Both the position numbers and the translations under genes were made by a program. From contig QQVD01000031.1 in NCBI GenBank assembly GCA_003388555.1, positions 62,001 through 126,000 on the forward strand: a stretch of 64,000 nucleotides of DNA, given 5' to 3'. This document shows, in pieces, positions 1 through 64,000 of the stretch. Position 1 is the stretch's first letter. Each line of letters opens with the position of its first letter. This DNA comes from Acidobacteriota bacterium. Its GTDB lineage: Bacteria > Acidobacteriota > Thermoanaerobaculia > Multivoradales > Multivoraceae. Below the pieces are notes generated by a model, which saw nothing but the letters and a program-made list of their open reading frames with translations, ran no database searches and was not told the DNA's origin.

Positions 1-1346
1 TCGAGGCGCAGATCGCGCGCCAGGAGCAGGAGCTGGCAGCGCTCTCGGCTCGCTACGGCCCCGAGTGGCCGTCGGTGCGGCAGACCCGGTCGGAGCTCGC
101 CGAGCTACGCCGCGATCTGAGCGCCGCCGGCGGCCGTGCCGCCGATGCCGTGCTGCAGCAGTACCGCGCCGCGCAGCGCCGGGCCGACAGCTTCGCCGCC
201 CAGATCCGCGCCGAGCGTCGCTCCTCCGACCGCGAGAGTGAGGCGGCGGTACAGCTGGAGATCCTCGAGCGCAAGACGCAGACCAACAAGCAGCTCTACG
301 ACGGCATCCTGCAGCGCCTGCGCGAGACCGACATCGTCGCCGAGCTGCAGAAGGAGGGCATCCGGATCTCGATCCCGGCGACCCGCCCCAACAGCCAGTA
401 CGCGCCCAACAAGACGCGCTCGACGCTGTTCGCGCTCGGCATCGGTCTGGCGCTCGGCATCGCCGCGGCGCTGGGGCTCGAGTTCCTCGATCAGACCGTC
501 AAGAGCTCCGACCACATCACCGAGAGCATCGGACTTCCGGTGCTGGGTACGGTGCCTTCGATCGGCAAGCAGGAGGGGAACTGGCTGGCCGCCAAGCTCA
601 AGCTGCCGCGTCGCAAGCCCAGCCGCACGCCTCCGAAGCTGCTCGAGCCGAAGGGCGATCGGCGCTCCAACATCGTGCGTGAGTCGTATCGTTCGGTGCG
701 GACCTCGCTGCTGCTCTCCTCGGCCAGCGAGCCACCGCGAACGATCCTGGTGACGTCGGCGTTGCCGGCCGAGGGCAAGTCGACCACGGTCGCCAACATG
801 GCGATCTCGTTCGCGAACAACAACGCCCGCACCCTCATCATCGATCTCGACCTGCGCAAGCCCGCGCTGGCGCCTCTCTTCGAGGTCGACTCCGAGAACG
901 GGATGAGCAAGTTCCTCGCCGGTCGGGCGGAGTTCGCCGACCTGCTGCAGCAGACCAAGCACAAGAATCTGGCCTTGGTGAGCGCCGGGCCGTGCCCGCC
1001 GAATCCCACCGAGCTGCTCGGCTCGAAGCGCATGCGCTGGTGCCTGGGCGTGGCGAGCGAGCACTTCGACGTGGTGCTGATCGACAGCCCGCCGTCGCTC
1101 GAGCTGAGCGACGCTCTCACCGTCTCTCCCTACGTCGACGGCGTGGTGATCGTGGCGCGCGCCGGTCAGACGCCGCGCGAGGCGGTGCGCCGCACCAGCC
1201 TGCGCTTCCAGCGCGCCGGCGCCCGCATCCTGGGAGCGCTGATCAACGGCGCCGACCTGCGCAACCCGGATTACGGCTACTACTACTCGGGCTACCTCTC
1301 GCGCACCTACGACTACCACTACGCGGGCACCTCCGCCGACGGCTGA
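1..1346 (+). CDS. Exopolysaccharide chain-length regulator / BY-kinase (5' partial)
   Basis: The reading frame is open from the left edge (codons begin at base 3), so the N-terminus is missing. What remains starts in a coiled-coil region rich in Glu, Arg and Gln, followed by the last transmembrane helix (about 420-490) and a cytoplasmic ATPase. The ATPase has a Walker A variant (LPAEGKST), Walker A' (LIIDLDLRKP) and Walker B (VVLIDSPPS). The C-terminus is a tyrosine cluster (YGYYYSGYLSRTYDYHY), the autophosphorylation tail of bacterial tyrosine kinases. Members of the Wzc/CpsD family control the chain length and export of surface polysaccharide at the inner membrane. The next gene starts 26 nt downstream and encodes a ligase/polymerase-like protein, which supports a polysaccharide role. 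The family is clear; the polymer is not identifiable. Confidence 0.9.
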   Translation, partial: EAQIARQEQELAALSARYGPEWPSVRQTRSELAELRRDLSAAGGRAADAVLQQYRAAQRRADSFAAQIRAERRSSDRESEAAVQLEILERKTQTNKQLYDGILQRLRETDIVAELQKEGIRISIPATRPNSQYAPNKTRSTLFALGIGLALGIAAALGLEFLDQTVKSSDHITESIGLPVLGTVPSIGKQEGNWLAAKLKLPRRKPSRTPPKLLEPKGDRRSNIVRESYRSVRTSLLLSSASEPPRTILVTSALPAEGKSTTVANMAISFANNNARTLIIDLDLRKPALAPLFEVDSENGMSKFLAGRAEFADLLQQTKHKNLALVSAGPCPPNPTELLGSKRMRWCLGVASEHFDVVLIDSPPSLELSDALTVSPYVDGVVIVARAGQTPREAVRRTSLRFQRAGARILGALINGADLRNPDYGYYYSGYLSRTYDYHYAGTSADG

Positions 1347-1372
1347 GCGGCGCGGACCCGGAGAGCAGACGG

Positions 1373-3976
1373 GTGTTGCGACGCACGTTGTGCTGGGCGG
1401 TCGCGTCGGGTGCGGCGGCGCTGCAGGCCTGGATGCTGTGGAGCTACGGAGCGACCTCACAGGGACCGCTGCTCGAGGCGGTGGTCGCAGCCGCTGCCCT
1501 CGGCCTGCTCGCGCTGCTGGTGGCGGTCCGGCCGGCCCGGCTGGGAGTCGTCTACTGGGGTGTCGGCGCCGTCGCGGCCCTCGGCGTTCTGCTGCTGCCG
1601 ACGGTGCGCGCCGAGGGTTGGTCGGTGCTGCTGCTGGGCTGGGTCTTCTTCGGCCTGCCGGCGCTGCTCTCGAGCGAGGTGCCGGAGTCCGGTCGCATCG
1701 CCGCGATCGCCAGGGCGCTGGTCGTGGTCGTCTGCCTGTTCGGCGTCGCCGAGGCCGTGGCCGGGGTGCTGCAGGGGCGCGGGCTCCTGCCGATCAACTT
1801 CGTGCACGGGGTCACCGGCACCTACGTCAGCCCGAACCACTTCGCCGGCCTCATCGTGCTCACCTGCCTGACTGCGATCGGCGTGCTGGCGGGGTTCGCT
1901 GCGGGTGCGGCGGCTGCACCGGTGCGGCGGGTCGCAGCGGCGCTGCTCGCCGCCGCCGTGGTCCCGTTGCTCGGCGCGGCGGTCTTCGCGTCGCGGAGTC
2001 GCGGCGGGCTGCTCGCCCTGACGGCAGGGGCGCTGATCCTGATCACTCTGCTGGCGGCGCGCAGCCGGACGGGCGAGGCCCTGGTGTCGGCCGCCTCGCG
2101 ACGGCTGGCGGAGCGCAGGATCACCGCGACGTTGCCCGCGGCGCTGCTGCTCGGCGCCGCGGTCGCCGCTACAGCGGTGGCGCTGCACGCCGAGGGTCGC
2201 AAGCTCGGTGGACGGCCGGCGCTGTGGAGCGACAGCTTGCGCCTGATCGCTGACCATCCGCTGCTCGGCGTCGGCCCGCGCACCTTCCGCTGGCGCTTCA
2301 CTCCCTACCAGTCGGAGAACTTCGACGACCGCTACGACTTCGTCCACAACGACTTCCTGCAGGCGGCGGTGGACTACGGCGTGCCGCTGGCGATCGCCTT
2401 CTGGGCCTTCGTCACCTGGCAGCTCGCGAGCTGCGCCCGCCGTGCCCGCGGGAGCTCGCCTGAGGCGCCGTGGATGCTCGGTCTGGCGGCGGGGATCGGC
2501 GCCGTGTGGGTCCACAGCCTGGTCGACTTCAACCTCCAGATACCCGGCACCTGGACGGTCTTCTGCCTGATGCTCGGCGTCGTCTGGTGGTCGCGCAGTC
2601 AACGCACGCAGCGGCGGCCGGATCGCCCCGGACGAGATCGGCCGACCCGAGGCGGCGCCTGGATCGTGGCCGCGGTGGCGCTCCTGGTAGCGGCGGCGGG
2701 GGCGAGGTCGGCGGCGCGCTGGCAGGCGCTCGAGATCGCCACGCAGTCGGCCGGACGGGACGAGCTCGAGAGAGCGCTCCGTCTCGATCCAGGCAATGCG
2801 GCGATCGGCCTGCGCCTCGGCGAGACGCTGCTCGCCGCCGGCGAGATCGACGCGGCGCTCGGGGTGCTGGCGGCCGCCGAACGCGCCCACCCCGAGGCCT
2901 GGACGGTGGTCTTCGCCCGCGCCCGCGCCCTCGAACGCGCCGGCCAGCTCGACGCGGCGGAGCTCCGCTATCGGCATGCCGAGGCGCTGCTTCCGCGCAT
3001 CGGCGCGGCGCCGCGCTACCGGTTCGAGGTCGCACTGTTCCTGGCCCGTCGCGGTGAGATCGCAGCGTCGCGAGCGATGCTGGAGCGGGCGCTCGAGATC
3101 GACCGCGACCTGCGGCGGGAGGCTTTCGAGCTGCTCCTGCTCGCCGATCCGTCCGCCGGTCTGCTGCGGCGGGTCTGGCCCGAGAGTCGTGCACTGCAGC
3201 TGGCGCTGGTCGACCTGGCAGTCGCCGCCGAGCCCGTCCGCCGACCAGCGGTCGGCGACGACGCGGCGCGATCGGCGCCCGGTGGAGTCCTCGCGGCGCT
3301 GGTCGCCGAGCGCCTCGAGCCGCTGCTCGTCGATCCGCAGGTCGAGCTCGCCGAGCTGCGCGGCGCCTTCGCGTGGTTGCTGCGCGAGGGGCCGGTGGAG
3401 AGGGCGGTCGAGGCGTGGCGGCGGGCCACCGCAGCCCGTGGTCTCGTGGACCCCGGCTGGCCGGAGCAGCATCTCGCCTGGGACCCGGAGCTGCGGTGCG
3501 ACGCGGCTTCGGGAGTCGGCTTCGCCCGCGGCCTGGAGCGTGGCGTCGACGCGTCGTGGGCGGGCGCGGGTGGGCGGCATGACGGCTTGCTGCTCAGCAC
3601 CGACCGCCCACGCCGGCTGCTGCGCCAGCCGGTGGTGCTGCCGCGCGGTCGCGGTGCCCGCATGGTGATCGAGTGGAGCAGCCGGCAGTCGGCGGCGGGC
3701 CTGCGGCTGGTGCTGCGCACCAGCGGCGGCGACCAGGTCGTGGCCGAGGTCGAGCCGGGCCGCAGCGAGATCGATCTCGGTCCTGCCCTCGCTGGGTCGG
3801 GGGACGTCTGGGCGCTGGCGGAGCTGCGACTCGAGGCGCTGCTGGCGACGGCGGACTCGCCGGCCGACCCTTGGAGCGGCGTCGTTTCGCGGCTCGCGGT
3901 TTTGCCCGTAGGATCCGGCCCGACCCTCGCCGTCGACGAAACCCCTTTGGCCCACGACCCCTCTGGAGATCCGTGA
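1373..3976 (+). CDS. O-antigen ligase/polymerase-like membrane protein with TPRs
   Basis: An 867-residue protein. GTG 1373 was chosen because it follows a GGAGAG site at 1360 and begins just before the first hydrophobic helix; the frame is also open further upstream, over the kinase gene. Residues 1-430 form about ten or more transmembrane helices with the Wzy_C/WaaL-type loop, including the FVHNDFLQ segment near residue 325. A basic linker and another helix follow, then TPR-like Ala/Leu/Glu helices (about 460-640). The last 230 residues look like a soluble beta-rich domain. Ligases of this family transfer or polymerise undecaprenol-linked glycans at the periplasmic face. The TPR and C-terminal extensions roughly double the usual 400-450 residues. 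The gene is cotranscribed with the kinase upstream and the barrel protein downstream. Confidence 0.82.
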   Translation: MLRRTLCWAVASGAAALQAWMLWSYGATSQGPLLEAVVAAAALGLLALLVAVRPARLGVVYWGVGAVAALGVLLLPTVRAEGWSVLLLGWVFFGLPALLSSEVPESGRIAAIARALVVVVCLFGVAEAVAGVLQGRGLLPINFVHGVTGTYVSPNHFAGLIVLTCLTAIGVLAGFAAGAAAAPVRRVAAALLAAAVVPLLGAAVFASRSRGGLLALTAGALILITLLAARSRTGEALVSAASRRLAERRITATLPAALLLGAAVAATAVALHAEGRKLGGRPALWSDSLRLIADHPLLGVGPRTFRWRFTPYQSENFDDRYDFVHNDFLQAAVDYGVPLAIAFWAFVTWQLASCARRARGSSPEAPWMLGLAAGIGAVWVHSLVDFNLQIPGTWTVFCLMLGVVWWSRSQRTQRRPDRPGRDRPTRGGAWIVAAVALLVAAAGARSAARWQALEIATQSAGRDELERALRLDPGNAAIGLRLGETLLAAGEIDAALGVLAAAERAHPEAWTVVFARARALERAGQLDAAELRYRHAEALLPRIGAAPRYRFEVALFLARRGEIAASRAMLERALEIDRDLRREAFELLLLADPSAGLLRRVWPESRALQLALVDLAVAAEPVRRPAVGDDAARSAPGGVLAALVAERLEPLLVDPQVELAELRGAFAWLLREGPVERAVEAWRRATAARGLVDPGWPEQHLAWDPELRCDAASGVGFARGLERGVDASWAGAGGRHDGLLLSTDRPRRLLRQPVVLPRGRGARMVIEWSSRQSAAGLRLVLRTSGGDQVVAEVEPGRSEIDLGPALAGSGDVWALAELRLEALLATADSPADPWSGVVSRLAVLPVGSGPTLAVDETPLAHDPSGDP

Positions 3977-4053
3977 AGAACGCAGCGAAGAACCGTCCGG
4001 AGAACCGCCCAGGAGATCGCCCGAAGGACCGCTGGAGGAGAGCGACGAGGATC

Positions 4054-5409
4054 ATGAGGCTCGGCGGCCCGAGGCTCGGTCTGGCGCTGGGACTCGCCCC
4101 GGTGCTCGCCCTCGCCGCCGCCACGGCGTCTCCGGCCCAGTTCGTCCAGTATGCGCGCTCCGGCGGAGTCAGCTTCCCGCTGATCCCGGACCAGGAGGCG
4201 TTCGACGAGGCGATGGACGGCGCTCTGTGGCGGGGTGGACGCTGGTTCGCCGACCCGTGGATCGGTATCCGCAGCATCGGCTACTCGGAGGGCTTCACTC
4301 TCGATCAGGGCGACGGAGAGGGGCAGCGTGGCGACACCGGCGTCCAGGCGAGCGGCGGCGCCGGGTTGCGCATCTACCGTCCGATCGGCGGCCGCGGCAC
4401 CTGGGCCACCCACGTGCTGCCGGAGTACACCTGGTTCGAGCGCGGCGACCGCAGCCGCTTCAACGGACGCTTCGGCACCGGAGTCTTCGCCAACCTCGGG
4501 GGCCTGCTGCTGCAGGCGACCGCGACGCGCCAGGACGAGCTCGAGTTCTTCAGTCGTCAGATCGAGGACCAGATCTCGCAGCGTCGCGACGAGCTGAGCC
4601 TGGCGGCTGAGCTGGGCCTCTTCGGAGCCCTGTCGCTGCACCTGCAGGGGGCCGTGCGCGAGATCGAGTCGCTCGAGGACGGCGAGAGCTTCGACTTCCT
4701 GCGCCAGCTCGATCGCGAAGAGACCAGCATCACCGCGGGGTTCCGGCTGCGCAGCAGCGATGGCCTGATGTTCGGCTTCGGCGCCGGTGTGGTGCAGACC
4801 GACATCGTGCCGTCCGCGACGCTCGGGCTCGGCGTCGACCGTTCGAGTGACGGCAGCCTGATCTACGGCGAGCTCAGCCGGCCGAGCGACAGCTTCGATC
4901 TGCGCGCCAACGCGCAACTGCTGCGTCTCGACTTCGATGCCGGGCCGACGCCGCTCGAGCTCGATGAGGTGACCGGCCAGCTCGGCCTCAGCCGCCGGCT
5001 CGGCGGCCGCTTCGCCCTCGACGCCTACTACCGTCGCACCGCCGGTCTGGGGCTCGGCGCCGACCTGGCCTACTTCCTCGACTCCTCGGTCGGGCTCGGA
5101 GCGAGCACACCGCTGGGCTCGGTCGGCGCCCTGAGGGCCTTCGTCGAGACGGGCAACAACGACTACCGGAACTTCCTCGCCGACAGCGCCGAGCGCGAGG
5201 ACGACTACACCGCCTACGGTGTGGCGCTCAACCTGCGACACCGCACCGGAGTCGGCGTCTACCTCGAAGGGCGGGAGACCGACTACGACTCGAACCTGCC
5301 TGGCTTCGACCGCAAGGTCACCACGGTGCGGGGCGGGCTGAATCTGGGGCTGTCGCTGACGCTGCGCCGCAGCCTGGTGTTCGGCGACGACGGCTCGCCC
5401 TGGGTCTGA
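4054..5409 (+). CDS. Outer-membrane beta-barrel protein of the exopolysaccharide locus
   Basis: A 451-residue protein. ATG 4054 was chosen because it opens a clean signal peptide (MRLGGPRLGLALGLAPVLAL, cleavage near the SPA/QF position) and is preceded by GAGGAG and GAGG. An in-frame GTG at 3973 overlaps the previous stop as GTGA, and would add 27 hydrophilic, basic residues; it is the alternative start. The mature protein consists of alternating polar and hydrophobic strands with aromatic girdles and many Gly, Asp and Arg turns, as expected for a large barrel. It resembles the outer-membrane proteins found beside EPS/exosortase loci. A role in polymer export or surface attachment is inferred from position only. 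Confidence 0.7.
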   Translation: MRLGGPRLGLALGLAPVLALAAATASPAQFVQYARSGGVSFPLIPDQEAFDEAMDGALWRGGRWFADPWIGIRSIGYSEGFTLDQGDGEGQRGDTGVQASGGAGLRIYRPIGGRGTWATHVLPEYTWFERGDRSRFNGRFGTGVFANLGGLLLQATATRQDELEFFSRQIEDQISQRRDELSLAAELGLFGALSLHLQGAVREIESLEDGESFDFLRQLDREETSITAGFRLRSSDGLMFGFGAGVVQTDIVPSATLGLGVDRSSDGSLIYGELSRPSDSFDLRANAQLLRLDFDAGPTPLELDEVTGQLGLSRRLGGRFALDAYYRRTAGLGLGADLAYFLDSSVGLGASTPLGSVGALRAFVETGNNDYRNFLADSAEREDDYTAYGVALNLRHRTGVGVYLEGRETDYDSNLPGFDRKVTTVRGGLNLGLSLTLRRSLVFGDDGSPWV

Positions 5410-5446
5410 CCCCGCGGGGGAAAAGGGTGGGGCGGGGGTGAGGCGG

Positions 5447-6235
5447 TCAGCCGCCGACCGGCAGGATCAGCCCGATCGCCCGCAGGGCATGGAGCAGGCG
5501 CACGTTGTCGTCGGGCTCGAGCGGCGGCTCCTGGATCAGCTCGCCGACGTCACGCTGGCCGTCGATGCTGAGGAACAGCGCGTACTCGGTCTCGTCGAGG
5601 GCGGCATCGATGATCGCTTCGCTGTCGTGCACCTGGGCGTAGCGAGCCTCCTTGCCGCCGAGGCTCGCGAGCATGCGGTCGACCGCGGGAGCGCGCCGAT
5701 TTCCCTTGAGCACCATGTGCTTGAGGGGGATCTGGATGCGGATCGGCTGGTCGTCGCGCAGCTCACCGAGCTCGAACGACACGGCGCCGCTCTCCCAGCT
5801 GAACAGGCTCCAGGCGATGTTGGCGACCTGCTGCTGCACCAGGGTGCGGATCTGGTTGGGGAGCAGCAGCTGCTGTTCCATCAGCATCGTGCCGAGCCGC
5901 TTCTGCTTGAAGTCGGGCAGATCGCGCAGGCGCTCGATCGCCTCACGGGTGAGCACGCGGCGGCGCACCAGGTGGGCACCGAGCGAGTCGCGGCGATCGG
6001 AAGAGCTGGCGAACAGCACGTAGCCGTCGCGCAGGTGGAGCTGCTTGCGGACCCCGTCCTGCTCCGCTTCGAGCACTCCGGAGAGCCGATGGCGGTCGAT
6101 CCGGGCCAGCAGGTCGGCCAGCGACTGCTCGGCGAGGTCGGCGTGGAAGACGTGGCGGGTGCCGCCGAGAGTCACCGTCGGCGGGCGGTGCGTTCCGTGA
6201 TGGGTCTGCTGGGCGGTCGCGGTGAGTTCGTACAT
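5447..6235 (-). CDS. PATAN/DUF4388 domain protein
   Basis: A 262-residue soluble protein, ATG at 6235 behind a strong GAGGAGG site. The N-terminal 150 residues match the DUF4388/PATAN pattern: a 'sGvLe...gvrKqlhlrdGyvlFAsS' segment, then helices with LGAHLVRRRVLT and LGTMLMEQQLL, then a beta strand 'gavsFElGel'. The C-terminal 100 residues are a helical module found after PATAN domains. PATAN proteins are usually response-regulator partners in signalling, sometimes linked to motility or polysaccharide control. Location next to the EPS locus is suggestive, but it is transcribed towards it, not with it. A second PATAN protein is encoded at 31955-34690. Confidence 0.8.
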   Translation of the reverse strand: MYELTATAQQTHHGTHRPPTVTLGGTRHVFHADLAEQSLADLLARIDRHRLSGVLEAEQDGVRKQLHLRDGYVLFASSSDRRDSLGAHLVRRRVLTREAIERLRDLPDFKQKRLGTMLMEQQLLLPNQIRTLVQQQVANIAWSLFSWESGAVSFELGELRDDQPIRIQIPLKHMVLKGNRRAPAVDRMLASLGGKEARYAQVHDSEAIIDAALDETEYALFLSIDGQRDVGELIQEPPLEPDDNVRLLHALRAIGLILPVGG

Positions 6236-6260
6236 GGTGTGGTCCTCCTCGGGCGGGACT

Positions 6261-6288
6261 AGTTTAGCTAGTTAAACGAGAAAATCAA
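6261..6288 (-). promoter_or_regulatory. Candidate promoter and operator of the PATAN gene
   Basis: On the minus strand TTGATT (6288-6283), a 16-nt spacer and TAAACT (6266-6261) resemble -35 and -10 boxes, about 25 nt upstream of the start. The area is an AT-rich island in a GC-rich window. An imperfect inverted repeat (GTTTA, 6-nt gap, TAAAC; 6262-6277) overlaps the -10 box and could bind a regulator. Confidence 0.45.
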
Positions 6289-6332
6289 GTCCACAATCCA
6301 ACGATTTGCCGTGACTCTGCACCGGCCGCCTG

Positions 6333-6361
6333 TTGACACCCGGTCCGGGGTCGGCTAGCGC
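6333..6361 (+). promoter_or_regulatory. Candidate promoter of the repair operon
   Basis: A perfect TTGACA (6333-6338) is followed after 17 nt by TAGCGC (6356-6361), a weak -10. It is the best sigma70-like match upstream of the four-gene repair operon and would give a leader of about 140 nt before GTG 6509. Confidence 0.35.
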
Positions 6362-6508
6362 CTGGTGATGCGCGCTAAGATCCTTTGCAGAGAGGACGAT
6401 AGACGCTTTGAGGACACGGCACAGACGACGCGCTGGCGCACCGTCGGAGCTGACCTCTTCCTCGGCAACCGGTCCGGGCGGCGCCAGCGCGCGACGGCAG
6501 GCTTGCCC

Positions 6509-7690
6509 GTGAGCGCAGGCGCCGCGCCGACGCTGCGTCTGCTGCTCACCGCCGATTGGCAGATCGGCCTGCGTGCCGGCCAGCTGCGTGAACGGGCCGG
6601 CGACCTGCGGCGCGAGCGCCTGCGTGCGGCGCGCCGCACCCTCGAGGTGGCGCGGTCGAGCGGCTGTGAGCTGGTGGTGGTGGCGGGCGACCTCTTCGAC
6701 CGACCCGACGTCGACGCCGACGCGGTCGACGGCGTCGTCTCGCTCTTCGCCGAGTTCTCCGACATCCCGATCCTGGTCCTGCCGGGCAACCACGACCCGG
6801 TCTGCGAGGGAGACGTCTGGGGCCGCCGCGAGTGGCGTTCGGCGCCTGCCCACGTGCACCTGTTGCGCGAGGCGAGGGAGATCGAGCTGTCGAGTCTGGT
6901 CGGCGGTGAGGTGGCGCCGGCTGCGCTCTATCCCTGCCCGATCGGCCAGAAGCAGAGCCGCCTCGATCCCACCGGCTGGATTCCCTCCCGCGCCGAGGGC
7001 GACGAGCGGCTGCGCCTCGGCATCGCCCACGGCAGCCTCGACTCGATGGGCAAGGCGACGAACTTCCCGATCGCGCACCGGCGCGCCGAGCTGGCGGGGC
7101 TCGACTTCCTCGCCCTCGGCGACTGGCACGGCACGACGATCCTCGAGCGCGCCGCCTATCCCGGCACCCCCGAGCAGTGCAGCTTCGGCGAGCAGGGCGC
7201 CGGCTCGGCGCTGGTGGTGACCCTGCGGCGCGGGGCGCCGCCCCAGATCGAGCAGCATCGCGTCGGGCGCTTCCACTGGGTGCAGGAGGAGGTCGAGGTG
7301 CGCTCGGCCAGCGACCTGCAGGCGCTGCGGCACGTCTTCGACGCGGGAGGGAGCGCACCCGAGAGCACCATCGCGCGTCTGCGCCTCGAGCTTGCGGGGG
7401 GCGATCTGCAGCTGATCGAGCGCAGCGAGGGGTTGCTCGAGCAGCTGCGCGAAGAGCTCTTCTTCCTCGACGCCGCACTCGAGGTCCTCGACCTGTCGGA
7501 GGTCGAGTTCGAGTCGCCGCTGCTGGCGGCGCTCGACGCGTCGCTGCACGCGCTCGAGCAAGGCGAACCGGTTCCAGATGCGCTCGACGAGCTGCGGGCC
7601 GCGCCGCTCGAGGTGGTGCGCGAGGCCAGGCTTCAGCTGCGTCGGTGGATGGGTGCGGCGCGCGGCGAGCTCGAGGAGGCGGAAGCGTGA
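6509..7690 (+). CDS. SbcD/Mre11-like DNA repair nuclease
   Basis: A 393-residue metallophosphoesterase. Motifs in order: LLTADWQIG (metal ligand Asp; Gln where classical SbcD has His), VVAGDLFDR, LPGNHDP near residue 93, GIAHGSL and LALGDWHGT. These supply the di-metal site of Mre11/SbcD/YhaO nucleases, which process double-strand-break ends with a Rad50-like ATPase. The C-terminal 100 residues are helical, as expected for a capping or ATPase-docking region. GTG 6509 starts just before the first strand. GTG 6365 or ATG 6368 would add about 48 non-conserved residues. The partner ATPase starts at GTG 7687, overlapping this stop by 4 nt, so the two are translationally coupled. Confidence 0.85.
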   Translation: MSAGAAPTLRLLLTADWQIGLRAGQLRERAGDLRRERLRAARRTLEVARSSGCELVVVAGDLFDRPDVDADAVDGVVSLFAEFSDIPILVLPGNHDPVCEGDVWGRREWRSAPAHVHLLREAREIELSSLVGGEVAPAALYPCPIGQKQSRLDPTGWIPSRAEGDERLRLGIAHGSLDSMGKATNFPIAHRRAELAGLDFLALGDWHGTTILERAAYPGTPEQCSFGEQGAGSALVVTLRRGAPPQIEQHRVGRFHWVQEEVEVRSASDLQALRHVFDAGGSAPESTIARLRLELAGGDLQLIERSEGLLEQLREELFFLDAALEVLDLSEVEFESPLLAALDASLHALEQGEPVPDALDELRAAPLEVVREARLQLRRWMGAARGELEEAEA

Positions 7691-10476
7691 TCCTGGAGGA
7701 GGTGCGGCTGCGCAATTGGCGCGGGGTGCGGGGCGAGGACGGGGAGCGCGCAGCGCGCTTCCAGCCCGGGCTCAACCTGCTCGTCGGCCCCAACGAATCG
7801 GGCAAGTCGAGCCTGCTCGAGGCGGTGTTGCGCGGCCTGCTCGACCGCCACGGATCGCGCACCGTCGACCTGCGTCGAGTGCGGCCGTGGGGCAGCTCGC
7901 TGGCGCCCGAGGTGCGTCTGGTGCTGCACGCCGGCGGTCAGCGTCTGCGGGTAGAGAAGCGCTTCCTCAGCGATCCCTTCGCCCGCGTCTACGTCGAGCG
8001 TCAGGGTCGTTTCGAGCTCACCCACGAGGGCGACCGCGCCGACCTCCACCTGCGCAAACTGCTGCTCGAGGAGTCCAAGCGCGGCTCCGCGAAGGCCAGT
8101 CACCGAGGTATCGCGCAGGCGCTCTGGTACCTGCAGCGCGACGACCCCCTGCCGCGCCAGTGGAGCGATGCGCTCGAGGAGGGGCTGGCGAGCCTGGTCG
8201 GCAGCGTGCTCACCGACCCGCTGCAGGACCGGGTGCTGCAGCGCCTGCGCGGCGAGCTGGCTTCGCTGTTCACCCCGACCGGCCGGATCAAGGCGCGCAG
8301 CGAGCTCAAGGGCTCTCAGGACGAGCGGGATGCGCTGCGTCGGGAGCTCGAGGAGCGGCGCCGCGACATCGGCCGCGCCGAGCGCTATCGCGAGGAGCTC
8401 GAAGGGTTCCAGCGCCAGCGCGGCGAGGCCGAAGAGCGCCTGCGGGCGGTGCGCGAGGAGCGCCGCCAGCTCGATCTGCGCAGCGCCGGCGCGCCGGAGC
8501 TCGAGGAGGAGATCGCGCGTCTGTCGCGCGGCCTCGAGGAGCTGCGGGGCGAGCGCGAGCGGGGACGGAGGCGGCTGGCGGAGCTCGAGCAGGCCGGCGA
8601 ACGGCTGCAGGCGGCCGCCGTCGAGCTCGAGCGGCACGAGGATCGCGAGGCCCAGCTGCGGGTCGCGGTGCGCGAGCACCGCCGGGCGGCCGAGCGTCAC
8701 GCACGGCGGTGGGAGGACGAGCTGCAACCGAAGCTTGTCCTTGTGCGCTCGGAGATCGAAGACCTGCGCACCAAGATGCGCATCGAGCAGCTCGAGGCCG
8801 AGCTCGAGGCGATCGACCGCAGGATGGCCCGGATCGAACAACTCGAGGCGCAGCTGGCGGAGGCCCGGCAGGCGCTGACCGTTCTCGGCCCGGCCGAGCT
8901 CGACGACGTGCAGGAGGCGCGGCGGCTGCACGAGCGCGCCACCGTGCTCCGTGCCCAGACCGAGGCGGCGGCGATCGTCGTCGAGTGGTCGCTCGATCGC
9001 GACGTCGAGGTGGCGGTCGACCCCGACGACGAGCCGACCTCCCGCTCCGCGAGGCGCCTGGTGACGCGGCCGACGGCGCTGCGGATCGACGGCGTCGGCA
9101 CCTTCCACGTGCGCAGCAACGACCAGAAGCTGGAGACGATGGACCAGGAGTCGCGGCGCACCAGGGAGCGGTTGACGGTGCTGCTCGAGCGCTGCCGGGC
9201 CGAGTCGGTGGAGGAGCTGCTCGAGCGCTCGCGACAGGCCGGCGAGCTGCGACGCAGGGTCGGCGAGCTGGCGGCCCGCCTGGCCGAGTCCCTCGAGCAG
9301 GGCGACGAGCCGGCGGACGACGGTGACGGCGCGCGTTCACCGAGCGCCGCACTGGCGACGCGGCGGCGCGAGCTGGCGGCCGAGCTGGCGGCGTTGCGCG
9401 CGGCGGCGCCTCAGGCGGTGCTGCCCGGCATGGAGGACTGGGCCGAGGAGCGCACGCTCGACCAGCTCCGGGTGCTCGAGGAGCGTCGCCAGCGACTCGA
9501 GAAGCAGATCCGGGAGGAGCGCGAGGCCGAGCAGGCCGCCCAGCAGGCGTGCCTCGAGCGCAACGAGGAGCTGGTCGCCGCGGGTCAGTTGGCCGCCGGG
9601 CTGCGCGCCGAGAGCGGCGCCCACCGGGCCGAGCTCGAACGGCACCAGAGCGCCTTCGGCAGCGTCTCGACCCAGCGTCAGCGCCAGGCTCAGCTGCAGC
9701 AGGAGGAGCAACGCCTCGACGAGTCGCTGGAGGAGCGGCGGCAGACCTGGCGCGAGCAGGTCGAGCGCCCGCGCGAACGTCAGCAGGAGCTGGCGCGCCA
9801 GGAGGCCGAGTGGGTCGAGCGGCTGCGCCAGCTCGATGCCGAGCGGGCGGACCGCCGGGCGCGGATCGAGGAGGTCACCGGACTCGGGCTGGACAGCCGC
9901 ATCGGCGACCTCGAGGGCAAGCTCGCGGCGGTCGAGGACCGCTGCGCCACTCTGGAGCGTCGCGCCGAGGCCACCCGGCTGCTCGGCGAGCTGGTCGCCT
10001 TCCACGAGGCGGACCAGAACGCCTCCCTGGTCGAGCCGGTGCGCGAGCTGCTCGACCGTTGGCTCGGCCAGCTGACCGAGGAACGTTACCGGGGTGTCTC
10101 GCTGGGAGACGATCTGGTGCCCTCCGGCGTGCAGCCGAGCGGCTACGACGAGAGTCAGCCGCTGGAGAGCGTCAGCCACGGCTCGTACGAACAGATCGCG
10201 GTGCTGCTGCGCCTCGCCCTCGGCGTGCTGCTCAGCAGCGACGAGCGCCAGTTGGTGGTGCTCGACGACGGGCTGGTCAACGCAGACGCGACGCGCCAGC
10301 AGCGGCTGCTGCCGATCCTCGAGGAGGCAGCGCAGCACTGCCAGGTGATCGTCGCCACCTGCCAGCCCTCGGCCTACGCCGGGCTCGACGCCCATACCAT
10401 CGAGCTCGAGGCCACACCGCGCTGGAGCCCCAGGGTGTTGGCGCGCGACGCCGAGCCGGGATCCTCGTCTCGTTGA
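7687..10476 (+). CDS. SbcC/Rad50-like SMC-type ATPase
   Basis: A 929-residue ABC ATPase with a long coiled coil. Walker A (GPNESGKSS) lies near residue 36. The middle, about 210-780, is Glu/Arg/Leu-rich coiled coil interrupted near 430-470 by a small beta-rich insert. The C-terminal lobe has an ABC signature SHGSYEQ (about 828-834) and Walker B LVVLDDGLVNAD (about 856). It is more like the YhaN-type bacterial ATPases than classical SbcC, because no CxxC zinc hook is visible in the coiled coil. GTG 7687 overlaps the upstream stop (GTGA), with GAGGAGG just before it. With the nuclease upstream it should form an ATP-controlled end-processing complex. Confidence 0.85.
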   Translation: MILEEVRLRNWRGVRGEDGERAARFQPGLNLLVGPNESGKSSLLEAVLRGLLDRHGSRTVDLRRVRPWGSSLAPEVRLVLHAGGQRLRVEKRFLSDPFARVYVERQGRFELTHEGDRADLHLRKLLLEESKRGSAKASHRGIAQALWYLQRDDPLPRQWSDALEEGLASLVGSVLTDPLQDRVLQRLRGELASLFTPTGRIKARSELKGSQDERDALRRELEERRRDIGRAERYREELEGFQRQRGEAEERLRAVREERRQLDLRSAGAPELEEEIARLSRGLEELRGERERGRRRLAELEQAGERLQAAAVELERHEDREAQLRVAVREHRRAAERHARRWEDELQPKLVLVRSEIEDLRTKMRIEQLEAELEAIDRRMARIEQLEAQLAEARQALTVLGPAELDDVQEARRLHERATVLRAQTEAAAIVVEWSLDRDVEVAVDPDDEPTSRSARRLVTRPTALRIDGVGTFHVRSNDQKLETMDQESRRTRERLTVLLERCRAESVEELLERSRQAGELRRRVGELAARLAESLEQGDEPADDGDGARSPSAALATRRRELAAELAALRAAAPQAVLPGMEDWAEERTLDQLRVLEERRQRLEKQIREEREAEQAAQQACLERNEELVAAGQLAAGLRAESGAHRAELERHQSAFGSVSTQRQRQAQLQQEEQRLDESLEERRQTWREQVERPRERQQELARQEAEWVERLRQLDAERADRRARIEEVTGLGLDSRIGDLEGKLAAVEDRCATLERRAEATRLLGELVAFHEADQNASLVEPVRELLDRWLGQLTEERYRGVSLGDDLVPSGVQPSGYDESQPLESVSHGSYEQIAVLLRLALGVLLSSDERQLVVLDDGLVNADATRQQRLLPILEEAAQHCQVIVATCQPSAYAGLDAHTIELEATPRWSPRVLARDAEPGSSSR

Positions 10477-13400
10477 GCGATCCGCAGGCTCCTCCGCCTC
10501 CCGACTCCGATCCCGAAGACCCGTTCGGCGACCTGTGGAGCGGTGACGAGCGCGTCCGCGGCGGGGACGACGGGGACGACAGGGGCAGCGGCGACGGGCT
10601 GCACGTGCGTCGTGAGTTCCTCGGCGACGACGGGCCGCTGCTGCCGCGCGCGGCGGCCTGGATCGTCGAGCAGTACGGCGAGCCGGGGAGGCTCGATCTC
10701 GAGCGCACGCTGGTGGTGGTCAGCGGTCGCCGCGCCGGCAGATCCCTGCTCGCCCACCTGGTCTCGGCGGCCGGCCCGCGGATGGTCTTCCCTCCGCGCG
10801 CGGTGACGGTGGGCGCCCTGGTCGAGGTGCTGCAACCGCCCCGGATCGAGGTCGCCGGTCCCCTGGAAGAGCTGGTGGCGCGCACCGTCGCCCTGCGCGG
10901 CGCGCCCCGCGAGGAGATCTCGGCGGCCTTCGGCGAGGTGCCGGCGGCCGATGACGAGAGCGCCTGGATGGAGATCGCCACGACCTGCCAGTCGGTCGAG
11001 CGGGAGCTCTCCGGCGCCGCGTTCGGAGTGCGCGACGCCATCCGCCTGCTCGCACGCAGCGGTGTCTACGCGGCTCTCGAGGACGACGAGATGGCGCGCT
11101 GGCGGGCGCTCGGAGCGCTGGTCGAGGCGAGCGAGGCGGAGCTCGAGGAGCGTGGCCTCCAGAGTCGTTGGTTGCACCGTCGCCGGGCCGCCTTCGCCGG
11201 CGCAGCGCGCGATCGCTGGGAGCGCGACTGGCAGCGGGTGGTGCTCGTCGGCGTCGTCGAGCTCGGCCGCCTGCAGCGCCAGGTGATCGAACGCAGTGGC
11301 CTCGAGGTGGTCTCGCTGGTGCACTGCGAAGCCGGTCTCGCCGAGCTGTTCGACGGGTGGGGCGGCGTGCTGGCGCGTCGCTGGCAACGCAAGGTCCCGC
11401 GCGGCCGGAGTGGGGCGGACGCGGTCCGCAGCGGCGCCCGTGGAACGCCGGGCGCCGGCAGTGTCCCGGTCGAGACCGTCGTCGTCGAGAGGCCGGTCGA
11501 CCAGGCCGCCGCGGTGGCCCGGCTGCTCGCCGCCGACGGAGCCGTGAGCCGGCCCGCGACGTCGCACACCGTCGTTGCGGTTCCCGACGCACGCCTGGCG
11601 CGCGCCGTCGGCGACGCACTGGCCGGGATCGGACGGTCGAGTCACAGCCCGTTCGGGCGACCGCTGGCCGCCAGCCAGCCGATGGTGGCGCTGCGGGCGC
11701 TGGTCGGCTACGCGGAGAGGCGCGGGGTCGACGACCTGGCTCGACTGGTGCGCCTGCCCGCCTTCGCCCGCTGGGTCGAACGCCAGGGTGGCGACGAACC
11801 CGATGCGGAGCCGGCGGACGGCGGCGGAGCCGGTGCCTCGCTGGTGCGTCGACGCGAGCTGCTGGCGGCCGTGGAGCGGCACGACTGGCCGACGCTCCTC
11901 GATCACTACGCGGCGGTGTCGCAGGTGCGCCGGCTTCCGACCGGGGCCGAGGGCTGGCGCCAGCTGCCCGGCGAGCCTGCGGTGGTGGCGGCGCTGCGCC
12001 GGCTCGATCGTTGTGCATCGCGACTGCTGGCCGGCAGCGCCGAGCCGGGCGACGGCGGCGAGGCCCTCGACGCGGCGGAGCGACTGGTGGCGCCGCTCGT
12101 CGAGCTCTTCGGCGACGTGCGGGCGGCCGCCGCGGGGGACACTGCCGTCGCCTCGCCCGGCCGGCATGACGGCGAGGCGTGGGGACCGGCGGAGTGGGCT
12201 GCGCTGGAACGTCTCGGCGACGAGCTGCGCGCCCTGGCGCGGCTGCCGGAGGCCCGGCGCTGGAGCGATCGCGCAGCCTTCGAGGCGATCTCCGCGGTGC
12301 TCCGCGAGGAGGGCCCGTCTTCGCCGCAGTCGACGGTGCACGAGGCGAGCCGGCTCGGCGAGGCCGCCACTGCAGGGGAAGCGACGGCGCCGATTCCGGT
12401 CGAGGTTCCGGTCGAGGTTCCGGTCGAGATCGTCGGCTGGCTCGAGGTCGCCCACGACGACGCGCCCGAGGCGGTGGTGGTGGGTCTCAACGAGGGGTAC
12501 GTGCCGGCGCGGCGTTCCGCCGATCCCTTCCTCGGCGAGTCGGTGCGCAGCGCTCTGGGCCTTGCCGACGACGCCCAACGCCTCGGTCGCGACCGCTTCC
12601 TGCTGCGTTCCCTGGCGCGCAGCCGCCAGCGTCTGACCCTGGTCGCCGGGAGGCGCACGGCGGATGGCGAGCCGCTGCTGCCGAGCCGGTTGCTGCTCGA
12701 GGACGAGGGCGCCGAGCTGGCGCGGTCGGTGGCTGCCTTCTTCGGCCCCGCCGCCGCGCACCTCGGCGACGCCGCCGCATCGTCGCTGCTGGTCGCCGAG
12801 CCGTACCGGCCCCCGGCGCCCGACCAGGGGATCGCGCTGCCCGAGCGGCTGCCGGTGACAGCGTTCCGCGACTACCTCCAGTGTCCGTACCGCTTCTACC
12901 TCAGGCACGTGCTCGCAGTGCAGAGCGTGGCGGCGCCGCAGCCCGAGCTCGACGCTCCGCTCTTCGGGGTGCTGGCCCACGAGGTGCTTCAGCGCTTCGC
13001 CCAGGGACCGCTGCAGGCCAGCCGCGACGCCGCGACGATCTCGCGCTGGCTGCTGCGCGAGCTCGAGGCCCTGGCGCGCCGTCAACTCGGCACCGAGCTT
13101 CCGCCCGCGGTGCAGGTGCAGCTGCACCAGCTGGCCCGGCGCCTCGACCGCTTCGCCGCCTGGCAGGCGCAGCAGGCAGAGCAGGGCTGGCGGATCGAGA
13201 ACGAGTGGACCGAGCGCCGCGCCGAAGCCGAGCTGGACCTCGAGGGCGGTCGCCGGGTGACCGTGGTCGGGCGCATCGACCGGGTCGACGTGCATCCGCG
13301 TTTCGGGGTGCGGGTCATCGACTACAAGACCGGCGATTCACCGCTGAAGCCGAAGCAGGTGCATCTGCGCGGCGGCCGCTGGGTCGACCTGCAGCTGCCG

Positions 13401-13697
13401 CTCTACCGCCACCTGGTGTCGCACGCCCGTCTCGCCGATCGCCCCGAGCTCGGCTTCTACGCTCTGTCGAAGAAGCTCGCGGCGGAGCCCTGGCTCGCCG
13501 TCGACTGGGACGAGGCGCAGCACCAGGAGGCGCTCGCGGTCGCCCGCGAGACCGCCGCCGCGATCCTGGCGCGACGTTTCTGGCCGCCGGCGGAGCCGCC
13601 CAGGTACGCCGACGGCTACGAGTGGATCTGTGGAGACAGCCTGCCCTCGTTCGAGCGGGCCGCCGGGATCGATGCGCCGGAGGGAGCGCAGGCATGA
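10473..13697 (+). CDS. addB: AddB-like helicase-fold/PD-(D/E)XK nuclease
   Basis: A 1074-residue protein starting at TTG 10473, which overlaps the previous stop as TTGA; no better in-frame start lies close by. The N-terminal two-thirds has a degenerate superfamily-1 helicase fold; the segment VVGLNEGYVPARR (about 670) and the following RDRFLLRSLARSRQRL are typical of AddB/RecC-type proteins. The C-terminal nuclease begins at LPVTAFRDYLQCPYRFYLRH (about 800) and contains GRIDRVD and VIDYKTGD (about 948), the catalytic Asp and Asp-x-Lys. The extra C-terminal cysteines of the Bacillus AddB iron-sulfur cluster were not seen. Together with the next gene it should make a RecBCD-like exonuclease-helicase acting at broken DNA ends. 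Confidence 0.82.
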   Translation: MSDPQAPPPPDSDPEDPFGDLWSGDERVRGGDDGDDRGSGDGLHVRREFLGDDGPLLPRAAAWIVEQYGEPGRLDLERTLVVVSGRRAGRSLLAHLVSAAGPRMVFPPRAVTVGALVEVLQPPRIEVAGPLEELVARTVALRGAPREEISAAFGEVPAADDESAWMEIATTCQSVERELSGAAFGVRDAIRLLARSGVYAALEDDEMARWRALGALVEASEAELEERGLQSRWLHRRRAAFAGAARDRWERDWQRVVLVGVVELGRLQRQVIERSGLEVVSLVHCEAGLAELFDGWGGVLARRWQRKVPRGRSGADAVRSGARGTPGAGSVPVETVVVERPVDQAAAVARLLAADGAVSRPATSHTVVAVPDARLARAVGDALAGIGRSSHSPFGRPLAASQPMVALRALVGYAERRGVDDLARLVRLPAFARWVERQGGDEPDAEPADGGGAGASLVRRRELLAAVERHDWPTLLDHYAAVSQVRRLPTGAEGWRQLPGEPAVVAALRRLDRCASRLLAGSAEPGDGGEALDAAERLVAPLVELFGDVRAAAAGDTAVASPGRHDGEAWGPAEWAALERLGDELRALARLPEARRWSDRAAFEAISAVLREEGPSSPQSTVHEASRLGEAATAGEATAPIPVEVPVEVPVEIVGWLEVAHDDAPEAVVVGLNEGYVPARRSADPFLGESVRSALGLADDAQRLGRDRFLLRSLARSRQRLTLVAGRRTADGEPLLPSRLLLEDEGAELARSVAAFFGPAAAHLGDAAASSLLVAEPYRPPAPDQGIALPERLPVTAFRDYLQCPYRFYLRHVLAVQSVAAPQPELDAPLFGVLAHEVLQRFAQGPLQASRDAATISRWLLRELEALARRQLGTELPPAVQVQLHQLARRLDRFAAWQAQQAEQGWRIENEWTERRAEAELDLEGGRRVTVVGRIDRVDVHPRFGVRVIDYKTGDSPLKPKQVHLRGGRWVDLQLPLYRHLVSHARLADRPELGFYALSKKLAAEPWLAVDWDEAQHQEALAVARETAAAILARRFWPPAEPPRYADGYEWICGDSLPSFERAAGIDAPEGAQA

Positions 13698-16600
13698 GCG
13701 ACGCGGCGACCGGCGCCCACGGATCCCCGGTGGGGCATCGGGTGATCCGGGCCGACGCCGGCACCGGCAAGACCTACAGTTTGACGATCCACTTCCTGCG
13801 CCTGGTCGCCTCCGGCGTCGATCCCGGCCGCATCGTCGCGGTCACCTTCACCCGCAAGGCGGCCGGCGAGATCCTCGAACGGGTGCTGCTGCGTCTCGCC
13901 GAGGCGGTGCTCGACGCCTCCGCCGCCCGCAGGCTCGAGCGCGAGGTCGCAGCCGATGTCCCGCCGGCGGCGCTGCGCCAGCCCGAGGTGCGTTCGCGGC
14001 CGGACTGCGAGTCGGCGCTGGCGGCGACGTGGCTCGAGCTGCTGGTGCGCAACCTGCCGCGGCTGCAGATCTCGACCCTGGACGGCTTCTTCCTCCGCCT
14101 GGTGTCGGGGTTCCGCTTCGAGATGGGTCTCGGGCGTCTCGACCGCGTCGGCGCCGCGACCGACCCGGCCCTCGAGCCACTGCGGCGCTCCACCGTCGAA
14201 CGCATGCTGCACGAGGAGCGCGGCCGCGACGGTCTCGAGGCCCTCAGCGACCTGGTGTCGCGGCTCTACCGCGGCGACGCGGCGCGCTCGGTCTCGCGCA
14301 GCCTCGATCTGGTGGTCCGCGAGCTCGACGCGCTCTACCGCGAGGCGCCGGGGCGCGAGACCTGGAGCGGCGTGCCGGAGCCCTACCGGCGCATCTCGGA
14401 CGAGGAGCTGGAGCGCTACTGCAGCGAGGTCGAGCGCCGCGTGCGCGAGGGCGGCACCGGCAACAAGAGGTTCGACGTCGCCTTGTCGGCGCTCGTCGAC
14501 GCGCTGCGCTCCGGTTCCTGGCAGGCGGCGATCACCGGCAAGCTCGCAGACTGGTACACGGTCGGCGCCGCGCTGACCTACCACAACCGCTCCCTGCCGC
14601 AGTCGCTGGCCGAGCCCCTGGCGCCGCTCTTCGAGCACGCCGCGGCGATGGTGCTGCGCGAGCAGAACCTGCGCACGGCCGCCACCCACGACGTGCTGCG
14701 CTGCTTCACCGAGCTGTGGAGCGAGGCGCTCCGCCGGCGCGGCTTCGCTCTCTTCGACGAGCTGGTCGAGCGCTCGGGGAGCTTCCTGACCGCGGCCGGG
14801 CCGGGAGCCGCAGAGCGTGCTTCGGGAGAGCTGGAGGCCAGCGAGCTGGCGCTGCGGCTGCTCTACCGGCTCGACATGCAGGTGGAGCATCTGCTGCTCG
14901 ACGAGTTCCAGGACACCTCGCGGGCGCAGTGGAAGGCGCTGGCGCCGCTCGCCGACGAGCTGCTCGCCTGGGGCGACGGATCCCGCACGCTGTGGGCGGT
15001 GGGTGACCCCAAGCAGGCGATCTACGGCTGGCGCGGCGGTTGTGTCGAGCTCTTCGACGAGCTCGAGGAGCGCGTCGCGGCCGCCGGGGGGACCAGCGGC
15101 GAGCTGTCGAAGAGCTATCGCAGCGCGCCGCAGGTGGTGGCGGCGGTCAACCGGGTCTTCGGCGGTTTCGATCCGTCGATGCTGGGCGAGGCGCTGTGCC
15201 CGGCCGCCCGACGCTGGCTCGAGCGCTTCCGGCAGCACACCACCGAGCGCGGCGAGCTGCCTGGCGCCGTGGTGTTGCGGACGACGGGGGCGTGGGAGGG
15301 CGTCTTCGAGGACGGCGACGACCTGCTCGACGGTGTCGAGCAGGTGTCGGCCGAGGACGAAGGTCCGGAGATCGGGCGGCCGCAGGCCCACCTGCAGACG
15401 GCGGCGTCGAGGATCCGCGACCTGCTGCGCGACGAGCCGGGGCTGTCGATCGGCGTGCTGACCGTCACCAACCGCACCGCCGCCGAGATGGTGCAACGTC
15501 TGCGCAGGCTCGGCGTCGCGGCGAGCGGCGAAGGCGGTTCGTCGCTCGACGACGAGCCGGTGGTGCTGGCGGTGCTCGCGGCCCTGCGCCTCGGTGAGCA
15601 CCCCGGCGACCTGACCAGCTCCTTCTTCCTCGCGAAGACTGCCGTCGCAGGCGCGGTGGCCGAGGACGTCGGACTCGAGACGGAGGAGTGGCGCGCGCCC
15701 CTGGAGGCTTCGCGCAGGGTGCGGGAGCTCTTCGCTGCACTCGGGCCGGCGCGGCTGGTGGCGCGCTGGAAACTGCTCCTCGAGGGCGCCGGAGGGCTCT
15801 CCACCCGCTCGCAGCGCCGGCTGCAGCAGCTGCTGGAGGTGGCCGAGTCGTTCGAGGAGGAGCCGCAGGACGGCCTCGGCGAACTGGTCGAGTACGCCCT
15901 CGCGGCGACCCTCGAGGAGCCCGAGGTGAGCGGAGTCCGGGTGATGACCGTGCACAAGGCCAAGGGGCTCGAGTTCGATCGCGTCGTGCTCTGCGAGCTC
16001 GAACGAGACATCGCCCTGCTGCGCAATCCGATGGTCAACGTCGAGCGACCGCTGCCGACCGCGCCGCCGTCGGCGGTGCATCGCGCCACCAACCAGAACG
16101 TGAGGGCGTTGAGCGAGCCGCTGCGCGTGGCGCACGCGCAAGAGCTCGAGCGACGTCTGTTCGACGATCTCAGTCTGCTCTACGTGGCGCTCACCAGGGC
16201 CCGGCGCGAGCTGCACCTGCTGGTGCAGCCGCTCGAGGACCGCGGCGAACGGACCCGCGAGGGTAGAACCTTCGCTGCACTGCTGCGCCAGACCCTCTGC
16301 CCCGAGTCGACCCTGGCCGAGCGCGCCGAGCCGGACCGGGTGCTCTTCGTCGACGGCGAGAGTGCGACCCGAGGCGAGGTGCCCGCGCAGGCCGCCGCGA
16401 GCCCGGCGGCCGGTGAAGCGCCGGCGGAGAGCACCAGCCGCGCGGCTGCGGACGACGGACCGGCACCGTCGGCGGAGGACTCGCATCGCCGGGCCGCCGC
16501 CGGGCAGCAGAGAGCTCCGCGGCCGACGATCCGCCCCTCGCAGCTGCTCGACGGCCCGCCACCCGGCGCCCGCGAGCTGCTGCAGCTGCGTCCCAGCGAC

Positions 16601-17161
16601 GGAGCGCTACGTGGCAGCGTGCTGCACGCCTGGCTGGCGCGCTGCCTGTGGCTCGAGCCGACCGCGACGCCGACCAGCGAGTGGCCGCTGCTGCCGGCGC
16701 AGCGACGCGAGGCCATCGAGAGGCTCTCCGCCCGGCCGAGCCCGGCCCAGGAGGCGCGCTGGTGGGAGGAGCTGGTGATGGCGCTGCGCCTCCCCGCGGT
16801 GCAGAGGATCTTCGTGCCGCCGGAGAAGCGACGGGGCGAGCGGGTCGAGTTGTGGACCGAGCGCTCCTTCGCGGCGCTGCGCCCGCAGTCCGGCGACGGG
16901 GTTTCCCGAGAGTTGGTGCGAGGCACCTTCGACCGGGTCGAGCTGGTGCACCAGGCTGGGCGCCCGGCGGCGGCGCGGGTGATCGACTTCAAGACCGACC
17001 GCCTCAGTGGCGAGCAGGCGCGCGACGAGCTCGTGCGGCGGGCGACGCCACAGCTGCTCGCCTACCGCGAGGCGCTCGCCGCGATGCTGCAGCTGCTGCC
17101 GACGCACGTGCGCGCCGAGGTGGTGCTGCTGGACCGGGGAGAAGTGGTCGCGGTGGGGTGA
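13694..17161 (+). CDS. addA: AddA-like UvrD helicase-nuclease
   Basis: An 1155-residue superfamily-1A helicase with a C-terminal nuclease. ATG 13694 overlaps the addB stop (ATGA). Motifs in order: Walker A ADAGTGKTYS, Ia AVTFTRKAA, II LLLDEFQDTS (about 402), III VGDPKQAIYGWRG, IV LSKSYRS, V MTVHKAKGLEFD (about 751), VI LLYVALTRARREL. After an Ala/Pro/Glu linker, the C-terminal PD-(D/E)XK domain has GTFDRVEL and VIDFKTD (about 1096-1102). AddA drives 3'-5' unwinding and cuts one strand, paired with AddB on the other. Length and order match the family. It closes a four-gene repair operon; a two-tier hairpin follows the stop. Confidence 0.88.
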   Translation: MSDAATGAHGSPVGHRVIRADAGTGKTYSLTIHFLRLVASGVDPGRIVAVTFTRKAAGEILERVLLRLAEAVLDASAARRLEREVAADVPPAALRQPEVRSRPDCESALAATWLELLVRNLPRLQISTLDGFFLRLVSGFRFEMGLGRLDRVGAATDPALEPLRRSTVERMLHEERGRDGLEALSDLVSRLYRGDAARSVSRSLDLVVRELDALYREAPGRETWSGVPEPYRRISDEELERYCSEVERRVREGGTGNKRFDVALSALVDALRSGSWQAAITGKLADWYTVGAALTYHNRSLPQSLAEPLAPLFEHAAAMVLREQNLRTAATHDVLRCFTELWSEALRRRGFALFDELVERSGSFLTAAGPGAAERASGELEASELALRLLYRLDMQVEHLLLDEFQDTSRAQWKALAPLADELLAWGDGSRTLWAVGDPKQAIYGWRGGCVELFDELEERVAAAGGTSGELSKSYRSAPQVVAAVNRVFGGFDPSMLGEALCPAARRWLERFRQHTTERGELPGAVVLRTTGAWEGVFEDGDDLLDGVEQVSAEDEGPEIGRPQAHLQTAASRIRDLLRDEPGLSIGVLTVTNRTAAEMVQRLRRLGVAASGEGGSSLDDEPVVLAVLAALRLGEHPGDLTSSFFLAKTAVAGAVAEDVGLETEEWRAPLEASRRVRELFAALGPARLVARWKLLLEGAGGLSTRSQRRLQQLLEVAESFEEEPQDGLGELVEYALAATLEEPEVSGVRVMTVHKAKGLEFDRVVLCELERDIALLRNPMVNVERPLPTAPPSAVHRATNQNVRALSEPLRVAHAQELERRLFDDLSLLYVALTRARRELHLLVQPLEDRGERTREGRTFAALLRQTLCPESTLAERAEPDRVLFVDGESATRGEVPAQAAASPAAGEAPAESTSRAAADDGPAPSAEDSHRRAAAGQQRAPRPTIRPSQLLDGPPPGARELLQLRPSDGALRGSVLHAWLARCLWLEPTATPTSEWPLLPAQRREAIERLSARPSPAQEARWWEELVMALRLPAVQRIFVPPEKRRGERVELWTERSFAALRPQSGDGVSRELVRGTFDRVELVHQAGRPAAARVIDFKTDRLSGEQARDELVRRATPQLLAYREALAAMLQLLPTHVRAEVVLLDRGEVVAVG

Positions 17162-17200
17162 CGCTCCCCTTCCGTCCTCTCCTGGACGGCGACGGGAGCG
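17162..17200 (+). terminator. Two-tier hairpin after the repair operon
   Basis: CGCTCCC (17162-17168) pairs with GGGAGCG (17194-17200), and inside it CCGTCC (17172-17177) pairs with GGACGG (17184-17189). It begins one base after the addA stop. There is no T-run, so it may be a transcript-end stabiliser or a Rho-assisted stop. Confidence 0.45.
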
Positions 17201-17278
17201 AGCGTCTCGAGTGCCGACGAGCGCACGCGGAGGCGCAAGCGGGAGCTCACCCGGGCGCGCCGGGTGGTGGCGTAGCGG

Positions 17279-17423
17279 TCAGGCGAGCGCTTGCCGGAGG
17301 ACGATTCCGATGCCGACCAGGAGCACCCCGGCCACGACCTGGAGCAGCGCCAGACCGAGGGCGGTCCAGGGAGCGTCTCCGAGCAGCGAGTGCAGCTCGT
17401 ACGCGAACGCGGAAAAGGTCGTG
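17279..17423 (-). pseudogene. Duplicated 3' end of crcB
   Basis: This stretch encodes a copy of the last 45 or so residues of the CrcB protein immediately upstream on the same strand, ending in its own TGA (17281-17279). Bases 17307-17423 are identical to 17479-17595. The last eight or nine codons differ (GIGIVLRQALA here against GIGAVCRQALA in crcB). The frame stays open upstream to 17602 only by running through the neighbouring crcB gene in another frame, so it has no start of its own. It could be the remnant of a second crcB (tandem crcB pairs are common) homogenised by gene conversion. Confidence 0.8.
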
Positions 17424-17595
17424 CGCCCGCTTGTAGCGGCAGGGAAGTGACTACGCGAGCGCCTGCCTGCAGACCGCGCCGATGCCGACCAGGAGCACCC
17501 CGGCCACGACCTGGAGCAGCGCCAGACCGAGGGCGGTCCAGGGAGCGTCTCCGAGCAGCGAGTGCAGCTCGTACGCGAACGCGGAAAAGGTCGTG
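17307..17595. repeat. 117-bp perfect direct repeat
   Basis: 17307-17423 and 17479-17595 match base for base, offset 172 nt. The second copy lies inside crcB. The flanks diverge at once on the crcB-internal side and partly on the stop-codon side. Confidence 0.95.
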
Positions 17596-17825
17596 AAGCC
17601 ACCGAGCACGCCGGTGGCGAGCAGCGCCCGCGACGACAGGGCGAGTCCTGGCCCGTTCCCGGCGCCGAGCAGCAGGCCGATCAGGAAGCAGCCGACGAGA
17701 TTCACGGTGATCGTGGCGGCGGGGAAGCCGTCGCTCCTGAGCAGCGCCAGGTTGACGCCGTAGCGCGCGGCGGCGCCGATCGCTCCTCCGAGGGCGGCGA
17801 GGAGGAACGGCGCGACCTGGCTCAT
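17451..17825 (-). CDS. crcB: Fluoride ion channel CrcB/FluC
   Basis: A 124-residue, four-helix membrane protein of normal family length. Helix 1 carries GGAIGAAARYG, helix 2 the polar VNLVGCFLIG segment with the conserved Asn, and helix 3 the GGFTTFSAF break, the Phe-box and Na+ site of dual-topology fluoride channels. It exports fluoride from the cytoplasm and works as an antiparallel dimer. The ATG (17825) overlaps the stop of the upstream DUF2007 gene (ATGA), so the two are translated together. No fluoride riboswitch could be recognised upstream. A partial duplicate of its 3' end lies just downstream. Confidence 0.93.
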   Translation of the reverse strand: MSQVAPFLLAALGGAIGAAARYGVNLALLRSDGFPAATITVNLVGCFLIGLLLGAGNGPGLALSSRALLATGVLGGFTTFSAFAYELHSLLGDAPWTALGLALLQVVAGVLLVGIGAVCRQALA

Positions 17826-18202
17826 CGCGGCTCGATCGGCAGGTCCTCGCCGTCCGCCGCGCCGTGCTCGTCGTCCTCGCCCTCGTCCTCGTCGTCGCCG
17901 ACCGGTTCGCGCGTCTGGGCGATCAGCTCGGCGGCGGTCTCGGCGTCGCCGGCGCGCACCAGCAGCCGATACGAGCCGCGCCTCTCGCCACCGCCGAGCA
18001 GGCTCCTGATCGCGAGGCGGCCGAAGTCGCCGGTCGGCTCGTGGCTCGGGATGTCGGCGCTCTCGAGCAGGGCGCGGACCACCGCGAGCTGGGTGCGGTC
18101 GTCGGTGCGCAGGACCTCGACGAGGGACTCACCGGGACGCGCGATGCCGAGCTCCGGGGAGAGGGAGTCGTGGTGGCGGCTGGATCGATCTTCGCGGCTC
18201 AT
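17822..18202 (-). CDS. DUF2007-type putative signal-transducing protein
   Basis: A 126-residue soluble protein. Residues 25-95 have the DUF2007 pattern: LVEVLRTDDRTQLAVVRALLESADIPS, then a strand-turn, then SYRLLVRAGDAETAAELIAQ, a small ferredoxin-like fold often found with metabolic and transport genes. The tail (residues 98-126) is almost all Asp, Glu and Gly. It ends inside the start codon of crcB. Function unknown; a regulatory or chaperone role for its neighbour is only a guess from the coupling. Confidence 0.7.
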   Translation of the reverse strand: MSREDRSSRHHDSLSPELGIARPGESLVEVLRTDDRTQLAVVRALLESADIPSHEPTGDFGRLAIRSLLGGGERRGSYRLLVRAGDAETAAELIAQTREPVGDDEDEGEDDEHGAADGEDLPIEPR

Positions 18203-18254
18203 CGCAGCGGTCTCCTCCCGGTTCCATCGCTGGCCCGGAGGGTAGAGAGTCTGA

Positions 18255-19103
18255 TCAGAAGGTGACGTCGAAGCGCTTGCGCAGCAGCAGGGCGAAGGCG
18301 ATCGAGAGGATGACGAACCAGATCATCCACTGCAGGCCGAGGCCGAACAGGTGCACGTCGGTGGTCGGGTAGTCGATCTCGATGCTGCGGATCCGCGAGC
18401 TGGAGCCGATCGGCGGCTCGGCCGGGTAGAGCAGCTGGCCGAGGAAATCCGGCTGCTGGCGGATCGGGGAGCGGCGCGCGATGACCTCGCGCTCGCCCTG
18501 CACGAAGAGACTCTTGGTCACCACCTCGCCTGCGAGCGACAGCTCGAGATCGTAGTGCCCCGGCTCGGCGCCGGCGATCCGCCAGGCCATCTGCCCGAGG
18601 CTGGGGATCCACACGCCCGCCGATTGCACCTCGACGCCGTCGGGAGCGCGCAGCTCGAGCACCGGCCGGTCGGCTCCGGCCGCCGCTTCCTCCTCGCCGT
18701 CGGCGAGTTGCACCGTGAGGGTGGTGGTCCGTCCCGGTTCGAGGCCCTCGTAGCCGTAGTGGAACTGCAGCTGTGCGATCAACGGCAGCGTCGGCACGAA
18801 GATGACGAAGAAGGGCACCAGGTTCAGCACCAGGTACTTCGCGTTGTGGCGGATCAGGTTGAGCTGCGCCCGCAGGATCGCGCGCAGGTCGTCGTTGAAC
18901 AGCCGGATCTCGTAGAAGCAGGCGGCGATCCGGTCCTTGGTCTGCTGCAGGGCGCTCTGGTTGGAGGCGTGCTTCCACACCAGCAGGGCGACGATGCCGA
19001 AGACGAGGGAGATCGGCACCAGGCTCACCCAGGCCGGCAGAGTCAGGAACGGCAGCAGCAGGAGGTCGACCAGGCTGCGGAAGACGCTGTTGAGGAAGCT
19101 CAT
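18255..19103 (-). CDS. Three-helix membrane protein of unknown function
   Basis: A 282-residue protein. One helix (about 20-45, PAWVSLVPISLVFGIVALLV) is followed by an amphipathic Gln/Arg-rich stretch (46-90, likely cytoplasmic coiled coil), then a second helix (91-115) with Pro, a beta-rich domain (about 125-245) and a last helix (258-275) with a basic end. The helix - coiled coil - helix layout recalls the Oxa1/DUF106 superfamily, but the sequence is not a clear match. It lies 52 nt upstream of the DUF2007 gene, on the same strand. ATG 19103 opens the first hydrophobic segment. No function is assigned. Confidence 0.6.
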   Translation of the reverse strand: MSFLNSVFRSLVDLLLLPFLTLPAWVSLVPISLVFGIVALLVWKHASNQSALQQTKDRIAACFYEIRLFNDDLRAILRAQLNLIRHNAKYLVLNLVPFFVIFVPTLPLIAQLQFHYGYEGLEPGRTTTLTVQLADGEEEAAAGADRPVLELRAPDGVEVQSAGVWIPSLGQMAWRIAGAEPGHYDLELSLAGEVVTKSLFVQGEREVIARRSPIRQQPDFLGQLLYPAEPPIGSSSRIRSIEIDYPTTDVHLFGLGLQWMIWFVILSIAFALLLRKRFDVTF

Positions 19104-19159
19104 CGCGGGTCACCGAATGCTCGAGCCGGGACGGCGCGCGCCGGCCGAGCTGTGATGGA

Positions 19160-19354
19160 TCAGGAGATGTAGCCCAGGCCCTTGAGACGCTTGCGGATCT
19201 CATCCTCGGACTCGGCCCCCTCGAGCTTCGACAGCTCCTTCTCCAGGGCGTGCTGCACGAACTCGGAAGGCGAGGAGTAGCCGGCGATCTCGGCGTACTT
19301 CTTCACCTTGTCGAGGATCTCCTTGTCGATCTTGATCTTGTTGCCGCCGAACAT
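19160..19354 (-). CDS. Small ribbon-helix-helix-like protein
   Basis: A 64-residue protein with a perfect AAGGAGG site ahead of ATG 19354. The sequence KIKIDKEILDKVKKYAEIAG is a basic strand plus helix, followed by SSPSEFVQHALEKELSKLE, the second helix of a CopG/MetJ-type fold. Such proteins bind DNA as dimers, or act as antitoxins; no toxin gene is adjacent. The Lys-rich composition contrasts with the Arg-rich proteins around it. Confidence 0.75.
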   Translation of the reverse strand: MFGGNKIKIDKEILDKVKKYAEIAGYSSPSEFVQHALEKELSKLEGAESEDEIRKRLKGLGYIS

Positions 19355-19360
19355 GGTGGC

Positions 19361-19690
19361 CTCCTTGAGGGACGAGGGACTAAGGGAAAAGGGAAAAGGG
19401 CGGAAGGGGATAGGGGTCAGGGGTCAGGGGCAGAAGGGACAAGGGACGAGGGACAAGGGACGAGGGACAAGGGACGAGGGAAAAGGGACTAGGGAAGATG
19501 TGCGGAAGGGGATGGGGGGCAGGGGTTGAGGGTTAGGGGCGGAAGGGAATAGGAACAGGGGACGAGTGAAAAGAGACGAGCGACTAGGGACAAGGGAACA
19601 GGCGAGAGAGAGCAGAAGGGAAGAGACAGAGCAGAAAAGGGGAAAGAGAGCAGAAGGGGACAGAGAGGGACTCAGGGGCCAGGAACCCGG
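19361..19690. repeat. 330-nt homopurine-rich, irregular GGGA-type repeat tract
   Basis: The plus strand is almost all G and A, with irregular repeats such as GGGACAAGGGACGA repeated three times around 19437-19485, and dozens of GGG or GGGG runs. It fills the gap between the small RHH gene and the phosphodiesterase gene (19355-19704). No gene is supported: frames through it give only Gly/Arg/Lys/Asp low-complexity peptides. It could form G-quadruplexes or triplex DNA, or arise from slippage. Confidence 0.9.
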
Positions 19691-19704
19691 GGGTGAATGA
19701 TCCT

Positions 19705-21738
19705 TCAGTCGCCGCTCGCTTCGAAGGGGAAGCCCTCGATGCCGAACTCGAGCAGCAGCACCCCGGCGAGGTCGCGCAGGCTGGTGGCTTCGGCGCGCAG
19801 GGCGCGGTTGGTCATCAGCACGCCGGGCACCTCGCTATGGTCCATGATGTGGTCGCCGGTCCAACGCCCGTCGTTGGTGGAGAACACGTCGCCGACCACC
19901 GAGCCGAGCGCCGAGTCGTTGTCGCCGTGCCAGTGCCTGGCGTAGCCGACCTGGATGTCGGGCCCCAGATCGAGCGCTCCGCGGTCGAGATAGTCCTCGG
20001 CCAGCCACACCTCGGTGACGGCGGGCTCGCCGGTCTCGGGGTGGCGCACGGCGAGCAGCTTGTCGCGGATCTCGTGCATCAGCTGGCGACGATCGGCCGG
20101 AGGTACGATGCCCTCGCGCTCGCGACCGGCGAGGTTGACGTACAGGCCCGACAGGCCGACTCCGTAGGCGCGGGTCTGCGACCAGTCGATGTTGGTGAGG
20201 TAGCTCGGGTCGTTGGGGGTGTCGGGGTCCTTGGGCACGAGGTAGCCCTCCTGCGCCAGCCACGCGTTCAGGTGCAGGGTGTTGCGCCACGAGGTGAAGC
20301 CGTGGTCCGACATCACCACCAGCAGAGCATTCGGATCCTCGGCCTCGAGGCGATCCAGGGTCAGGCCGACCATCTGGTCGAGGCGCTCGTAGAGCTGCGG
20401 GATCAGGTCCTCGTGCGGCGCGTCGAGCTCCGCGTCGTAGTGCGGGTGCTCGGCGTCGCGGGTGCGCCACATCACGTGACCGGTGAGGTCGACGTTGCCG
20501 ACGTAGTAGAACATCAGCCCCCCCGGCCGCTGCATGAAGTCGTCGAGCACCCACGGATACTGCTCGTACTGGTCCGAGCCGGCGATCTCGATCTGCGCCA
20601 GGAAGTCCTCGAGGGTGAAGACGCCGTCGGTGTAGGCCTTGGTGTCCTCGGGCATGCCCTCGGTGTAGAAGCGCCGGCCGGTGCCCTCGGCGAGCTCGGC
20701 GGCGAACCCAGGAGGGTGGGCGATCGGCGCCGCGTCGTCCATCGGGTCGTAGTCGATCGGCGTGGTGTAGAGCTCGAATTCCGGCTCCAGGGCGCGCAGG
20801 TACATGCGCACGATGCCGGCCTGTTTCATCAGCGGCGCCAGCTCGAACTCGACCTCCAGCCAGTCGGTCCACTCGCCGACGCCGATCACCGCCTCCTGGT
20901 CGCCGAGCTCGATCTTGGCACTCTCGCTCTCGGGATCGAGGAAGACCCTGAACGGCTGTTCCATGCGGCCGCCCTCGCAGAGGAACGGGTTCTCGGCGCC
21001 GTAGAGCTTGGCTTCGACGACGTTGTCGTAGACGTCGAGCTCGAAGATCTCGCCGCCGCTGATGTCCTCGCCGGCGAAGGCGAAGAGCTCCGAGGTGTAG
21101 AACGAGAACTGCCCGTCGGTGCCGTTGAGATCCGGGGTGCCCATGCCGGTCAGCTCGCGCGAGGCGGTGCCCGACGGCGGGTAGTTGGCCGGCATGCGCA
21201 GGATCGAGGTCTCGACACCGCGCTCCTCGAGCACCTGCCAGAACGGCGTGCCCTGCCGCGTCGAGATCGTCTCGGCGCCACCGAGCGGCAGGCAGTACTT
21301 GCCGAGCTCCAGGGTGCGCGGGTTCTCCGGCTCGACGATCTCGGTGCCCGCCGGCAGCGGGAAGAGCGTCTTCGGATCGCGGTGGATGAAGTCGAAGATG
21401 CCGTGGCCGCCCGAGTCGCGGCCGGTGACGAAGTTCGACCACGCCACCGGGCTCTGCGGCGGCACCGAGGTCTCGAGCTCCTGGAAGTGGCCCTGCTCGA
21501 TCAGGCGCGCGAAGTTGGGCAGGCGCCCCGCCTCGACCAGCTGCTGGGTCAGCTCCGGGTCCATGCCGTCGAAGCCGAGGATGATCACCCGGGTGCCGTC
21601 GGGGGCGCCGTGGTTGCCGCCGCAGGCGATCAGGAGAAAGACGGCGACCAGCGCGCCGACCAGCGGGGCGGCGCCGGTCCGCCGGCGGTGGCGGCCGGGA
21701 CGCGTGTGGTCATACGGCTTCGGGCTGGAGGATCTCAT
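19705..21738 (-). CDS. Alkaline-phosphatase-fold phosphodiesterase, lipoprotein
   Basis: A 677-residue protein. The N-terminus is basic, then hydrophobic, and ends in a lipobox (LIAC, about residue 39), so it should be anchored in an envelope membrane. The catalytic domain starts with VIILGFDGMDPEL (metal Asp) and SPVAWSNFVTGRDSGGHGIFDF, which aligns with the nucleophile region of type I phosphodiesterase/nucleotide pyrophosphatases; the nucleophile position is Ser rather than Thr. Later metal motifs include LLVVMSDHGF (about 460) and GDHIMDHSEVPGVL near the end. The large insert between (about 170-380) is beta-rich. Substrate unknown. The related protein at 21905-24073 lies upstream on the same strand, suggesting an old duplication. 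Confidence 0.83.
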   Translation of the reverse strand: MRSSSPKPYDHTRPGRHRRRTGAAPLVGALVAVFLLIACGGNHGAPDGTRVIILGFDGMDPELTQQLVEAGRLPNFARLIEQGHFQELETSVPPQSPVAWSNFVTGRDSGGHGIFDFIHRDPKTLFPLPAGTEIVEPENPRTLELGKYCLPLGGAETISTRQGTPFWQVLEERGVETSILRMPANYPPSGTASRELTGMGTPDLNGTDGQFSFYTSELFAFAGEDISGGEIFELDVYDNVVEAKLYGAENPFLCEGGRMEQPFRVFLDPESESAKIELGDQEAVIGVGEWTDWLEVEFELAPLMKQAGIVRMYLRALEPEFELYTTPIDYDPMDDAAPIAHPPGFAAELAEGTGRRFYTEGMPEDTKAYTDGVFTLEDFLAQIEIAGSDQYEQYPWVLDDFMQRPGGLMFYYVGNVDLTGHVMWRTRDAEHPHYDAELDAPHEDLIPQLYERLDQMVGLTLDRLEAEDPNALLVVMSDHGFTSWRNTLHLNAWLAQEGYLVPKDPDTPNDPSYLTNIDWSQTRAYGVGLSGLYVNLAGREREGIVPPADRRQLMHEIRDKLLAVRHPETGEPAVTEVWLAEDYLDRGALDLGPDIQVGYARHWHGDNDSALGSVVGDVFSTNDGRWTGDHIMDHSEVPGVLMTNRALRAEATSLRDLAGVLLLEFGIEGFPFEASGD

Positions 21739-21904
21739 CTTCGGTGAGCGGCTCGGGTGGTTGCTGGTCTCGGACGCTTCGGGACTTCTGGGCGTCGGGG
21801 CTTCGGGGAGGAATTTCTGCTTTGCGTCCTGGCGAGGCGTTCGGCAATGGCCGCAGCGAGCTGCGACGACGCCCGTCGGCGCAGGTTCAGAGATGGGCGA
21901 GGAA

Positions 21905-24073
<2,169 letters not shown>

Positions 24074-24465
24074 GGAGCTCTCCAGCACGGGTCGCGTCGG
24101 TGGTTCGGGCTCTCGGTGGTGGGCGTCGATCGGTCCGCGGCGCCTGCCCGGCGGGCAGGGCGCTGGGCGCGGCCGGCCACCGGTTCCCCGGCGCGATCGG
24201 GCGTCGGTCGCCGTTTCTGCCGCCCGTTCGGGTCTCTCGGCCGAGGAGTGGCCGGCGGCGCTGCCCGGGTGGCCGCCGCGCGATCGTCTACGGTACGCTC
24301 CGCGGACTCGGCCGGAGGGCGCTGGGCCAGCGTCGCGAGCGATCTGTCGTCGACGGCGATTGTAGTGACGACCGGCGGCGCGGAACAAGCTCGGCCGGCG
24401 CGGACGGGCGGAATCCACCGCGGATCCCGTTCCACGTTGCAGAGTCTTCTCGGAGTGTTCTGGCG
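24074..24465. other. Divergent intergenic region
   Basis: 392 nt between the phosphodiesterase (leftward) and sulfotransferase (rightward) genes. Frames from both sides stay open here only because of high GC. It must hold both promoters, but no convincing -35/-10 pair was found. Confidence 0.5.
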
Positions 24466-25062
24466 ATGATGAAGTGGATTCGTAGACTGCGCTACGGTGC
24501 CCCAGTGGTGGTGGTCTCCGGGCTGCCGCGGTCGGGCACCTCTATGGCGATGAAGATGCTCGAGGCCGGCGGTCTCGAGCTGGTCACCGACGAGCAGCGC
24601 ACCGCCGACGAGGACAACCCGAAGGGCTACTTCGAGGACGAGAGGGTCAAGGACCTCGCCGACGACGAGGACCGCGGCTGGATCGCCGAGGCGCGGGGCA
24701 AGGGCATCAAGGTGATCTCCTTCCTGCTCAAGGACCTGCCGCGCACCCATTCCTACAAAGTGGTCTTCATGCGTCGCGATCTCGACGAGGTGCTGGCGTC
24801 ACAGCAGAAGATGCTCGATCGGCGCGGTGAGCAGGACGAGACTCCCGACGACCAGATGCGCGAGCTGTGGGAGAACCACCTGTGGAGGGTGCGCTACATG
24901 CTCGACCACGACAAGAACTTCGAGTGGGTCGAGGTGCCCTATCGCGAGGCGCTCGAGGACCCGTCCAGCGCGGCGCGGCGGATCGCCGACTTCGTCGGCG
25001 GCCTGGATGCCGAGAAGATGGCCCGCGTCGTCGATCCCTCGCTCTACCGCAACCGGGCTTGA
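24466..25062 (+). CDS. Sulfotransferase-family P-loop protein
   Basis: A 198-residue protein. The N-terminal VVVVSGLPRSGTSMAMKML is the 5'-phosphosulfate-binding loop of PAPS-dependent sulfotransferases; the following helix, and YKVVFMRRDLDEVLASQ (about 100-117) match the 3'-phosphate-binding region. It is shorter than most sulfotransferases (250-300). ATG 24466 begins just before the first strand; the adjacent ATG 24469 is equivalent. The hydrolase downstream starts at TTG 25059, overlapping the stop by 4 nt. Acceptor unknown. Confidence 0.8.
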   Translation: MMKWIRRLRYGAPVVVVSGLPRSGTSMAMKMLEAGGLELVTDEQRTADEDNPKGYFEDERVKDLADDEDRGWIAEARGKGIKVISFLLKDLPRTHSYKVVFMRRDLDEVLASQQKMLDRRGEQDETPDDQMRELWENHLWRVRYMLDHDKNFEWVEVPYREALEDPSSAARRIADFVGGLDAEKMARVVDPSLYRNRA

Positions 25063-26102
25063 GCCTGTCGCAGCCGGCGCCGACCGAGGCGACGCAGCCG
25101 CCGATCGAGCCCTTCCGGGCTCCCGTCTGGCTGCGCGGCGCCCACGCCCAGACGATCTGGAGCCCGTTGCTGCGGCGCACCCCGGAGCTCCCCTGGGTGC
25201 GGTCCTGGTTGCCGACCCCCGACGAGGACCGGCTGCTGCTGCACACCCTGGTCGGCGCCGCGAAGGAGCCGACCGTGCTGCTCCTGCACGGGCTCGAGGG
25301 CTCGGCGAGGTCGAACTACGTGCGCGGCGCTGCGGCCCGGTTCGCCCGCATCGGCTGGACGGTGGTGGCGATGGAGTTCCGCTCCTGCTCCGGCGAGATC
25401 AACCGCGCTCGAAGGCTCTACCACTCCGGCGAGACCGGCGACCTCGAGCTGGTGGTCCAGTGGCTGCTGCGCCAGCGACCGGGTCCGCTCTTCGTCTCCG
25501 GCGTCTCGCTCAGCGGCAACGTGCTGGCGAAGTGGCTCGGTGAGCTCGGCGAGCGGGCGCCGCGGCGGTTGCTCGGCGCCGCCGCGACCTCGCTGCCCTT
25601 CGACCTCGTGCGCAGCGGGCCCACCATCGACCGGGCGCTGGGCGGGCTCTACTCGCGCCGCTTCCTGCGCACTCTGGTGCCCAAGGCGCTCGAGAAGGCG
25701 CGTCAGTACCCGGGCGTGCTCGACGTCGAAGCGGTGCGCCGCTCTCGCAGCATCGAGGAGTTCGACACCCACGCCACAGCGCGGCTGCACGGCTTCGAGG
25801 ACGCCTGGGACTACTGGGAGAAGTCGAGCTGCCACCACCGGCTCGCGGAGGTGCGGGTGCCGACCCTGCTCCTCGCCGCCCGCGACGATCCGTTCAACCC
25901 GGCCGAGGCTCTGCCGCTGGAGACGATCGCGGCCAATCCGAGCCTGTTCGGGCGCTTCCCGCAGCGCGGCGGCCACGTCGGTTTCGTGCACGGCTCGCCG
26001 CTGCGCACGCGGCACTGGGCCGAAGAGTCGGTGGAGGCCTTCTTCCGCTGGCTGCTCGAGCTGTCACCGCACGACCGCAGCACCGTTCCTCTACCGCGCT
26101 GA
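25059..26102 (+). CDS. YheT-type alpha/beta hydrolase
   Basis: A 347-residue hydrolase. The family start WLRGAHAQTIWSPLLRR is near residue 25; LLLHGLEGSARSNY carries the oxyanion loop, GVSLSGN the nucleophile Ser152, AARDDPFNP the acid region and RGGHVGFVH the His. This is the YheT/embryogenesis-associated EMB8 group of hydrolases, whose physiological ester substrates are mostly unknown. The start is TTG 25059 in a TTGA overlap with the sulfotransferase stop; no other suitable start precedes the conserved region. The coupling suggests that the two proteins act together, but it does not show on what. Confidence 0.82.
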   Translation: MSLSQPAPTEATQPPIEPFRAPVWLRGAHAQTIWSPLLRRTPELPWVRSWLPTPDEDRLLLHTLVGAAKEPTVLLLHGLEGSARSNYVRGAAARFARIGWTVVAMEFRSCSGEINRARRLYHSGETGDLELVVQWLLRQRPGPLFVSGVSLSGNVLAKWLGELGERAPRRLLGAAATSLPFDLVRSGPTIDRALGGLYSRRFLRTLVPKALEKARQYPGVLDVEAVRRSRSIEEFDTHATARLHGFEDAWDYWEKSSCHHRLAEVRVPTLLLAARDDPFNPAEALPLETIAANPSLFGRFPQRGGHVGFVHGSPLRTRHWAEESVEAFFRWLLELSPHDRSTVPLPR

Positions 26103-26394
26103 GCCCCACGCCACCGCTCTGATAGCTTGCCGGTCTGGCTCCACAGAGCCGTTACCAGGCTGCGCTTGCGGGCCGAGATCGCGGCCGACCGGCGGAAACA
26201 TCCGGGCGGGTCGATCTGTCCGAAGTACCAGCAAGCCGCCGGACGCGTGCCCCGAAAGTCCCGACGACCGCCGAATCTCCGGTACGCCGCCGAGGCCGGT
26301 CGGGAGCAGCGGTCGGCGCGATCGCGATCTCGAGACGAGAGCGCGGCGCACGCGACCGAGGACACTCCAGCCAATTTCCGCCGGGAACCCCGCG
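26103..26394. other. Intergenic region before the adenylating-enzyme gene
   Basis: 292 nt. It contains a TGATAGCTTG segment near 26120 that could be a -10, but no clear partner, and no ribosome site stronger than CGGGAA before ATG 26395. Nothing else is recognisable. Confidence 0.4.
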
Positions 26395-27540
26395 ATGAGC
26401 AGCGAAGCCTCCCAGACCGCCCCGTCCGACAGCGCCGGCCCCCAGCCGTCCCCCGAGTTGCGTCAGCGCATCGACGCCGCCAGCGCGGCGCTCGACGCCC
26501 ACGTGCGCGAGATCGTGCGCTGGCACTTCGATCCCGACACCGGGACGCCGTTCTGGCTCGACTACGCCAAGGATCTCGACTTCGATCCCCGGGTCGAGAT
26601 CGAGACCTTCGCCGACCTTGCCCGGTTCCCCCTGTTCGAGGACGACAACCTGCGCGGCGGGCCGGTGCGTCGCTGGGTGCCGAAGGCGTACGCCGACAAG
26701 CCGATCTACGTCTTCGAGACGGGCGGCACCACCGGCACCCCGAAGAGCCGGATCGCGATCGACGACTTCCGCATCGACTACGAGATGTTCTCGGACACCC
26801 TGCCCGACGACAAGTTCCCGCCTGGCTGCAACTGGCTGATGCTGGGCCCCTCGGGACCGCGCCGCCTGCGCCTCGCGGTCGAGCACCTCTGCCAGCACCG
26901 CGGCGGCATCTGCTTCTGCGTCGATCTCGATCCCCGGTGGGTGATCAAGCTGATCAAGAAGGGCTGGAACGAGCACCTCGAGGCGTACAAGAAGCACGTC
27001 ATCGACCAGGCGATCACCATCCTCAGGGCCGGTCACGACGTGCAGGCCGTGTTCGCCACCCCGAAGCTGCTCGAGAGCCTCTGTCTGGCGCTCGAAGAGG
27101 AGGGCACGACCCTCGCCGAGATGGGCATCAAGGGGATCTTCTCGGGCGGCACGGAGTTCACGCCGCAGTGGACGCGGTTCGCGGTCGAGGAGCTGCTCGA
27201 CGGCGTCTACATGACGCCGACCTACGGCAACACCCTGATGGGTCTGGCCGCCTCGAAGCCGGTCACCGCCGAGGACGGCTACAAGATCACCTACTACGCG
27301 CCGCAGCCGCGCGCCGTGCTGCAGGTGGTCGACCCGGACGATCACACCCGGGTGGTCGGCTACGGCGAGACGGGACGGGTGAAGCTCACCACGCTGACCC
27401 GCGAGTTCTTCGTGCCCGGCTTCCTCGAGCGCGACGAGGCCGAGCGCGAGCTGCCGTACGAGAAGTACCCGTGGGACGGCGTCAGCGGCGTGCGTCCCTT
27501 CTCCCGGTTCGCAGCGACCACCACGGTCGGCGTCTACTGA
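26395..27540 (+). CDS. PaaK/LuxE-like adenylate-forming enzyme
   Basis: A 381-residue protein. It has the ATP-binding loop FETGGTTGTPKSR (about 110), FSGGTEFTPQW (about 255), PTYGNTLMG in the place of the A5 motif, and GETGRVKLTTLTREFFVPG (the A7 Gly-Glu-Thr-Gly region). These place it in the acyl-adenylating superfamily nearest PaaK and LuxE. It is about 50-150 residues shorter than CoA ligases and lacks most of the C-terminal lid, as in LuxE. Sixty nt downstream lies an aldehyde dehydrogenase-like gene on the same strand; activation of a carboxylic acid followed by its reduction to aldehyde is a reasonable reading of the pair. The acid is not known. Confidence 0.75.
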   Translation: MSSEASQTAPSDSAGPQPSPELRQRIDAASAALDAHVREIVRWHFDPDTGTPFWLDYAKDLDFDPRVEIETFADLARFPLFEDDNLRGGPVRRWVPKAYADKPIYVFETGGTTGTPKSRIAIDDFRIDYEMFSDTLPDDKFPPGCNWLMLGPSGPRRLRLAVEHLCQHRGGICFCVDLDPRWVIKLIKKGWNEHLEAYKKHVIDQAITILRAGHDVQAVFATPKLLESLCLALEEEGTTLAEMGIKGIFSGGTEFTPQWTRFAVEELLDGVYMTPTYGNTLMGLAASKPVTAEDGYKITYYAPQPRAVLQVVDPDDHTRVVGYGETGRVKLTTLTREFFVPGFLERDEAERELPYEKYPWDGVSGVRPFSRFAATTTVGVY

Positions 27541-27560
27541 ACCACCAGCAAGTGTCCAGA

Positions 27561-27580
27561 CGGCCTCTGTCCGGAGGCCG
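27561..27580 (+). other. Hairpin between adenylating enzyme and dehydrogenase genes
   Basis: CGGCCTC (27561-27567) pairs with GAGGCCG (27574-27580) around a 6-nt loop, 20 nt after the stop and 20 nt before the next start. With no T-run it more likely adjusts expression or protects an RNA end than terminates. Confidence 0.4.
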
Positions 27581-27600
27581 CGTCAGCGAGGTCCGAGCCG

Positions 27601-29034
27601 ATGATCGAGATCCCGGCCCTGAGATGGGGCAAACCCTACGAGTCGCTCGAGAAGGACACCGTGGTGCACTTCGAGACCGGCGAGGAGCTCGCCAAGGTCA
27701 GCCTGGCGAACCCCGGCATCATCGCCCGCGACATGAAGAAGGCGTCCGCGGCTCGCGCCGCGCTGCGCCAGGTGCCGACCGCCGATCTGCTCGAGATGGT
27801 CAAGCAGGCGGGCAAGCTCTACATGGAGGCCGAGCTGCCGCTCGGTGACGGCACTCAGACGCCCGACGACTTCGTCCGCTACCAGTCGGCGACCACCGGC
27901 CTGCCGGAGCACATGTGCCGCTCGAACATGGAGAAGAACCGCTTCGTGCTCGAGAACATGGCCGAGGTGCTCGACGCGCTGACCCGCGGCCTCGACCTCG
28001 CCATCCTCGGCCGCGGCCACGGCGTCGAGGAGCGCGGCGTGCCGGTCAGCTACCAGGCCCAGGCGCCGGTGCTCGGCCTGGTGCTGCCGTCGAACTCGCC
28101 CGGCGTGCACACGCTGTGGCTGCCGGTGATCCCGCTGCAGGTCGGCCTGGTGTTCAAGCCCGGGCCGCAGGAGCCGTGGACCCCGTTCCGGATGACCGAG
28201 GCGTTCGCGGCGGCGGGCGTGCCGCGCGAGGCCATCTCGATCTATCCCGGCGGCCCGGAGGCAGGCGCCGCGGTGCTGCAGAACTGCGAGCGCAGCCTGA
28301 TCTTCGGCGGTCTGCCGACCGTCGAGCAGTACCGCAACGATCCACGGGTGCAGGCCCACGGCCCCGGCTTCTCGAAGATCCTGCTCGGCGACGATTGCGT
28401 CGACGACTGGGAGAGATACCTCGACATCATGGTCCTCAGCGTGCTGGGCAACAGCGGCCGCGGCTGCATCAATTGCTCGGGGATCTGGGCCTCGCGCCAC
28501 ACCGAGGAGATCGCCGAGGCGCTCGCAGCGCGTCTCGCCGACGTCGGGCCGCGTCCCGCCACCGATCCCGAGAGCCCGCTGGCGGCGTTCACCGTGCCGG
28601 GCATGGCCAAGGCGGTCGACGGCATGCTCGAGAAGCAGCTCGAGGCGCCCGGCGTCGAGGACGTCACCCGGCGCCTGCGCGACGGCCGTCCGCGGCTCGA
28701 GGAGCGCGAGCGTTGCGACTTCCTGTGGCCGACCATCGTGCACTGCGAGTCGACGGAGCCGGAGGTCGCCAACGCCGAGTACATGTTCCCCTTCGCCTCG
28801 GTGGTGCGCTGCCCGCAGGAGAAGATGATCTCGGAGATCGGCTACACCCTGGTCTGCTCGGCGGTGACCGCCGACGAGGCGTTCCGCCGCGATCTGCTCG
28901 ACGCCACCAACATCGACCGGTTGAACCTCGGGCCGGTGCCGACGGTGCAGCTCAACTGGCTGCAGCCGCACGAGGGCAACATCATCGACTTCCTCTACCG
29001 CGCCCGCGCATTCCAGGAGGGAAGCTTCGGGTGA
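27601..29034 (+). CDS. Aldehyde dehydrogenase-fold acyl reductase
   Basis: A 477-residue protein of the ALDH fold. A cofactor-binding segment VLGLVLPSNSPGVHTLW is followed by VGLVFKPGPQEPWTP and a GxxxxG region RSLIFGGLPTV. The catalytic Cys is in NSGRGCINCSG (Cys289, with Cys292 three residues on). The length fits the family, but several classical ALDH positions are changed, as in acyl-CoA or acyl-thioester reductases. ATG 27601 is 60 nt after the adenylating enzyme. Inference: it takes an activated acyl group and reduces it to an aldehyde, or it oxidises the reverse way. No LuxD-like or luciferase gene is nearby. Confidence 0.78.
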   Translation: MIEIPALRWGKPYESLEKDTVVHFETGEELAKVSLANPGIIARDMKKASAARAALRQVPTADLLEMVKQAGKLYMEAELPLGDGTQTPDDFVRYQSATTGLPEHMCRSNMEKNRFVLENMAEVLDALTRGLDLAILGRGHGVEERGVPVSYQAQAPVLGLVLPSNSPGVHTLWLPVIPLQVGLVFKPGPQEPWTPFRMTEAFAAAGVPREAISIYPGGPEAGAAVLQNCERSLIFGGLPTVEQYRNDPRVQAHGPGFSKILLGDDCVDDWERYLDIMVLSVLGNSGRGCINCSGIWASRHTEEIAEALAARLADVGPRPATDPESPLAAFTVPGMAKAVDGMLEKQLEAPGVEDVTRRLRDGRPRLEERERCDFLWPTIVHCESTEPEVANAEYMFPFASVVRCPQEKMISEIGYTLVCSAVTADEAFRRDLLDATNIDRLNLGPVPTVQLNWLQPHEGNIIDFLYRARAFQEGSFG

Positions 29035-29062
29035 CGGGGCCCCGGCGGTAGGCTCGACAGCG

Positions 29063-31918
29063 ATGAACGCCGCAGGGGGAGCGAACAACTCGGGGCAGGA
29101 GCCGCTGCGGCGCGTCTCCTTCGCCGCCAAGGACGAGCCGTTGCGCGCCGATGTGTCGACCCTCGGCGCGCTGGTCGGCGGCATGCTGCGGCAGCAGGGC
29201 GGCGAAGAGCTGTTCGGCAGGGTCGAGCAGGCCCGGGCGGCGGCGATCGAGGCGCGCGAGCGAAAGACCTCCGAGGGCGGTGCGCCGCTCGAACGGGTGC
29301 GCCAGGCGGTGGCCGGACTGGCCCCGCAGTCGGCCGAGGATCTGGCGCGGGCGTTCTCGACCTACTTCGAGGTGGTCAACCTCGCCGAGCGGGTGCACCG
29401 CATCCGCCGCCGCCGCGACTATCTGCGCGCCGACGAGGTCCAGCCGGCGAGCTTCGCCGCGGTCTTCCGCCAGGCGAGGGAGCGTGGCTTCACCCGCGAC
29501 GAGGTCGCCGCGGTGCTCGAGCGGCTACGCATCGAGCCGGTGTTCACTGCCCATCCCACCGAGGCGACACGGCGGGTGCTGCTCGAGAAGGAGCAGGCGA
29601 TGGCGCGGCTGCTCACCCAGCGCCTCGATCCGTCGCTCACCGGTCCGGAGCTCGAGGCCAACCTGCGCCAGATCGAGGCCCACGTGACGTCGGGCTGGCA
29701 GACCACCGAGCACCCGGAGGCGAGGCCGAGCGTCGCCGACGAGCGCGAGCAGGTGCTCTTCTACGTGCTGGACGTCCTCTACCGGATCGCGCCGCCGTTC
29801 TACGAAGAGCTCGGTCTCGCCTTCGAGCAGGCGTACGGCGAAGAGGCCGGTGCCGCGGTCGCCGGTCTCGGCGCCGCGGGTGCCCGCATCCTGCGCTTCT
29901 CTTCGTGGGTCGGCTCGGACATGGACGGCAACCCCAACGTCAGCGCTTCGACCATCGAGGAGTCGCTGCGCCGGCAACGCCTGCTCGTCCTGCGCCGCTA
30001 CCGCGACGAGCTCTCCGACCTGCAGCGGCAGCTGACCCAGAGCCGCGGACGGGTCGCCGTCGACGAGGTGGTGGAGAACCGGCTAGCCGAGTACGGCCGG
30101 CTCTTCGCCCGCAACCGCGAGGGCATCCACCCGCGCCACCGCGAGATGCCCTACCGGGTGCTGCTCGAGCTGATGAAGGTGCGCCTCGACGTCACCGAGA
30201 AGGACGAGGCGAGGTCGTACCCGGGTCCCGAAGAGCTCGCCGAGGACCTCGAGCTCATCGCCGAGAGCCTGCGGGCGCACGGCGGCGTGCGCGCCGGCCT
30301 GTTCGCTGTCGAGCGCACCCTGCGGCGGGTGCGGACCTTCGGCTTCCACCTGGTCGGCATGGACGTGCGGCAGGACGCCCACGTGCACCGTGAGGCGCTG
30401 GCCCAGATGCTGGACGACGACGACTGGTCGCGGCGCGATCCGGGCGAGCGTCGACGGCGGCTTCTCGACCTGCTCGACAGCGCCCAACCGCCGCACGCCC
30501 CCGACCACGCCGCGCGCCGGGTGCTGGCCCCCTTCTCGACCATCGAGCGCAGCCGCCGCCGTTACGGTGAGGAGGCGATCGGCCCGTACATCATCTCGAT
30601 GGCGCAGGACGTCGACGACGTGCTCGCGGTGCTGGTGCTGGCGCGCTGGGGAGGGCTGGTGCGCCGCGAGCGCGGCGCCGCGGAGGGCGACGACGAGCCG
30701 GTGACGGTCGATGCCGTGCCGCTCGACGTGGCGCCCCTCTTCGAGACCATCGCCGATCTCGAGGGCGCCGGCGCCACTCTCGCGGCGCTGCTGGAGGAAC
30801 CGGCCTACGCTGCCCACCTGCGCCGGAGAGGCAACCGCCAAGTCGTCATGCTGGGCTACAGCGACTCCTCCAAGGACGGCGGTGTCGTCGCCTCGCGCTG
30901 GTCGCTGCACCGCGCCCAACGCCAGCTGCGCGCGGTGGCGGACGAGCACGGCGTCGAGCTCGTGCTCTTCCACGGCAGGGGCGGCACCATCGGCCGCGGC
31001 GGCGGCAAGACCGATGCCGCGGTGGCGGCGTCGCCGCGCGGCGCGGTGGCGGCGACGCTGCGGGTCACCGAGCAGGGCGAGGTGATCGACGAGAAGTATG
31101 GCTTGCGCGGGATCGCCCTGCGCACCCTGGAACGGGCGGCGGGTGCGGTGCTGCTCAAGACGCTGGAGGACGAACGCGGTGACGGGGGCGAGGGAGACGA
31201 GTGTGCCGACCGGACTGCGGACGCTTCGCTTGTCGCGGCGCGTGACGGCTGGCTCGACCGCCTCTCCGAGGTCGCCGAGCGGCGCTATCGCGCGCTGGTC
31301 GAGGCCGACGGTTTCTACGAGTACTTCCGATCGGCGACCCCGATCGACGTCATCGAGCGCCTCAACATCGGCTCGCGTCCGGCTTCGCGGCGCGGCGGCG
31401 GCAGCCTGGCCAACCTGCGCGCGATCCCCTGGGTCTTCTCGTGGACGCAGAACCGGCACGGGCTGCCGGGCTGGTACGGGCTGGGCAGCGCGCTCGAGTC
31501 GGTGCTCGACGAGCACGGCCTCGAGGAGAGCCGTCGCCTGGCGCGCGGATGGACCTTCCTCGACAACCTGGTCAGCGACGCCGAGATGGCGATGGGCAAG
31601 AGCGACCTGCGCATCGCGCGGCGCTACGCCGAGCTCGCCGAGGACGGCTCGCAGGGCGTTTTCGCCGACATCGAGGAGGAGTGGGGCCGTACCGAGGCGG
31701 CGATCCTGCGGCTGCTGGGGACGTCGGCGCCGCTCGAGCGCGAGCCGATGCTCGACCGCGCCATCCGCCTGCGCAACCCCTACATCGATCCGATGTCGTG
31801 CCTGCAGATCGACCTGCTGGTGCGCTGGCGCGAGACCGACCGTGACGACGAGCCGCTTTTCCGCGCCCTGCTGGCGACCCTGAACGGCATCGCGCGGGGC
31901 CTGATGAGCACCGGCTGA
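29063..31918 (+). CDS. ppc: Phosphoenolpyruvate carboxylase
   Basis: A 951-residue enzyme of normal length. It adds bicarbonate to PEP, making oxaloacetate to refill the citric acid cycle. The catalytic signatures are all present: VFTAHPTEATRR (His about residue 163), VMLGYSDSSKDGG, LFHGRGGTIGRGGG, and SRPASRRGGGSLANLRAIPW followed by FSWTQNRHGLPGWYG. The C-terminus ends in the conserved GIARGLMSTG (family: G...MRNTG, Asn replaced by Ser). ATG 29063 follows ALDH by 28 nt; TAGGCT at 29049 could be the -10 of a nearly leaderless transcript. The function is certain; linkage to the upstream pair may be only positional. Confidence 0.96.
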   Translation: MNAAGGANNSGQEPLRRVSFAAKDEPLRADVSTLGALVGGMLRQQGGEELFGRVEQARAAAIEARERKTSEGGAPLERVRQAVAGLAPQSAEDLARAFSTYFEVVNLAERVHRIRRRRDYLRADEVQPASFAAVFRQARERGFTRDEVAAVLERLRIEPVFTAHPTEATRRVLLEKEQAMARLLTQRLDPSLTGPELEANLRQIEAHVTSGWQTTEHPEARPSVADEREQVLFYVLDVLYRIAPPFYEELGLAFEQAYGEEAGAAVAGLGAAGARILRFSSWVGSDMDGNPNVSASTIEESLRRQRLLVLRRYRDELSDLQRQLTQSRGRVAVDEVVENRLAEYGRLFARNREGIHPRHREMPYRVLLELMKVRLDVTEKDEARSYPGPEELAEDLELIAESLRAHGGVRAGLFAVERTLRRVRTFGFHLVGMDVRQDAHVHREALAQMLDDDDWSRRDPGERRRRLLDLLDSAQPPHAPDHAARRVLAPFSTIERSRRRYGEEAIGPYIISMAQDVDDVLAVLVLARWGGLVRRERGAAEGDDEPVTVDAVPLDVAPLFETIADLEGAGATLAALLEEPAYAAHLRRRGNRQVVMLGYSDSSKDGGVVASRWSLHRAQRQLRAVADEHGVELVLFHGRGGTIGRGGGKTDAAVAASPRGAVAATLRVTEQGEVIDEKYGLRGIALRTLERAAGAVLLKTLEDERGDGGEGDECADRTADASLVAARDGWLDRLSEVAERRYRALVEADGFYEYFRSATPIDVIERLNIGSRPASRRGGGSLANLRAIPWVFSWTQNRHGLPGWYGLGSALESVLDEHGLEESRRLARGWTFLDNLVSDAEMAMGKSDLRIARRYAELAEDGSQGVFADIEEEWGRTEAAILRLLGTSAPLEREPMLDRAIRLRNPYIDPMSCLQIDLLVRWRETDRDDEPLFRALLATLNGIARGLMSTG

Positions 31919-31921
31919 GGC

Positions 31922-31942
31922 GCGGCGAGAGCGCTGCGCCGC
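31922..31942. terminator. Possible bidirectional terminator between ppc and a convergent gene
   Basis: GCGGCG (31922-31927) pairs with CGCCGC (31937-31942) across a 9-nt loop in the 36-nt gap between converging stops. There is no T-run, so only a weak call. Confidence 0.3.
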
Positions 31943-31954
31943 CGGATCGCCGTC

Positions 31955-34690
31955 TCAGTTCGCGATCGCCACCACCAGGGCTGCCGAGGGGGCGAGCCTC
32001 ACCGCGCCGGTGTCGAGCCAGTGGGTGAGCACCCGGCGCACCCGCCACGCATCGACGTCGGCCTGGGTCTCGCAGGAGCCGGCGCTCAGGCCGGTCTTGA
32101 TGTGCACCCACAGCGTGCGCAGGAGCTGCCCGTCGTCCTCGCCCTCTGGGGGCGTCGGCGTCACGTCGCCGGGCTGCAGCACCTGTTCGCCGGGCACCAG
32201 GGCGCGCATCTGGTGCAGCTCGTCGGCCCGCCGCAGCGCTTCGAGCAGCAGCGGCGTGATCGGTCCCGGTTCCTGCATCGGGGCCGTCGGCTTCTCGTCG
32301 ACCACCAGCTCGAAGCGGCAGGCGAAAGGGTGCTGCATCAGGTGGAAGAAGGCCGACCTGCCGCGCCGCTTGCCGAAGACGGTGTCGACCAGCTCGCCCT
32401 GGTAGAGCCGCAGCTTCGCCCAGTCGCGGCTCTCCTGCCCGCTGAGCGTCAGCAAGCCCGATGTGCGCTGCGCCTCGAGGGTCTGCAGCAGGCCGGGCAT
32501 GCCGAACAGCTGCAGGTCACCGGTGAGGCTCGGCGGTGAGGCCGGGGTCAGGGTCTGCTCGGCGAGCGCCTTGCGGGTGTTGGCGACCAGGTGCATCGTC
32601 TCGGTGCCGAGGCCTTGACCGCTGAGCCCGGCGAGAGCGCGATCGACCTCCGGCAGAGGCGTGCGGGCCAGCGCCGAGACGATCGCGCGCAGGCGCTCCT
32701 CGCTGGCGTCGGCGCGCAGTCGGGCGAGCAACCGGCCCGAGAAGCGCTTGCGCTGCGCCGTGAGGTCGAGCGCCTCGGTGAGCGTGCGCACCGAGGCAGG
32801 ATCGCCGAACAGCGGCTTGCGGCCGAACTCGCGCAGGAGCTCGGTGTAGGCCGGCTGCCAGCGGCTCTCCTTGATCAGGAAGTCGAGAGCCACCGCGTGC
32901 GACTCCGGCTCCGGGCGCTGCAGCAGCTGGCGCAGCGCCAGGATCTGCAGCCGGGCGACCGCGTCGGCGACGCCTTCCTCGATGTCGCGATCCAGGCCGC
33001 AGCGCAGCAGTGCCAGCAGGCAGCCGGCGATCGCGTCGCCGGCCCGCTCCTGCGGCGCCGCGCCGAGATAGAGCAACGCCTCCCGGCACACCGCGACCGG
33101 TTGCTCGACGTCGGCGAAGTGGATCACCGCGTCGACCTCGGCTTCGGAGGGTGCGCCGTCGTCGGCCGGGATCCTGCGCAGCAGCAGGATGGCGTTGCGG
33201 ATGACGTACCAGGGCGGCGGATCGCCGAGCGGCGAGGCGCCCTCGAGCAGGTCGCGGAGCACGAACGAGCGCACCACCTGGCCGTGAATCAGCAGCAGCT
33301 CGATGATCTGGTGACGGCTGCGGCGGTCTCCCTCGGACCGCAGGCGCTCCACCAGGCCCTCGGCGCGGGTCTGCGGGAAGGCGCGCAGCACCGCGCGCAG
33401 CTGAATGTGGTTCTCCGGCGTCCTGGCGAGTCGCAGGAGCGTGTCGATCGCCAGGCCCCGCCCCTCTTCCTCGAGCAGCTGCTCGCGCCTCTCGTGCGGC
33501 ACGCCGCTGGACTGGAACAGCTGATCGACCAAAGACAGCACGGTGACCGAGCGGCCGAGCTCCGCTTCGTTGGCGTGTCGCACCGCGGTGCGCACCACCT
33601 GCTGCATGCGCACCAGCTCGCCGCCCGGGCTGCCCGAGTACCTGACGACGTTGCGTACCGCCTGGAGGCTCGGACTGCCGATGGCCTGGAGATCGTTCGA
33701 GGCGACTGTCCACGCCGGCAGAGCCGCGGTCAGCTTCTCGAGCAGGGTCTCGAAGGTGACGTTCTCGAGCCCGGCCGACTGCAGCCGGGCCAGCTGCTGG
33801 CGCAGCTCGTGCGGCGAGCGGGCGGCGTTGGCGGCGGCGACGAGAGTCTCGCCGATCGGCGACGCTCCGCCGCTGGCCGGAACACCGGCGGCCGACTGGG
33901 CGTGGGTGCTCTCGATGCGGTCGAAGAGCAGCGACAGGCGGCGCAGGCCGCGCTCGGCGGCGAGGTCCTCGGTCTCGGCAGCGGACGCCGGGCGCGGTGA
34001 CGGCGCCTCCTGGGCTCGGCCGGTCGCGCCGTCTTCGCCGGAGGCAGGCTCGGCGGCGGACCCGGCCTCCGCTGCATCCGGGTTCACCGAGGAGGGCTCT
34101 TTGGCCCGGCGCAGGTGCGCGGCCGCCGAAGGCGTGCGTCCCGGACGGGCGGAGGCCTTCGCCTCGTCGCCGCCGGCCGCCTCGCCTCCCTGTTCGTGGC
34201 CGTCCTCGGTTCGAACCTGCGCGCCTGCGCCCTCCCCGCCCGCGGCGCCGTGGAGCAGCTCGACGACCTTGGAGACCGCCTGGTCCGGATCCCAGAGGCG
34301 CGCCAGCTGGCGCCGTAGGACGCTGCGCTCCTGGGCGGGCGTGAAGCTCACCAGGGTCGAGGCGAGCTGATCGACGAAAGGACGGAGGAGCTTCTCGTCG
34401 ACCACCCCGAGCTCGCCGAGCACCGCCAGCTTGCGCAGGGCATGGAAGTAGAGCACCCGGATCGGCAACTCTTCCTGACTCGCGGAGTGCTGGTTGTGAG
34501 ACCAGCTCCGGAGCTCGGCGGCGGTCTCCTCCGCCTCGTGGCGGAGCAGCCAGAGCACCGAGGAAGCGACCTGGATCGGTGCCAGCTGGTCGCCGAGGTA
34601 CTCGCCCAGGGCGCCAAGGTGGGCGCGACGGGCCCGGTCCCGGTCTTCGGCGCTGGGCCGTTCGTTGGAGCCCGTCGTCGGGTCGATCAT
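31955..34690 (-). CDS. HEAT-repeat protein with C-terminal PATAN/DUF4388 domain
   Basis: A 911-residue soluble protein. Residues 1-150 are helical; 150-240 are an Ala/Glu/Pro-rich linker; about 280-700 hold irregular HEAT-type helix pairs, with segments such as LIEL-LIHGQVVRSFVLRDL and VDAVIHFADVEQPVAVCREAL. The PATAN domain is at about 720-800 (LTGDLQLFGMPGLLQTLEAQ, SGLLTLSGQ, LRLYQGELVDTVFGKRRGRSA). A further 100 residues close the protein. The layout looks like a scaffold plus signalling domain; the partner is unknown. ATG 34690 is the first start; no ribosome site is striking. It is convergent with ppc and 162 nt from the small membrane protein upstream. Confidence 0.75.
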   Translation of the reverse strand: MIDPTTGSNERPSAEDRDRARRAHLGALGEYLGDQLAPIQVASSVLWLLRHEAEETAAELRSWSHNQHSASQEELPIRVLYFHALRKLAVLGELGVVDEKLLRPFVDQLASTLVSFTPAQERSVLRRQLARLWDPDQAVSKVVELLHGAAGGEGAGAQVRTEDGHEQGGEAAGGDEAKASARPGRTPSAAAHLRRAKEPSSVNPDAAEAGSAAEPASGEDGATGRAQEAPSPRPASAAETEDLAAERGLRRLSLLFDRIESTHAQSAAGVPASGGASPIGETLVAAANAARSPHELRQQLARLQSAGLENVTFETLLEKLTAALPAWTVASNDLQAIGSPSLQAVRNVVRYSGSPGGELVRMQQVVRTAVRHANEAELGRSVTVLSLVDQLFQSSGVPHERREQLLEEEGRGLAIDTLLRLARTPENHIQLRAVLRAFPQTRAEGLVERLRSEGDRRSRHQIIELLLIHGQVVRSFVLRDLLEGASPLGDPPPWYVIRNAILLLRRIPADDGAPSEAEVDAVIHFADVEQPVAVCREALLYLGAAPQERAGDAIAGCLLALLRCGLDRDIEEGVADAVARLQILALRQLLQRPEPESHAVALDFLIKESRWQPAYTELLREFGRKPLFGDPASVRTLTEALDLTAQRKRFSGRLLARLRADASEERLRAIVSALARTPLPEVDRALAGLSGQGLGTETMHLVANTRKALAEQTLTPASPPSLTGDLQLFGMPGLLQTLEAQRTSGLLTLSGQESRDWAKLRLYQGELVDTVFGKRRGRSAFFHLMQHPFACRFELVVDEKPTAPMQEPGPITPLLLEALRRADELHQMRALVPGEQVLQPGDVTPTPPEGEDDGQLLRTLWVHIKTGLSAGSCETQADVDAWRVRRVLTHWLDTGAVRLAPSAALVVAIAN

Positions 34691-34788
34691 CGCGTCCGGT
34701 GGGCGGTCGTCGTCGGGGTCGGTGGGGCCGGGCGGTCGTGTGTCGAACTGGGGCGAGCGCCGTCGACGTTGCTGGAGACTCTAGCCGA

Positions 34789-34807
34789 CCGACCCAAGAA
34801 AGGTCGG
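34789..34807 (-). terminator. Hairpin downstream of the amidase/membrane-protein pair
   Basis: CCGACC (34789-34794) pairs with GGTCGG (34802-34807) around a 7-nt A-rich loop, about 45 nt beyond the stop of the leftward gene at 34853. No U-run follows; a weak terminator or processing signal. Confidence 0.35.
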
Positions 34808-34852
34808 ATCTGGCACAGGGCTCGGCCGGGTCCGCCGGCGGCGCCGGTCTGC

Positions 34853-35122
34853 TCATCCGCCGGTGCGTAGAAAGGCGAAGTAGGCGGCCAGGATCCCTCC
34901 CATGAAGACCATCAGCGCCGCGAAGGCGGTGCCGATCAGCAACGCCCGCGGGCGGCCGAGAGGCGAAGCCAGGACAGCGGCCAGCAGTGCCGCCAACGCG
35001 ATTCCGGAAAGCACGTTCCAGGCCAACAGGCGCAGGAAGTGCCGACGGCGGTGCGCGGACGTGCCGGGCCGGCGAGGCGATCCACCGGGAGCGTCGTCGC
35101 CGGTCCGCTGGTCAGCCGGCAT
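34853..35122 (-). CDS. Small two-helix membrane protein
   Basis: An 89-residue protein: a polar, Arg/Gly-rich N-terminal 28 residues, then two hydrophobic helices (about 32-52 and 61-82). The start codon lies 11 nt inside the upstream amidase gene, so translation is probably coupled. No recognisable family; the pattern resembles the small membrane-bound ATP synthase accessory or DUF proteins, but nothing is specific. Confidence 0.5.
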   Translation of the reverse strand: MPADQRTGDDAPGGSPRRPGTSAHRRRHFLRLLAWNVLSGIALAALLAAVLASPLGRPRALLIGTAFAALMVFMGGILAAYFAFLRTGG

Positions 35123-36707
35123 GCACCGGTGGCCGGCGGCTCGCCCACGGTCTCGCCTCCTCGAGCTGGTAGGCGAGCTGCAGCAGGGTCGCCTCGGCGC
35201 CGCGCCGGGCCGCGAACTGCACCCCGATCGGCAGCGGATCGCCGGTCCAGCCGAGTGGCACCGACATCGCCGGCGTGCCGAGGGCGTTGTGCACCGGGGT
35301 GTAGGCGACCTCGCGCAGGACCCGGGCGAGCACGGTGTCGAAGTCGAGAGTGGGGTCGTGGTGTCCGATCGGGTACGGCGGCGAGCTGAGCACCGGGGTC
35401 AGGATCACGTCGTAGCTCTGCCACAGCGACGCGAAGCGCTGCTCGAGCGCGCCGAACGCCTCGATGGCGCGCTCGGCGGCGGCCTCGACGCCGCGGCTGC
35501 GCCCGAGCTCGGCGAGCCCGAGGGTCCACGGCTCGAGCAGCTCCCCCAGATCGGCGTCGGGGAACCACGCCCGCGCCTGATCGACGATGGCGGTCGCCCC
35601 CGAGGCCCAGAAGCCGATGAAGACGTCGGTGAGGTCGGCGCCGAACGGCAGGGTGGCCTCGTCGACGCGGTGGCCGAGCTCCTCGCACAGCGCCGCCGCG
35701 TCGACGGTGGCGGCCTCCACCTGGGGGTGTGGCGCGGCGCCGTCAGGTCCCGCGATCGACAGCGCGATGCGCAGCGGCGCCGCTTCGCCGCGTTGCACCA
35801 TGCCGAGCGGTGCGAGCGCCGCCGCCTCGCGTCGCTCGACGACCGAGAGGAAGGCGGCGGTGTCGCGCACGCTGCGCGACAGACAGAGGTCGCTCGAGAT
35901 CGCCAGCGTTCCTTCGCCGCCGCCGAGCTCGCGGCCCCTGGAGGGCTTGAGGCCGAAGATGCCGTTGCGGCAGGCAGGGATGCGGATCGAGCCGCCGCCG
36001 TCGTTGCCGTGGGCGATCGGCACGATGCCGGCCGCGACCGCCGCGCCGCTGCCGCCGCTCGAGCCGCCAGCGGTGCGCTGCAGGTCCCAGGGGTTGCGGG
36101 TCGGGCCGTGCAGCACCGGCTCGGTGGTGTCGATGAGCCCGAACTCGGGCGAGTTGGTGACGCCGACGATGCGCATGCCGGCCGCCTCCATCGCCGCGAT
36201 CAGCGGTGAGGTCGCCGGCAGCGGCACCACCCCCTCGTCGATCGCCCGCCGCATCAGCCGCGAGCCGGAGTCGATCTCGGCGGCGCTCCACTCGGTGAGG
36301 TTCTTGACCAGCACCGGCACGCCGGCGAGCGGGCCGTCCGCGGTGCCGAGCGTCTCGGCGTGGGCGCGCGCCCGGGCGGCGTCGAAGAGCCCGGCGAGCA
36401 CCGCGTTGAGGCGCGGGTTGACCGCCGCGATGCGCTGCAGCGCGTCGTCGACCAGCTCCATCGGGGTGATCTCGCCGCGACGCACCAGGTCGGCGAGAGC
36501 GACGCCGTCGAGCCCCTCGAGCTGGGCGTCGCCGAGGCCGGGTGGAGGCGAGAGCGTGGTGGTGCCTCCCTCGCGCCCGGGATCGGCGCAGCCGGCTCCG
36601 AGCAGCGAGCCGAGCAGGGCGAGCCCTGCGCCCTCGAGCAGCTGGCGCCGGGTGGGGGCGGTGAAGGGCTCGAGGCGGTTCCCAGGGTTTCGGTGCTGTC
36701 GGCTCAT
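35112..36707 (-). CDS. Amidase signature enzyme, Tat-exported lipoprotein
   Basis: A 531-residue amidase. ATG 36707 starts a Tat-lipoprotein signal: TRRQLLEGAGLALLGSLLGAGC has the twin Arg and a lipobox Cys. The amidase signature domain follows: GVPVLVKNLTEW (catalytic Lys) and RTAGGSSGGSGAAVAAGIVPIAHGNDGGGSIRIP (Ser-cisSer-Lys triad region). Related enzymes hydrolyse small amides, including acylated amino acid amides, or act as the GatA subunit; the signal peptide excludes GatA. The two in-frame frames upstream of 36707 are non-conserved. Its end overlaps the small membrane protein gene. Substrate unknown; it should act in the periplasm or at the outer membrane. Confidence 0.85.
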   Translation of the reverse strand: MSRQHRNPGNRLEPFTAPTRRQLLEGAGLALLGSLLGAGCADPGREGGTTTLSPPPGLGDAQLEGLDGVALADLVRRGEITPMELVDDALQRIAAVNPRLNAVLAGLFDAARARAHAETLGTADGPLAGVPVLVKNLTEWSAAEIDSGSRLMRRAIDEGVVPLPATSPLIAAMEAAGMRIVGVTNSPEFGLIDTTEPVLHGPTRNPWDLQRTAGGSSGGSGAAVAAGIVPIAHGNDGGGSIRIPACRNGIFGLKPSRGRELGGGEGTLAISSDLCLSRSVRDTAAFLSVVERREAAALAPLGMVQRGEAAPLRIALSIAGPDGAAPHPQVEAATVDAAALCEELGHRVDEATLPFGADLTDVFIGFWASGATAIVDQARAWFPDADLGELLEPWTLGLAELGRSRGVEAAAERAIEAFGALEQRFASLWQSYDVILTPVLSSPPYPIGHHDPTLDFDTVLARVLREVAYTPVHNALGTPAMSVPLGWTGDPLPIGVQFAARRGAEATLLQLAYQLEEARPWASRRPPVHAG

Positions 36708-36846
36708 CGGTCTTCTGTCTCCGTCGTCGATCAGAGAGGTACCGCGAGTGTAAGCGTTGGCGCCCGGAGGCCGCGATAGGCTGCCGGACGCTCGGGCCCT
36801 CTCTCGGCAACGCCCGCGCCCGCCTCTCCGAGCTCTCCCTGCCACC

Positions 36847-37596
36847 ATGACCCGCGCCCTGAACGACTTCTTCGCCGAGATCGGCCACTTCGCTCAGATG
36901 TTCTGGGACGTGCTGCGCTGGACGCCCAGGCGGCCGTGGGACTTCGGCGAGCTGCTCAACCAGATGGTCCGGGTCGGCGTGTTGTCGCTCCCGGTGGTGC
37001 TGCTCACCGCCCTGTTCACCGGTGCGGTCATGGCGCTGCAGACCTACGGCGTGCTGGCGCGGGTCAACGCCGAGAGCTTCACCGGCTCGATCATCGCCCT
37101 GTCGATGGTGCGCGAGCTGGCGGCGGTGCTGGCGGCGCTGATGATCGCCGGACGCTGCGGCTCGGCGATGGGCGCCGAGCTGGGCACCATGCGGGTGACC
37201 CAGCAGATCGACGCGCTCGAGGTGCTGGCCACCAATCCCGTGCACTACCTGGTGGTGCCGCGGGTCTGGGCGACGACGATCGTACTGCCGCTGCTGGTGG
37301 TGCTGAGCAACGTCGTCGGCATCTACGGCGGCTACCTGGTCTCGGTGGTGCTGATGGGCGCCAACCCGGTCTCCTACATCGACCGTTCCTTTCAGTTCAT
37401 GGAGCTGGCCGACGTCACCAGCGGCCTCATCAAAGCGGCCGTCTTCGGCTTCATCATCGCCCTCATCGGATGTCTCAAGGGCTACCGCACCCGCGGCGGC
37501 GCGAAGGGTGTCGGCAACTCGACCACCAAGGCTGTGGTCGCGGCGAGCATCTCGGTGCTGATCGTCGACTTCTTCCTCACCAAAATCCTGTTCTGA
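36847..37596 (+). CDS. mlaE: ABC lipid transporter permease MlaE
   Basis: A 249-residue permease with five or six helices. It has the Mla/TGD1 pattern: a basic amphipathic N-terminus, LTALFTGAVMALQTYG, the coupling segment RCGSAMGAELGTMRVTQQIDALEVL, and CLKGYRTRGGAKGVGNSTTKAVV near the end. MlaE with the ATPase MlaF and an MCE protein moves phospholipids between inner and outer membranes. ATG 36847 is the conserved start. The stop overlaps the start of mlaF (TGATG). Confidence 0.95.
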   Translation: MTRALNDFFAEIGHFAQMFWDVLRWTPRRPWDFGELLNQMVRVGVLSLPVVLLTALFTGAVMALQTYGVLARVNAESFTGSIIALSMVRELAAVLAALMIAGRCGSAMGAELGTMRVTQQIDALEVLATNPVHYLVVPRVWATTIVLPLLVVLSNVVGIYGGYLVSVVLMGANPVSYIDRSFQFMELADVTSGLIKAAVFGFIIALIGCLKGYRTRGGAKGVGNSTTKAVVAASISVLIVDFFLTKILF

Positions 37597-38450
37597 TGGG
37601 CCCGATGGTTGGCGAGGAGTCCGTGCAGGAAGGGGCGGCGCCCGAGGCGACGTGGGCTGGTGCGGGCCGCGCCCGCATCGAGCTGCGCGACGTGCACAAG
37701 AGCTTCGGTCCCAAGCACGTGCTGCGCGGCCTCGATCTCACCGTGCGTGACGGCGACTCGTTGGTGATCCTCGGTGGCTCGGGCACCGGCAAGAGCGTGC
37801 TGGTGCAGCATCTGATCGGACTGATGCGGCCGGACCGCGGCAGCGTGCTGGTCGACGGCGAGGACCTGGCGGCCCTGAGCAGCGCCGAGCTGACGACGCT
37901 GCGGCAGCGCTTCGGTATGTCGTTCCAGGAGGGGGCGCTGTTCGACTCCCTCACCGTGTTCGACAACGTCGGCTTCCTGCTCGAGCGGCTCGGCACGATG
38001 ACCAGGGCCGAGATCAGAGACCGCGTCTTCGAGTGCCTCGAGCTGGTGCGCCTCGAGGGCACCGCCCAGCGCCTGCCGTCGGAGCTGTCGGGCGGCATGC
38101 GGCGGCGCGTCGGCTTCGCCCGGGCGATCGCCCACAAACCGGAGATCCTGCTCTTCGACGAGCCCAACACCGGGCTCGATCCGGTGACCTCGGCGGTGAT
38201 CGACGAGCTGATCATCCGCATGCGCGAGAAGCTGCACTCGACCACGGTGACGATCACCCACGACCTGCGCAGCGCCTTCACGATCGCCACCCGGCTGGTG
38301 TTGCTGCACCAGGGCCAGATCGCCGCCGAGGGCACTCCCGAGGAGATGCAGGCGAGCGAAGACGGTAGGGTGCAACAGTTCCTCTCGGGCGAGGCACACG
38401 GGCCGCTCACCGACGACGAGGAAGCGGAGCGCGAGGCGAGGCGGGAGTGA
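37596..38450 (+). CDS. mlaF: ABC lipid transporter ATPase MlaF
   Basis: A 284-residue ATPase. Walker A GGSGTGKSV, Q-loop SFQEGALFDS (the MlaF form), signature LSGGMRRRVGFARA, Walker B ILLFDEPNTGLDP and switch His in TITHDLRSAF are all present. Residues 1-28 are a non-conserved acidic/Ala-rich extension, so the start at ATG 37596 (overlapping the mlaE stop) may not be the only one. It powers lipid transport with MlaE. An acidic tail ends the protein. Confidence 0.95.
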   Translation: MGPMVGEESVQEGAAPEATWAGAGRARIELRDVHKSFGPKHVLRGLDLTVRDGDSLVILGGSGTGKSVLVQHLIGLMRPDRGSVLVDGEDLAALSSAELTTLRQRFGMSFQEGALFDSLTVFDNVGFLLERLGTMTRAEIRDRVFECLELVRLEGTAQRLPSELSGGMRRRVGFARAIAHKPEILLFDEPNTGLDPVTSAVIDELIIRMREKLHSTTVTITHDLRSAFTIATRLVLLHQGQIAAEGTPEEMQASEDGRVQQFLSGEAHGPLTDDEEAEREARRE

Positions 38451-38495
38451 GCACGGCCCTGGCCTTTGCAAAGCGGCACTGAGGAGAGAGAACGG

Positions 38496-39971
38496 ATGTC
38501 GAGAGCAGCGATCGTCGGAGTCTTCGTCGCCGTCTGCCTGGCGGTGCTGGGGGGCCTCATCCTGCGGGTCGAGGACCTGCGCCTGTTCGGCCCCGACCCG
38601 ATGCGGGTCGACGTCATGTTCGACTCGGTCACCGGGCTCGACGACCGCGCCGCGGTGCGCGTCGCCGGGGTGCGGGTCGGCCGCGTCGACGGCATCGGGC
38701 TCGACGGCCGGCGCGCCCGCGTCTCGCTGCTGCTCGACGAGCCGCTCGAGCTGCGCGAGGGCGCCTACGCCAGCGTCGCCAACGTCGGCCTGCTGGGCGA
38801 GAAGTACGTCGAGCTGTCGCTCGGCGACCCGGCCGGCGCGCTGCTCGCCGAGGGCGCGGTGCTCGAGGGCGAGGTCGCGGTGTCGTGGGACCAGGCGATG
38901 GCCAAGATCACCGAGATCGGCGACTCGGTGCTCAGCCTCACCGGCGACCTCACCGAAGGCGACGCCGGCGGCAACCTCGGCCGACTGCTCGACAACCTGG
39001 CGGCGATGTCGGCGGAGCTCAGGGACCTGGTGGCCTCGAACCGCGGCCAGGTCGATTCGACGATCGCCAGCTTCGAGCAGTTCTCGGCCACGCTGGCGAG
39101 CGAGCTGCCGCGCATCACCCGCCAGATGAGCAGCGCCCTCGAGCAGATCGAGGCGGTGATCGCCGAGAACCGCGACGACTTCGGCGAGGGGCTCGACAAC
39201 ATCCGCCAGCTCACCGCCAGCTTCCAGACCTCGGTCGACAACCTCAACCAGATCACCGGCACGCTGGCGGCGGGCGAAGGCAGCCTCGGCAAGCTGCTCA
39301 ACGACGACGCCGCGCACGACAGCCTGGTCTCCACCCTCGATTCGCTCAAGGGCGGCGTCGAGGAGCTGCGCGGCACCCTGGGGCGGATCGAGAAGATCCA
39401 GCTCGACCTCGGTTTCGAGGCCTACTACCTCGAGGACCAGGAGGACACCCGCACCGCGTTCAAGCTCAACATCGACCCCCAGAGCAGCCGCTTCTATCGC
39501 ATCGAGGCGGTCGACGACCCGCGCGGCCGCGAGAAGACCTCGACCGAGTTCATCACCACCACCGTCGGCGACGGGCCGCCGGTGCGCGAGGTGATCGAGA
39601 CCCGGCGGATCACCGAGGACATCCTGATCTCGGCCCAGCTCGGCTTCACCCTCGGCGACTTCGCGCTGCGCGGCGGACTGATCGAGTCGACCGGCGGTGC
39701 CGGTGTCGACTGGATGCGCGAGACCAGCGAGCTCGGCCGCTTCACTCTCTCGCTCGAGGGCTTCGACTTCGGCCGCGAGGTGATGGGCGAGGAGCTCGGC
39801 CCGCGCCTGCGGCTGAGCACCAAGTGGTGGCCGCGCGACGGCATCTACCTGATCGGCGGCTACGACGACCTGCTGGAGAGCGACTACGGCTCGGCCTTCC
39901 TCGGCGTCGGCATCTCGTGGCGCGACGACGACCTCAAGTACCTGCTCGGATCGGTGCCGACCAACTTCTGA
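38496..39971 (+). CDS. mlaD: MCE protein fused to a putative outer-membrane barrel (MlaD-like)
   Basis: A 491-residue protein, much longer than E. coli MlaD (183). ATG 38496 follows a strong GAGGAGAG site. Residues 5-25 are an inner-membrane helix. An MCE domain is at about 38-115 (VDVMFDSVTGLDDRAAVRVAGVRVG, a linker and GLLGEKYVELSLG). Residues about 125-300 are helical and coiled-coil-like, enough to span the periplasm as a tunnel. The last 185 residues, about 310-491, alternate polar and hydrophobic strands, with aromatic residues, a GGYDDLLESDYGSAFLGVGISW hairpin and a terminal Phe (GSVPTNF). That is the pattern of an outer-membrane barrel. MCE-barrel fusions were described in diderm Firmicutes (Veillonella). 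No mlaB or mlaC is adjacent. Confidence 0.85.
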   Translation: MSRAAIVGVFVAVCLAVLGGLILRVEDLRLFGPDPMRVDVMFDSVTGLDDRAAVRVAGVRVGRVDGIGLDGRRARVSLLLDEPLELREGAYASVANVGLLGEKYVELSLGDPAGALLAEGAVLEGEVAVSWDQAMAKITEIGDSVLSLTGDLTEGDAGGNLGRLLDNLAAMSAELRDLVASNRGQVDSTIASFEQFSATLASELPRITRQMSSALEQIEAVIAENRDDFGEGLDNIRQLTASFQTSVDNLNQITGTLAAGEGSLGKLLNDDAAHDSLVSTLDSLKGGVEELRGTLGRIEKIQLDLGFEAYYLEDQEDTRTAFKLNIDPQSSRFYRIEAVDDPRGREKTSTEFITTTVGDGPPVREVIETRRITEDILISAQLGFTLGDFALRGGLIESTGGAGVDWMRETSELGRFTLSLEGFDFGREVMGEELGPRLRLSTKWWPRDGIYLIGGYDDLLESDYGSAFLGVGISWRDDDLKYLLGSVPTNF

Positions 39972-40035
39972 GGGCGGAGCACTGGAGCCTGCGACACGCT
40001 CGGGACGACCTCACGAACCGCCGGGAGCGGAGGTC

Positions 40036-40965
40036 GTGATCGCGCCGTGGCGGCACCGGCTGCACGAGGTCATCTTCGAGGCCGACACCCCGGCCGGCCG
40101 TGCCTTCGACGTCGCGCTGCTGGCGCTGATCCTGCTCAGCGTGGCGGCGGTGGTGCTCGAGAGCGTCGCCTCGATCCGGGTGCGCTACGGCACGCCGCTG
40201 CGCATCGTCGAGTGGCTGTTCACGGTGGTCTTCACCGTCGAGTACGTGCTGCGCCTGCTCAGTGTGCGGCGGCCGATGAGCTACGCCCGCAGCTTCTACG
40301 GTGTGGTCGACCTGGTCGCCATCCTGCCGACCTACCTCAGCCTGGTGCTCGAGGGCTCGCAGGCTCTGCTGGTGCTGCGCGCGCTGCGTCTGCTGCGCAT
40401 CTTCCGGGTGTTCAAGCTGGCGCGCTACGTCAGCGAGCTGTCGGTGCTCACCCGCGCGGTGCGCCGCACCTCGGCCAAGATCACCGTCTTCCTCTTCTCG
40501 ATCCTCACCATCGCGCTGATCATGGGCACGTTGATGTACGTGGTGGAGGGAGAGCAGCACGGCTTCACCAGCATTCCGCGCGCCGTCTACTGGGCGATCG
40601 TCACCATCACCACGGTGGGCTACGGCGACATCGCGCCGCGCACCATCGTCGGCCAGATGGTCGCCGCCTTCGCCATGGTGCTCGGCTACTCGCTGATCAT
40701 CATCCCGACCGGCATCTTCTCGGCCGAGATCCTGCAGGCCAACCGATCCGAGGTCTCCAACCGGGCCTGTCCGCACTGCAGCCGTGAGGGGCAGGCGCTC
40801 GACGCCGTCTACTGCAAGTTCTGCGGCGGCAGACTCGAACAGGACGAGCCGGCGCCGCCGCGTCGGCGACGAGGCCTGCGGCGGCGTCGCGCCGCTCCCG
40901 AGCAGGACCCGGCCGAAGGGGCAGTGCCCAGGGGCGACGGGCCGTCCGATCAGAACGGCTTGTAG
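40036..40965 (+). CDS. Voltage-gated K+ channel with zinc-ribbon tail
   Basis: A 309-residue, six-helix channel. S1-S3 precede an S4 of regularly spaced Arg/Lys (RALRLLRIFRVFKLARYV). The pore loop carries ITTVGYGDIAP, the selectivity filter for K+. The cytoplasmic tail has a CPHC-(x17)-CKFC treble-clef/zinc-ribbon motif and then a run of Arg. GTG 40036 is behind GGAGCGGAGG. The last 16 nt overlap the convergent gene at 40950. It would set or use membrane potential; the zinc ribbon might sense or assemble the tetramer. Gene order places it after mlaD, but the functions are not evidently linked. Confidence 0.92.
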   Translation: MIAPWRHRLHEVIFEADTPAGRAFDVALLALILLSVAAVVLESVASIRVRYGTPLRIVEWLFTVVFTVEYVLRLLSVRRPMSYARSFYGVVDLVAILPTYLSLVLEGSQALLVLRALRLLRIFRVFKLARYVSELSVLTRAVRRTSAKITVFLFSILTIALIMGTLMYVVEGEQHGFTSIPRAVYWAIVTITTVGYGDIAPRTIVGQMVAAFAMVLGYSLIIIPTGIFSAEILQANRSEVSNRACPHCSREGQALDAVYCKFCGGRLEQDEPAPPRRRRGLRRRRAAPEQDPAEGAVPRGDGPSDQNGL

Positions 40966-41318
40966 AGCGCCAGGTAGGCCGAGGCGGCGGCGAGCAGCGG
41001 CAGCAGCCAGAGCAGCGGCTTGGCGTACTGCGGGGCGCGGTTGGGGAGCACGATGGCGGCGCCGAAGAGCACCCAGATGGCGATCTTCGCCCAGGTCCAC
41101 AGCGGGATCTGGCCCATGATGCCGAGCCGCGCCAGCATGCCGAAGCCGCTGATCAGCACGATCAGCAGGCCGACGCCCTGCAGCGCGCCGAGCAGGCCGC
41201 GGTTTGGGTTGTTCGCCTTGGTGCCGCCGTTGGCGGCGTGCAGGGCGGCGCCGCCGAGGCCGGCCATCGCCAGCATCATCCCCAGGATGTGCAGCACCTT
41301 GTACAGAGACAGGCTCAT
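40950..41318 (-). CDS. Small four-helix membrane protein
   Basis: A 122-residue protein with four hydrophobic helices: residues 5-24, 40-62, 70-90 and 98-117. ATG 41318 begins MSLSLYKVLHILGMMLAMAG; the GHGN-like N-terminal region and the layout resemble the SirB/CopD-like small membrane families, but the match is not firm. It converges with and overlaps the K+ channel gene by 16 nt. Function unknown. Confidence 0.6.
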   Translation of the reverse strand: MSLSLYKVLHILGMMLAMAGLGGAALHAANGGTKANNPNRGLLGALQGVGLLIVLISGFGMLARLGIMGQIPLWTWAKIAIWVLFGAAIVLPNRAPQYAKPLLWLLPLLAAASAYLALYKPF

Positions 41319-41490
41319 TCGCGGATCCCTCCGGTTCGTCGGCTGTGTGCTGGACGACGGTTTCTCGTCGCGTTCGCGGCTCAGGATACTGCAGGCCTGG
41401 CCGCCACCGGTCGGAGTGCCGGCCGGCGTCGCGGCTCGCTGCGGGCGTGCGCGCTCGACCGTCCGCCGACCGGCGTAGGATGGTGGGGTC

Positions 41491-42414
41491 ATGGCCGCCG
41501 CCGTCGCCAGCAGCCAGCGCCTGCCGCCGATCGACCACATCGAGCGCACCCGGCGCCTCTACTCGTCGCTCGGCTACGAGCCCTACCGCTGGGTGCACAG
41601 CGCATCGCCGCCGGAGCTGCGGCCGCTGAGCAAGCCGCTCGCCGCGTCGCGCGTCGCCCTGATCGCCTCCGGCGGCATCTACCGCCACGGCCAGCGCGCC
41701 TTCCACCACCGCGATGACCTCAGCCTGCGCATCATCGAGCGCGACACGCCGGACGCCGAGCTGCGCGCCACCCACTTCGCCTACGACCTGAGTGCGGCGC
41801 GCCGCGATCCGGGCGCGGTGTTCCCGCTCGCCGCGCTGCGCCGTGCCGAGGCGGCAGGCCGCATCGGCGAGCTGGCGCCTCGTGCCTACACCTTCATGGG
41901 CGGCATCTACTCGGCGCGCAAGGTGCGAGAGGTCGTCGCCCCGGAGCTGGCGCGGCGGCTGGGCGAGGACGAGGTCGACGTCGGTCTGCTGGTCCCGGTG
42001 TGACCGGTCTGCCACCAGTCGATCGGTCTGATCGCACGTCACCTGGAGTCGGCCGGGATCCCCACCACGAGCCTGAGCAGCGCGCGCTCGATCACCGCGG
42101 CGGTGGCGCCGCCGCGCGCGGTGTTCGTCGACTATCCGCTCGGCCACACCTCCGGCAAACCCGACGACCCGGCGGACCAGGACGCCATCCTCGAGGCAGC
42201 GCTGCGCCTGCTCGAGGCGGCCGTGGCGCCGGGAACGATCGTCGATCTCGACCTGCGCTGGGCCGAGGACGACTCCTGGAAGCTGCCGCTGCTCGCCCCC
42301 GAGCCCGACGACGAGCGCAGCGAGCGACACCCTGAGCCGCAGTACCAGAACGAGGAGGACCGGCGCGCGGCCGAGACCGCCGTAGGTTGCGCCGGCTGCG
42401 TCGAGCTGGAGTAG
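41491..42414 (+). CDS. GrdB/PrdB-family selenoprotein (in-frame UGA read as selenocysteine)
   Basis: The frame from ATG 41491 meets TGA at 42001-42003 and then stays open in the same frame to TAG 42414. The protein is conserved on both sides of the TGA: before it, DEVDVGLLVPV; after it, PVCHQSIGLIARHLESAGIPT, which matches the glycine/sarcosine/betaine/D-proline reductase B family. Sec would be residue 171 in a U-x-x-C redox motif (Sec171-Pro-Val-Cys174), total 307 residues. A SECIS-like hairpin sits right after the UGA. The function is reductive cleavage or an uncharacterised redox role; classical partners (GrdA, GrdC, GrdD, thioredoxin) and the Sec machinery are not in the window. The tail carries CAGC. 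An annotation that stops at 42003 would be wrong. Confidence 0.88.
42001..42046 (+). promoter_or_regulatory. SECIS-like hairpin for selenocysteine insertion
   Basis: UGA occupies 42001-42003. CGATC (42020-42024) pairs with GATCG (42030-42034), leaving an apical loop GGTCT (42025-42029). G42018 can pair with C42035, which bulges T42019, and CCAG (42015-42018) could alternatively pair with CTGG (42043-42046). E. coli fdhF SECIS has the same GGUCU loop bases, a bulged U below it and a similar distance from the UGA, all needed for SelB binding. Confidence 0.8.
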
Positions 42415-42521
42415 CGTCTTCCCGTGGCCCGAATACCGCCGGCCGGCCGGCCGAGACCGCGGTCGGCTGAGTGCGCTCCGATCGCTTCCGTCGTCATCCC
42501 TCTTCTCAGGAGATCTTCGCG

Positions 42522-43463
42522 ATGAGAACCTCAGCCTGGTCCGTCCGGTGGACCCCCGCCCGTCCTCCGTCCTCGGCCGTCGCCGCCGCCCTCGTGGCCC
42601 TCGCGCTGTGCCTGCTGGCCGGTGCTCCTGTCCTGGCCGACTCGGAAGGACCGCTCGAGGCGACCTTCGAGTCCGACGGCGTCACCCTGCACTACTACAC
42701 GATCGGTCAGGGCGATCCGCTGGTGCTGCTGCACGGCTTCACCGCCACCGCCGAGGCCAACTGGTTCCTGCCCGGCATCGCCGCCGAGCTCGCCGAGCAC
42801 CACCGGGTGGTCGCCATCGACCACCGCGGCCACGGCAAGAGCGGCAAGCCGCACGACCCGGCCCAGTACGGCGCCCAGATGGTGCGTGATGTGGTCAACC
42901 TGCTGGATCACCTCGAGATCGAGAAGGCCGACGTCGCCGGCTACTCGATGGGCGCCTTCATCACCCTGAAGCTGCTCACCGTCGCCCCCGAGCGGGTCGA
43001 CTCCGCCGTGCTCGGCGGCGCCGGCTGGTCCGGCGAGCAGGGTCTGCCCGGGCTCGAGGAGCTGGCGGCGTCGCTCGAGAGCGGCCAGGGCCTCACCCCG
43101 CTGCTGCGTACCCTCACGCCGGCCGACGCGCCGCCGATGACCGACGAGCAGATCCAGTTCATGAACCAGATGGTGCTGGCCAGCAACGATCCCAAGGCCC
43201 TCGCCGCCGTCGCCCGCGGCATGGCCGGCCTCGTGGCGACCCGCGACCAGGTGGCGGCGATCGACGTGCCCGTCCTCGCCGTGATCGGCAGCCGCGATCC
43301 GCTCAAGGCCGGCGTCGACGCGCTGCAGCAGGTGCTGCCCGCCGTGCAGGTCGTCGTGCTCGACGGCGCCGACCACATGACCGCCACCATGGACCCGAAC
43401 CACGCCGCGAAGTTCAGCCAGGCGATGCTCGAGTTCTTCGCGGCCGTGCCGGCGGCACCGTAG
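42522..43463 (+). CDS. Secreted alpha/beta hydrolase
   Basis: A 313-residue protein. ATG 42522 follows an AGGAGA site and opens a long signal peptide (hydrophobic core VAAALVALALCLLAGAPVLA), so it is exported. The hydrolase has LLHGFTATAEANW (oxyanion), AGYSMGAF (Ser142), VIGSRDPLKAG (acid) and GADHMTAT (His). The fold is that of haloperoxidases/esterases; the substrate is unknown. It stands alone on its strand, 107 nt after the selenoprotein. Confidence 0.88.
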   Translation: MRTSAWSVRWTPARPPSSAVAAALVALALCLLAGAPVLADSEGPLEATFESDGVTLHYYTIGQGDPLVLLHGFTATAEANWFLPGIAAELAEHHRVVAIDHRGHGKSGKPHDPAQYGAQMVRDVVNLLDHLEIEKADVAGYSMGAFITLKLLTVAPERVDSAVLGGAGWSGEQGLPGLEELAASLESGQGLTPLLRTLTPADAPPMTDEQIQFMNQMVLASNDPKALAAVARGMAGLVATRDQVAAIDVPVLAVIGSRDPLKAGVDALQQVLPAVQVVVLDGADHMTATMDPNHAAKFSQAMLEFFAAVPAAP

Positions 43464-44053
43464 CGGAAGAGCGCTTCGGATGGCGGAGCGGTGAGAGAGC
43501 TCCGCCACCCCGAAGCCTCACGCCGGCGCCTCGAGGCTGCAGCCGATCGCCTCCGGCCACGGTTCCGGCACCGTCTGGCGCGCCTCGAGCACGGTGAGTG
43601 CACGGTCGAGGTCGGGGAGATGGAGGTGTCAGGGCTCAGAGGAGGCCGTCGCCTCACCGTGCTCGGCCTCGGATGCTGCGGATCTCCGGATGCACCGATG
43701 CCGGCATGGATGCCGGTGGCACCATGCGCTGGTCGGCCGTCCTCGGCGCTCTGTGGAGGACGGTGCCGGCGCCGTCGTCAGCTCGGTTCCTCAGGGGCCT
43801 TTCGGACCTCGTCGTCGAGTCGCGGAAGTGGCGACCGGCGGTAATCGTTGACGGCTTCGACCATGCCGGCGGGCAGGTGCTCCGAGACTTTGTGAGAGGT
43901 CACCCAGTCGCTGGACATCTGCCAAGGTTGCGGGGAACCGAGTGCGGAGATGTCGAGTCACCAAGGGATGGGGCCGCCGGCGCCTGACTCCCGGGTGCCG
44001 ATGCCCCCAGTCCCACGGGGTCGGCCCATCTCGAATCGCCGGAGGAGTGTCTG
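43464..44053. other. 590-nt region without a gene
   Basis: Between the hydrolase and the small secreted protein. It holds the duplicated 3' end of the redoxin gene (43516-43614) and otherwise AT-richer, unstructured sequence with frameshifted, low-quality frames. No gene is supported. It may be degraded DNA. Confidence 0.6.
43516..43614 (-). pseudogene. Duplicated 3' end of the redoxin gene
   Basis: These 99 nt match 44622-44720, the end of the redoxin gene including its stop codon, with five mismatches (about 95% identity), offset 1106 nt and in the same orientation. On the plus-strand left side the match ends at the stop codon. Three of the mismatches are C/T, consistent with ageing of a non-coding copy. 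Confidence 0.85.
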
Positions 44054-44539
44054 ATGAAGCCGGCGACTGTCGCGACCATCGTGCTCGCACTCTCCTGTGC
44101 GGCGTGGGTCCCGTCAGCCGCGGCGGGCACAGAGTCCCGGTTGGTCACCGTGCCGTTCGAAGGCGAGGGACTCGCGAGCTACGTCGGTAGCTGGTACCAG
44201 GGAGAGCTGTGCGATCTGGAGCTCAGAGTCCGCGAGGAGGCTGGTGAGTACGTCGCCGACATTCGATGGCGTGCTGGCCAGGGCGTTCCGCTCGAGATCA
44301 CGACCTCGGAGACGGGGATCATCCTCCGGTTGCGCCGGGGCGGCGAGGAGCGGACGGCTGTGCAGCGTCGACATCGCGGCAGCCAGTTCGAGCCCGATGA
44401 GCTCATCGAACATCATCACCACTGGCTGCTGAAGGACCCGAGCCCGGCCTGGAGGCTCCGTTGTCGATCGGGCCTCCTGGCGGAGGAGATGCGTCAGGCT
44501 GTGGATCGCGCCTGGGATCGGATCGTCCGAGCGCTCTAG
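44054..44539 (+). CDS. Small secreted protein of unknown function
   Basis: A 161-residue protein. ATG 44054 is behind a perfect GGAGGAG site. A signal peptide (MKPATVATIVLALSCAAWVP, cleavage after AAAG) gives a mature protein of about 137 residues, with beta strands in the first half, a HHHH run (about 117-120) and a C-terminal helix. Three Cys in the mature part may form disulfides. No family is recognised. It is convergent with the redoxin gene. Confidence 0.7.
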   Translation: MKPATVATIVLALSCAAWVPSAAAGTESRLVTVPFEGEGLASYVGSWYQGELCDLELRVREEAGEYVADIRWRAGQGVPLEITTSETGIILRLRRGGEERTAVQRRHRGSQFEPDELIEHHHHWLLKDPSPAWRLRCRSGLLAEEMRQAVDRAWDRIVRAL

Positions 44540-44623
44540 GGAGGCGAAGGTGTCACGAGCCTGCGGGACGGGCGGACGCCGCCCCACATCGCCACCTCGC
44601 GCCGCTCGCCGCGATCGCACCCC

Positions 44624-45325
44624 TCACGCCCGCGCCTCGAGGCTGCAGCCGATCGCCTCTGGCCACGGCTCCGGCACCGTCTGGCGCGCCTCCAGCACGG
44701 TGAGCGCACGGTCGAGGTCGCGCTGCGTCGGCTCCGGCCGGCGCTCGTCGAACGAGACGTACCAGTCGTCGATGCGGCCGCGGTAGACGATGTCGCCCCG
44801 GTCGCCGATCACGGCCGCCTCCGGTGTCACCGAAACCCCGGTGGCGCGGCGCAGGCTGCCGTCGTCGAGCACCGGCCGCAGCGGTCCCAGCGCGTACTCC
44901 TCGTGGTGCGCCCGCGCCTCCTCCGCGGTGTGGTGGTCGGCGGCGTAGACGGCGAAGAACTCGAACCGTCCGGCGTGCTCCTTGGCCAGCCGGCTCAGGG
45001 TGGGCGAGTAGCGGTTCGCCAGGGGACAGTCGTCGGCGACGAAGACCAGCACGCTGCCCGCGGCCCAGGCCGGGCGGCTGGAGAGCAGGTCGATGGTGCG
45101 GCCGGAGAGGTCGGTGGCCTGGTAGGTGGTGGGGGAGGGAGAGGCCGCCGGGGCCTCTGCGCTCGCCCTTACGTCGCTTGCCGCCTCAGGCGAAGAGTCG
45201 GAGGGGGCGTCGGGATCGCCGCCACTACAACCGCAGAGCAGCGCGGCGACGGTGATCGCGACGCATGCGGTGAGCGGCCTTCGTGGGAATCCGGAGGTCG
45301 TCTTGGGGTCGGTGGAGGATCTCAT
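44624..45325 (-). CDS. Redoxin-domain lipoprotein (AhpC/TSA-like)
   Basis: A 233-residue protein. A lipobox (LLCGC) near residue 33 ends the signal peptide. A Ser/Pro/Ala linker leads into a thioredoxin-fold domain: VLVFVADDCPLANRYSPTL (Cys100), a typical peroxiredoxin-like 'CPxANxY' motif, then FFAVYAADHHT and VTPEAAVIGDRGDIVYRGRIDD, the cis-Pro region. The partner Cys of the CxxC is absent, so it is a one-Cys type, with another Cys at the end (IGCSLEARA). It is probably an envelope thiol-redox or copper-handling protein. A copy of its last 99 nt lies at 43516. Confidence 0.82.
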   Translation of the reverse strand: MRSSTDPKTTSGFPRRPLTACVAITVAALLCGCSGGDPDAPSDSSPEAASDVRASAEAPAASPSPTTYQATDLSGRTIDLLSSRPAWAAGSVLVFVADDCPLANRYSPTLSRLAKEHAGRFEFFAVYAADHHTAEEARAHHEEYALGPLRPVLDDGSLRRATGVSVTPEAAVIGDRGDIVYRGRIDDWYVSFDERRPEPTQRDLDRALTVLEARQTVPEPWPEAIGCSLEARA

Positions 45326-45563
45326 GGGCGCTCCCCGGGTCTCTGGGTTCGTCGCGAGCGGGCGCGAGCGGGCGACGGCGTCGTCGAGCGAGCTCGCGTA
45401 TCAGCTCCGCTAGGATCGCAGGCGACAAGAGACAGGGCAAGCGGGGGAGCGGCGAGGCTGACGACGATGCCCATCTGGGGCGGCGTGAGGCGCTGCCATT
45501 CTGAGTCCCAGCGCAGCTTCCTGACCAGATGGCGCTCAAGGTCAACTGAACGGGAGCACTGGC

Positions 45564-46055
45564 ATGTCGATGATCGGCAACTACCGGCGCGTCGAGAAGC
45601 AGCGTCTCGACGCGCTTCTCTCGGATCTGGACGGCCTGGCCGAGTTCCTCTACCCGGAGTCGGAAGAAGACCCTAGTCGTTATCTGGACATCGACAAGAG
45701 CTGGCACCTGATCCACTTCCTCCTCAACAGAGAAACCTGGGAAGGGGAGTGGCCGTTGTCGGCAGTCGTATTCGGTGGGGTCGAACTGGGAGAGGAGGAC
45801 ATGGGCTACGGCCCGGCTCGCTACCTGCGACCAGAGGAGGTCGGCGAAGTGGCGTCGGCTCTGTCCGCAATACCGGCTTCCGATCTTCTTGAACGTTGGA
45901 ACTCGAGCGCGATCGCAGCTGCCGAGATCTATCCCGGCTTCTGGGCTGGAGGATCCGATGATCGGGAGTACATCCGCAGCAACTACGAGTCGCTGCGCGA
46001 GTTCTTCCGAGCGGCTGCATTATCCGGCGAGGCCATGATCCTCTACGTGAGCTGA
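45564..46055 (+). CDS. DUF1877 (YfbM-like) protein
   Basis: A 163-residue soluble protein. ATG 45564 follows GGGAG. It has the family features: MSMIGNYRRV start, DIDKSWHLIHFLL (about 50), a GG-rich segment before GYGPARYLRPEEV, and the NYESLREFFRAAA C-terminal helix. The length is that of the family. YfbM has a known fold but no assigned reaction. It is immediately upstream of the decayed RiPP locus, probably by chance. Confidence 0.88.
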   Translation: MSMIGNYRRVEKQRLDALLSDLDGLAEFLYPESEEDPSRYLDIDKSWHLIHFLLNRETWEGEWPLSAVVFGGVELGEEDMGYGPARYLRPEEVGEVASALSAIPASDLLERWNSSAIAAAEIYPGFWAGGSDDREYIRSNYESLREFFRAAALSGEAMILYVS

Positions 46056-46231
46056 GAATCGACATCGGTGGGGAGCTGAGTCGAGCCACACGGGGTATTG
46101 GCTGACAGTGAGAGCAGCGGCGGAGAGACATAGCTGCGCCGGCTGGGAGGTCGAGGGGGTTCAGCCGCCCCTTCTCCGAGGCTCGGCTACTCTGGAACCA
46201 GACCACGTGACGGGACAGAAGGGAGGCGAAG

Positions 46232-46567
46232 ATGTCGGTCTAATCGGCCCCTCAGCTCTACATCGATCTGCTTGAGGACCGGGAGCTCGCACGGCAGGTC
46301 TACGCGCTCGAGGACCGGAAGGAGCGGTGGCAGCTGCTGTCGAGCCGTGGCTACGACTTCACCGAGGGCGAGTGGAACGAGGTGCAGAGGGACGCCCAAC
46401 GCATCATCGAGGCCGCCGGCGAGCTGAGCGACGAGGACCCCGAGTCGGTGAGCGGTGGAGTCACCTTCAGCCCCAACACCTGATTGAGCGGCCCCAGCCT
46501 GCAGCAGGCCCAGATCGATCCGCCGCCGATCCGGGCGTTGTACGGCGTCGCGATGCCCGGCAGCTGA
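46232..46567 (+). pseudogene. Nif11-leader RiPP precursor, interrupted by two stop codons
   Basis: ATG 46232 has a good GGGAGG site 7 nt upstream. The frame reads MSV, then TAA (46241, codon 4), then a full Nif11 leader: SAPQLYIDLLEDRELARQV, ALEDRKERWQLLSSRGYDFT, EGEWNEVQ..., LSDEDPESVSGG, whose double Gly is at codons 75-76. TAA sits where Nif11 peptides commonly have Glu (GAA), so a single substitution explains it. After SGGVTFSPNT comes TGA (46481), and the same frame continues through LSGPSLQQAQIDPPPIRALYGVAMPGS to TGA 46565. The LYG (Tyr104) fits the XYG motif of splicease substrates. The radical SAM gene follows directly. Confidence 0.75.
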
Positions 46568-46597
46568 GGCTAGGCGGTCTGCCGAGGCCCGCGAAAG

Positions 46598-48002
46598 GTG
46601 ATCCGCACCACCTACTGCGTCTGGGAGCTGACGCTCCAGTGCAACCTCGCCTGCGCGCACTGTGGTTCGCGGGCCGGCACCCGGCGCCATGATGAGTTGA
46701 GCACCGAGGAGGCGCTCGACGTCGTCTGTCAGCTCGCGGAAGTGGGCGTGCGCGAGGTGACGCTCATCGGCGGCGAGGCATGGCTGCGTCGGGACTGGCT
46801 CGAGATCGCCGCTGCGATCGTCGCGCACGGCATGACCGTCGAGCTGGGCACCGGCGGCTACGGCATCTCGGCCGAGGCTGCCCGTCGCATGGCCGAGGCC
46901 GGCCTCGCCCTGGTGTCGGTTTCTGTCGACGGACTGGCGGAGAGCCACGACCGTCAGCGCGCCCGCCCCGGCTCCTTCGACGCCTGCTTCGATTCGCTCG
47001 AGCACCTGGCCTCGGCCTCGCTCCCCACCGCGGTCAACACGCAGATCAACCGGCTCAGCCTTCCCGATCAGCCTCGGCTCCACGAACGCCTGTTGGACGC
47101 CGGCGTGCAGGCTTGGCAGTGGGGGTTGACAGTGCCCATGGGACGGGCGGTGGAACAGGCCGACTGGCTGCTGCAGCCGGCCGAGCTGGTGGAGGCCTAT
47201 GAGGTCCTGGCGGTGGTCGCGCGTCAGGCAGAATTCGATGGGCTCAGGATCCAGGCTGGCAACAACATCGGCTACTACGGACCGTACGAGCGACTGCTCC
47301 GCGGTCACTCCCTCGGAGACCGCAGCATCTGGCAGGGGTGCCACGCCGGTCTCAGCTCCTCGGACTGGAGGCGGACGGCACGGTGAAGGCATGCCCGTCT
47401 CTGCCCACCACGGCCTACCGTGCCGGCAACGTCCGCGAGACGCCGCTGCGGGAGCTGCTCGAGACGGCTCCCGAGCTCGCCTTCAAAGCGGGACGTTCGG
47501 GGTCCCGCGGCGGCCTGTGGGGCTTCTGCGGTGGCTGCGACTACGCACCCCTGTGCCGGGGCGGCTGCAACTGGACCTCGCACGTCTTCTTCGGGCGGCG
47601 CGGCAACAACGTCTACTGCCATCACCGCGCACTCGAGCTGCGTCGTCGGGGCCGGCGCGAGCGGGTGGTGCTGATCGAGCAGGAAGCGATCGTCCCTTCG
47701 ACCACGGTCGTTTCGCGATCGTCGAGGAGCCGGTCGACGCCGCTTGGCCCAGGCGCGATCCGCTGCGGTTCTCGCTCGATCAGGTCCGCTGGCCGAGGCG
47801 GTTCTCCGAGCGACCCGTGCCGCCGCCGGCCGCGGGCGGGGTCGGGGAACCGTCTCTGCAGACACCGCCGGCGGCGCCGACTGCACTTGGTTCTCGTCCA
47901 GCGCTCGAGCTGGCCCCGCGACTCGGTGAGCGCGAGGCGTTCCGGAGCCAGTTCGAGCGAACCGTCGCCCTGCGTGGCGTCGCCGCCCTCCTCGACGACT
48001 GA
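46598..48002 (+). pseudogene. Radical SAM/SPASM RiPP maturase with two frameshifts
   Basis: GTG 46598 begins VIRTTYCVWELTLQCNLACAHCGSR: the CxxxCxxC [4Fe-4S] motif is Cys15, Cys19, Cys22. The core continues with EVTLIGGEAWLRRD (GGE) and VSVSVDG. The frame is lost near 47353: 'GCHAGL' continues as 'QLLGLEADGTVKACPSLP' one base back. It then runs through the SPASM cysteines (FCGGCDYAPLCRGGCNW, YCHH) until about 47687, where a second one-base shift is needed to reach DRPFDHGRFAIVEEPVDAAW, ending at TGA 48002. Joined, it would be about 468 residues, normal for the family. Both faults look like single-base losses. Such enzymes modify Nif11-leader peptides, so it is the partner of the broken precursor. 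Confidence 0.8.
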
Positions 48003-48330
48003 CCTCCGGTCCGAGGCGCTGGAGGTCGCCGAGGCCGGGACGGCGCGCTGCAGCAGAGAGGCCGTCGGGCTGCCGTCCCGGCGCGTGCTCCGGGATGTCC
48101 TCCAGTGCGCGCGGCGGCCGGCGAGCTCCGGCCGGCCCAGAGAACCGTTGCTTCAGGCACAGGGAGGGCACAGGGGGCACACTGGGTGCCAGGGGCCTGG
48201 GAAGACCACGCGACTGCGGTCTCTGTCGCGTTCGCAAGTGTAGAGTGCCCGCGCGCGGGCCCGAACCCCTCAGGTCTGGATTCGGAGCCGCACGCAGGAT
48301 TCGCCGGGTTGACCGCCGCACGGAGGTCGC
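48003..48330. other. Region downstream of the radical SAM pseudogene
   Basis: 328 nt. It shows short G-rich irregular repeats near 48155-48200 and no convincing start plus conserved peptide. It may hold a remnant of an accessory gene of the RiPP locus, but I could not support one. Confidence 0.4.
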
Positions 48331-48708
48331 ATGCCGAAGCCATCGAGGATCGAACCGGTCCACATCCGTGCAGCCGATTGGCTGAGGGCCCAGGATCCGC
48401 CTCGCGGAGCGCAGGAGGGGTTTCACTTCGGGACCCAGTGCGTGGTCATCCGCTACAGCACAGACATGGTCGGCGAAGGCCCGCGGCTGCACGTGCACCC
48501 GTACGACGAGATCTTCCACGTGCTCGAGGGCCGGGCGGAGTTCACCGTCGGTGAGCGCCGGTTCGAGGCGGGACCCGGCGACCTGGTGATCGGCCCGGCC
48601 AACGTGCCGCACGCCTACGTCAACCTCGGGCCGGGTCGACTGGACTCGGTGGACTTCCATCTCAGCGACCGGTGGATCCAGTACGACCTGCCGCGCCAGA
48701 GCTCGTGA
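48331..48708 (+). CDS. Cupin-domain protein
   Basis: A 125-residue single-domain cupin. Motif 1: GPRLHVHPYDEIFHVLEGRAEFTVG, with two His and the Asp/Glu ligands (HxHx3-4E type); motif 2: GPANVPHAYVNLGPG with the third His. It would bind a metal ion; these small proteins act as isomerases, dioxygenases or sugar-binding sensors. ATG 48331 begins the conserved region; its ribosome site is weak (GGAGG 9 nt upstream). The gene is intact, unlike the RiPP genes before it. Confidence 0.85.
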   Translation: MPKPSRIEPVHIRAADWLRAQDPPRGAQEGFHFGTQCVVIRYSTDMVGEGPRLHVHPYDEIFHVLEGRAEFTVGERRFEAGPGDLVIGPANVPHAYVNLGPGRLDSVDFHLSDRWIQYDLPRQSS

Positions 48709-48904
48709 GCTCGTCTGACAGAGAGCCTCTTGGACCTGGGGCCCTCAGACTCCATGGTCTGACGCCGTCCGCGCCGCGCGTACGGGACACTAGAATGAGT
48801 TCGGGCGCCCCGTGTCGCTCTACGGCTCATGGAGACGGGAGCTGGGGCATAGGCGAGAGCCTGGGCGGTGCCCAGCCACAGAGAGTCGCTCGGAAAGGAA
48901 GTGC

Positions 48905-49117
48905 ATGATGGCCAGGTCGAAGGGTCCGAATGTCGGCATCAAGCTACTGGCCGCCGGGATCGTGCTGGGGATCGGTGCGGCCATCCAGGTGACGCAGAAC
49001 GAGCCCAGTTCGCCGCTGCTGATACCGGCGACGATCCTGATCGGACTCGGAGCCAAGATCCTGTGGCGCCGAGACGCCGCCGAGATGGCTGCTGGTTCGC
49101 GAGGATCCAGCTCCTGA
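48905..49117 (+). CDS. Small two-helix membrane protein
   Basis: A 70-residue protein. ATG 48905 follows an AAAGGAAG site (a second ATG is at 48908). Two hydrophobic helices (about 10-27 and 36-52) are joined by TQNEPSSP. A short polar tail follows. No family recognised; the intact start signal and typical length argue that it is real. Confidence 0.55.
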   Translation: MMARSKGPNVGIKLLAAGIVLGIGAAIQVTQNEPSSPLLIPATILIGLGAKILWRRDAAEMAAGSRGSSS

Positions 49118-49170
49118 AAGAGGGGTCGGGCGACGGCCGCGTTGCTGGTTGCGGGACCGAGCCGAAGGGT

Positions 49171-49235
49171 CGACGCCCTTGGTGCAGGACGGCCTGGACG
49201 CAACGCGTGGATTCCGGGTCTACGCCCCGAATGAC
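49171..49235 (+). repeat. Dispersed palindromic repeat, copy 1
   Basis: 65 nt nearly identical to 50718-50782 (five differences). It contains ATTCCGGG (49211-49218) facing CCCCGAAT (49225-49232), a hairpin with one mismatch, and ends in ATGAC. Similarity trails on for about 25 nt further. The rest of the 318-nt gap 49118-49435 shows no gene. Confidence 0.85.
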
Positions 49236-49435
49236 AGAGATTTGGAAGGAGAGTCGAGTCGTTGTTGATCGTCCCAAGGGGACTCAGACTTCCTGGTACA
49301 GGTAGAACCTCGCACGCTGCCACCGATTCATGGATAGGCCTTCTGACCGTGGTGACCGTTCGTCCGCAGATACGGCCTAGACGGCTTCCCGCACGGCCTG
49401 ATGGCGGCGGCGCAAGACTGATCGCGGAGTTGGCG

Positions 49436-50596
49436 ATGAAGGCGTCGGTTCTGCTCGTTGCACTCTCCGGACTGCTGTCCGCAGCCGCCGGTGCCACCGT
49501 CTTGGTCAGCGTCTCGGACCTGGTGGAGGGAGCGCTACGGGACCTCGAAGCCGCCAGTCCACAGGAGCGCTATGCCGCGACGGTCGTGTTCCGGGAGTAT
49601 CCCGAGGCTGCTTCAGGGCACCACGCGCGGATCGCTCCCGCGCTCCGCGATGGGGATTGGGTGGTGCGGCTGGGTGCGGCTCGCGCGTTCGAGGAGATCG
49701 TCGGCTACGAGGCCAGTCCTGCGGTACTCACGGCGCTTGCGCAGCTTCTTCGAGACTCCTCTCAGGAAGTCAGGGCCGCAGCGAGCTTCGCGTTGGCTGC
49801 CGTGGGTTCCGGTCCTGCGGAGACTCGGGCGCCGCTTCTCGAAGGGGCGGAGAGTGGCTCCGAGTATCTGGCTGTTGGGAGTTGTCTGGCTCTTCACCGC
49901 CTCTTCCCGACGACTGCCGCGGACGCGTGCGATGGACCGACGACGAGCGCCAGGGCTTCCGAGCTGCTCTGGCTCGCTCTCGACGACGAGCAGCGATGGG
50001 GAGAGGAGGACCGGCGGGAAGGGGCGTGCGAGGAAGGTTCCTGGACGGAGGAGGACTGGAAGGAACCGCTGTCTGTCACTGCGGCGAGGCTTGCCCGGGC
50101 CGCAGCGGTACTCGACGCGTCTCAGGCCAATGGGCTGGTTCACCGACTGGCCCGAAGACACGAAGACGGTTCCTTCGCCGCGCTTTCTGCAGGGCGCGCG
50201 ATGTCCCCGTATCTCGTCGACCACTACGAGGACTGGACCTCTGATCTCCACGTCGGGTCATTGGAGGAGCGGCGACTGGCGATCGTCTCGATCGGCGTTC
50301 TGGGAATCGTCACCCCCGACGCCGTCGCGTCTCTGGGATCTCTCTTGTTCGAACCGGGTTTGGCCGCCGACGCTGCTCGGACCCTCAGGCTTCTGGGTCC
50401 GGGAGCCCAGGCCGCGGTTCCCAGCCTGGAGGTAGCCGTGCTCGAGGGCTCGGACGTGGCCCTGCGCAGAATGGCGGTTCTAGCGCTGATCGACATCGAT
50501 GCCGAGACCGCCTCGGATCTGGCATCTCGGCTCGCGAGCCGTGACGAGCCGTTCGCTCGGTGGCTGCAGAGAGCAGTCTTGCTGTCTCGCTTCTGA
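49436..50596 (+). CDS. Exported HEAT-repeat protein
   Basis: A 386-residue protein. ATG 49436 opens a short signal peptide (MKASVLLVALSGLLSAAAGA). HEAT-like helix pairs follow: RIAPALRDGDWVVRLGAARAFEEI, LAQLLRDSSQEVRAAASFALA, and near the end LGSLLFEPGLAADAARTLRLLG and VAVLEGSDVALRRMAVLALID. These repeats mediate protein contacts. There is an acidic insert, about 170-230, with Cys residues. No enzyme domain. GC content is lower than in its neighbours. Function unknown. Confidence 0.75.
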   Translation: MKASVLLVALSGLLSAAAGATVLVSVSDLVEGALRDLEAASPQERYAATVVFREYPEAASGHHARIAPALRDGDWVVRLGAARAFEEIVGYEASPAVLTALAQLLRDSSQEVRAAASFALAAVGSGPAETRAPLLEGAESGSEYLAVGSCLALHRLFPTTAADACDGPTTSARASELLWLALDDEQRWGEEDRREGACEEGSWTEEDWKEPLSVTAARLARAAAVLDASQANGLVHRLARRHEDGSFAALSAGRAMSPYLVDHYEDWTSDLHVGSLEERRLAIVSIGVLGIVTPDAVASLGSLLFEPGLAADAARTLRLLGPGAQAAVPSLEVAVLEGSDVALRRMAVLALIDIDAETASDLASRLASRDEPFARWLQRAVLLSRF

Positions 50597-50717
50597 GCCC
50601 GTTGCTGGTCCGCTAGCTCGGGTCTCCCTGGGATTCGATCGTACGGTCTACGCGGCGGGATGAGGTGCTGTCGAGATGGCGACGAGGTCGTGCGGTCTTC
50701 GGCCTGGGCGCCACGTC

Positions 50718-50782
50718 CGACGCCATTGGTGCAGGACGGCTTGGACGCAACGCGTGGATTCCGGGTCTTTGCCCGGAATGAC
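50718..50782 (+). repeat. Dispersed palindromic repeat, copy 2
   Basis: Matches 49171-49235. The hairpin is perfect here: ATTCCGGG (50758-50765) and CCCGGAAT (50772-50779) around a 6-nt loop. It lies in the 356-nt gap 50597-50952, in which I see no gene; the end of the gap is a pyrimidine-rich stretch. Confidence 0.87.
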
Positions 50783-50952
50783 TTTGGTTTGGAGAGTGTG
50801 TCGAGGCGCGCCGTGGCTTCCCCTCGAATCAAACCAGCGCCCCGGCACCCGGCACCTGGTAGCTCGATGTCGTCGAACCGGTAGTTCGAAGTGATCGAAT
50901 CGCCCTCATCTCTCTCACTCCCTCTGCCTCGCCTACGACGCGAGGCTGGTCT

Positions 50953-53451
50953 CTACGACAGCGCCTCCACCACCTGCCGCGCCTCCGCCGACTGCAACAG
51001 CTCCGGCGCCTCGCGGCGCAGTCGCTCGACGGCACGCTCGGCGCGGCGGCGGTCGCCGGCGGCGAGAGCGATGCGGGCGTCGAGGAGGAGGAGGTCGGGG
51101 GTGAGGGCGGCTCGTGGGAAGCGGTCGAGGGTCTGGAGGGCCTCGGCGAGCTGACCCGCGGCGGCGAGCAGGGTGGCGAGCTGGGCGCAGGCGTCGGGGT
51201 CCTCGGGCAGGAGCTGGTGGGCGCGGCGGGCGTGGGCGAGGGCCTCGCCACTGCGGCCGAGGGCGTCGAGCCAGAGGGCGAGGTCGAAGTGGGCGGCGCC
51301 GTCGCCTGGACGCTGCTCGACGAGGGTCTCGAGGATCTGCACGGCGCGCTGCGCACGGCCGGCCTCGCCGTAAGCGCGGGCCAGGAGAGCGGTCGCGTCG
51401 CGGTCCTCGGGGTCGACGGCGCGGGCGCGCGCGAGGTGGGGGATGGCGGCCTCGGGGGAGCCGAGCGCGGCCTCGAGGCTGGCGAGGTTCTTGAGCGCCT
51501 CGGTGCGCTCGGGCGCCAGCTCGGCGGCGCGCTGGAAGTGCCTTCGCGCCGCGGCTCGCTCGCCGCGCTGCGCCGCGAGCGAGCCGAGGTGGTTGTGCAC
51601 CCGTTCGTCGCCGGGGGCCAGCTCGCGGGCCTCGCCGAGGTGCCGTGAGGCGGCGGTGAAGTCGCGCAGCCGCAGCTCGGCCAGGCCCAGGTTGAGCAGG
51701 GCGTCGAGTCGCAGGCGCGGGTCGGACGTGCTCTCGGTCTGCACCAGCGGCGCCAGCCGAGCCTGGGCCGCCGTGGCGTCGCCGGCGGCGAGATCGAGCG
51801 CGGCGAGGTTGTTGAGGGTGGGGCCGTGGCCGGGCCGGAGGGCGAGCGCGCGTTCGAAGTGGCGGCGTGCAGCGTCGGGCCGTCCCGCGGCGCTCGCCGC
51901 CAGGCCGAGGTCGTAGCGCAGCCCGGCGTCGTCGGGGAAGCGCTGCAGCCCTGCCTCGAGCAGCGGAAGCGCTTCGCGGCCGCGGCCGAGGTTGAGCAGG
52001 GCGAGGGCGAGGCGCTGCGGCCAGGCGGCGACGTCGGGCTCGAGCTCGATGCGCTTGCGGAAGCCGTCGAGGGCGATCTCGAGGTCCTTGCGCGCCGCGG
52101 CGCGGCGCAGCGCCGGCCGCTGGGTCTCGTCGGCGGCGAAGACCTTGATCCAGACGTCGGCCATCTCGTCGCTGCTGTCGGGGCCCCAGAGCACCCGGCG
52201 CGGCGGCGCGTGCGGATTGCGCACGTTGGCGGCGGAGTTCTCGTAGCCGATCTCGAGGTGCAGCACGGAGCCGGCGCTGAGCCTCAGGGGCTTCGTGTAG
52301 GTGTACTCGTCCTGCCAGTCGAAGTCCCAGTCGTCGATGCGCAGCAGTGGCAGATCGTCACCCTCCGGGGTCATCGCCCACACCCGGACCGTGCGCGCGA
52401 GGTCGTGGGCGTGGGGGTAGACCGAAACCGCCTCGACGTCGTAGGGCAGCTCGAACGAGTCGGCGACGGTCTGCAGGCCTTCCCTCGGCGCGAGATCGAT
52501 CGCGGTCGAGCCGAGGTGCACGGTCACCGGGCGACGGCGTGGCGGCCTATCGGTGAAGTGCAGCCCGATGCGTGGCGCCACCTGTTCCTCACGTCCGCTC
52601 GGCTGCACGTGCAGCTGCAGCACCAGGTCGGTGCCCTGCTCGATCTGCCACGCGGCGTCGGCCTCCAGGGCCCTCGCCGACTTGCCCGGCGTCCAGCCGA
52701 AGAAGTGGCCGCCGGGAGCCACCGCGCCGACCATGCCCTCGTAGCCCGGCTCCTCGGTGCGCGCGTCGAGCTCGCGCGCGGTGCCGGTGGAGTCGGCGAG
52801 AACGTTGGCGTGGTGGATGACGCCGCGGCTGCGGGGCGCCAGCTCGAGCGCCGCGACGTGGCGGCCGGCGAGGTGGGGAATCGGCAGCACGAAGTTGCGC
52901 ACCTGGTCCGCCCCCGCCGCGGGCAGCTCGAAGGGGGGATCGAGCTCGAGCACCACGTCGGGCTCGCCGAGCTGCCAGGCGCCGTCGGGGAAGGACGGCC
53001 GGGGCGGGGCCTCGCCGCCGCGCTCGAGCCCGCCGTCGCGCCAGCGCTGCAGAGCCAGGCGCTCGGAATCGTCGAGCACGCGGGCGGCGCGGAAGTCGCC
53101 GTAGCCGGCGACCGGCTTCCACGGTGGCATGTAGCCCGACTCGACGACGCCCAAGATCTGGTCGATGCGCCGCGCCGCGGCGTCGTAGCCGTCGAGCGGG
53201 AAGGGGCCGATGCCGCCGCTGCGGTGGCAGGGCAGGCAGTGTTCCCAGAGCACCGGGGCGACGTGCGAGGCGAAGGTGACGGTCGCCGAGGAGGTCAAGG
53301 CGACCGCGGCGTCGGCGGTCTCCTGATCCGAGGAATCGGCGCCGGAGCCCGCCGGCCCGCCGCAGCCGATCGCGGTGGCGATCAGCAGCGCGGCGAGCGC
53401 CTGGGAGAGTCTCTGGAGGCGGCCGGCGCTCAGGGCGTCGAAGAGCTCCAA
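50953..53451 (-). CDS. Cytochrome c / copper-monooxygenase-like / TPR lipoprotein
   Basis: An 832-residue protein from TTG 53451. The signal peptide ends in a lipobox (TAIGCGG, Cys about 30). Next is a haem-binding CLPCH (about residue 75) within a small cytochrome c-like domain with MPPW, a likely axial-ligand region. The middle (about 150-430) resembles the copper type II ascorbate-dependent monooxygenase fold (VIHHANVLAD and YPHAHDLA carry the candidate metal His). About 440-830 are eleven or so TPRs. Haem, oxygenase-like and TPR modules in one lipoprotein suggest an envelope oxidase scaffold; the substrate is unknown. TTG was the only start before the signal peptide, and it lies inside the upstream gene, which overlaps by 22 nt. 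Confidence 0.75.
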   Translation of the reverse strand: MELFDALSAGRLQRLSQALAALLIATAIGCGGPAGSGADSSDQETADAAVALTSSATVTFASHVAPVLWEHCLPCHRSGGIGPFPLDGYDAAARRIDQILGVVESGYMPPWKPVAGYGDFRAARVLDDSERLALQRWRDGGLERGGEAPPRPSFPDGAWQLGEPDVVLELDPPFELPAAGADQVRNFVLPIPHLAGRHVAALELAPRSRGVIHHANVLADSTGTARELDARTEEPGYEGMVGAVAPGGHFFGWTPGKSARALEADAAWQIEQGTDLVLQLHVQPSGREEQVAPRIGLHFTDRPPRRRPVTVHLGSTAIDLAPREGLQTVADSFELPYDVEAVSVYPHAHDLARTVRVWAMTPEGDDLPLLRIDDWDFDWQDEYTYTKPLRLSAGSVLHLEIGYENSAANVRNPHAPPRRVLWGPDSSDEMADVWIKVFAADETQRPALRRAAARKDLEIALDGFRKRIELEPDVAAWPQRLALALLNLGRGREALPLLEAGLQRFPDDAGLRYDLGLAASAAGRPDAARRHFERALALRPGHGPTLNNLAALDLAAGDATAAQARLAPLVQTESTSDPRLRLDALLNLGLAELRLRDFTAASRHLGEARELAPGDERVHNHLGSLAAQRGERAAARRHFQRAAELAPERTEALKNLASLEAALGSPEAAIPHLARARAVDPEDRDATALLARAYGEAGRAQRAVQILETLVEQRPGDGAAHFDLALWLDALGRSGEALAHARRAHQLLPEDPDACAQLATLLAAAGQLAEALQTLDRFPRAALTPDLLLLDARIALAAGDRRRAERAVERLRREAPELLQSAEARQVVEALS

Positions 53452-54791
53452 GAGGTCAGGTCACCGGATTCGAAGCCGTCGGTGAAGATGACCGGCGACA
53501 TGCCCGAGAAGGGAATCGTCACGCTGGACGGCGAACCGGGCTTGAACAGGTCGAGCGAGTAGGTCGCCATGGTCGGGTCGGCGGTCGAATCGAACCAGAA
53601 TGTGTACATCGTGCTCCACCGGAGTGCGTTGGCATTCGGGTCGACTCCGAAGGTGTCGGTGAACCACTCGATGGAGTCGCTGTCGCTACTGATCGTCCAG
53701 TCGGTCGGCGCCCAGGGCTCGCCGGAGTGGTAATCGACGTCGTTGAACCCGCCGTCCGAGATGCTGGCCGATCCGCCGAACTGGGCCAAGAGCCGCCGCG
53801 CCGCCCGATCCGAGTTCATGTTGCGGATGGCGATCACCGTCGTGTAGACGCCGCCGTCGAAGGTCACGCTGCGAGCTGCCTCGAAGCGCTCGACGACGGC
53901 TCCAGCACCGGACACGAAGTCGACGTTGACGATCTCGACGCTGGGATCGGCGGCCTGCCAGGCGTGGATGGCGGAAAGCTCACGCACGGTGGAGCCCAGG
54001 AACGACAGGTTGAAGTTGGACGCGTTGACGCTGACCTCGCGGTAGGAGGCGTTGTTGAGGCCGTTGTTGGCCAAAGCGTCGTTGTCGACGACGTAGTGCC
54101 CCTCGACCCAGAAGCGCGCATCCGGATTCAGCACCGGGTCGATGTCGTTCTGCTCGACCTGGATGCGTTGATCGATCGCCGAGCTGGTGGAGCCGTTGCT
54201 GGCAGGGAAGGGGAAGATGCCCTTGGTGCTGTCGACCTCGAAGCGCGGCCCCGACCAGCTCCAGCTGCCGTTCAGTCCTGCGCCGTAGGTGTCGGTGCAA
54301 CCGACGCCCAGCAGACTGCTGTTGCCGGGATTCTGGCAGGTCGTCGGTTGACCGGCGCCGTTGTTGCCGACGCAACCTGGGTTGGACGTGTTGGTCGACA
54401 GGAAGCCATGCTTGAGCCAGCTCAGACCGAGCTGCTCGAAACGACCCTCCGAGAGCCGGTACATGTTCTGCGCGATGACCGGATGCTGCGCCGGAGTCAG
54501 TCCTGCACCGCATCCGCCACTGTTGTCGCACCAGTTGACGACCTCGCTCCCGATGTTGCAAGAGTTCGTTCCCACCGAGTAGGCACGGATCCCGCCGACC
54601 GCTCCGTAATTCTCGGTGTCTGTCAGCTGGTAGATGGTCACGTCCGGACCCGTCGTGATGCCCATCGAGCCATTCTGTGGGGGGCCTGCGCCCGTGTCGG
54701 TGTTCGCGACCGTCGCGACAACAGCCGCCGAGGAGACGGCGAGGAGAACGGCGACGAAGATCAGCAACTTGAGCGGAGGCTTACCAGGCAT
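53430..54791 (-). CDS. Secreted beta-rich protein of unknown function
   Basis: A 453-residue protein. ATG 54791 opens a signal peptide (PPLKLLIFVAVLLAVSSAAVV). The mature part is rich in Asn, Ser, Gly and Thr, with about eight Cys in the first 170 residues, beta strands throughout and few charged helices. The C-terminus, SGMSPVIFTDGFESGDLTSW, is a short domain with the 'FESGD-x2-W' end often seen on secreted proteins of GC-rich environmental bacteria, perhaps a sorting or anchoring signal. No catalytic motif. Codon use is somewhat less GC-rich than the neighbours. Confidence 0.7.
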   Translation of the reverse strand: MPGKPPLKLLIFVAVLLAVSSAAVVATVANTDTGAGPPQNGSMGITTGPDVTIYQLTDTENYGAVGGIRAYSVGTNSCNIGSEVVNWCDNSGGCGAGLTPAQHPVIAQNMYRLSEGRFEQLGLSWLKHGFLSTNTSNPGCVGNNGAGQPTTCQNPGNSSLLGVGCTDTYGAGLNGSWSWSGPRFEVDSTKGIFPFPASNGSTSSAIDQRIQVEQNDIDPVLNPDARFWVEGHYVVDNDALANNGLNNASYREVSVNASNFNLSFLGSTVRELSAIHAWQAADPSVEIVNVDFVSGAGAVVERFEAARSVTFDGGVYTTVIAIRNMNSDRAARRLLAQFGGSASISDGGFNDVDYHSGEPWAPTDWTISSDSDSIEWFTDTFGVDPNANALRWSTMYTFWFDSTADPTMATYSLDLFKPGSPSSVTIPFSGMSPVIFTDGFESGDLTSWSSSTP

Positions 54792-54916
54792 TCTTCAGGT
54801 CTCTCTCGGGTTGGGCACAGCGGCGCTGTGCACCACCGGCGGAGTCTGTCGAATCGATGACCGACTATACCGTCGACCATTGCCAGGGCGTGCCACCATC
54901 GCCAAGGCGGGGAGAG

Positions 54917-56869
54917 CTAGGGGCTGGATTCGAGTAGGCGTCGCGCGCTAGGGCCCGCCTGCGGCGCAATGCGCACGAGCTCGCCCAGCTTCGCCTCGGC
55001 CTCGGCTCTGAGCCCGAGCGCCAGGTCGACGCGCGCCGCGAGAAAGAGCGTCTCCGGATCCGACGGGGCGAGCGCTAGGGCGCGGCTGAAGAGGTCCCTC
55101 GCCGCGGCCAACTCACCACCCGCCGCGCGCAGTCCGGCCAGGGTCTCGAGAGAGGGCCGGTGCGCCGGATCGAGCTCCAGCGAGCGCTGCAGCAGAGCCA
55201 CCGCCGCATCGGACTCGGATCTTCGTGCCTCGACCACGGCCAGAGAGTGCAGGAGATCGCTGCGCTCGCCCAGCGCGGTCAGTGCGTCGAGCAGCGTACT
55301 TCGTGCCGCTCCGAGCTCTCCCGCCTCCGCCTCGACCCCGGCCAGGTTCAACCATCCGTGTGGGTCTCCCGGGTCTGCCTGGGTGATCTCGGCGAGGAGC
55401 AGCTTGGCCCGCGAGCGGTCGCCCTGTTCGACGGCGAGTCGGGCGAGCAGATGGTGCATCTCGTTGGGACGCTCGCGGCGCTCGATGGCGAGCCGCGCCT
55501 CGGCTTCGGCCTGCTGCCGCTCGCCGAGGAGCAGATGGGACCACGCGGCCACGCTCGCGGCACCCAGCGACTGGATCACACCGAAGCGCTCGAGGGTCTC
55601 GGCGCGAAGCAGCGCCCTGCGGGCCGCTTCGACCCCCTCAGCGGACAGGGTGGGTATCGAGGCCCCGAGGGGAAGGGTCGCGCGGGCGGTCGGATAGAGC
55701 TCCGCGAACGCCCGGTTCATCGAGCGGTACTGGAGCTGGGCCCACGCCGAGTAGGCCACCGCCCCGCACAACAGAAGAGCGCTCGCGACCACGATCTTCC
55801 CGGGCATCGCCAGGTTGCCGCCCTGCTTGAGCACCCTGCCGTTGAAGGACAGGTGCTCTCGCCTGAGGAGCCGATCGACCAGCAGGACGAAGAAGCCGAC
55901 ACAGGCTCCGAGTCCCAGGCTGAGCAGGAACGGCACCCAACCGTGCAGGCTGCGGAAGGCGCCGTAGCCGATCACGAAGCCGACGCCGAGCACGATCTCC
56001 TCGCGCCACGGCAGGTGCTTGCGGCCCGGGGCGCCTTCGGGGTGCTCGAGGCCGAACGGCAGACGCCCGGGGCCGTAGCGCAGGGCGTCCTTGGGGCACA
56101 CCGAGACGCAGTCGAGGCACTTCATGCAGCCCGGATCGACCACCATGCCGAAGTCGCGCACCTCCTGGTGCACCAGGACGTTGGAGGTGCACACCGCGGT
56201 GCAGTGGCCACACTGCTCGCAGTCGTCGTTGACCCGGATGCGCAGCGGCGAGAAGCGCTCGGCGAAGCCGTAGAGTGCGCCGTAGGGGCAGGCGTAGGTG
56301 CAGAAGCCCTTGGCGCCGAGGAGGTAGATCGCGACGAAGCCGCAGACGAAGAAGGTGAGGCCGGCGACGAACCAGCCCGGGAAGGTCTGCCAGAAGTGCG
56401 AGGTGGTCCACTCGTAGTGGTGCACGCCGAGTGAACGTTCGCGCCACAGGCGCACCACCGCTGGCGCCACGAACATGTGCAGGAAGGCGATGGCGGGGAT
56501 CCACACCAGCACCCGCGAGCGCAGCGGACGAGGCTTGATCCCGACCCGCTCGAGCAGTGAGCGGGAGACGTCCTGCAGCGCCACCAGGTGGCAGGCCCAG
56601 CCGCAGAAGAAGCGGCCGAAGACGGCGGTGAGCAGCGCGGTGACGGCGAAGAAGATCAGCCCCGCGTTGACGATCCCGTCGCGCGAGAAGGCGATCGCCT
56701 CGGACGGCTCGACCGGGGTCACCGAGCGGCCGCTGACCAGCCAGTGGGTGATGTGGGCGGCGGCGATCAGGTGTACGACGGCCAGCACGATCAGCCGCCG
56801 CCGACTGTTCTTCGACGGTCGGATCTTGCCGCCGGGCGGTGCCGGCTGGAGGATGTCGAGGGAGGCCAT
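54917..56869 (-). CDS. Ferredoxin-type membrane protein (CcoG/NapH-like) fused to TPRs
   Basis: A 650-residue protein; ATG 56869 follows SppA by 22 nt (the open frame upstream is SppA in another frame). Helices at about 25-45, 63-85, 110-130, 155-180 and later, with FFCGWACH and CTYACPYGALYG, match the NapH/CcoG/NosR family membrane core. Two ferredoxin-type motifs, CEQCGHCTAVCTSNV and CMKCLDCVSVCPKDA, would hold two [4Fe-4S] clusters. The C-terminal 220 residues are TPRs (about 430-650). It probably passes electrons from the quinone pool or cytoplasm towards periplasmic partners; the TPR fusion is unusual. The operon with SppA is by position only. Confidence 0.82.
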   Translation of the reverse strand: MASLDILQPAPPGGKIRPSKNSRRRLIVLAVVHLIAAAHITHWLVSGRSVTPVEPSEAIAFSRDGIVNAGLIFFAVTALLTAVFGRFFCGWACHLVALQDVSRSLLERVGIKPRPLRSRVLVWIPAIAFLHMFVAPAVVRLWRERSLGVHHYEWTTSHFWQTFPGWFVAGLTFFVCGFVAIYLLGAKGFCTYACPYGALYGFAERFSPLRIRVNDDCEQCGHCTAVCTSNVLVHQEVRDFGMVVDPGCMKCLDCVSVCPKDALRYGPGRLPFGLEHPEGAPGRKHLPWREEIVLGVGFVIGYGAFRSLHGWVPFLLSLGLGACVGFFVLLVDRLLRREHLSFNGRVLKQGGNLAMPGKIVVASALLLCGAVAYSAWAQLQYRSMNRAFAELYPTARATLPLGASIPTLSAEGVEAARRALLRAETLERFGVIQSLGAASVAAWSHLLLGERQQAEAEARLAIERRERPNEMHHLLARLAVEQGDRSRAKLLLAEITQADPGDPHGWLNLAGVEAEAGELGAARSTLLDALTALGERSDLLHSLAVVEARRSESDAAVALLQRSLELDPAHRPSLETLAGLRAAGGELAAARDLFSRALALAPSDPETLFLAARVDLALGLRAEAEAKLGELVRIAPQAGPSARRLLESSP

Positions 56870-56891
56870 CGCCGGGCGCGCCTCCTTCTGC

Positions 56892-58706
56892 TCAGCGGAT
56901 CTCGGGCAGCGGCGTGATCGCCTGCACCTTCGGGCTCTGCACCTCGCGCGCCCAGCGCCCGAGGCTCGACAGATCGGGGATGCGTGCCCCGGTCGCCTGG
57001 GTGAAGCCGCCCTCCATGAGCTGCTGGTAGAAGGTCTTCGGCCTCGGGTAGAGCACCGCCGGGCCGTCGGCTGCGCCGAGCTCGCGCGCCACCTCGATCG
57101 CCCGGCCGAGACCGCCGAGCTCGTCGACGAGGCCGCGTTCCAGCGCGTCCTCACCGCTCCAGATGCGGCCGCGCGCCAGCTCCTGGGCCCGTTCGAGCTC
57201 GAGGCCACGCCCCTCGGCCACCTTGGTCACGAAGTCGAGGTAGACCTGGTCCATCCAGGTGCGGACCGCCCGGCGGTCCTCCTCGTCCCACGGGCCGGCG
57301 GCGAACAGGTCGGCGTTCTCGGCGGTCTTGATCGTCGCCGTGTTGGTGCCGAGGTTCTCGAAGAACGGCTCGAGGTTGAACTTGCTGAACACCACGCCGA
57401 TCGACCCGGTGATCGTGGTCGGGTGGGCGAGGATGCGGTCGGCGTCCATCGACACCCAGTAGCCGCCCGATCCGGCGACGTCGGACATCGACACGACGAC
57501 CGGCTTGCCCATCTCGCGGGCGCGGGCGATCTCCCGCCGCACCACGTCGGAGCCGACGGGTGAGCCGCCCGGGCTGTTGACCCGGAAGACGATGGCGCCG
57601 ACGTTGGGGTTCTCGGCGGCGCGCCGGATGTTCGAGGCGACGACCGGTCCCGAGAAGATGGCGCCGAAGAGCGGGAACGGGTTCTCGACCTCGGGCGCGA
57701 TGATCGTGCCCTCGCCGAAGACCACCGCCACCTGGGACGAGCCCGAGGACCGCTCGCGGCCGAGCGATTCGAGGTAGGCGTCGAGGGAGATGCCGCGGTA
57801 CTCGCCTTGCCCGGCGGCCTGCGCCAGCGCCTGCTCGACCTCGTCCTCGTAGCCGATGCGGTCGATCATCCCGGCCTCGAGCAGCGAGGTGGCGCTGCTC
57901 ATTCCCTGAGCCATCAGCGCCCGCAGGGTCGCCTCGTCGATGCCGCGCCGCCCGGTGACCCGCGCCACGAAGGCCGCGTCGGTGGTCGCCAGCACGGCCT
58001 CGATCGCCTCGCGCATGTAGGGCGACATCTCGTAGTTGGCGTACTGCTCGCCGGCGCTCTTGTACTCGTGGTACATGATCACCTGCGGCTCGATCTTCAG
58101 CTTCTCGAGGCTGCCGCGGTAGAACTGCGGCTGCGAGACCAGGCCGTTGACCATCGATGCCGCGGCGGGCGTCAGGTGGATGGTGTCGGCGCCGGTGGCG
58201 AGGAAGTAGTCGAGGTCGCCGAGCTGATCGGTGGCGATCAGCGCGTGCACCGGGCGGCCGGTGTCGCGGAAGCGGTCGATCAGCTCGAGGATCTCCTCGG
58301 CGGTGGCCCAGCCGACGGCGGAGAAGCCGAGATCGAGGCGCAGGCCGGCGACATCCTCGTCCTCGATGGCGTGCTCGAGGGCGCGGCGCACGCCCCACAC
58401 CGAGGGTGGGCTGCCGCCGAAGAGCGAGCCGAAGTCGACCGCCGGGGGCGCCTCGGTGAGCGGCACGTTGAGCGACAGCTCGAGGAAGGAGCCGTCGGCG
58501 CGCACCGTCTCGCCGCCGGCCATCGAGCCGGCGAGCCCGAGCAGCATGACCACCATCACCACGGTGACGCCGAGCACGATCAGCGCCAGCAGGGCGATGG
58601 CGATCCAGCAGCCCTTGTTCGAGCGCTGGGCCGGCTCCGGATACTGGCGGGTCGGCGCCGGCGGCGGCGGTGGCTGGGAGGCGGCGCTGAAGGCGGGCTC
58701 GGTCAT
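56892..58706 (-). CDS. sppA: Signal peptide peptidase SppA, 67 kDa type
   Basis: A 604-residue membrane protease. ATG 58706 begins a Pro-rich N-terminus, then a helix (about 33-58). The two SppA repeats follow. The general base is Lys216 in YHEYKSAGE in the first half and the nucleophile is Ser413 in VAGSGGYW in the second, about 197 apart as in E. coli SppA. It cleaves leftover signal peptides in the membrane. The Pro-rich N-terminus is not conserved. The ferredoxin-type gene starts 22 nt after it. Confidence 0.93.
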   Translation of the reverse strand: MTEPAFSAASQPPPPPAPTRQYPEPAQRSNKGCWIAIALLALIVLGVTVVMVVMLLGLAGSMAGGETVRADGSFLELSLNVPLTEAPPAVDFGSLFGGSPPSVWGVRRALEHAIEDEDVAGLRLDLGFSAVGWATAEEILELIDRFRDTGRPVHALIATDQLGDLDYFLATGADTIHLTPAAASMVNGLVSQPQFYRGSLEKLKIEPQVIMYHEYKSAGEQYANYEMSPYMREAIEAVLATTDAAFVARVTGRRGIDEATLRALMAQGMSSATSLLEAGMIDRIGYEDEVEQALAQAAGQGEYRGISLDAYLESLGRERSSGSSQVAVVFGEGTIIAPEVENPFPLFGAIFSGPVVASNIRRAAENPNVGAIVFRVNSPGGSPVGSDVVRREIARAREMGKPVVVSMSDVAGSGGYWVSMDADRILAHPTTITGSIGVVFSKFNLEPFFENLGTNTATIKTAENADLFAAGPWDEEDRRAVRTWMDQVYLDFVTKVAEGRGLELERAQELARGRIWSGEDALERGLVDELGGLGRAIEVARELGAADGPAVLYPRPKTFYQQLMEGGFTQATGARIPDLSSLGRWAREVQSPKVQAITPLPEIR

Positions 58707-58867
58707 TCTCGATCCTCTGAGCGGTCTCGTACGGCGGGCCACCGCTCTGGCGGTGGTCACGCCGCGAAGGTTCGGCGAGCGCAGAGTATCGGATTGCCGG
58801 GCCGGCCTCCTCGACGAGGCGAGCGGCTACTGCTGGCGGTCCGCGGAGATCCTCCGAGGCGGGGTGC

Positions 58868-59452
58868 TCAGAGCGAGACTTCGCGCACCACGACGCGGGC
58901 GTTGTTCGAGCTCTCGAGGTTCTCGAGCACGAACTCGCGCAGCAGACGTCGGCCGTCGGCGCGCACCACCGTGTAGCGCACTCCCATGCCGTTCGGCCGG
59001 CTGGCGTGCTCGTAGTGGCGCCGGATCCAAGCCACCTCGGCGAAGCCGGAGACCACCTCGCCGTTGGGCAGGGTCATCTGGAAGCGGGCGACCGTGCCCA
59101 CGGGTAGCGGCTTGGAGGTGACCACGAACATGCCGTCCTCGGACACGTTGGCGGTGCGACTCTCGGTGTCGTGCACCTTGCTGTTGACCCAGAGCATGAC
59201 GTCGATCTCGGCCGGCACCCGTTCGCTGCGCGGCACCAGGGCGTCTGCCGGGCCACGCAGGCGCACGGCGCGCGAGCTGTAGCGGCCGGGGGCGTGCTCG
59301 GCGACGCTCGGGTGCAGGGCGATCGCCTTCTCGGTGGCCGGCTGCGTCGCGGCGGCGGCCCCGGAGAGCGCCTGGGCGGCGTGGACGTCGGACGGGTCGA
59401 GCTCGAACATCTTCCGGTCGAGGGTGCTGCGTTCCTGGGTGGCCTGGCGCAT
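58868..59452 (-). CDS. PilZ-domain protein
   Basis: A 194-residue protein from ATG 59452 (a frame start at 59620 would include the promoter, so it is rejected). Residues 1-80 are Ala/Gln-rich without a fold call. The PilZ domain (about 85-185) has RxxxR-like ERVPAEIDVML, then SEDGMFVVTSKPLPVGT (the D/N-x-S-x-x-G like element) and GMGVRYTVV. It may bind cyclic di-GMP, but the first motif is imperfect. A perfect TATAAT lies upstream. Confidence 0.75.
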   Translation of the reverse strand: MRQATQERSTLDRKMFELDPSDVHAAQALSGAAAATQPATEKAIALHPSVAEHAPGRYSSRAVRLRGPADALVPRSERVPAEIDVMLWVNSKVHDTESRTANVSEDGMFVVTSKPLPVGTVARFQMTLPNGEVVSGFAEVAWIRRHYEHASRPNGMGVRYTVVRADGRRLLREFVLENLESSNNARVVVREVSL

Positions 59453-59528
59453 GGTCTTGGCTCGCTTCTGGTTCCGGGTTTCGGTTCTCGGGTCCGACCA
59501 GCGTCGGTCGGGCCGCCTCGATGCGACA

Positions 59529-59557
59529 ATTATAGCGAGAAAGACTAGTAAGACGAA
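59529..59557 (-). promoter_or_regulatory. Promoter of the PilZ gene
   Basis: On the minus strand, TTCGTC (59557-59552), 17 nt, then a perfect TATAAT (59534-59529). Transcription would begin near 59521, giving a leader of about 70 nt to ATG 59452. AT-rich surroundings support it. Confidence 0.6.
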
Positions 59558-59637
59558 GTATAGGAGGATTCCTACAAGAGCCGGAGCTGGCAGAGGTCGC
59601 CTCGCGGACAGGCCCCTCATCCGCGGCGTCGACGTTC

Positions 59638-59670
59638 GTCATTCTGGGCGTGATCCGGGACACACGCCTT
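59638..59670 (-). repeat. Dispersed palindromic repeat, copy 3
   Basis: Core of the same family as 49171 and 50718, opposite orientation, with a degenerate hairpin (GTCATTCTGGGCGTGATCCG...). The next copy starts exactly 60 nt on. Confidence 0.7.
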
Positions 59671-59697
59671 GAGTGAGTCGGCGAGTTGCCGACCTCT

Positions 59698-59730
59698 GTC
59701 ATCCCGGACTTGATCCGGGATCCACGCCTT
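59698..59730 (-). repeat. Dispersed palindromic repeat, copy 4
   Basis: GTCATCCCGGACTTGATCCG... with a perfect hairpin: ATCCCGGA (59701-59708) and TCCGGGAT (59714-59721) around a 5-nt loop. Together with copy 3 it makes a tandem pair with a 60-nt period. Confidence 0.8.
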
Positions 59731-60034
59731 TCATCAGCCGGTGACCATACGGTTGGCGACGGACTCGCCCCGAAGCGTGCGGATGACGGGCAGATGTCTT
59801 GTCCCCACTTGCGCCTGGCGATCTTGGCCTCACGGTACACCCCCACGCCGAAGCGAGCGGTAGCGAGCTGAGCCGCACGAGCAGCGGGGTGAGCCAGCGA
59901 ACCCCGACGCTCGTTCCTCGGTCGTACCCCCTGAAGGGGGAGGTGGGCGGAGTGGCGGCGTTTCCCGGTGCGCTCGCGGTCGTGCGCCCCGAGCCGTCTG
60001 GGCGGACTCACGAACGCCGGTCGTTGCCGGTGCC

Positions 60035-61432
60035 CTACGAGGCTTCCTGGATCGCCTTGTTGATGTCGATCACCGCCTGCTTGCCGTCGGCGAAGAACAT
60101 CAGGGCGTTGTCGGCGGCGAACAGGGGGTTGGGGATGCCGGCGAAGCCCGGGCTCAGGGAGCGCTTGATCACCACCACGGTGCGTGCCTTGTCGACGTCG
60201 AGGATCGGCATGCCGGCGATCGGGCTGGTCGGGTCCTGGCGCGCGATCGGGTTCACCACGTCGTTGGCGCCGAGCACGATGGCGACGTCGACCTGCTCGA
60301 AGGTCGGGTTGATCTCCGCCATCTCCTTGAGCTGCTCGTAGGGGATCTCGGCCTCGGCCAGCAGCACGTTCATGTGGCCCGGCATGCGGCCGGCGACGGG
60401 GTGGATCGCGAACTCCACCGTCGCGCCGGCGCGCTCGAGGGTCTGGGTGAGGTCGCGGACCGCATGCTGGGCCTGGGCGACCGCGAGTCCGTAGCCCGGG
60501 ACGATGACCACCCGCTGCGCCGTCTCGAGCAGGATGGCGATCTCGTCGGCCGAGGTCGCCTTGACCTTGCCGGCGTAGACCTCGTCGGCCGAGGCGGTGT
60601 CGCCTCCCGCCGCCTGGCCCTTGCCGAGCAGCACGTTCATCAGCGACCGGTTCATCGCCTTGCACATGATCTGGGTGAGGATCAGGCCCGAGGCGCCGAC
60701 CAGCGAGCCGGCGATGATCAGCAGGCTGTTGCTGAGCACGAAGCCGGTGGCGGCGGCGGCGAGACCCGAGTACGAGTTGAGCAGCGCGATGACCACCGGC
60801 ATGTCGGCGCCGCCGACCGGGATCACCACCAGCACGCCGAGCAGGCCGGCGAGCGCGATCAGGATCCACAGCCAGAGGGTCTGCTCGGGCTGGATCACGG
60901 TCAGCGCGCCGAGCACCAGACAGGAGCCGAACAGCACGACGTTGAGCGCCTGCAGGCCGGGGAAGCTGATCGAGCGGCCGGTGATCAGCTCGCGCAGCTT
61001 GCCGAAGGCGATCAGCGAGCCGGTGAAGGTCACCGCGCCGATGACGACGGTGGCGGCCGCGGCGACGTTCAGCTGCAGGGTCGCGGTGCCGCGGCCGACC
61101 GCCTCGATGGCGCTGGCGGTGGCGACGAGCACCGAGGCGATGCCGCCGAAGCCGTTGAACAGCGCCACCAGCTCGGGCATCGAGGTCATCTCGACGCGCA
61201 GCGCGATCAAGACGCCGAGCACCGCGCCGATCGCCAGGCCGATGGCGAGCATGCGCAGGTCGATGATGGCGCGGTCGAACAGCGTCACCACCACTGCCAG
61301 CAGCATGCCGGTGGAGCCGTAGAGGTTGCCGCGCACGGCGGTGCGCGGATGGCTCAGGCCCTTGAGGCCGAGGATGAAGAGGACCGCGGCGACCAGGTAG
61401 CCGATCTGCGCCCAGCTCGAGAGCTCCGTCAT
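60035..61432 (-). CDS. pntB: NAD(P) transhydrogenase subunit beta
   Basis: A 465-residue subunit. About the first 260 residues have eight or nine membrane helices. The C-terminal NADP(H)-binding domain III includes VIVPGYGLAVAQAQ, PVAGRMPGHMNVLLAEA, LGANDVVNPIA and the D-K-A-R and G-(Y/F)-A-G-I-x-N-P-L-F segments (SLSPGFAGIPNPLF). The complex couples proton flow to hydride transfer from NADH to NADP+. The gene starts 8 nt after the alpha-2 gene. ATG 61432 is the conserved start. Confidence 0.96.
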   Translation of the reverse strand: MTELSSWAQIGYLVAAVLFILGLKGLSHPRTAVRGNLYGSTGMLLAVVVTLFDRAIIDLRMLAIGLAIGAVLGVLIALRVEMTSMPELVALFNGFGGIASVLVATASAIEAVGRGTATLQLNVAAAATVVIGAVTFTGSLIAFGKLRELITGRSISFPGLQALNVVLFGSCLVLGALTVIQPEQTLWLWILIALAGLLGVLVVIPVGGADMPVVIALLNSYSGLAAAATGFVLSNSLLIIAGSLVGASGLILTQIMCKAMNRSLMNVLLGKGQAAGGDTASADEVYAGKVKATSADEIAILLETAQRVVIVPGYGLAVAQAQHAVRDLTQTLERAGATVEFAIHPVAGRMPGHMNVLLAEAEIPYEQLKEMAEINPTFEQVDVAIVLGANDVVNPIARQDPTSPIAGMPILDVDKARTVVVIKRSLSPGFAGIPNPLFAADNALMFFADGKQAVIDINKAIQEAS

Positions 61433-61440
61433 GGTCGTCC

Positions 61441-61719
61441 TCAGCCCTTGCGCCGGAACATGCCGAGCATGCGGTGGGTGACCAGGAAGCCGCCGACGAC
61501 GTTGATGGTGGCCAGCGCCACGGCGGCGACGCCGAGCCAGGTCACCAGCGGCGAGAAGCCGGTGCCGGCGGCGAGCAGGGCGCCGACCAGGGTGATGCCC
61601 GAGATCGCGTTGGAGCCCGACATCAACGGGGTGTGCAGCGTCGGCGGCACCTTGGTGATCAGCTCGAAGCCGAGGAAGATGGCGAGCACGAACAGGGTGA
61701 GGGCTACCACGAACTCCAT
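61441..61719 (-). CDS. pntAB: NAD(P) transhydrogenase subunit alpha-2 (membrane)
   Basis: A 92-residue, three-helix membrane subunit: MEFVVALTLFVLAIFLGFEL, TKVPPTLHTPLMSGSNAISGI and VVGGFLVTHRMLGMF are hallmarks. ATG 61719 has an AAGGAG site. It is the separate alpha-2 polypeptide of the three-subunit type, as in Rhodospirillum. It lies 100 nt after the alpha-1 gene. Confidence 0.95.
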   Translation of the reverse strand: MEFVVALTLFVLAIFLGFELITKVPPTLHTPLMSGSNAISGITLVGALLAAGTGFSPLVTWLGVAAVALATINVVGGFLVTHRMLGMFRRKG

Positions 61720-61819
61720 CGATCGCTCCTTGGGACTCGGCTCGGGGCTCTGGCTGGGAAGTGGCTGAGAGGGGCTTGGACGTTCTGGTGGTCCGGCGGT
61801 GGGCTCGGCCGGGCGCCGG

Positions 61820-63037
61820 TCACTCGGCCGCTTCGGTCTCGGTCTCGGTCTCGGTCTCGCTCTCGCTCTCGCTCTCGGGCAGACCCAGCTTCGCCCGCAT
61901 CCGCGGGTGGAGGACCTCGCCGCGGTCGGCGACCAGCACATCGTGGGTGATCTCGTCGGCGAGATCGAGCTCGAGATGACCTTCGTGGGTCAGATGCTTG
62001 ATCAGGGTGGTGAGGTTGTTCGAGAACATCTGGCTGGCGTGGCGGGGCACCCGCGACGGCAGGTCGGTGGGGCCGAGCACGGTGACGCCGCCGCTCGAGA
62101 CGTCGCGGTCGGCCTCGGTGAGCTCGCAGTTGCCGCCGCGCTCGGCGGCGAGGTCGACGATCACCGAGCCGGGCTTCATCGCCGCGACCATCTCGGCGGT
62201 GATCAGCACCGGTGACGGCGCCCCCGGGATCGCCGCGGTGGTGATCACCACGTCGCTGGCGGCGATCACCTCGGCGAGCAGCTCGCGCTGACGGCGGTTG
62301 AACTCCTCGCCCTGCGCCCGGGCGTAGCCGCCGGCGTCTTCGGCGTCCTCCGACGCCACCGGCAGCTCGACCGACTTGGCGCCGAGCGAGCGGATCTGCT
62401 CGGCGGCGGCGGGCCGGATGTCGTAGCCCTGCACGATGGCGCCGAGGCGGCGGGCGGTGGCGATCGCCTGCAGCCCGGCGACGCCGGCGCCGATGACGAA
62501 GACGCGCGCGGCGGAGACGGTGCCTGCGGCGGTCATCAGCATCGGGAACATCTGTGGCAGCCGGTCGGCCGCCAGCAGCACCGCCTTGTAGCCGGCGATG
62601 GTCGCCATCGAGGAGAGCACGTCCATGCTCTGGGCGCGGGAGATGCGCGGGATCGTCTCGAGTGCCAGCACCCGCACCTGACGCTGCGACAGCTGCTGCG
62701 CCAGCTCCGGCCGCCACAGCGGATCGTGCTGTGCGATCGAGATCTGCTCGGCGGGGCCGCGCTCGAACAGCTCGAGGTCGGCCTGGCCGGCCTCGGGGTT
62801 GGCGCCGAGCCCGCGCACCTGGAGCACCACGTCACCCGAGCCGATGAGCTCGGCGCGGTCGCTCGAGCAGCGCGCCCCGGCCTGCTCGAACTCGGCGTCG
62901 GAGTAGCCCGCGCCTTCGCCGGCGCCGGTCTGGACCAGAACCTCGTAGCTCTGCGCCACCAGCTGCTTGACGCTCTGCGGAGTCAGCGCGACGCGGCGTT
63001 CACCCGGGTAGGTTTCGAGCGGAACTGCGATCTTCAC
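61820..63037 (-). CDS. pntAA: NAD(P) transhydrogenase subunit alpha-1 (NAD-binding)
   Basis: A 405-residue soluble subunit from GTG 63037 (after CCTGGAGA; the upstream frame is Pro-rich and non-conserved). Features: VPLETYPGERRVALTP start, SMDVLSSMATIAGYKAV, VFVIGAGVAGLQAIATARRLGA (NAD-binding Gly-x-Gly-x2-Gly), RPAAAEQIRSLGAK, GEEFNRRQ and ITTAAIPG. It binds NAD(H) and passes hydride to the beta subunit. The C-terminus is an added (Ser/Thr-Glu) repeat not found in relatives. Confidence 0.95.
   Translation of the reverse strand: MKIAVPLETYPGERRVALTPQSVKQLVAQSYEVLVQTGAGEGAGYSDAEFEQAGARCSSDRAELIGSGDVVLQVRGLGANPEAGQADLELFERGPAEQISIAQHDPLWRPELAQQLSQRQVRVLALETIPRISRAQSMDVLSSMATIAGYKAVLLAADRLPQMFPMLMTAAGTVSAARVFVIGAGVAGLQAIATARRLGAIVQGYDIRPAAAEQIRSLGAKSVELPVASEDAEDAGGYARAQGEEFNRRQRELLAEVIAASDVVITTAAIPGAPSPVLITAEMVAAMKPGSVIVDLAAERGGNCELTEADRDVSSGGVTVLGPTDLPSRVPRHASQMFSNNLTTLIKHLTHEGHLELDLADEITHDVLVADRGEVLHPRMRAKLGLPESESESETETETETEAAE
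61834..61878 (-). repeat. Hexanucleotide repeat encoding the Ser-Glu/Thr-Glu tail of PntAA
   Basis: GGTCTC and GCTCTC hexamers repeated seven times within the 3' end of the alpha-1 gene. In the protein this gives (SE)3(TE)4. Such repeats expand and contract by slippage in multiples that keep the frame. Confidence 0.85.
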
Positions 63038-63200
63038 GAGGTCTCCAGGGGAGGGATTCCGGTCACCTGGAGGCAACGCGGACGCTGGTTGCGCTGTGCT
63101 GGGAGCGATCTCAGAGGAAGGAGCTGGCGGCGATGGTTCCACCTCCGGGCGACCTCGTCAACCAACCCCCGGAGGCGCGGTGGCGACGCCGGCCCACCAG

Positions 63201-64000
63201 CTACCAGCGCACCGGGTCGGTGTGCGCCGAGCCGCGGAAGACGGCGCTGAGGAAGAGCACGTTGAGGCCGTCGAGGTAGGCGCGCTGGTTCGGATCGGCG
63301 ACGAAGGCGATAACGAGTCCGCGGCCGTGCTCGCTGAGCATCAGGTAGGGCTTGTAGGCCAGGGCGGCGCGGTTCTCGCTCCACAGGTAGCCGCTGCTCA
63401 GCAGCTCGTCCGGACCGGCGAAGCGCCCGACGTTGACGCCGTCCTCGAGCTCGAGCGGGGCGTAGATGGCGCGGCCGCCGTAGAGCACGTCGACGGTGTC
63501 CGGCAGGCCGGCGGTGAGCCAGTGCTCGCGGTCGAGCGCGGCGCGCAGCAGCACTCCGGCGACGCTGTCGGGCTGCTGCTCGTCGGGGGTGATCGCGGCT
63601 TCGAGATCCTCCTCGCTGGTCAGCACGACGCCCGCCTCCTCGCCCTCCGGCTCGAGCGTCTGGCGCTCGGTCGCCAGCAGGCCGTCCTCGCCGGTGAGCA
63701 GGTCGATGGCGCTCTCGATCGCGATCAGGGTGCCGCCGCGTGAGACCCAGCGCTCCAGGTTCTGCCGCGCCCCGTCGCCGAACAGCCGGCCGTAGGAGCC
63801 CCAGCTGCCGGGCAGGATCAGCACGTTGTAGCGCGACAGGTCGAGGCCGGGGTCGGCGAGGCGCTCGGCGCGCACCAGGGTGACCGGATAGCCGAACTGG
63901 CGTTCGAGCACGTAGCGGGCGGCGCCCGCCGAGAGGCTGGAGGTGGGGGAGTCCCAGGCCAGGGCGACGCGGGGCGCTCGGATGCGCACCGCCTGGCCGG
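63201..64000 (-). CDS. C-terminal part of an M14-family metallopeptidase-like protein (5' partial)
   Basis: The frame runs to the right edge, so the N-terminus is outside; GTG 63989 is an internal Val or an artefact start. The part seen (about 266 residues) is the post-catalytic domain of secreted M14 zinc carboxypeptidases: VALAWDSPTSSLSAGAARYVLERQFGYPV, then DLSRYNVLILPGSWGSYGRLFG and WVSRGGTLIAIESA, a class I glutamine-amidotransferase-like fold. The active-site His/Glu motifs of the peptidase would be upstream. The last segment, RAYLDGLNVLFLSAVFRG, closes it. It is 163 nt upstream of the transhydrogenase operon on the same strand. Confidence 0.75.
   Translation of the reverse strand, partial: GQAVRIRAPRVALAWDSPTSSLSAGAARYVLERQFGYPVTLVRAERLADPGLDLSRYNVLILPGSWGSYGRLFGDGARQNLERWVSRGGTLIAIESAIDLLTGEDGLLATERQTLEPEGEEAGVVLTSEEDLEAAITPDEQQPDSVAGVLLRAALDREHWLTAGLPDTVDVLYGGRAIYAPLELEDGVNVGRFAGPDELLSSGYLWSENRAALAYKPYLMLSEHGRGLVIAFVADPNQRAYLDGLNVLFLSAVFRGSAHTDPVRW

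Follow-up and report, generated by a model that had tools for sequence, protein, structure and literature searches.

The 64,000-nucleotide stretch of Acidobacteriota DNA analyzed here (the window) holds a reading frame interrupted by a TGA, and the question it raises is whether this codon is read as selenocysteine (Sec) and, if so, what kind of enzyme is made. The coding sequence lies at positions 41491 to 42414 of the forward strand and was assigned based on read-through of the TGA, profile matches, and conserved relatives. With the TGA taken as Sec, positions 41491 to 42411 translate into 307 residues with one recoded codon, U171 (42001 to 42003, forward strand), followed by TAG. The motif at this site is U171-P-V-C174, with Cys174 encoded at 42010 to 42012 on the same strand. 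Translation with table 11 gives as sole product a 170-amino-acid open reading frame (41491 to 42003), matching the truncation in routine annotation that a preliminary description of the locus had foreseen.

We scanned public genomes for relatives using search patterns that excluded the Sec region. The scan found 111 relatives, of which the best 80 were read; these are 51 to 62% identical to the window protein, and many come from Gammaproteobacteria MAGs. All 80 have TGA at the aligned codon and keep the U-P-V-C sequence, in agreement with the U-x-x-C motif named in the preliminary description. The same description held that the frame is open and family-conserved on either side of the TGA, and both halves are indeed conserved in the alignments of relatives, with Cys174 invariant across the 81-row alignment. 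Among 60 genomes related to that of the window, 31 had a match, and each of the 22 full-length copies (its own included) holds exactly one stop, which is TGA.

More distant homologues show what else can stand at residue 171. In a sister clade of 20 colinear proteins, the position is occupied by Cys in 18 and by TGA in 2, and P-V/I-C-H-Q follows in all of them. Eighteen of these 20 came from a search of 398 genomes, with second matches counted, and 2 were plasmid matches; the 398 genomes belong to the phylum of the genome carrying locus L016 (G065, titled Alphaproteobacteria), and 16 of them had matches. Alphaproteobacterial proteins annotated as “Glycine/sarcosine/betaine reductase selenoprotein B family protein” (e.g., Roseomonas haemaphysalidis WP_207415257.1) are colinear with the window protein and 37 to 42% identical to it. 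They align CPVCHQ or CPICHQ to its UPVCHQ but differ from it in having Cys for Sec and in lacking a C-terminal C-x-x-C tail. Homologues aligned at residue 171 thus carry Sec (all 80 close relatives read, the best 80 of 111) or Cys (18 of 20 in the sister clade). The pattern is not that of a conserved stop, given that the downstream half is conserved and Cys homologues are present. Shorter, more distant Acidobacteriota relatives were represented by 40 loci, chosen by design as 20 listed with TGA and 20 without a stop, and the Sec position there reads TGA in 20, Ser in 11, Cys in 8, and Asp in 1. Eleven pattern matches in viruses yielded no confirmed viral relative.

A short PrdB-like branch in Acidobacteriota family f36 (loci L127-L130, L132, L133, L135, L137, L139, L141, and L143) carries Ser at the Sec position (“SRLCHQ”) and keeps Cys174-His175; judged by sequence, this branch is a natural loss of the selenol. 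Two loci of genus g2 (L151 and L152) encode a second Sec-containing PrdB-like protein (“UPNC”) with ∼257 residues after Sec, a length that makes a further domain probable. One Cys homologue, on a Haematobacter massiliensis plasmid (L184), adjoins the cobalamin genes cobO, cobW, and cobN, and another, in Roseomonas (L183), adjoins selO.

The genome from which the window derives (74 contigs, 98.76% complete) encodes the machinery for Sec insertion. Its tRNA-Sec scores 70.1 bits (cutoff, 47) and was also reported by ARAGORN as tRNA-SeC with anticodon tca, and SelB (315.4 bits; cutoff, 242.25), SelA (422.1 bits; cutoff, 267.9), and SelD (228.3 bits; cutoff, 125) all exceed their thresholds. All four of selA, selB, selC, and selD are therefore found elsewhere in the genome. 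Because SelB and tRNA-Sec are present, the absence of selB or selC, which the preliminary description had named as an argument against Sec, does not apply here. The SelB/tRNA-Sec system would decode the UGA at codon 171.

Directly 3′ of the TGA, positions 42004 to 42039 (forward strand) form the presumed bacterial SECIS region. Across the window's clade, the 10 highest 13-codon stretches of synonymous codon agreement begin at codons 167 to 176 (0.51 to 0.57; gene median, 0.41). Of 81 genes, 73 use GGA for Gly179, compared with 157 of 1,127 Gly codons elsewhere in the same frames, and the codon for Leu180 ends in TG in all 81. A 10-pair family hairpin forms on average 9.53 pairs in the 81 Sec genes versus 7.28 in 18 Cys homologues, and in 8 rows its pair 17-27 is A-T instead of G-C. 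The peak of synonymous conservation fits the prediction for a bacterial SECIS, and such a hairpin is supported for the family.

Of the 10 pairs of the family hairpin, the window's own region forms 7 and so does not exceed the Cys homologues, and its stretch after the TGA is no stabler than shuffled sequences (z, +0.76). Four Actinomycetota loci (L028, L037, L054, and L084) also form 7 of 10 pairs, and this variant would fold differently. After the TGA, the window and these four loci have 10 or 11 of 11 or 12 synonymous codons identical, versus fractions of 0.52 to 0.66 elsewhere in the gene. Based on these shared codons, the hairpin variant looks conserved, and we infer a putative SECIS in the window's own sequence. 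The near-identity with these Actinomycetota loci over 42001 to 42039, which departs from the usual family hairpin, may reflect either a second type of SECIS or past transfer.

Together, the conserved TGA, the Cys homologues, and the sel genes bear out the preliminary assignment as a selenoprotein, and we regard it as nearly certain that UGA codon 171 specifies selenocysteine. The rival reading, in which the TGA is a true stop and the locus is either a decaying pseudogene or a gene for a 170-residue protein, could draw on the table 11 product and on the weak hairpin of the window. It is extremely improbable given the same TGA in every one of the best 80 of 111 relatives, across several phyla and with a conserved downstream half, and given the existence of Cys homologues and a full sel gene set.

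The family placement suggested in the preliminary description holds only in part. The protein matches Pfam GRDB (PF07355) at 36 bits, above the gathering cutoff of 22, but the nearest characterized family is PrdB and not GrdB. The best NCBIfam match is PrdB (TIGR04483) at 137.7 bits, below the equivalog cutoff of 300 and well short of the 420.5 bits of a bona fide Terrisporobacter PrdB. All GrdB-type models give 47 to 51 bits, each below its own cutoff, including TIGR01917 (46.8 versus 602.2) and TIGR01918 (50.3 versus 65.45). The C-terminal part of GrdB/F/H proteins (TIGR01917, TIGR01918, NF040794, and NF040795) aligns with the window protein, which itself scores above the Pfam GRDB cutoff; however, these models are ∼430 residues long, the window protein falls below every one of their cutoffs, and it has no GrdE-type partner. 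By profile scores, we place the protein in the GRDB/PrdB superfamily, nearer PrdB than GrdB.

Three bona fide PrdB proteins are 30 to 31% identical to the window protein, with Sec in the same column and Cys174-His175 aligned, and they stop where ∼50 residues of the window protein remain. The PrdB of Terrisporobacter mayombei plasmid pTM1, for example, has Sec at the same site in a U-x-x-C-H motif, but it is 241 residues long, reads U-G-T-C instead of U-P-V-C, has no C-x-x-C tail, and is encoded in a prdC-prdA-prdB operon. A quick tree was built from 84 proteins, with the window's clade represented by 20 of the 80 loci (L187 was omitted, being from the same genome as L016). This clade formed one group (SH-aLRT, 99) adjoining the tail-less Cys/Sec group (97), and PrdB grouped with other short proteins (97); a grouping of PrdB with the window's clade was not rejected by the AU test (p-AU, 0.113). 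In a separate quick tree, the window protein did not group with its family's Acidobacteriota rows and sat on a long branch (0.62) with no starred set. Transfer of the gene is possible.

D-Proline and glycine reductases pair a B-type selenoprotein with a pyruvoyl subunit, and we searched for such a partner at several scales. Work on the pyruvoyl group is among the titles cited in PMC1088965 and PMC13188914. The preliminary description had noted no adjacent grdA, grdC, or prd genes, and in a scan of 12 neighboring frames none matched a GrdA- or GrdC-type family. The PF09338 profile, which detects real PrdA at 80 to 92 bits, had no matches in the window's own genome, and no PrdA-like protein was found there. 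Among the carrier genomes examined (50 of the 80 loci were used), PF09338 occurs in 2 and is absent from 48. When two PrdA proteins and a PF09338 protein served as tblastn queries, 7 of 7 controls were recovered and nothing was found in 164 PrdB-like loci or in the window. Because no PrdA- or GrdE-type pyruvoyl subunit was found in the genome, the protein is unlikely to catalyze D-proline or glycine reduction. The lack of a pyruvoyl partner in these searches agrees with the preliminary description, which had suggested that partner and substrate may differ in this lineage.

The gene neighborhood gives no pointer to function or substrate. Clustering of open reading frames over 81 loci found no neighbor in more than 14 loci once the selenoprotein gene and its overlapping frames were set aside. 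A 122-residue SirB-like membrane protein (40953 to 41318, reverse strand), which scores below its Pfam cutoff and is syntenic, lies close to the selenoprotein gene in the window and in Acidobacteriota loci, with differing orientation. We considered it as a partner and set it aside: a SirB-like protein occurs in 46 of 60 related genomes and the selenoprotein gene in 31 of 60, which points to shared synteny and probably not to partnership. Other neighbors in the window are a potassium-channel-like protein, an alpha/beta hydrolase, an MlaE/ABC/MlaD set, an amidase, DUF1877, and a radical SAM/SPASM gene. In the latter, the radical SAM frame (46598 to 47386) and the SPASM frame (47338 to 48240), both on the forward strand, overlap in different reading frames; 46598 to 48240 is probably one gene split by a frameshift, either a sequencing error or real. 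Separately, an Entotheonella locus (L165, ∼4303 to 7392, reverse strand) has a PF09338/GrdB-like gene with an in-frame TGA, followed by a SirB-like protein 41% identical to that of the window.

A feature that sets the window's clade apart from PrdB is a C-terminal C-x-x-C formed by Cys300 and Cys303 (42388 to 42399, forward strand), close before the end of the protein at residue 307. Each Cys is present in 78 of 81 rows, and the motif is absent from PrdB and from 20 of 20 sister-clade proteins; it falls outside both the PrdB and the GrdB family models. Because tails in the 81-row alignment were ended at the next TGA, as were the readings of the 40 distant loci and the sister clade, L074, L081, and L086 may merely seem to lack Cys300 and Cys303. 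Strict coupling of tail and Sec was rejected on the evidence of L200 and L204, in which TGA is present and the tail absent. These two sister-clade Sec proteins without a tail indicate that Sec can be used in the absence of the relay.

An AlphaFold2 model, built from an alignment of 39 of the 80 loci plus the window, is confident nearly throughout (mean pLDDT, 92.8; 91 for residues 301 to 307). The predicted fold is a Rossmann-like alpha/beta arrangement in which Sec171 would sit between a strand (164 to 168) and a helix (172 to 187), just ahead of the latter. Foldseek found no match to the model in the PDB at an E value of ≤0.001, and the best VIA-align Z score was 8.5, which is common for such a Rossmann-like arrangement. 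These generic Rossmann-like rows led us to claim no fold kinship to any PDB entry, and a PDB sequence search likewise gave no relative (best E value, 0.38).

Other redox selenoproteins pass electrons through a similar selenolate, a nearby Cys, and a C-terminal dithiol. The selenolate at a helix N terminus, the Cys three residues on, and the C-terminal dithiol of the window protein resemble this arrangement, and on that basis we propose a stand-alone reductase. We think it likely that the protein is a partner-free, PrdB-like selenol/thiol oxidoreductase with a real Sec171, and a single-subunit enzyme with a C-x-x-C relay is the form we consider probable. In such an enzyme, the selenolate of Sec171 would attack or reduce the substrate, Cys174 would resolve it as a selenenylsulfide, and Cys300-x-x-Cys303 would take over the oxidation, with a thioredoxin-type donor restoring the dithiol. 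An electrophilic substrate, such as a disulfide or a peroxide, would be more plausible than D-proline or glycine.

Two other functions have to be weighed against this proposal. The protein could be a true D-proline/glycine-type reductase B subunit, with the gene for its pyruvoyl partner lying elsewhere or missing from the assembly. PrdB is after all its best NCBIfam match, Sec and Cys174-His175 align with bona fide PrdB, and the genome is in 74 contigs; however, the score is under half of the PrdB cutoff, the C-terminal tail is extra, no PrdA-like protein was found, and PF09338 is missing both from a genome that is nearly complete and from nearly all carriers. We consider this reading quite improbable, and it is very likely that the window protein is not a D-proline reductase. 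Alternatively, a GRDB-superfamily selenoprotein might act on a small molecule such as an amine in complex with an unrelated, unlinked partner. Characterized GRDB relatives work in complexes, and in the loci of other bacteria some neighbors look like acyl-CoA or short-chain dehydrogenase-type enzymes (families judged by eye), at most in 14 of the 81 loci. Glycine reductase subunits are described in PMC13188914. Set against this, no neighbor is common to more than a minority of loci, and the SirB-like neighbor also occurs in relatives that lack the gene; such a complex, with a partner of a sequence unrelated to PF09338, seems unlikely, if conceivable. The stand-alone oxidoreductase thus remains our preferred reading.

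The kind of protein encoded here has been seen before. Catalogues of ocean metagenomes have listed a Sec-containing “Proline reductase PrdB” with UxxC since 2005, and it accounts for 42 of 310 selenoprotein genes in the Sargasso Sea selenoproteome (PMC1088965). The GOS selenoproteome lists “PrdB” (UxxC, pfam07355) with 235 Sec and 110 Cys sequences (PMC2398784), and a 2026 review lists “D-proline reductase TIGR04483 UxxC” (PMC13188914). As presented in the available parts of these sources, the Sargasso Sea and GOS proteins share with the window protein Sec in UxxC and an environmental rather than clostridial setting, and the GOS table gives the same Pfam family. Likened by description, the window gene likely belongs to the same subfamily. 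Because Sec “PrdB” with UxxC already stands in these three lists, we assign the window gene to a known kind; the Sec-UxxC ocean “PrdB” is probably that kind, and the name “proline reductase” is probably wrong. In the portions available, the accounts of ocean “PrdB” in PMC1088965 and PMC2398784 mention no C-x-x-C tail and no missing partner, and the literature seen in part gave no mention of a C-x-x-C tail or a missing PrdA in nonclostridial “PrdB.” Within the literature searched, neither the missing pyruvoyl partner nor the C-x-x-C tail seems to have been noted before.

We give even chances to a broader proposal, that a clade spanning at least seven phyla consists of single-subunit selenoenzymes joining a PrdB-like domain to a C-terminal C-x-x-C relay, which would have dispensed with the pyruvoyl partner and would catalyze something other than the reduction of D-proline or glycine; ocean “PrdB” would then largely be this enzyme misnamed. 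By the counts of the ocean surveys, few selenoprotein families in the sea are as abundant as Sec “PrdB,” and its function there is assumed from the clostridial D-proline reductase. If carriers generally lack the pyruvoyl partner, as did 48 of the 50 genomes examined here, a common selenoenzyme would be left without an assigned reaction. The conserved C-x-x-C tail provides a simple, testable hypothesis for the electron path of the clade.

Follow-up and report, generated by a model that had tools for sequence, protein, structure and literature searches.

Probable remains of a two-gene spliceotide cassette in a Thermoanaerobaculia (Acidobacteriota) genome

The precursor frame and the adjoining maturase gene

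In the window analysed here, a 64,000-nucleotide stretch of contig QQVD01000031.1, a Nif11-type RiPP precursor pseudogene lies at 46232-46567 on the forward strand, as do all the cassette features given below, and it has 112 codons counting three stops. When this region is read as one frame, direct translation gives MSV, a stop, SAPQLYIDLLEDRELARQVYALEDRKERWQLLSSRGYDFTEGEWNEVQRDAQRIIEAAGELSDEDPESVSGGVTFSPNT, a second stop, LSGPSLQQAQIDPPPIRALYGVAMPGS and a final stop, the terminal TGA being at 46565. By direct reading, a Shine-Dalgarno-like AGGGAGG (46220-46226) is found 5 bases 5' of the ATG. The frame is not an intact ORF because codon 4 is TAA (46241-46243) and codon 84 is TGA (46481-46483), and both stops are read directly at the codons where the preliminary description of this DNA had placed them. 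The translation also bears out its statement that one and the same frame encodes the leader, the double-Gly site and a core that ends in PIRALYGVAMPGS. The TAA occupies a column of the leader alignment that is Glu in 5 of the 5 relatives compared, and the TGA falls between the double-Gly site and the core motif. ATG, GTG and TTG are all absent between codons 4 and 51 of the frame and therefore no ordinary start both escapes the TAA and retains the leader.

The leader (Nif11 domain, 46232-46375) matched Nif11 (PF07862) with an E-value of 1.9e-7 and 31.7 bits, above the curated cut-off of 23.8, and matched the Nif11 RiPP leader family TIGR03798 with 33.2 bits, above the cut-off of 32.3. In the whole-genome scan the PF07862 match (G000:C9:108232-108375, 37.1 bits) begins at the precursor ATG and crosses the TAA, the one stop inside it. 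This ATG aligns with the start of the precursors of Nostoc and related organisms (MSLE..., MSIE...). The leader ends at a Gly-Gly (46454-46459), and the GG is invariant in the leader alignment, where SGG of this precursor is aligned with the GG of every precursor compared. The genome has one other Nif11 match, in a 61-residue ORF on the reverse strand (G000:C16:112786-112911, locus L130); as a further precursor this ORF was rejected, as it is leader-like only and a core is absent.

The core ends in PPPIRALYGVAMPGS followed by TGA, and its putative splice site is PIRALYG (46526-46546), an XYG-type motif with LYG inside PIRALYGV. A position matrix of the core was built from 22 XYG cores adjoining relatives of the neighbouring enzyme. 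Over all six frames the window contains 112,872 12-mers, of which PIRALYGVAMPG of this core scored highest with 17.4 bits, the runner-up having 14.7 bits. When the 27-residue tail was shuffled, the score of the core was reached in 371 of 200,000 shuffles (p about 0.002). The published splice tag of PlpA2 is PIRPLYGLPI (PMC10533398), so that PIRPLYGL and PIRALYGV have PIR-x-LYG in common. Cys is absent from the core.

A radical SAM/SPASM gene, on which the preliminary description was silent, starts at 46598, 30 bases past the final stop of the precursor. It is a maturase pseudogene whose match to TIGR04103 ("nif11-class peptide radical SAM maturase 3") consists of three collinear pieces in three frames. 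Piece 1 (46598-47352) carries the radical SAM domain with CNLACAHC and matched TIGR04103 at 8.3e-109 with other families far behind, piece 2 (47353-47625) is the SPASM region with its cysteines (FCGGCDYAPLCRGGC...YCHH), and piece 3 (47676-47819) is the C-terminal part (PFDHGRFAIVEEP...); thus CNLACAHC and the SPASM cysteines are retained. The first frameshift lies within 47341-47359, where the frame switches in tblastn of four intact relatives, and the second, also placed by tblastn of intact relatives, lies within 47625-47691. With these two frameshifts every piece scored below the 725-bit cut-off of TIGR04103, whereas a Brasilonema relative with an XYG precursor scored 829 bits, above it. 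In the whole-genome profile search the best other TIGR04103 match had only 55 bits. When structures were compared, the solved matches were the distant radical SAM enzymes SkfB, cytosylglucuronate decarboxylase and PqqE, and there was no splicease among them. A paper search for TIGR04103 by name found nothing. We take TIGR04103 to be the PlpX family (IPR026482), an indirect equation with which the matching XYG neighbours agree. PMC11002830 gives IPR026482 as the PlpX subclass. The proposal of splicing draws its strongest support from the TIGR04103 gene, a SPASM radical SAM gene, beside the precursor; together with the core score, this gene upholds the earlier suggestion that LYG fits the XYG motif of splicease substrates.

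The flanking genes (DUF1877, cupin, hydrolase and HEAT) are open, and Pfam recognises alpha/beta hydrolase, DUF1877, cupin, HEAT and TPR among the neighbours. The four lesions, two nonsense and two frameshift, lie within about 1.5 kb and since the neighbouring genes are open they are local. In six related genomes the homologues of the TPR, Mce-like and hydrolase proteins encoded around the cassette lie apart from one another, and an empty site was therefore not shown. Beside the cassette we recognised neither a PlpY-like gene for an accessory RRE nor genes for a leader peptidase or a transporter. When the small proteins 3' of the relatives' enzymes, rather than a PlpY model, were used as queries against 43-53.5 kb of the window, a convincing match was absent, and PqqD-like domains occur in this genome only away from this locus. 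Elsewhere in the window, an ORF at 41491-42003 matches GRDB (glycine/sarcosine/betaine reductase selenoprotein B), the match being confined to the C-terminal part (profile positions 219-344 of 347).

Relatives of the enzyme and their precursors

A species-genome scan for the enzyme gave 80 loci. In Acidobacteriota the TIGR04103 enzyme is rare, being found in 4 of 396 sampled genomes (E up to 1e-70). In the tree, the clade that holds the enzyme of this locus has a support of 100/99, and the closest intact enzymes are from cyanobacteria, Eremiobacterota, Acidobacteriota, Rheinheimera and Frankia. A small XYG precursor adjoins nearly every clade member with readable flanks. The cores are QPMYGV in Synechococcales, QPIYGL in Nostoc, QPLYG in Brasilonema and VPLYGL in Xenococcaceae among the cyanobacteria; AQPLYGV in Sulfidibacter, PQPLYGV in Acanthopleuribacter and ARPLYGVWV in a genome of the same order (Co_bin.310, G043) among the Acidobacteriota; and elsewhere five copies of AQPVYGAP in Eremiobacterota, ALYGS in Rheinheimera and PVYGAP in Frankia. 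XYG beside these enzymes thus spans five phyla with unrelated leaders: most cyanobacterial members have Nif11 leaders, and elsewhere the leaders are different and XYG is kept. The preliminary description had proposed to look for homologues of leader and core beside radical SAM genes, and such neighbours do exist, as XYG precursors adjoin the closest TIGR04103 enzymes.

Some proteins beside these enzymes were noted in their own right. In another genome of the phylum (G251) a 294-residue protein with DELYGVRFGD (L046:8742-9626, reverse strand) adjoins a TIGR04103 enzyme, and it is possible that it is a large-protein splicing substrate. The five AQPVYGAP cores of the Eremiobacterota precursor (L050:5401-5940), which adjoins a TIGR04103 enzyme, are near-identical, and a 115-residue protein beside this precursor has no NCBIfam match. 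Small proteins 3' of cyanobacterial enzymes (L060:1983-2183, L052:7273-7452 and L056:7389-7595) have a common LLPRSxWxSQ motif; they are candidate partner proteins, and the one that was scanned had no NCBIfam match.

Spliceotides are an established and widespread class (PMC10533398, PMC10373908), and PMC10533398 mentions 939 predicted systems besides 27 others that have been characterised. In the plp system of Pleurocapsa sp. PCC 7319 (PlpA/PlpX; PMC11002830, PMC10533398), as in the cassette described here, the leader is of the Nif11/nitrile hydratase kind and ends in GG, the core has XYG and a SPASM radical SAM gene adjoins the precursor. Unlike in plp, both genes are broken here, the host is a high-GC acidobacterium and not a cyanobacterium, and neither the PlpD epimerase nor a partner like PlpY, the recognition element of that system (PMC11002830, PMC10533398), was recognised near the cassette. 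The cyanobacterial cassettes of Nif11 precursor and TIGR04103 enzyme (Nostoc, Brasilonema, Rhizonema, Xenococcaceae) have the same leader family, with a leader start MSxE that aligns with the ATG of this precursor and PLYG, IYG or MYG in the core, but they are intact and often have several precursors or several XYG sites. The enzyme of this locus clusters, weakly, with those of Eremiobacterota (L050, JAHBVR010000033.1) and Frankia (L063), the former being the nearest in the tree (support 93/68). The L050 core VYGAPMPS resembles LYGVAMPGS of this locus; that system differs in being intact, in its repeated cores and in that no Nif11-like leader was seen by eye in its precursor. Co_bin.310, a Thermoanaerobaculia genome, has three TIGR04103 enzymes and the LYG precursor mentioned above, but its short leaders are unlike Nif11 and its enzymes branch with those of Sulfidibacter, Acanthopleuribacter and Rheinheimera, apart from the enzyme of this locus. 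That the nearest relatives of this enzyme are not the same-order copies suggests that the cassette was gained horizontally and separately from them. The proposal that intact relatives might form a spliceotide family from this phylum can thus be kept only in part. Intact acidobacterial systems do exist, in Sulfidibacter, Acanthopleuribacter and another Thermoanaerobaculia genome, but the family is not new, and the copy at this locus groups, with weak support, with Eremiobacterota and Frankia and not with its own order.

Decay of the cassette and alternative explanations

A very probable explanation of these observations, drawn from sequence comparison, is that the locus is a decayed two-gene spliceotide cassette of the PlpA/PlpX-like kind, made up of a precursor and a Nif11-maturase-3 radical SAM/SPASM enzyme. 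Each of the two genes carries two disabling lesions and their layout is the same as in intact relatives. By analogy, the ancestral enzyme would have excised tyramine (-135 Da) at XYG to give a ketoamide, the leader would then presumably have been removed at GG, and the resulting ketoamides could inhibit proteases; spliceotide products have been described as protease inhibitors (PMC11117315). In the present state, only three residues of the precursor would be translated and the SPASM domain would be missing from the enzyme. Since both the precursor and the enzyme are broken and the genome has no other strong hit to the family of this enzyme, no product is expected and the organism probably makes no spliceotide.

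Of 61 columns that are near-invariant in 32 homologues the maturase pieces deviate at 2; for the close clade the count is 8 of 107 columns, against 0 to 10 in intact members. With so few conserved residues lost, the enzyme looks to have been under selection until fairly recently and its decay looks fairly recent. The same counts would also fit genes that are intact in the living organism, with an active spliceotide cluster and lesions that are errors of assembly or consensus, and the assembly is indeed a fragmented metagenome assembly of 74 contigs. This is unlikely, however, as four lesions of two kinds have fallen in about 1.5 kb while the neighbours stay open, and the terminal branch of the enzyme (0.73, the median over the tree being 0.18) is the longest in the clade, as expected under relaxed constraint. 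Less likely again is that the lesions are assembly errors in what would be an active Nif11-led Thermoanaerobaculia spliceotide system that came from outside the phylum and works without an adjoining PlpY-like partner.

The splicing reaction of the enzyme clade is itself predicted, and Nif11 leaders are not confined to a single RiPP class, the prochlorosin lanthipeptides being given as Nif11-class in PMC10783134. The precursor might then have served another radical SAM modification, for example epimerisation or thioether formation, with LYG being incidental. We consider this improbable because nearly every clade enzyme has an XYG core beside it, across five phyla and behind unrelated leaders, and because the core matches the PlpA2 splice tag in PIR-x-LYG; a thioether is further opposed by the lack of Cys. 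It could also be argued, from a frame that continues unchanged through the core to its end, that the stops are recoded or bypassed and that the precursor is expressed as it is. This would require read-through of two different stop codons, one of which, TGA, is an ordinary stop in the neighbouring genes, and the partner enzyme has two frameshifts to bypass as well, so that we rejected recoding as having next to no likelihood.

The locus is thus a dead member of a known spliceotide class in a Thermoanaerobaculia (Acidobacteriota) genome. Working gene pairs of this type are already known from many bacteria, so the pair found here is an unremarkable dead example. With it, a phylum in which few genomes carry the enzyme gains a decayed representative of this unusual way of splicing peptides, and the find suggests that such cassettes are acquired and lost across phyla. 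The intact relatives, rather than this copy, are the ones worth study.
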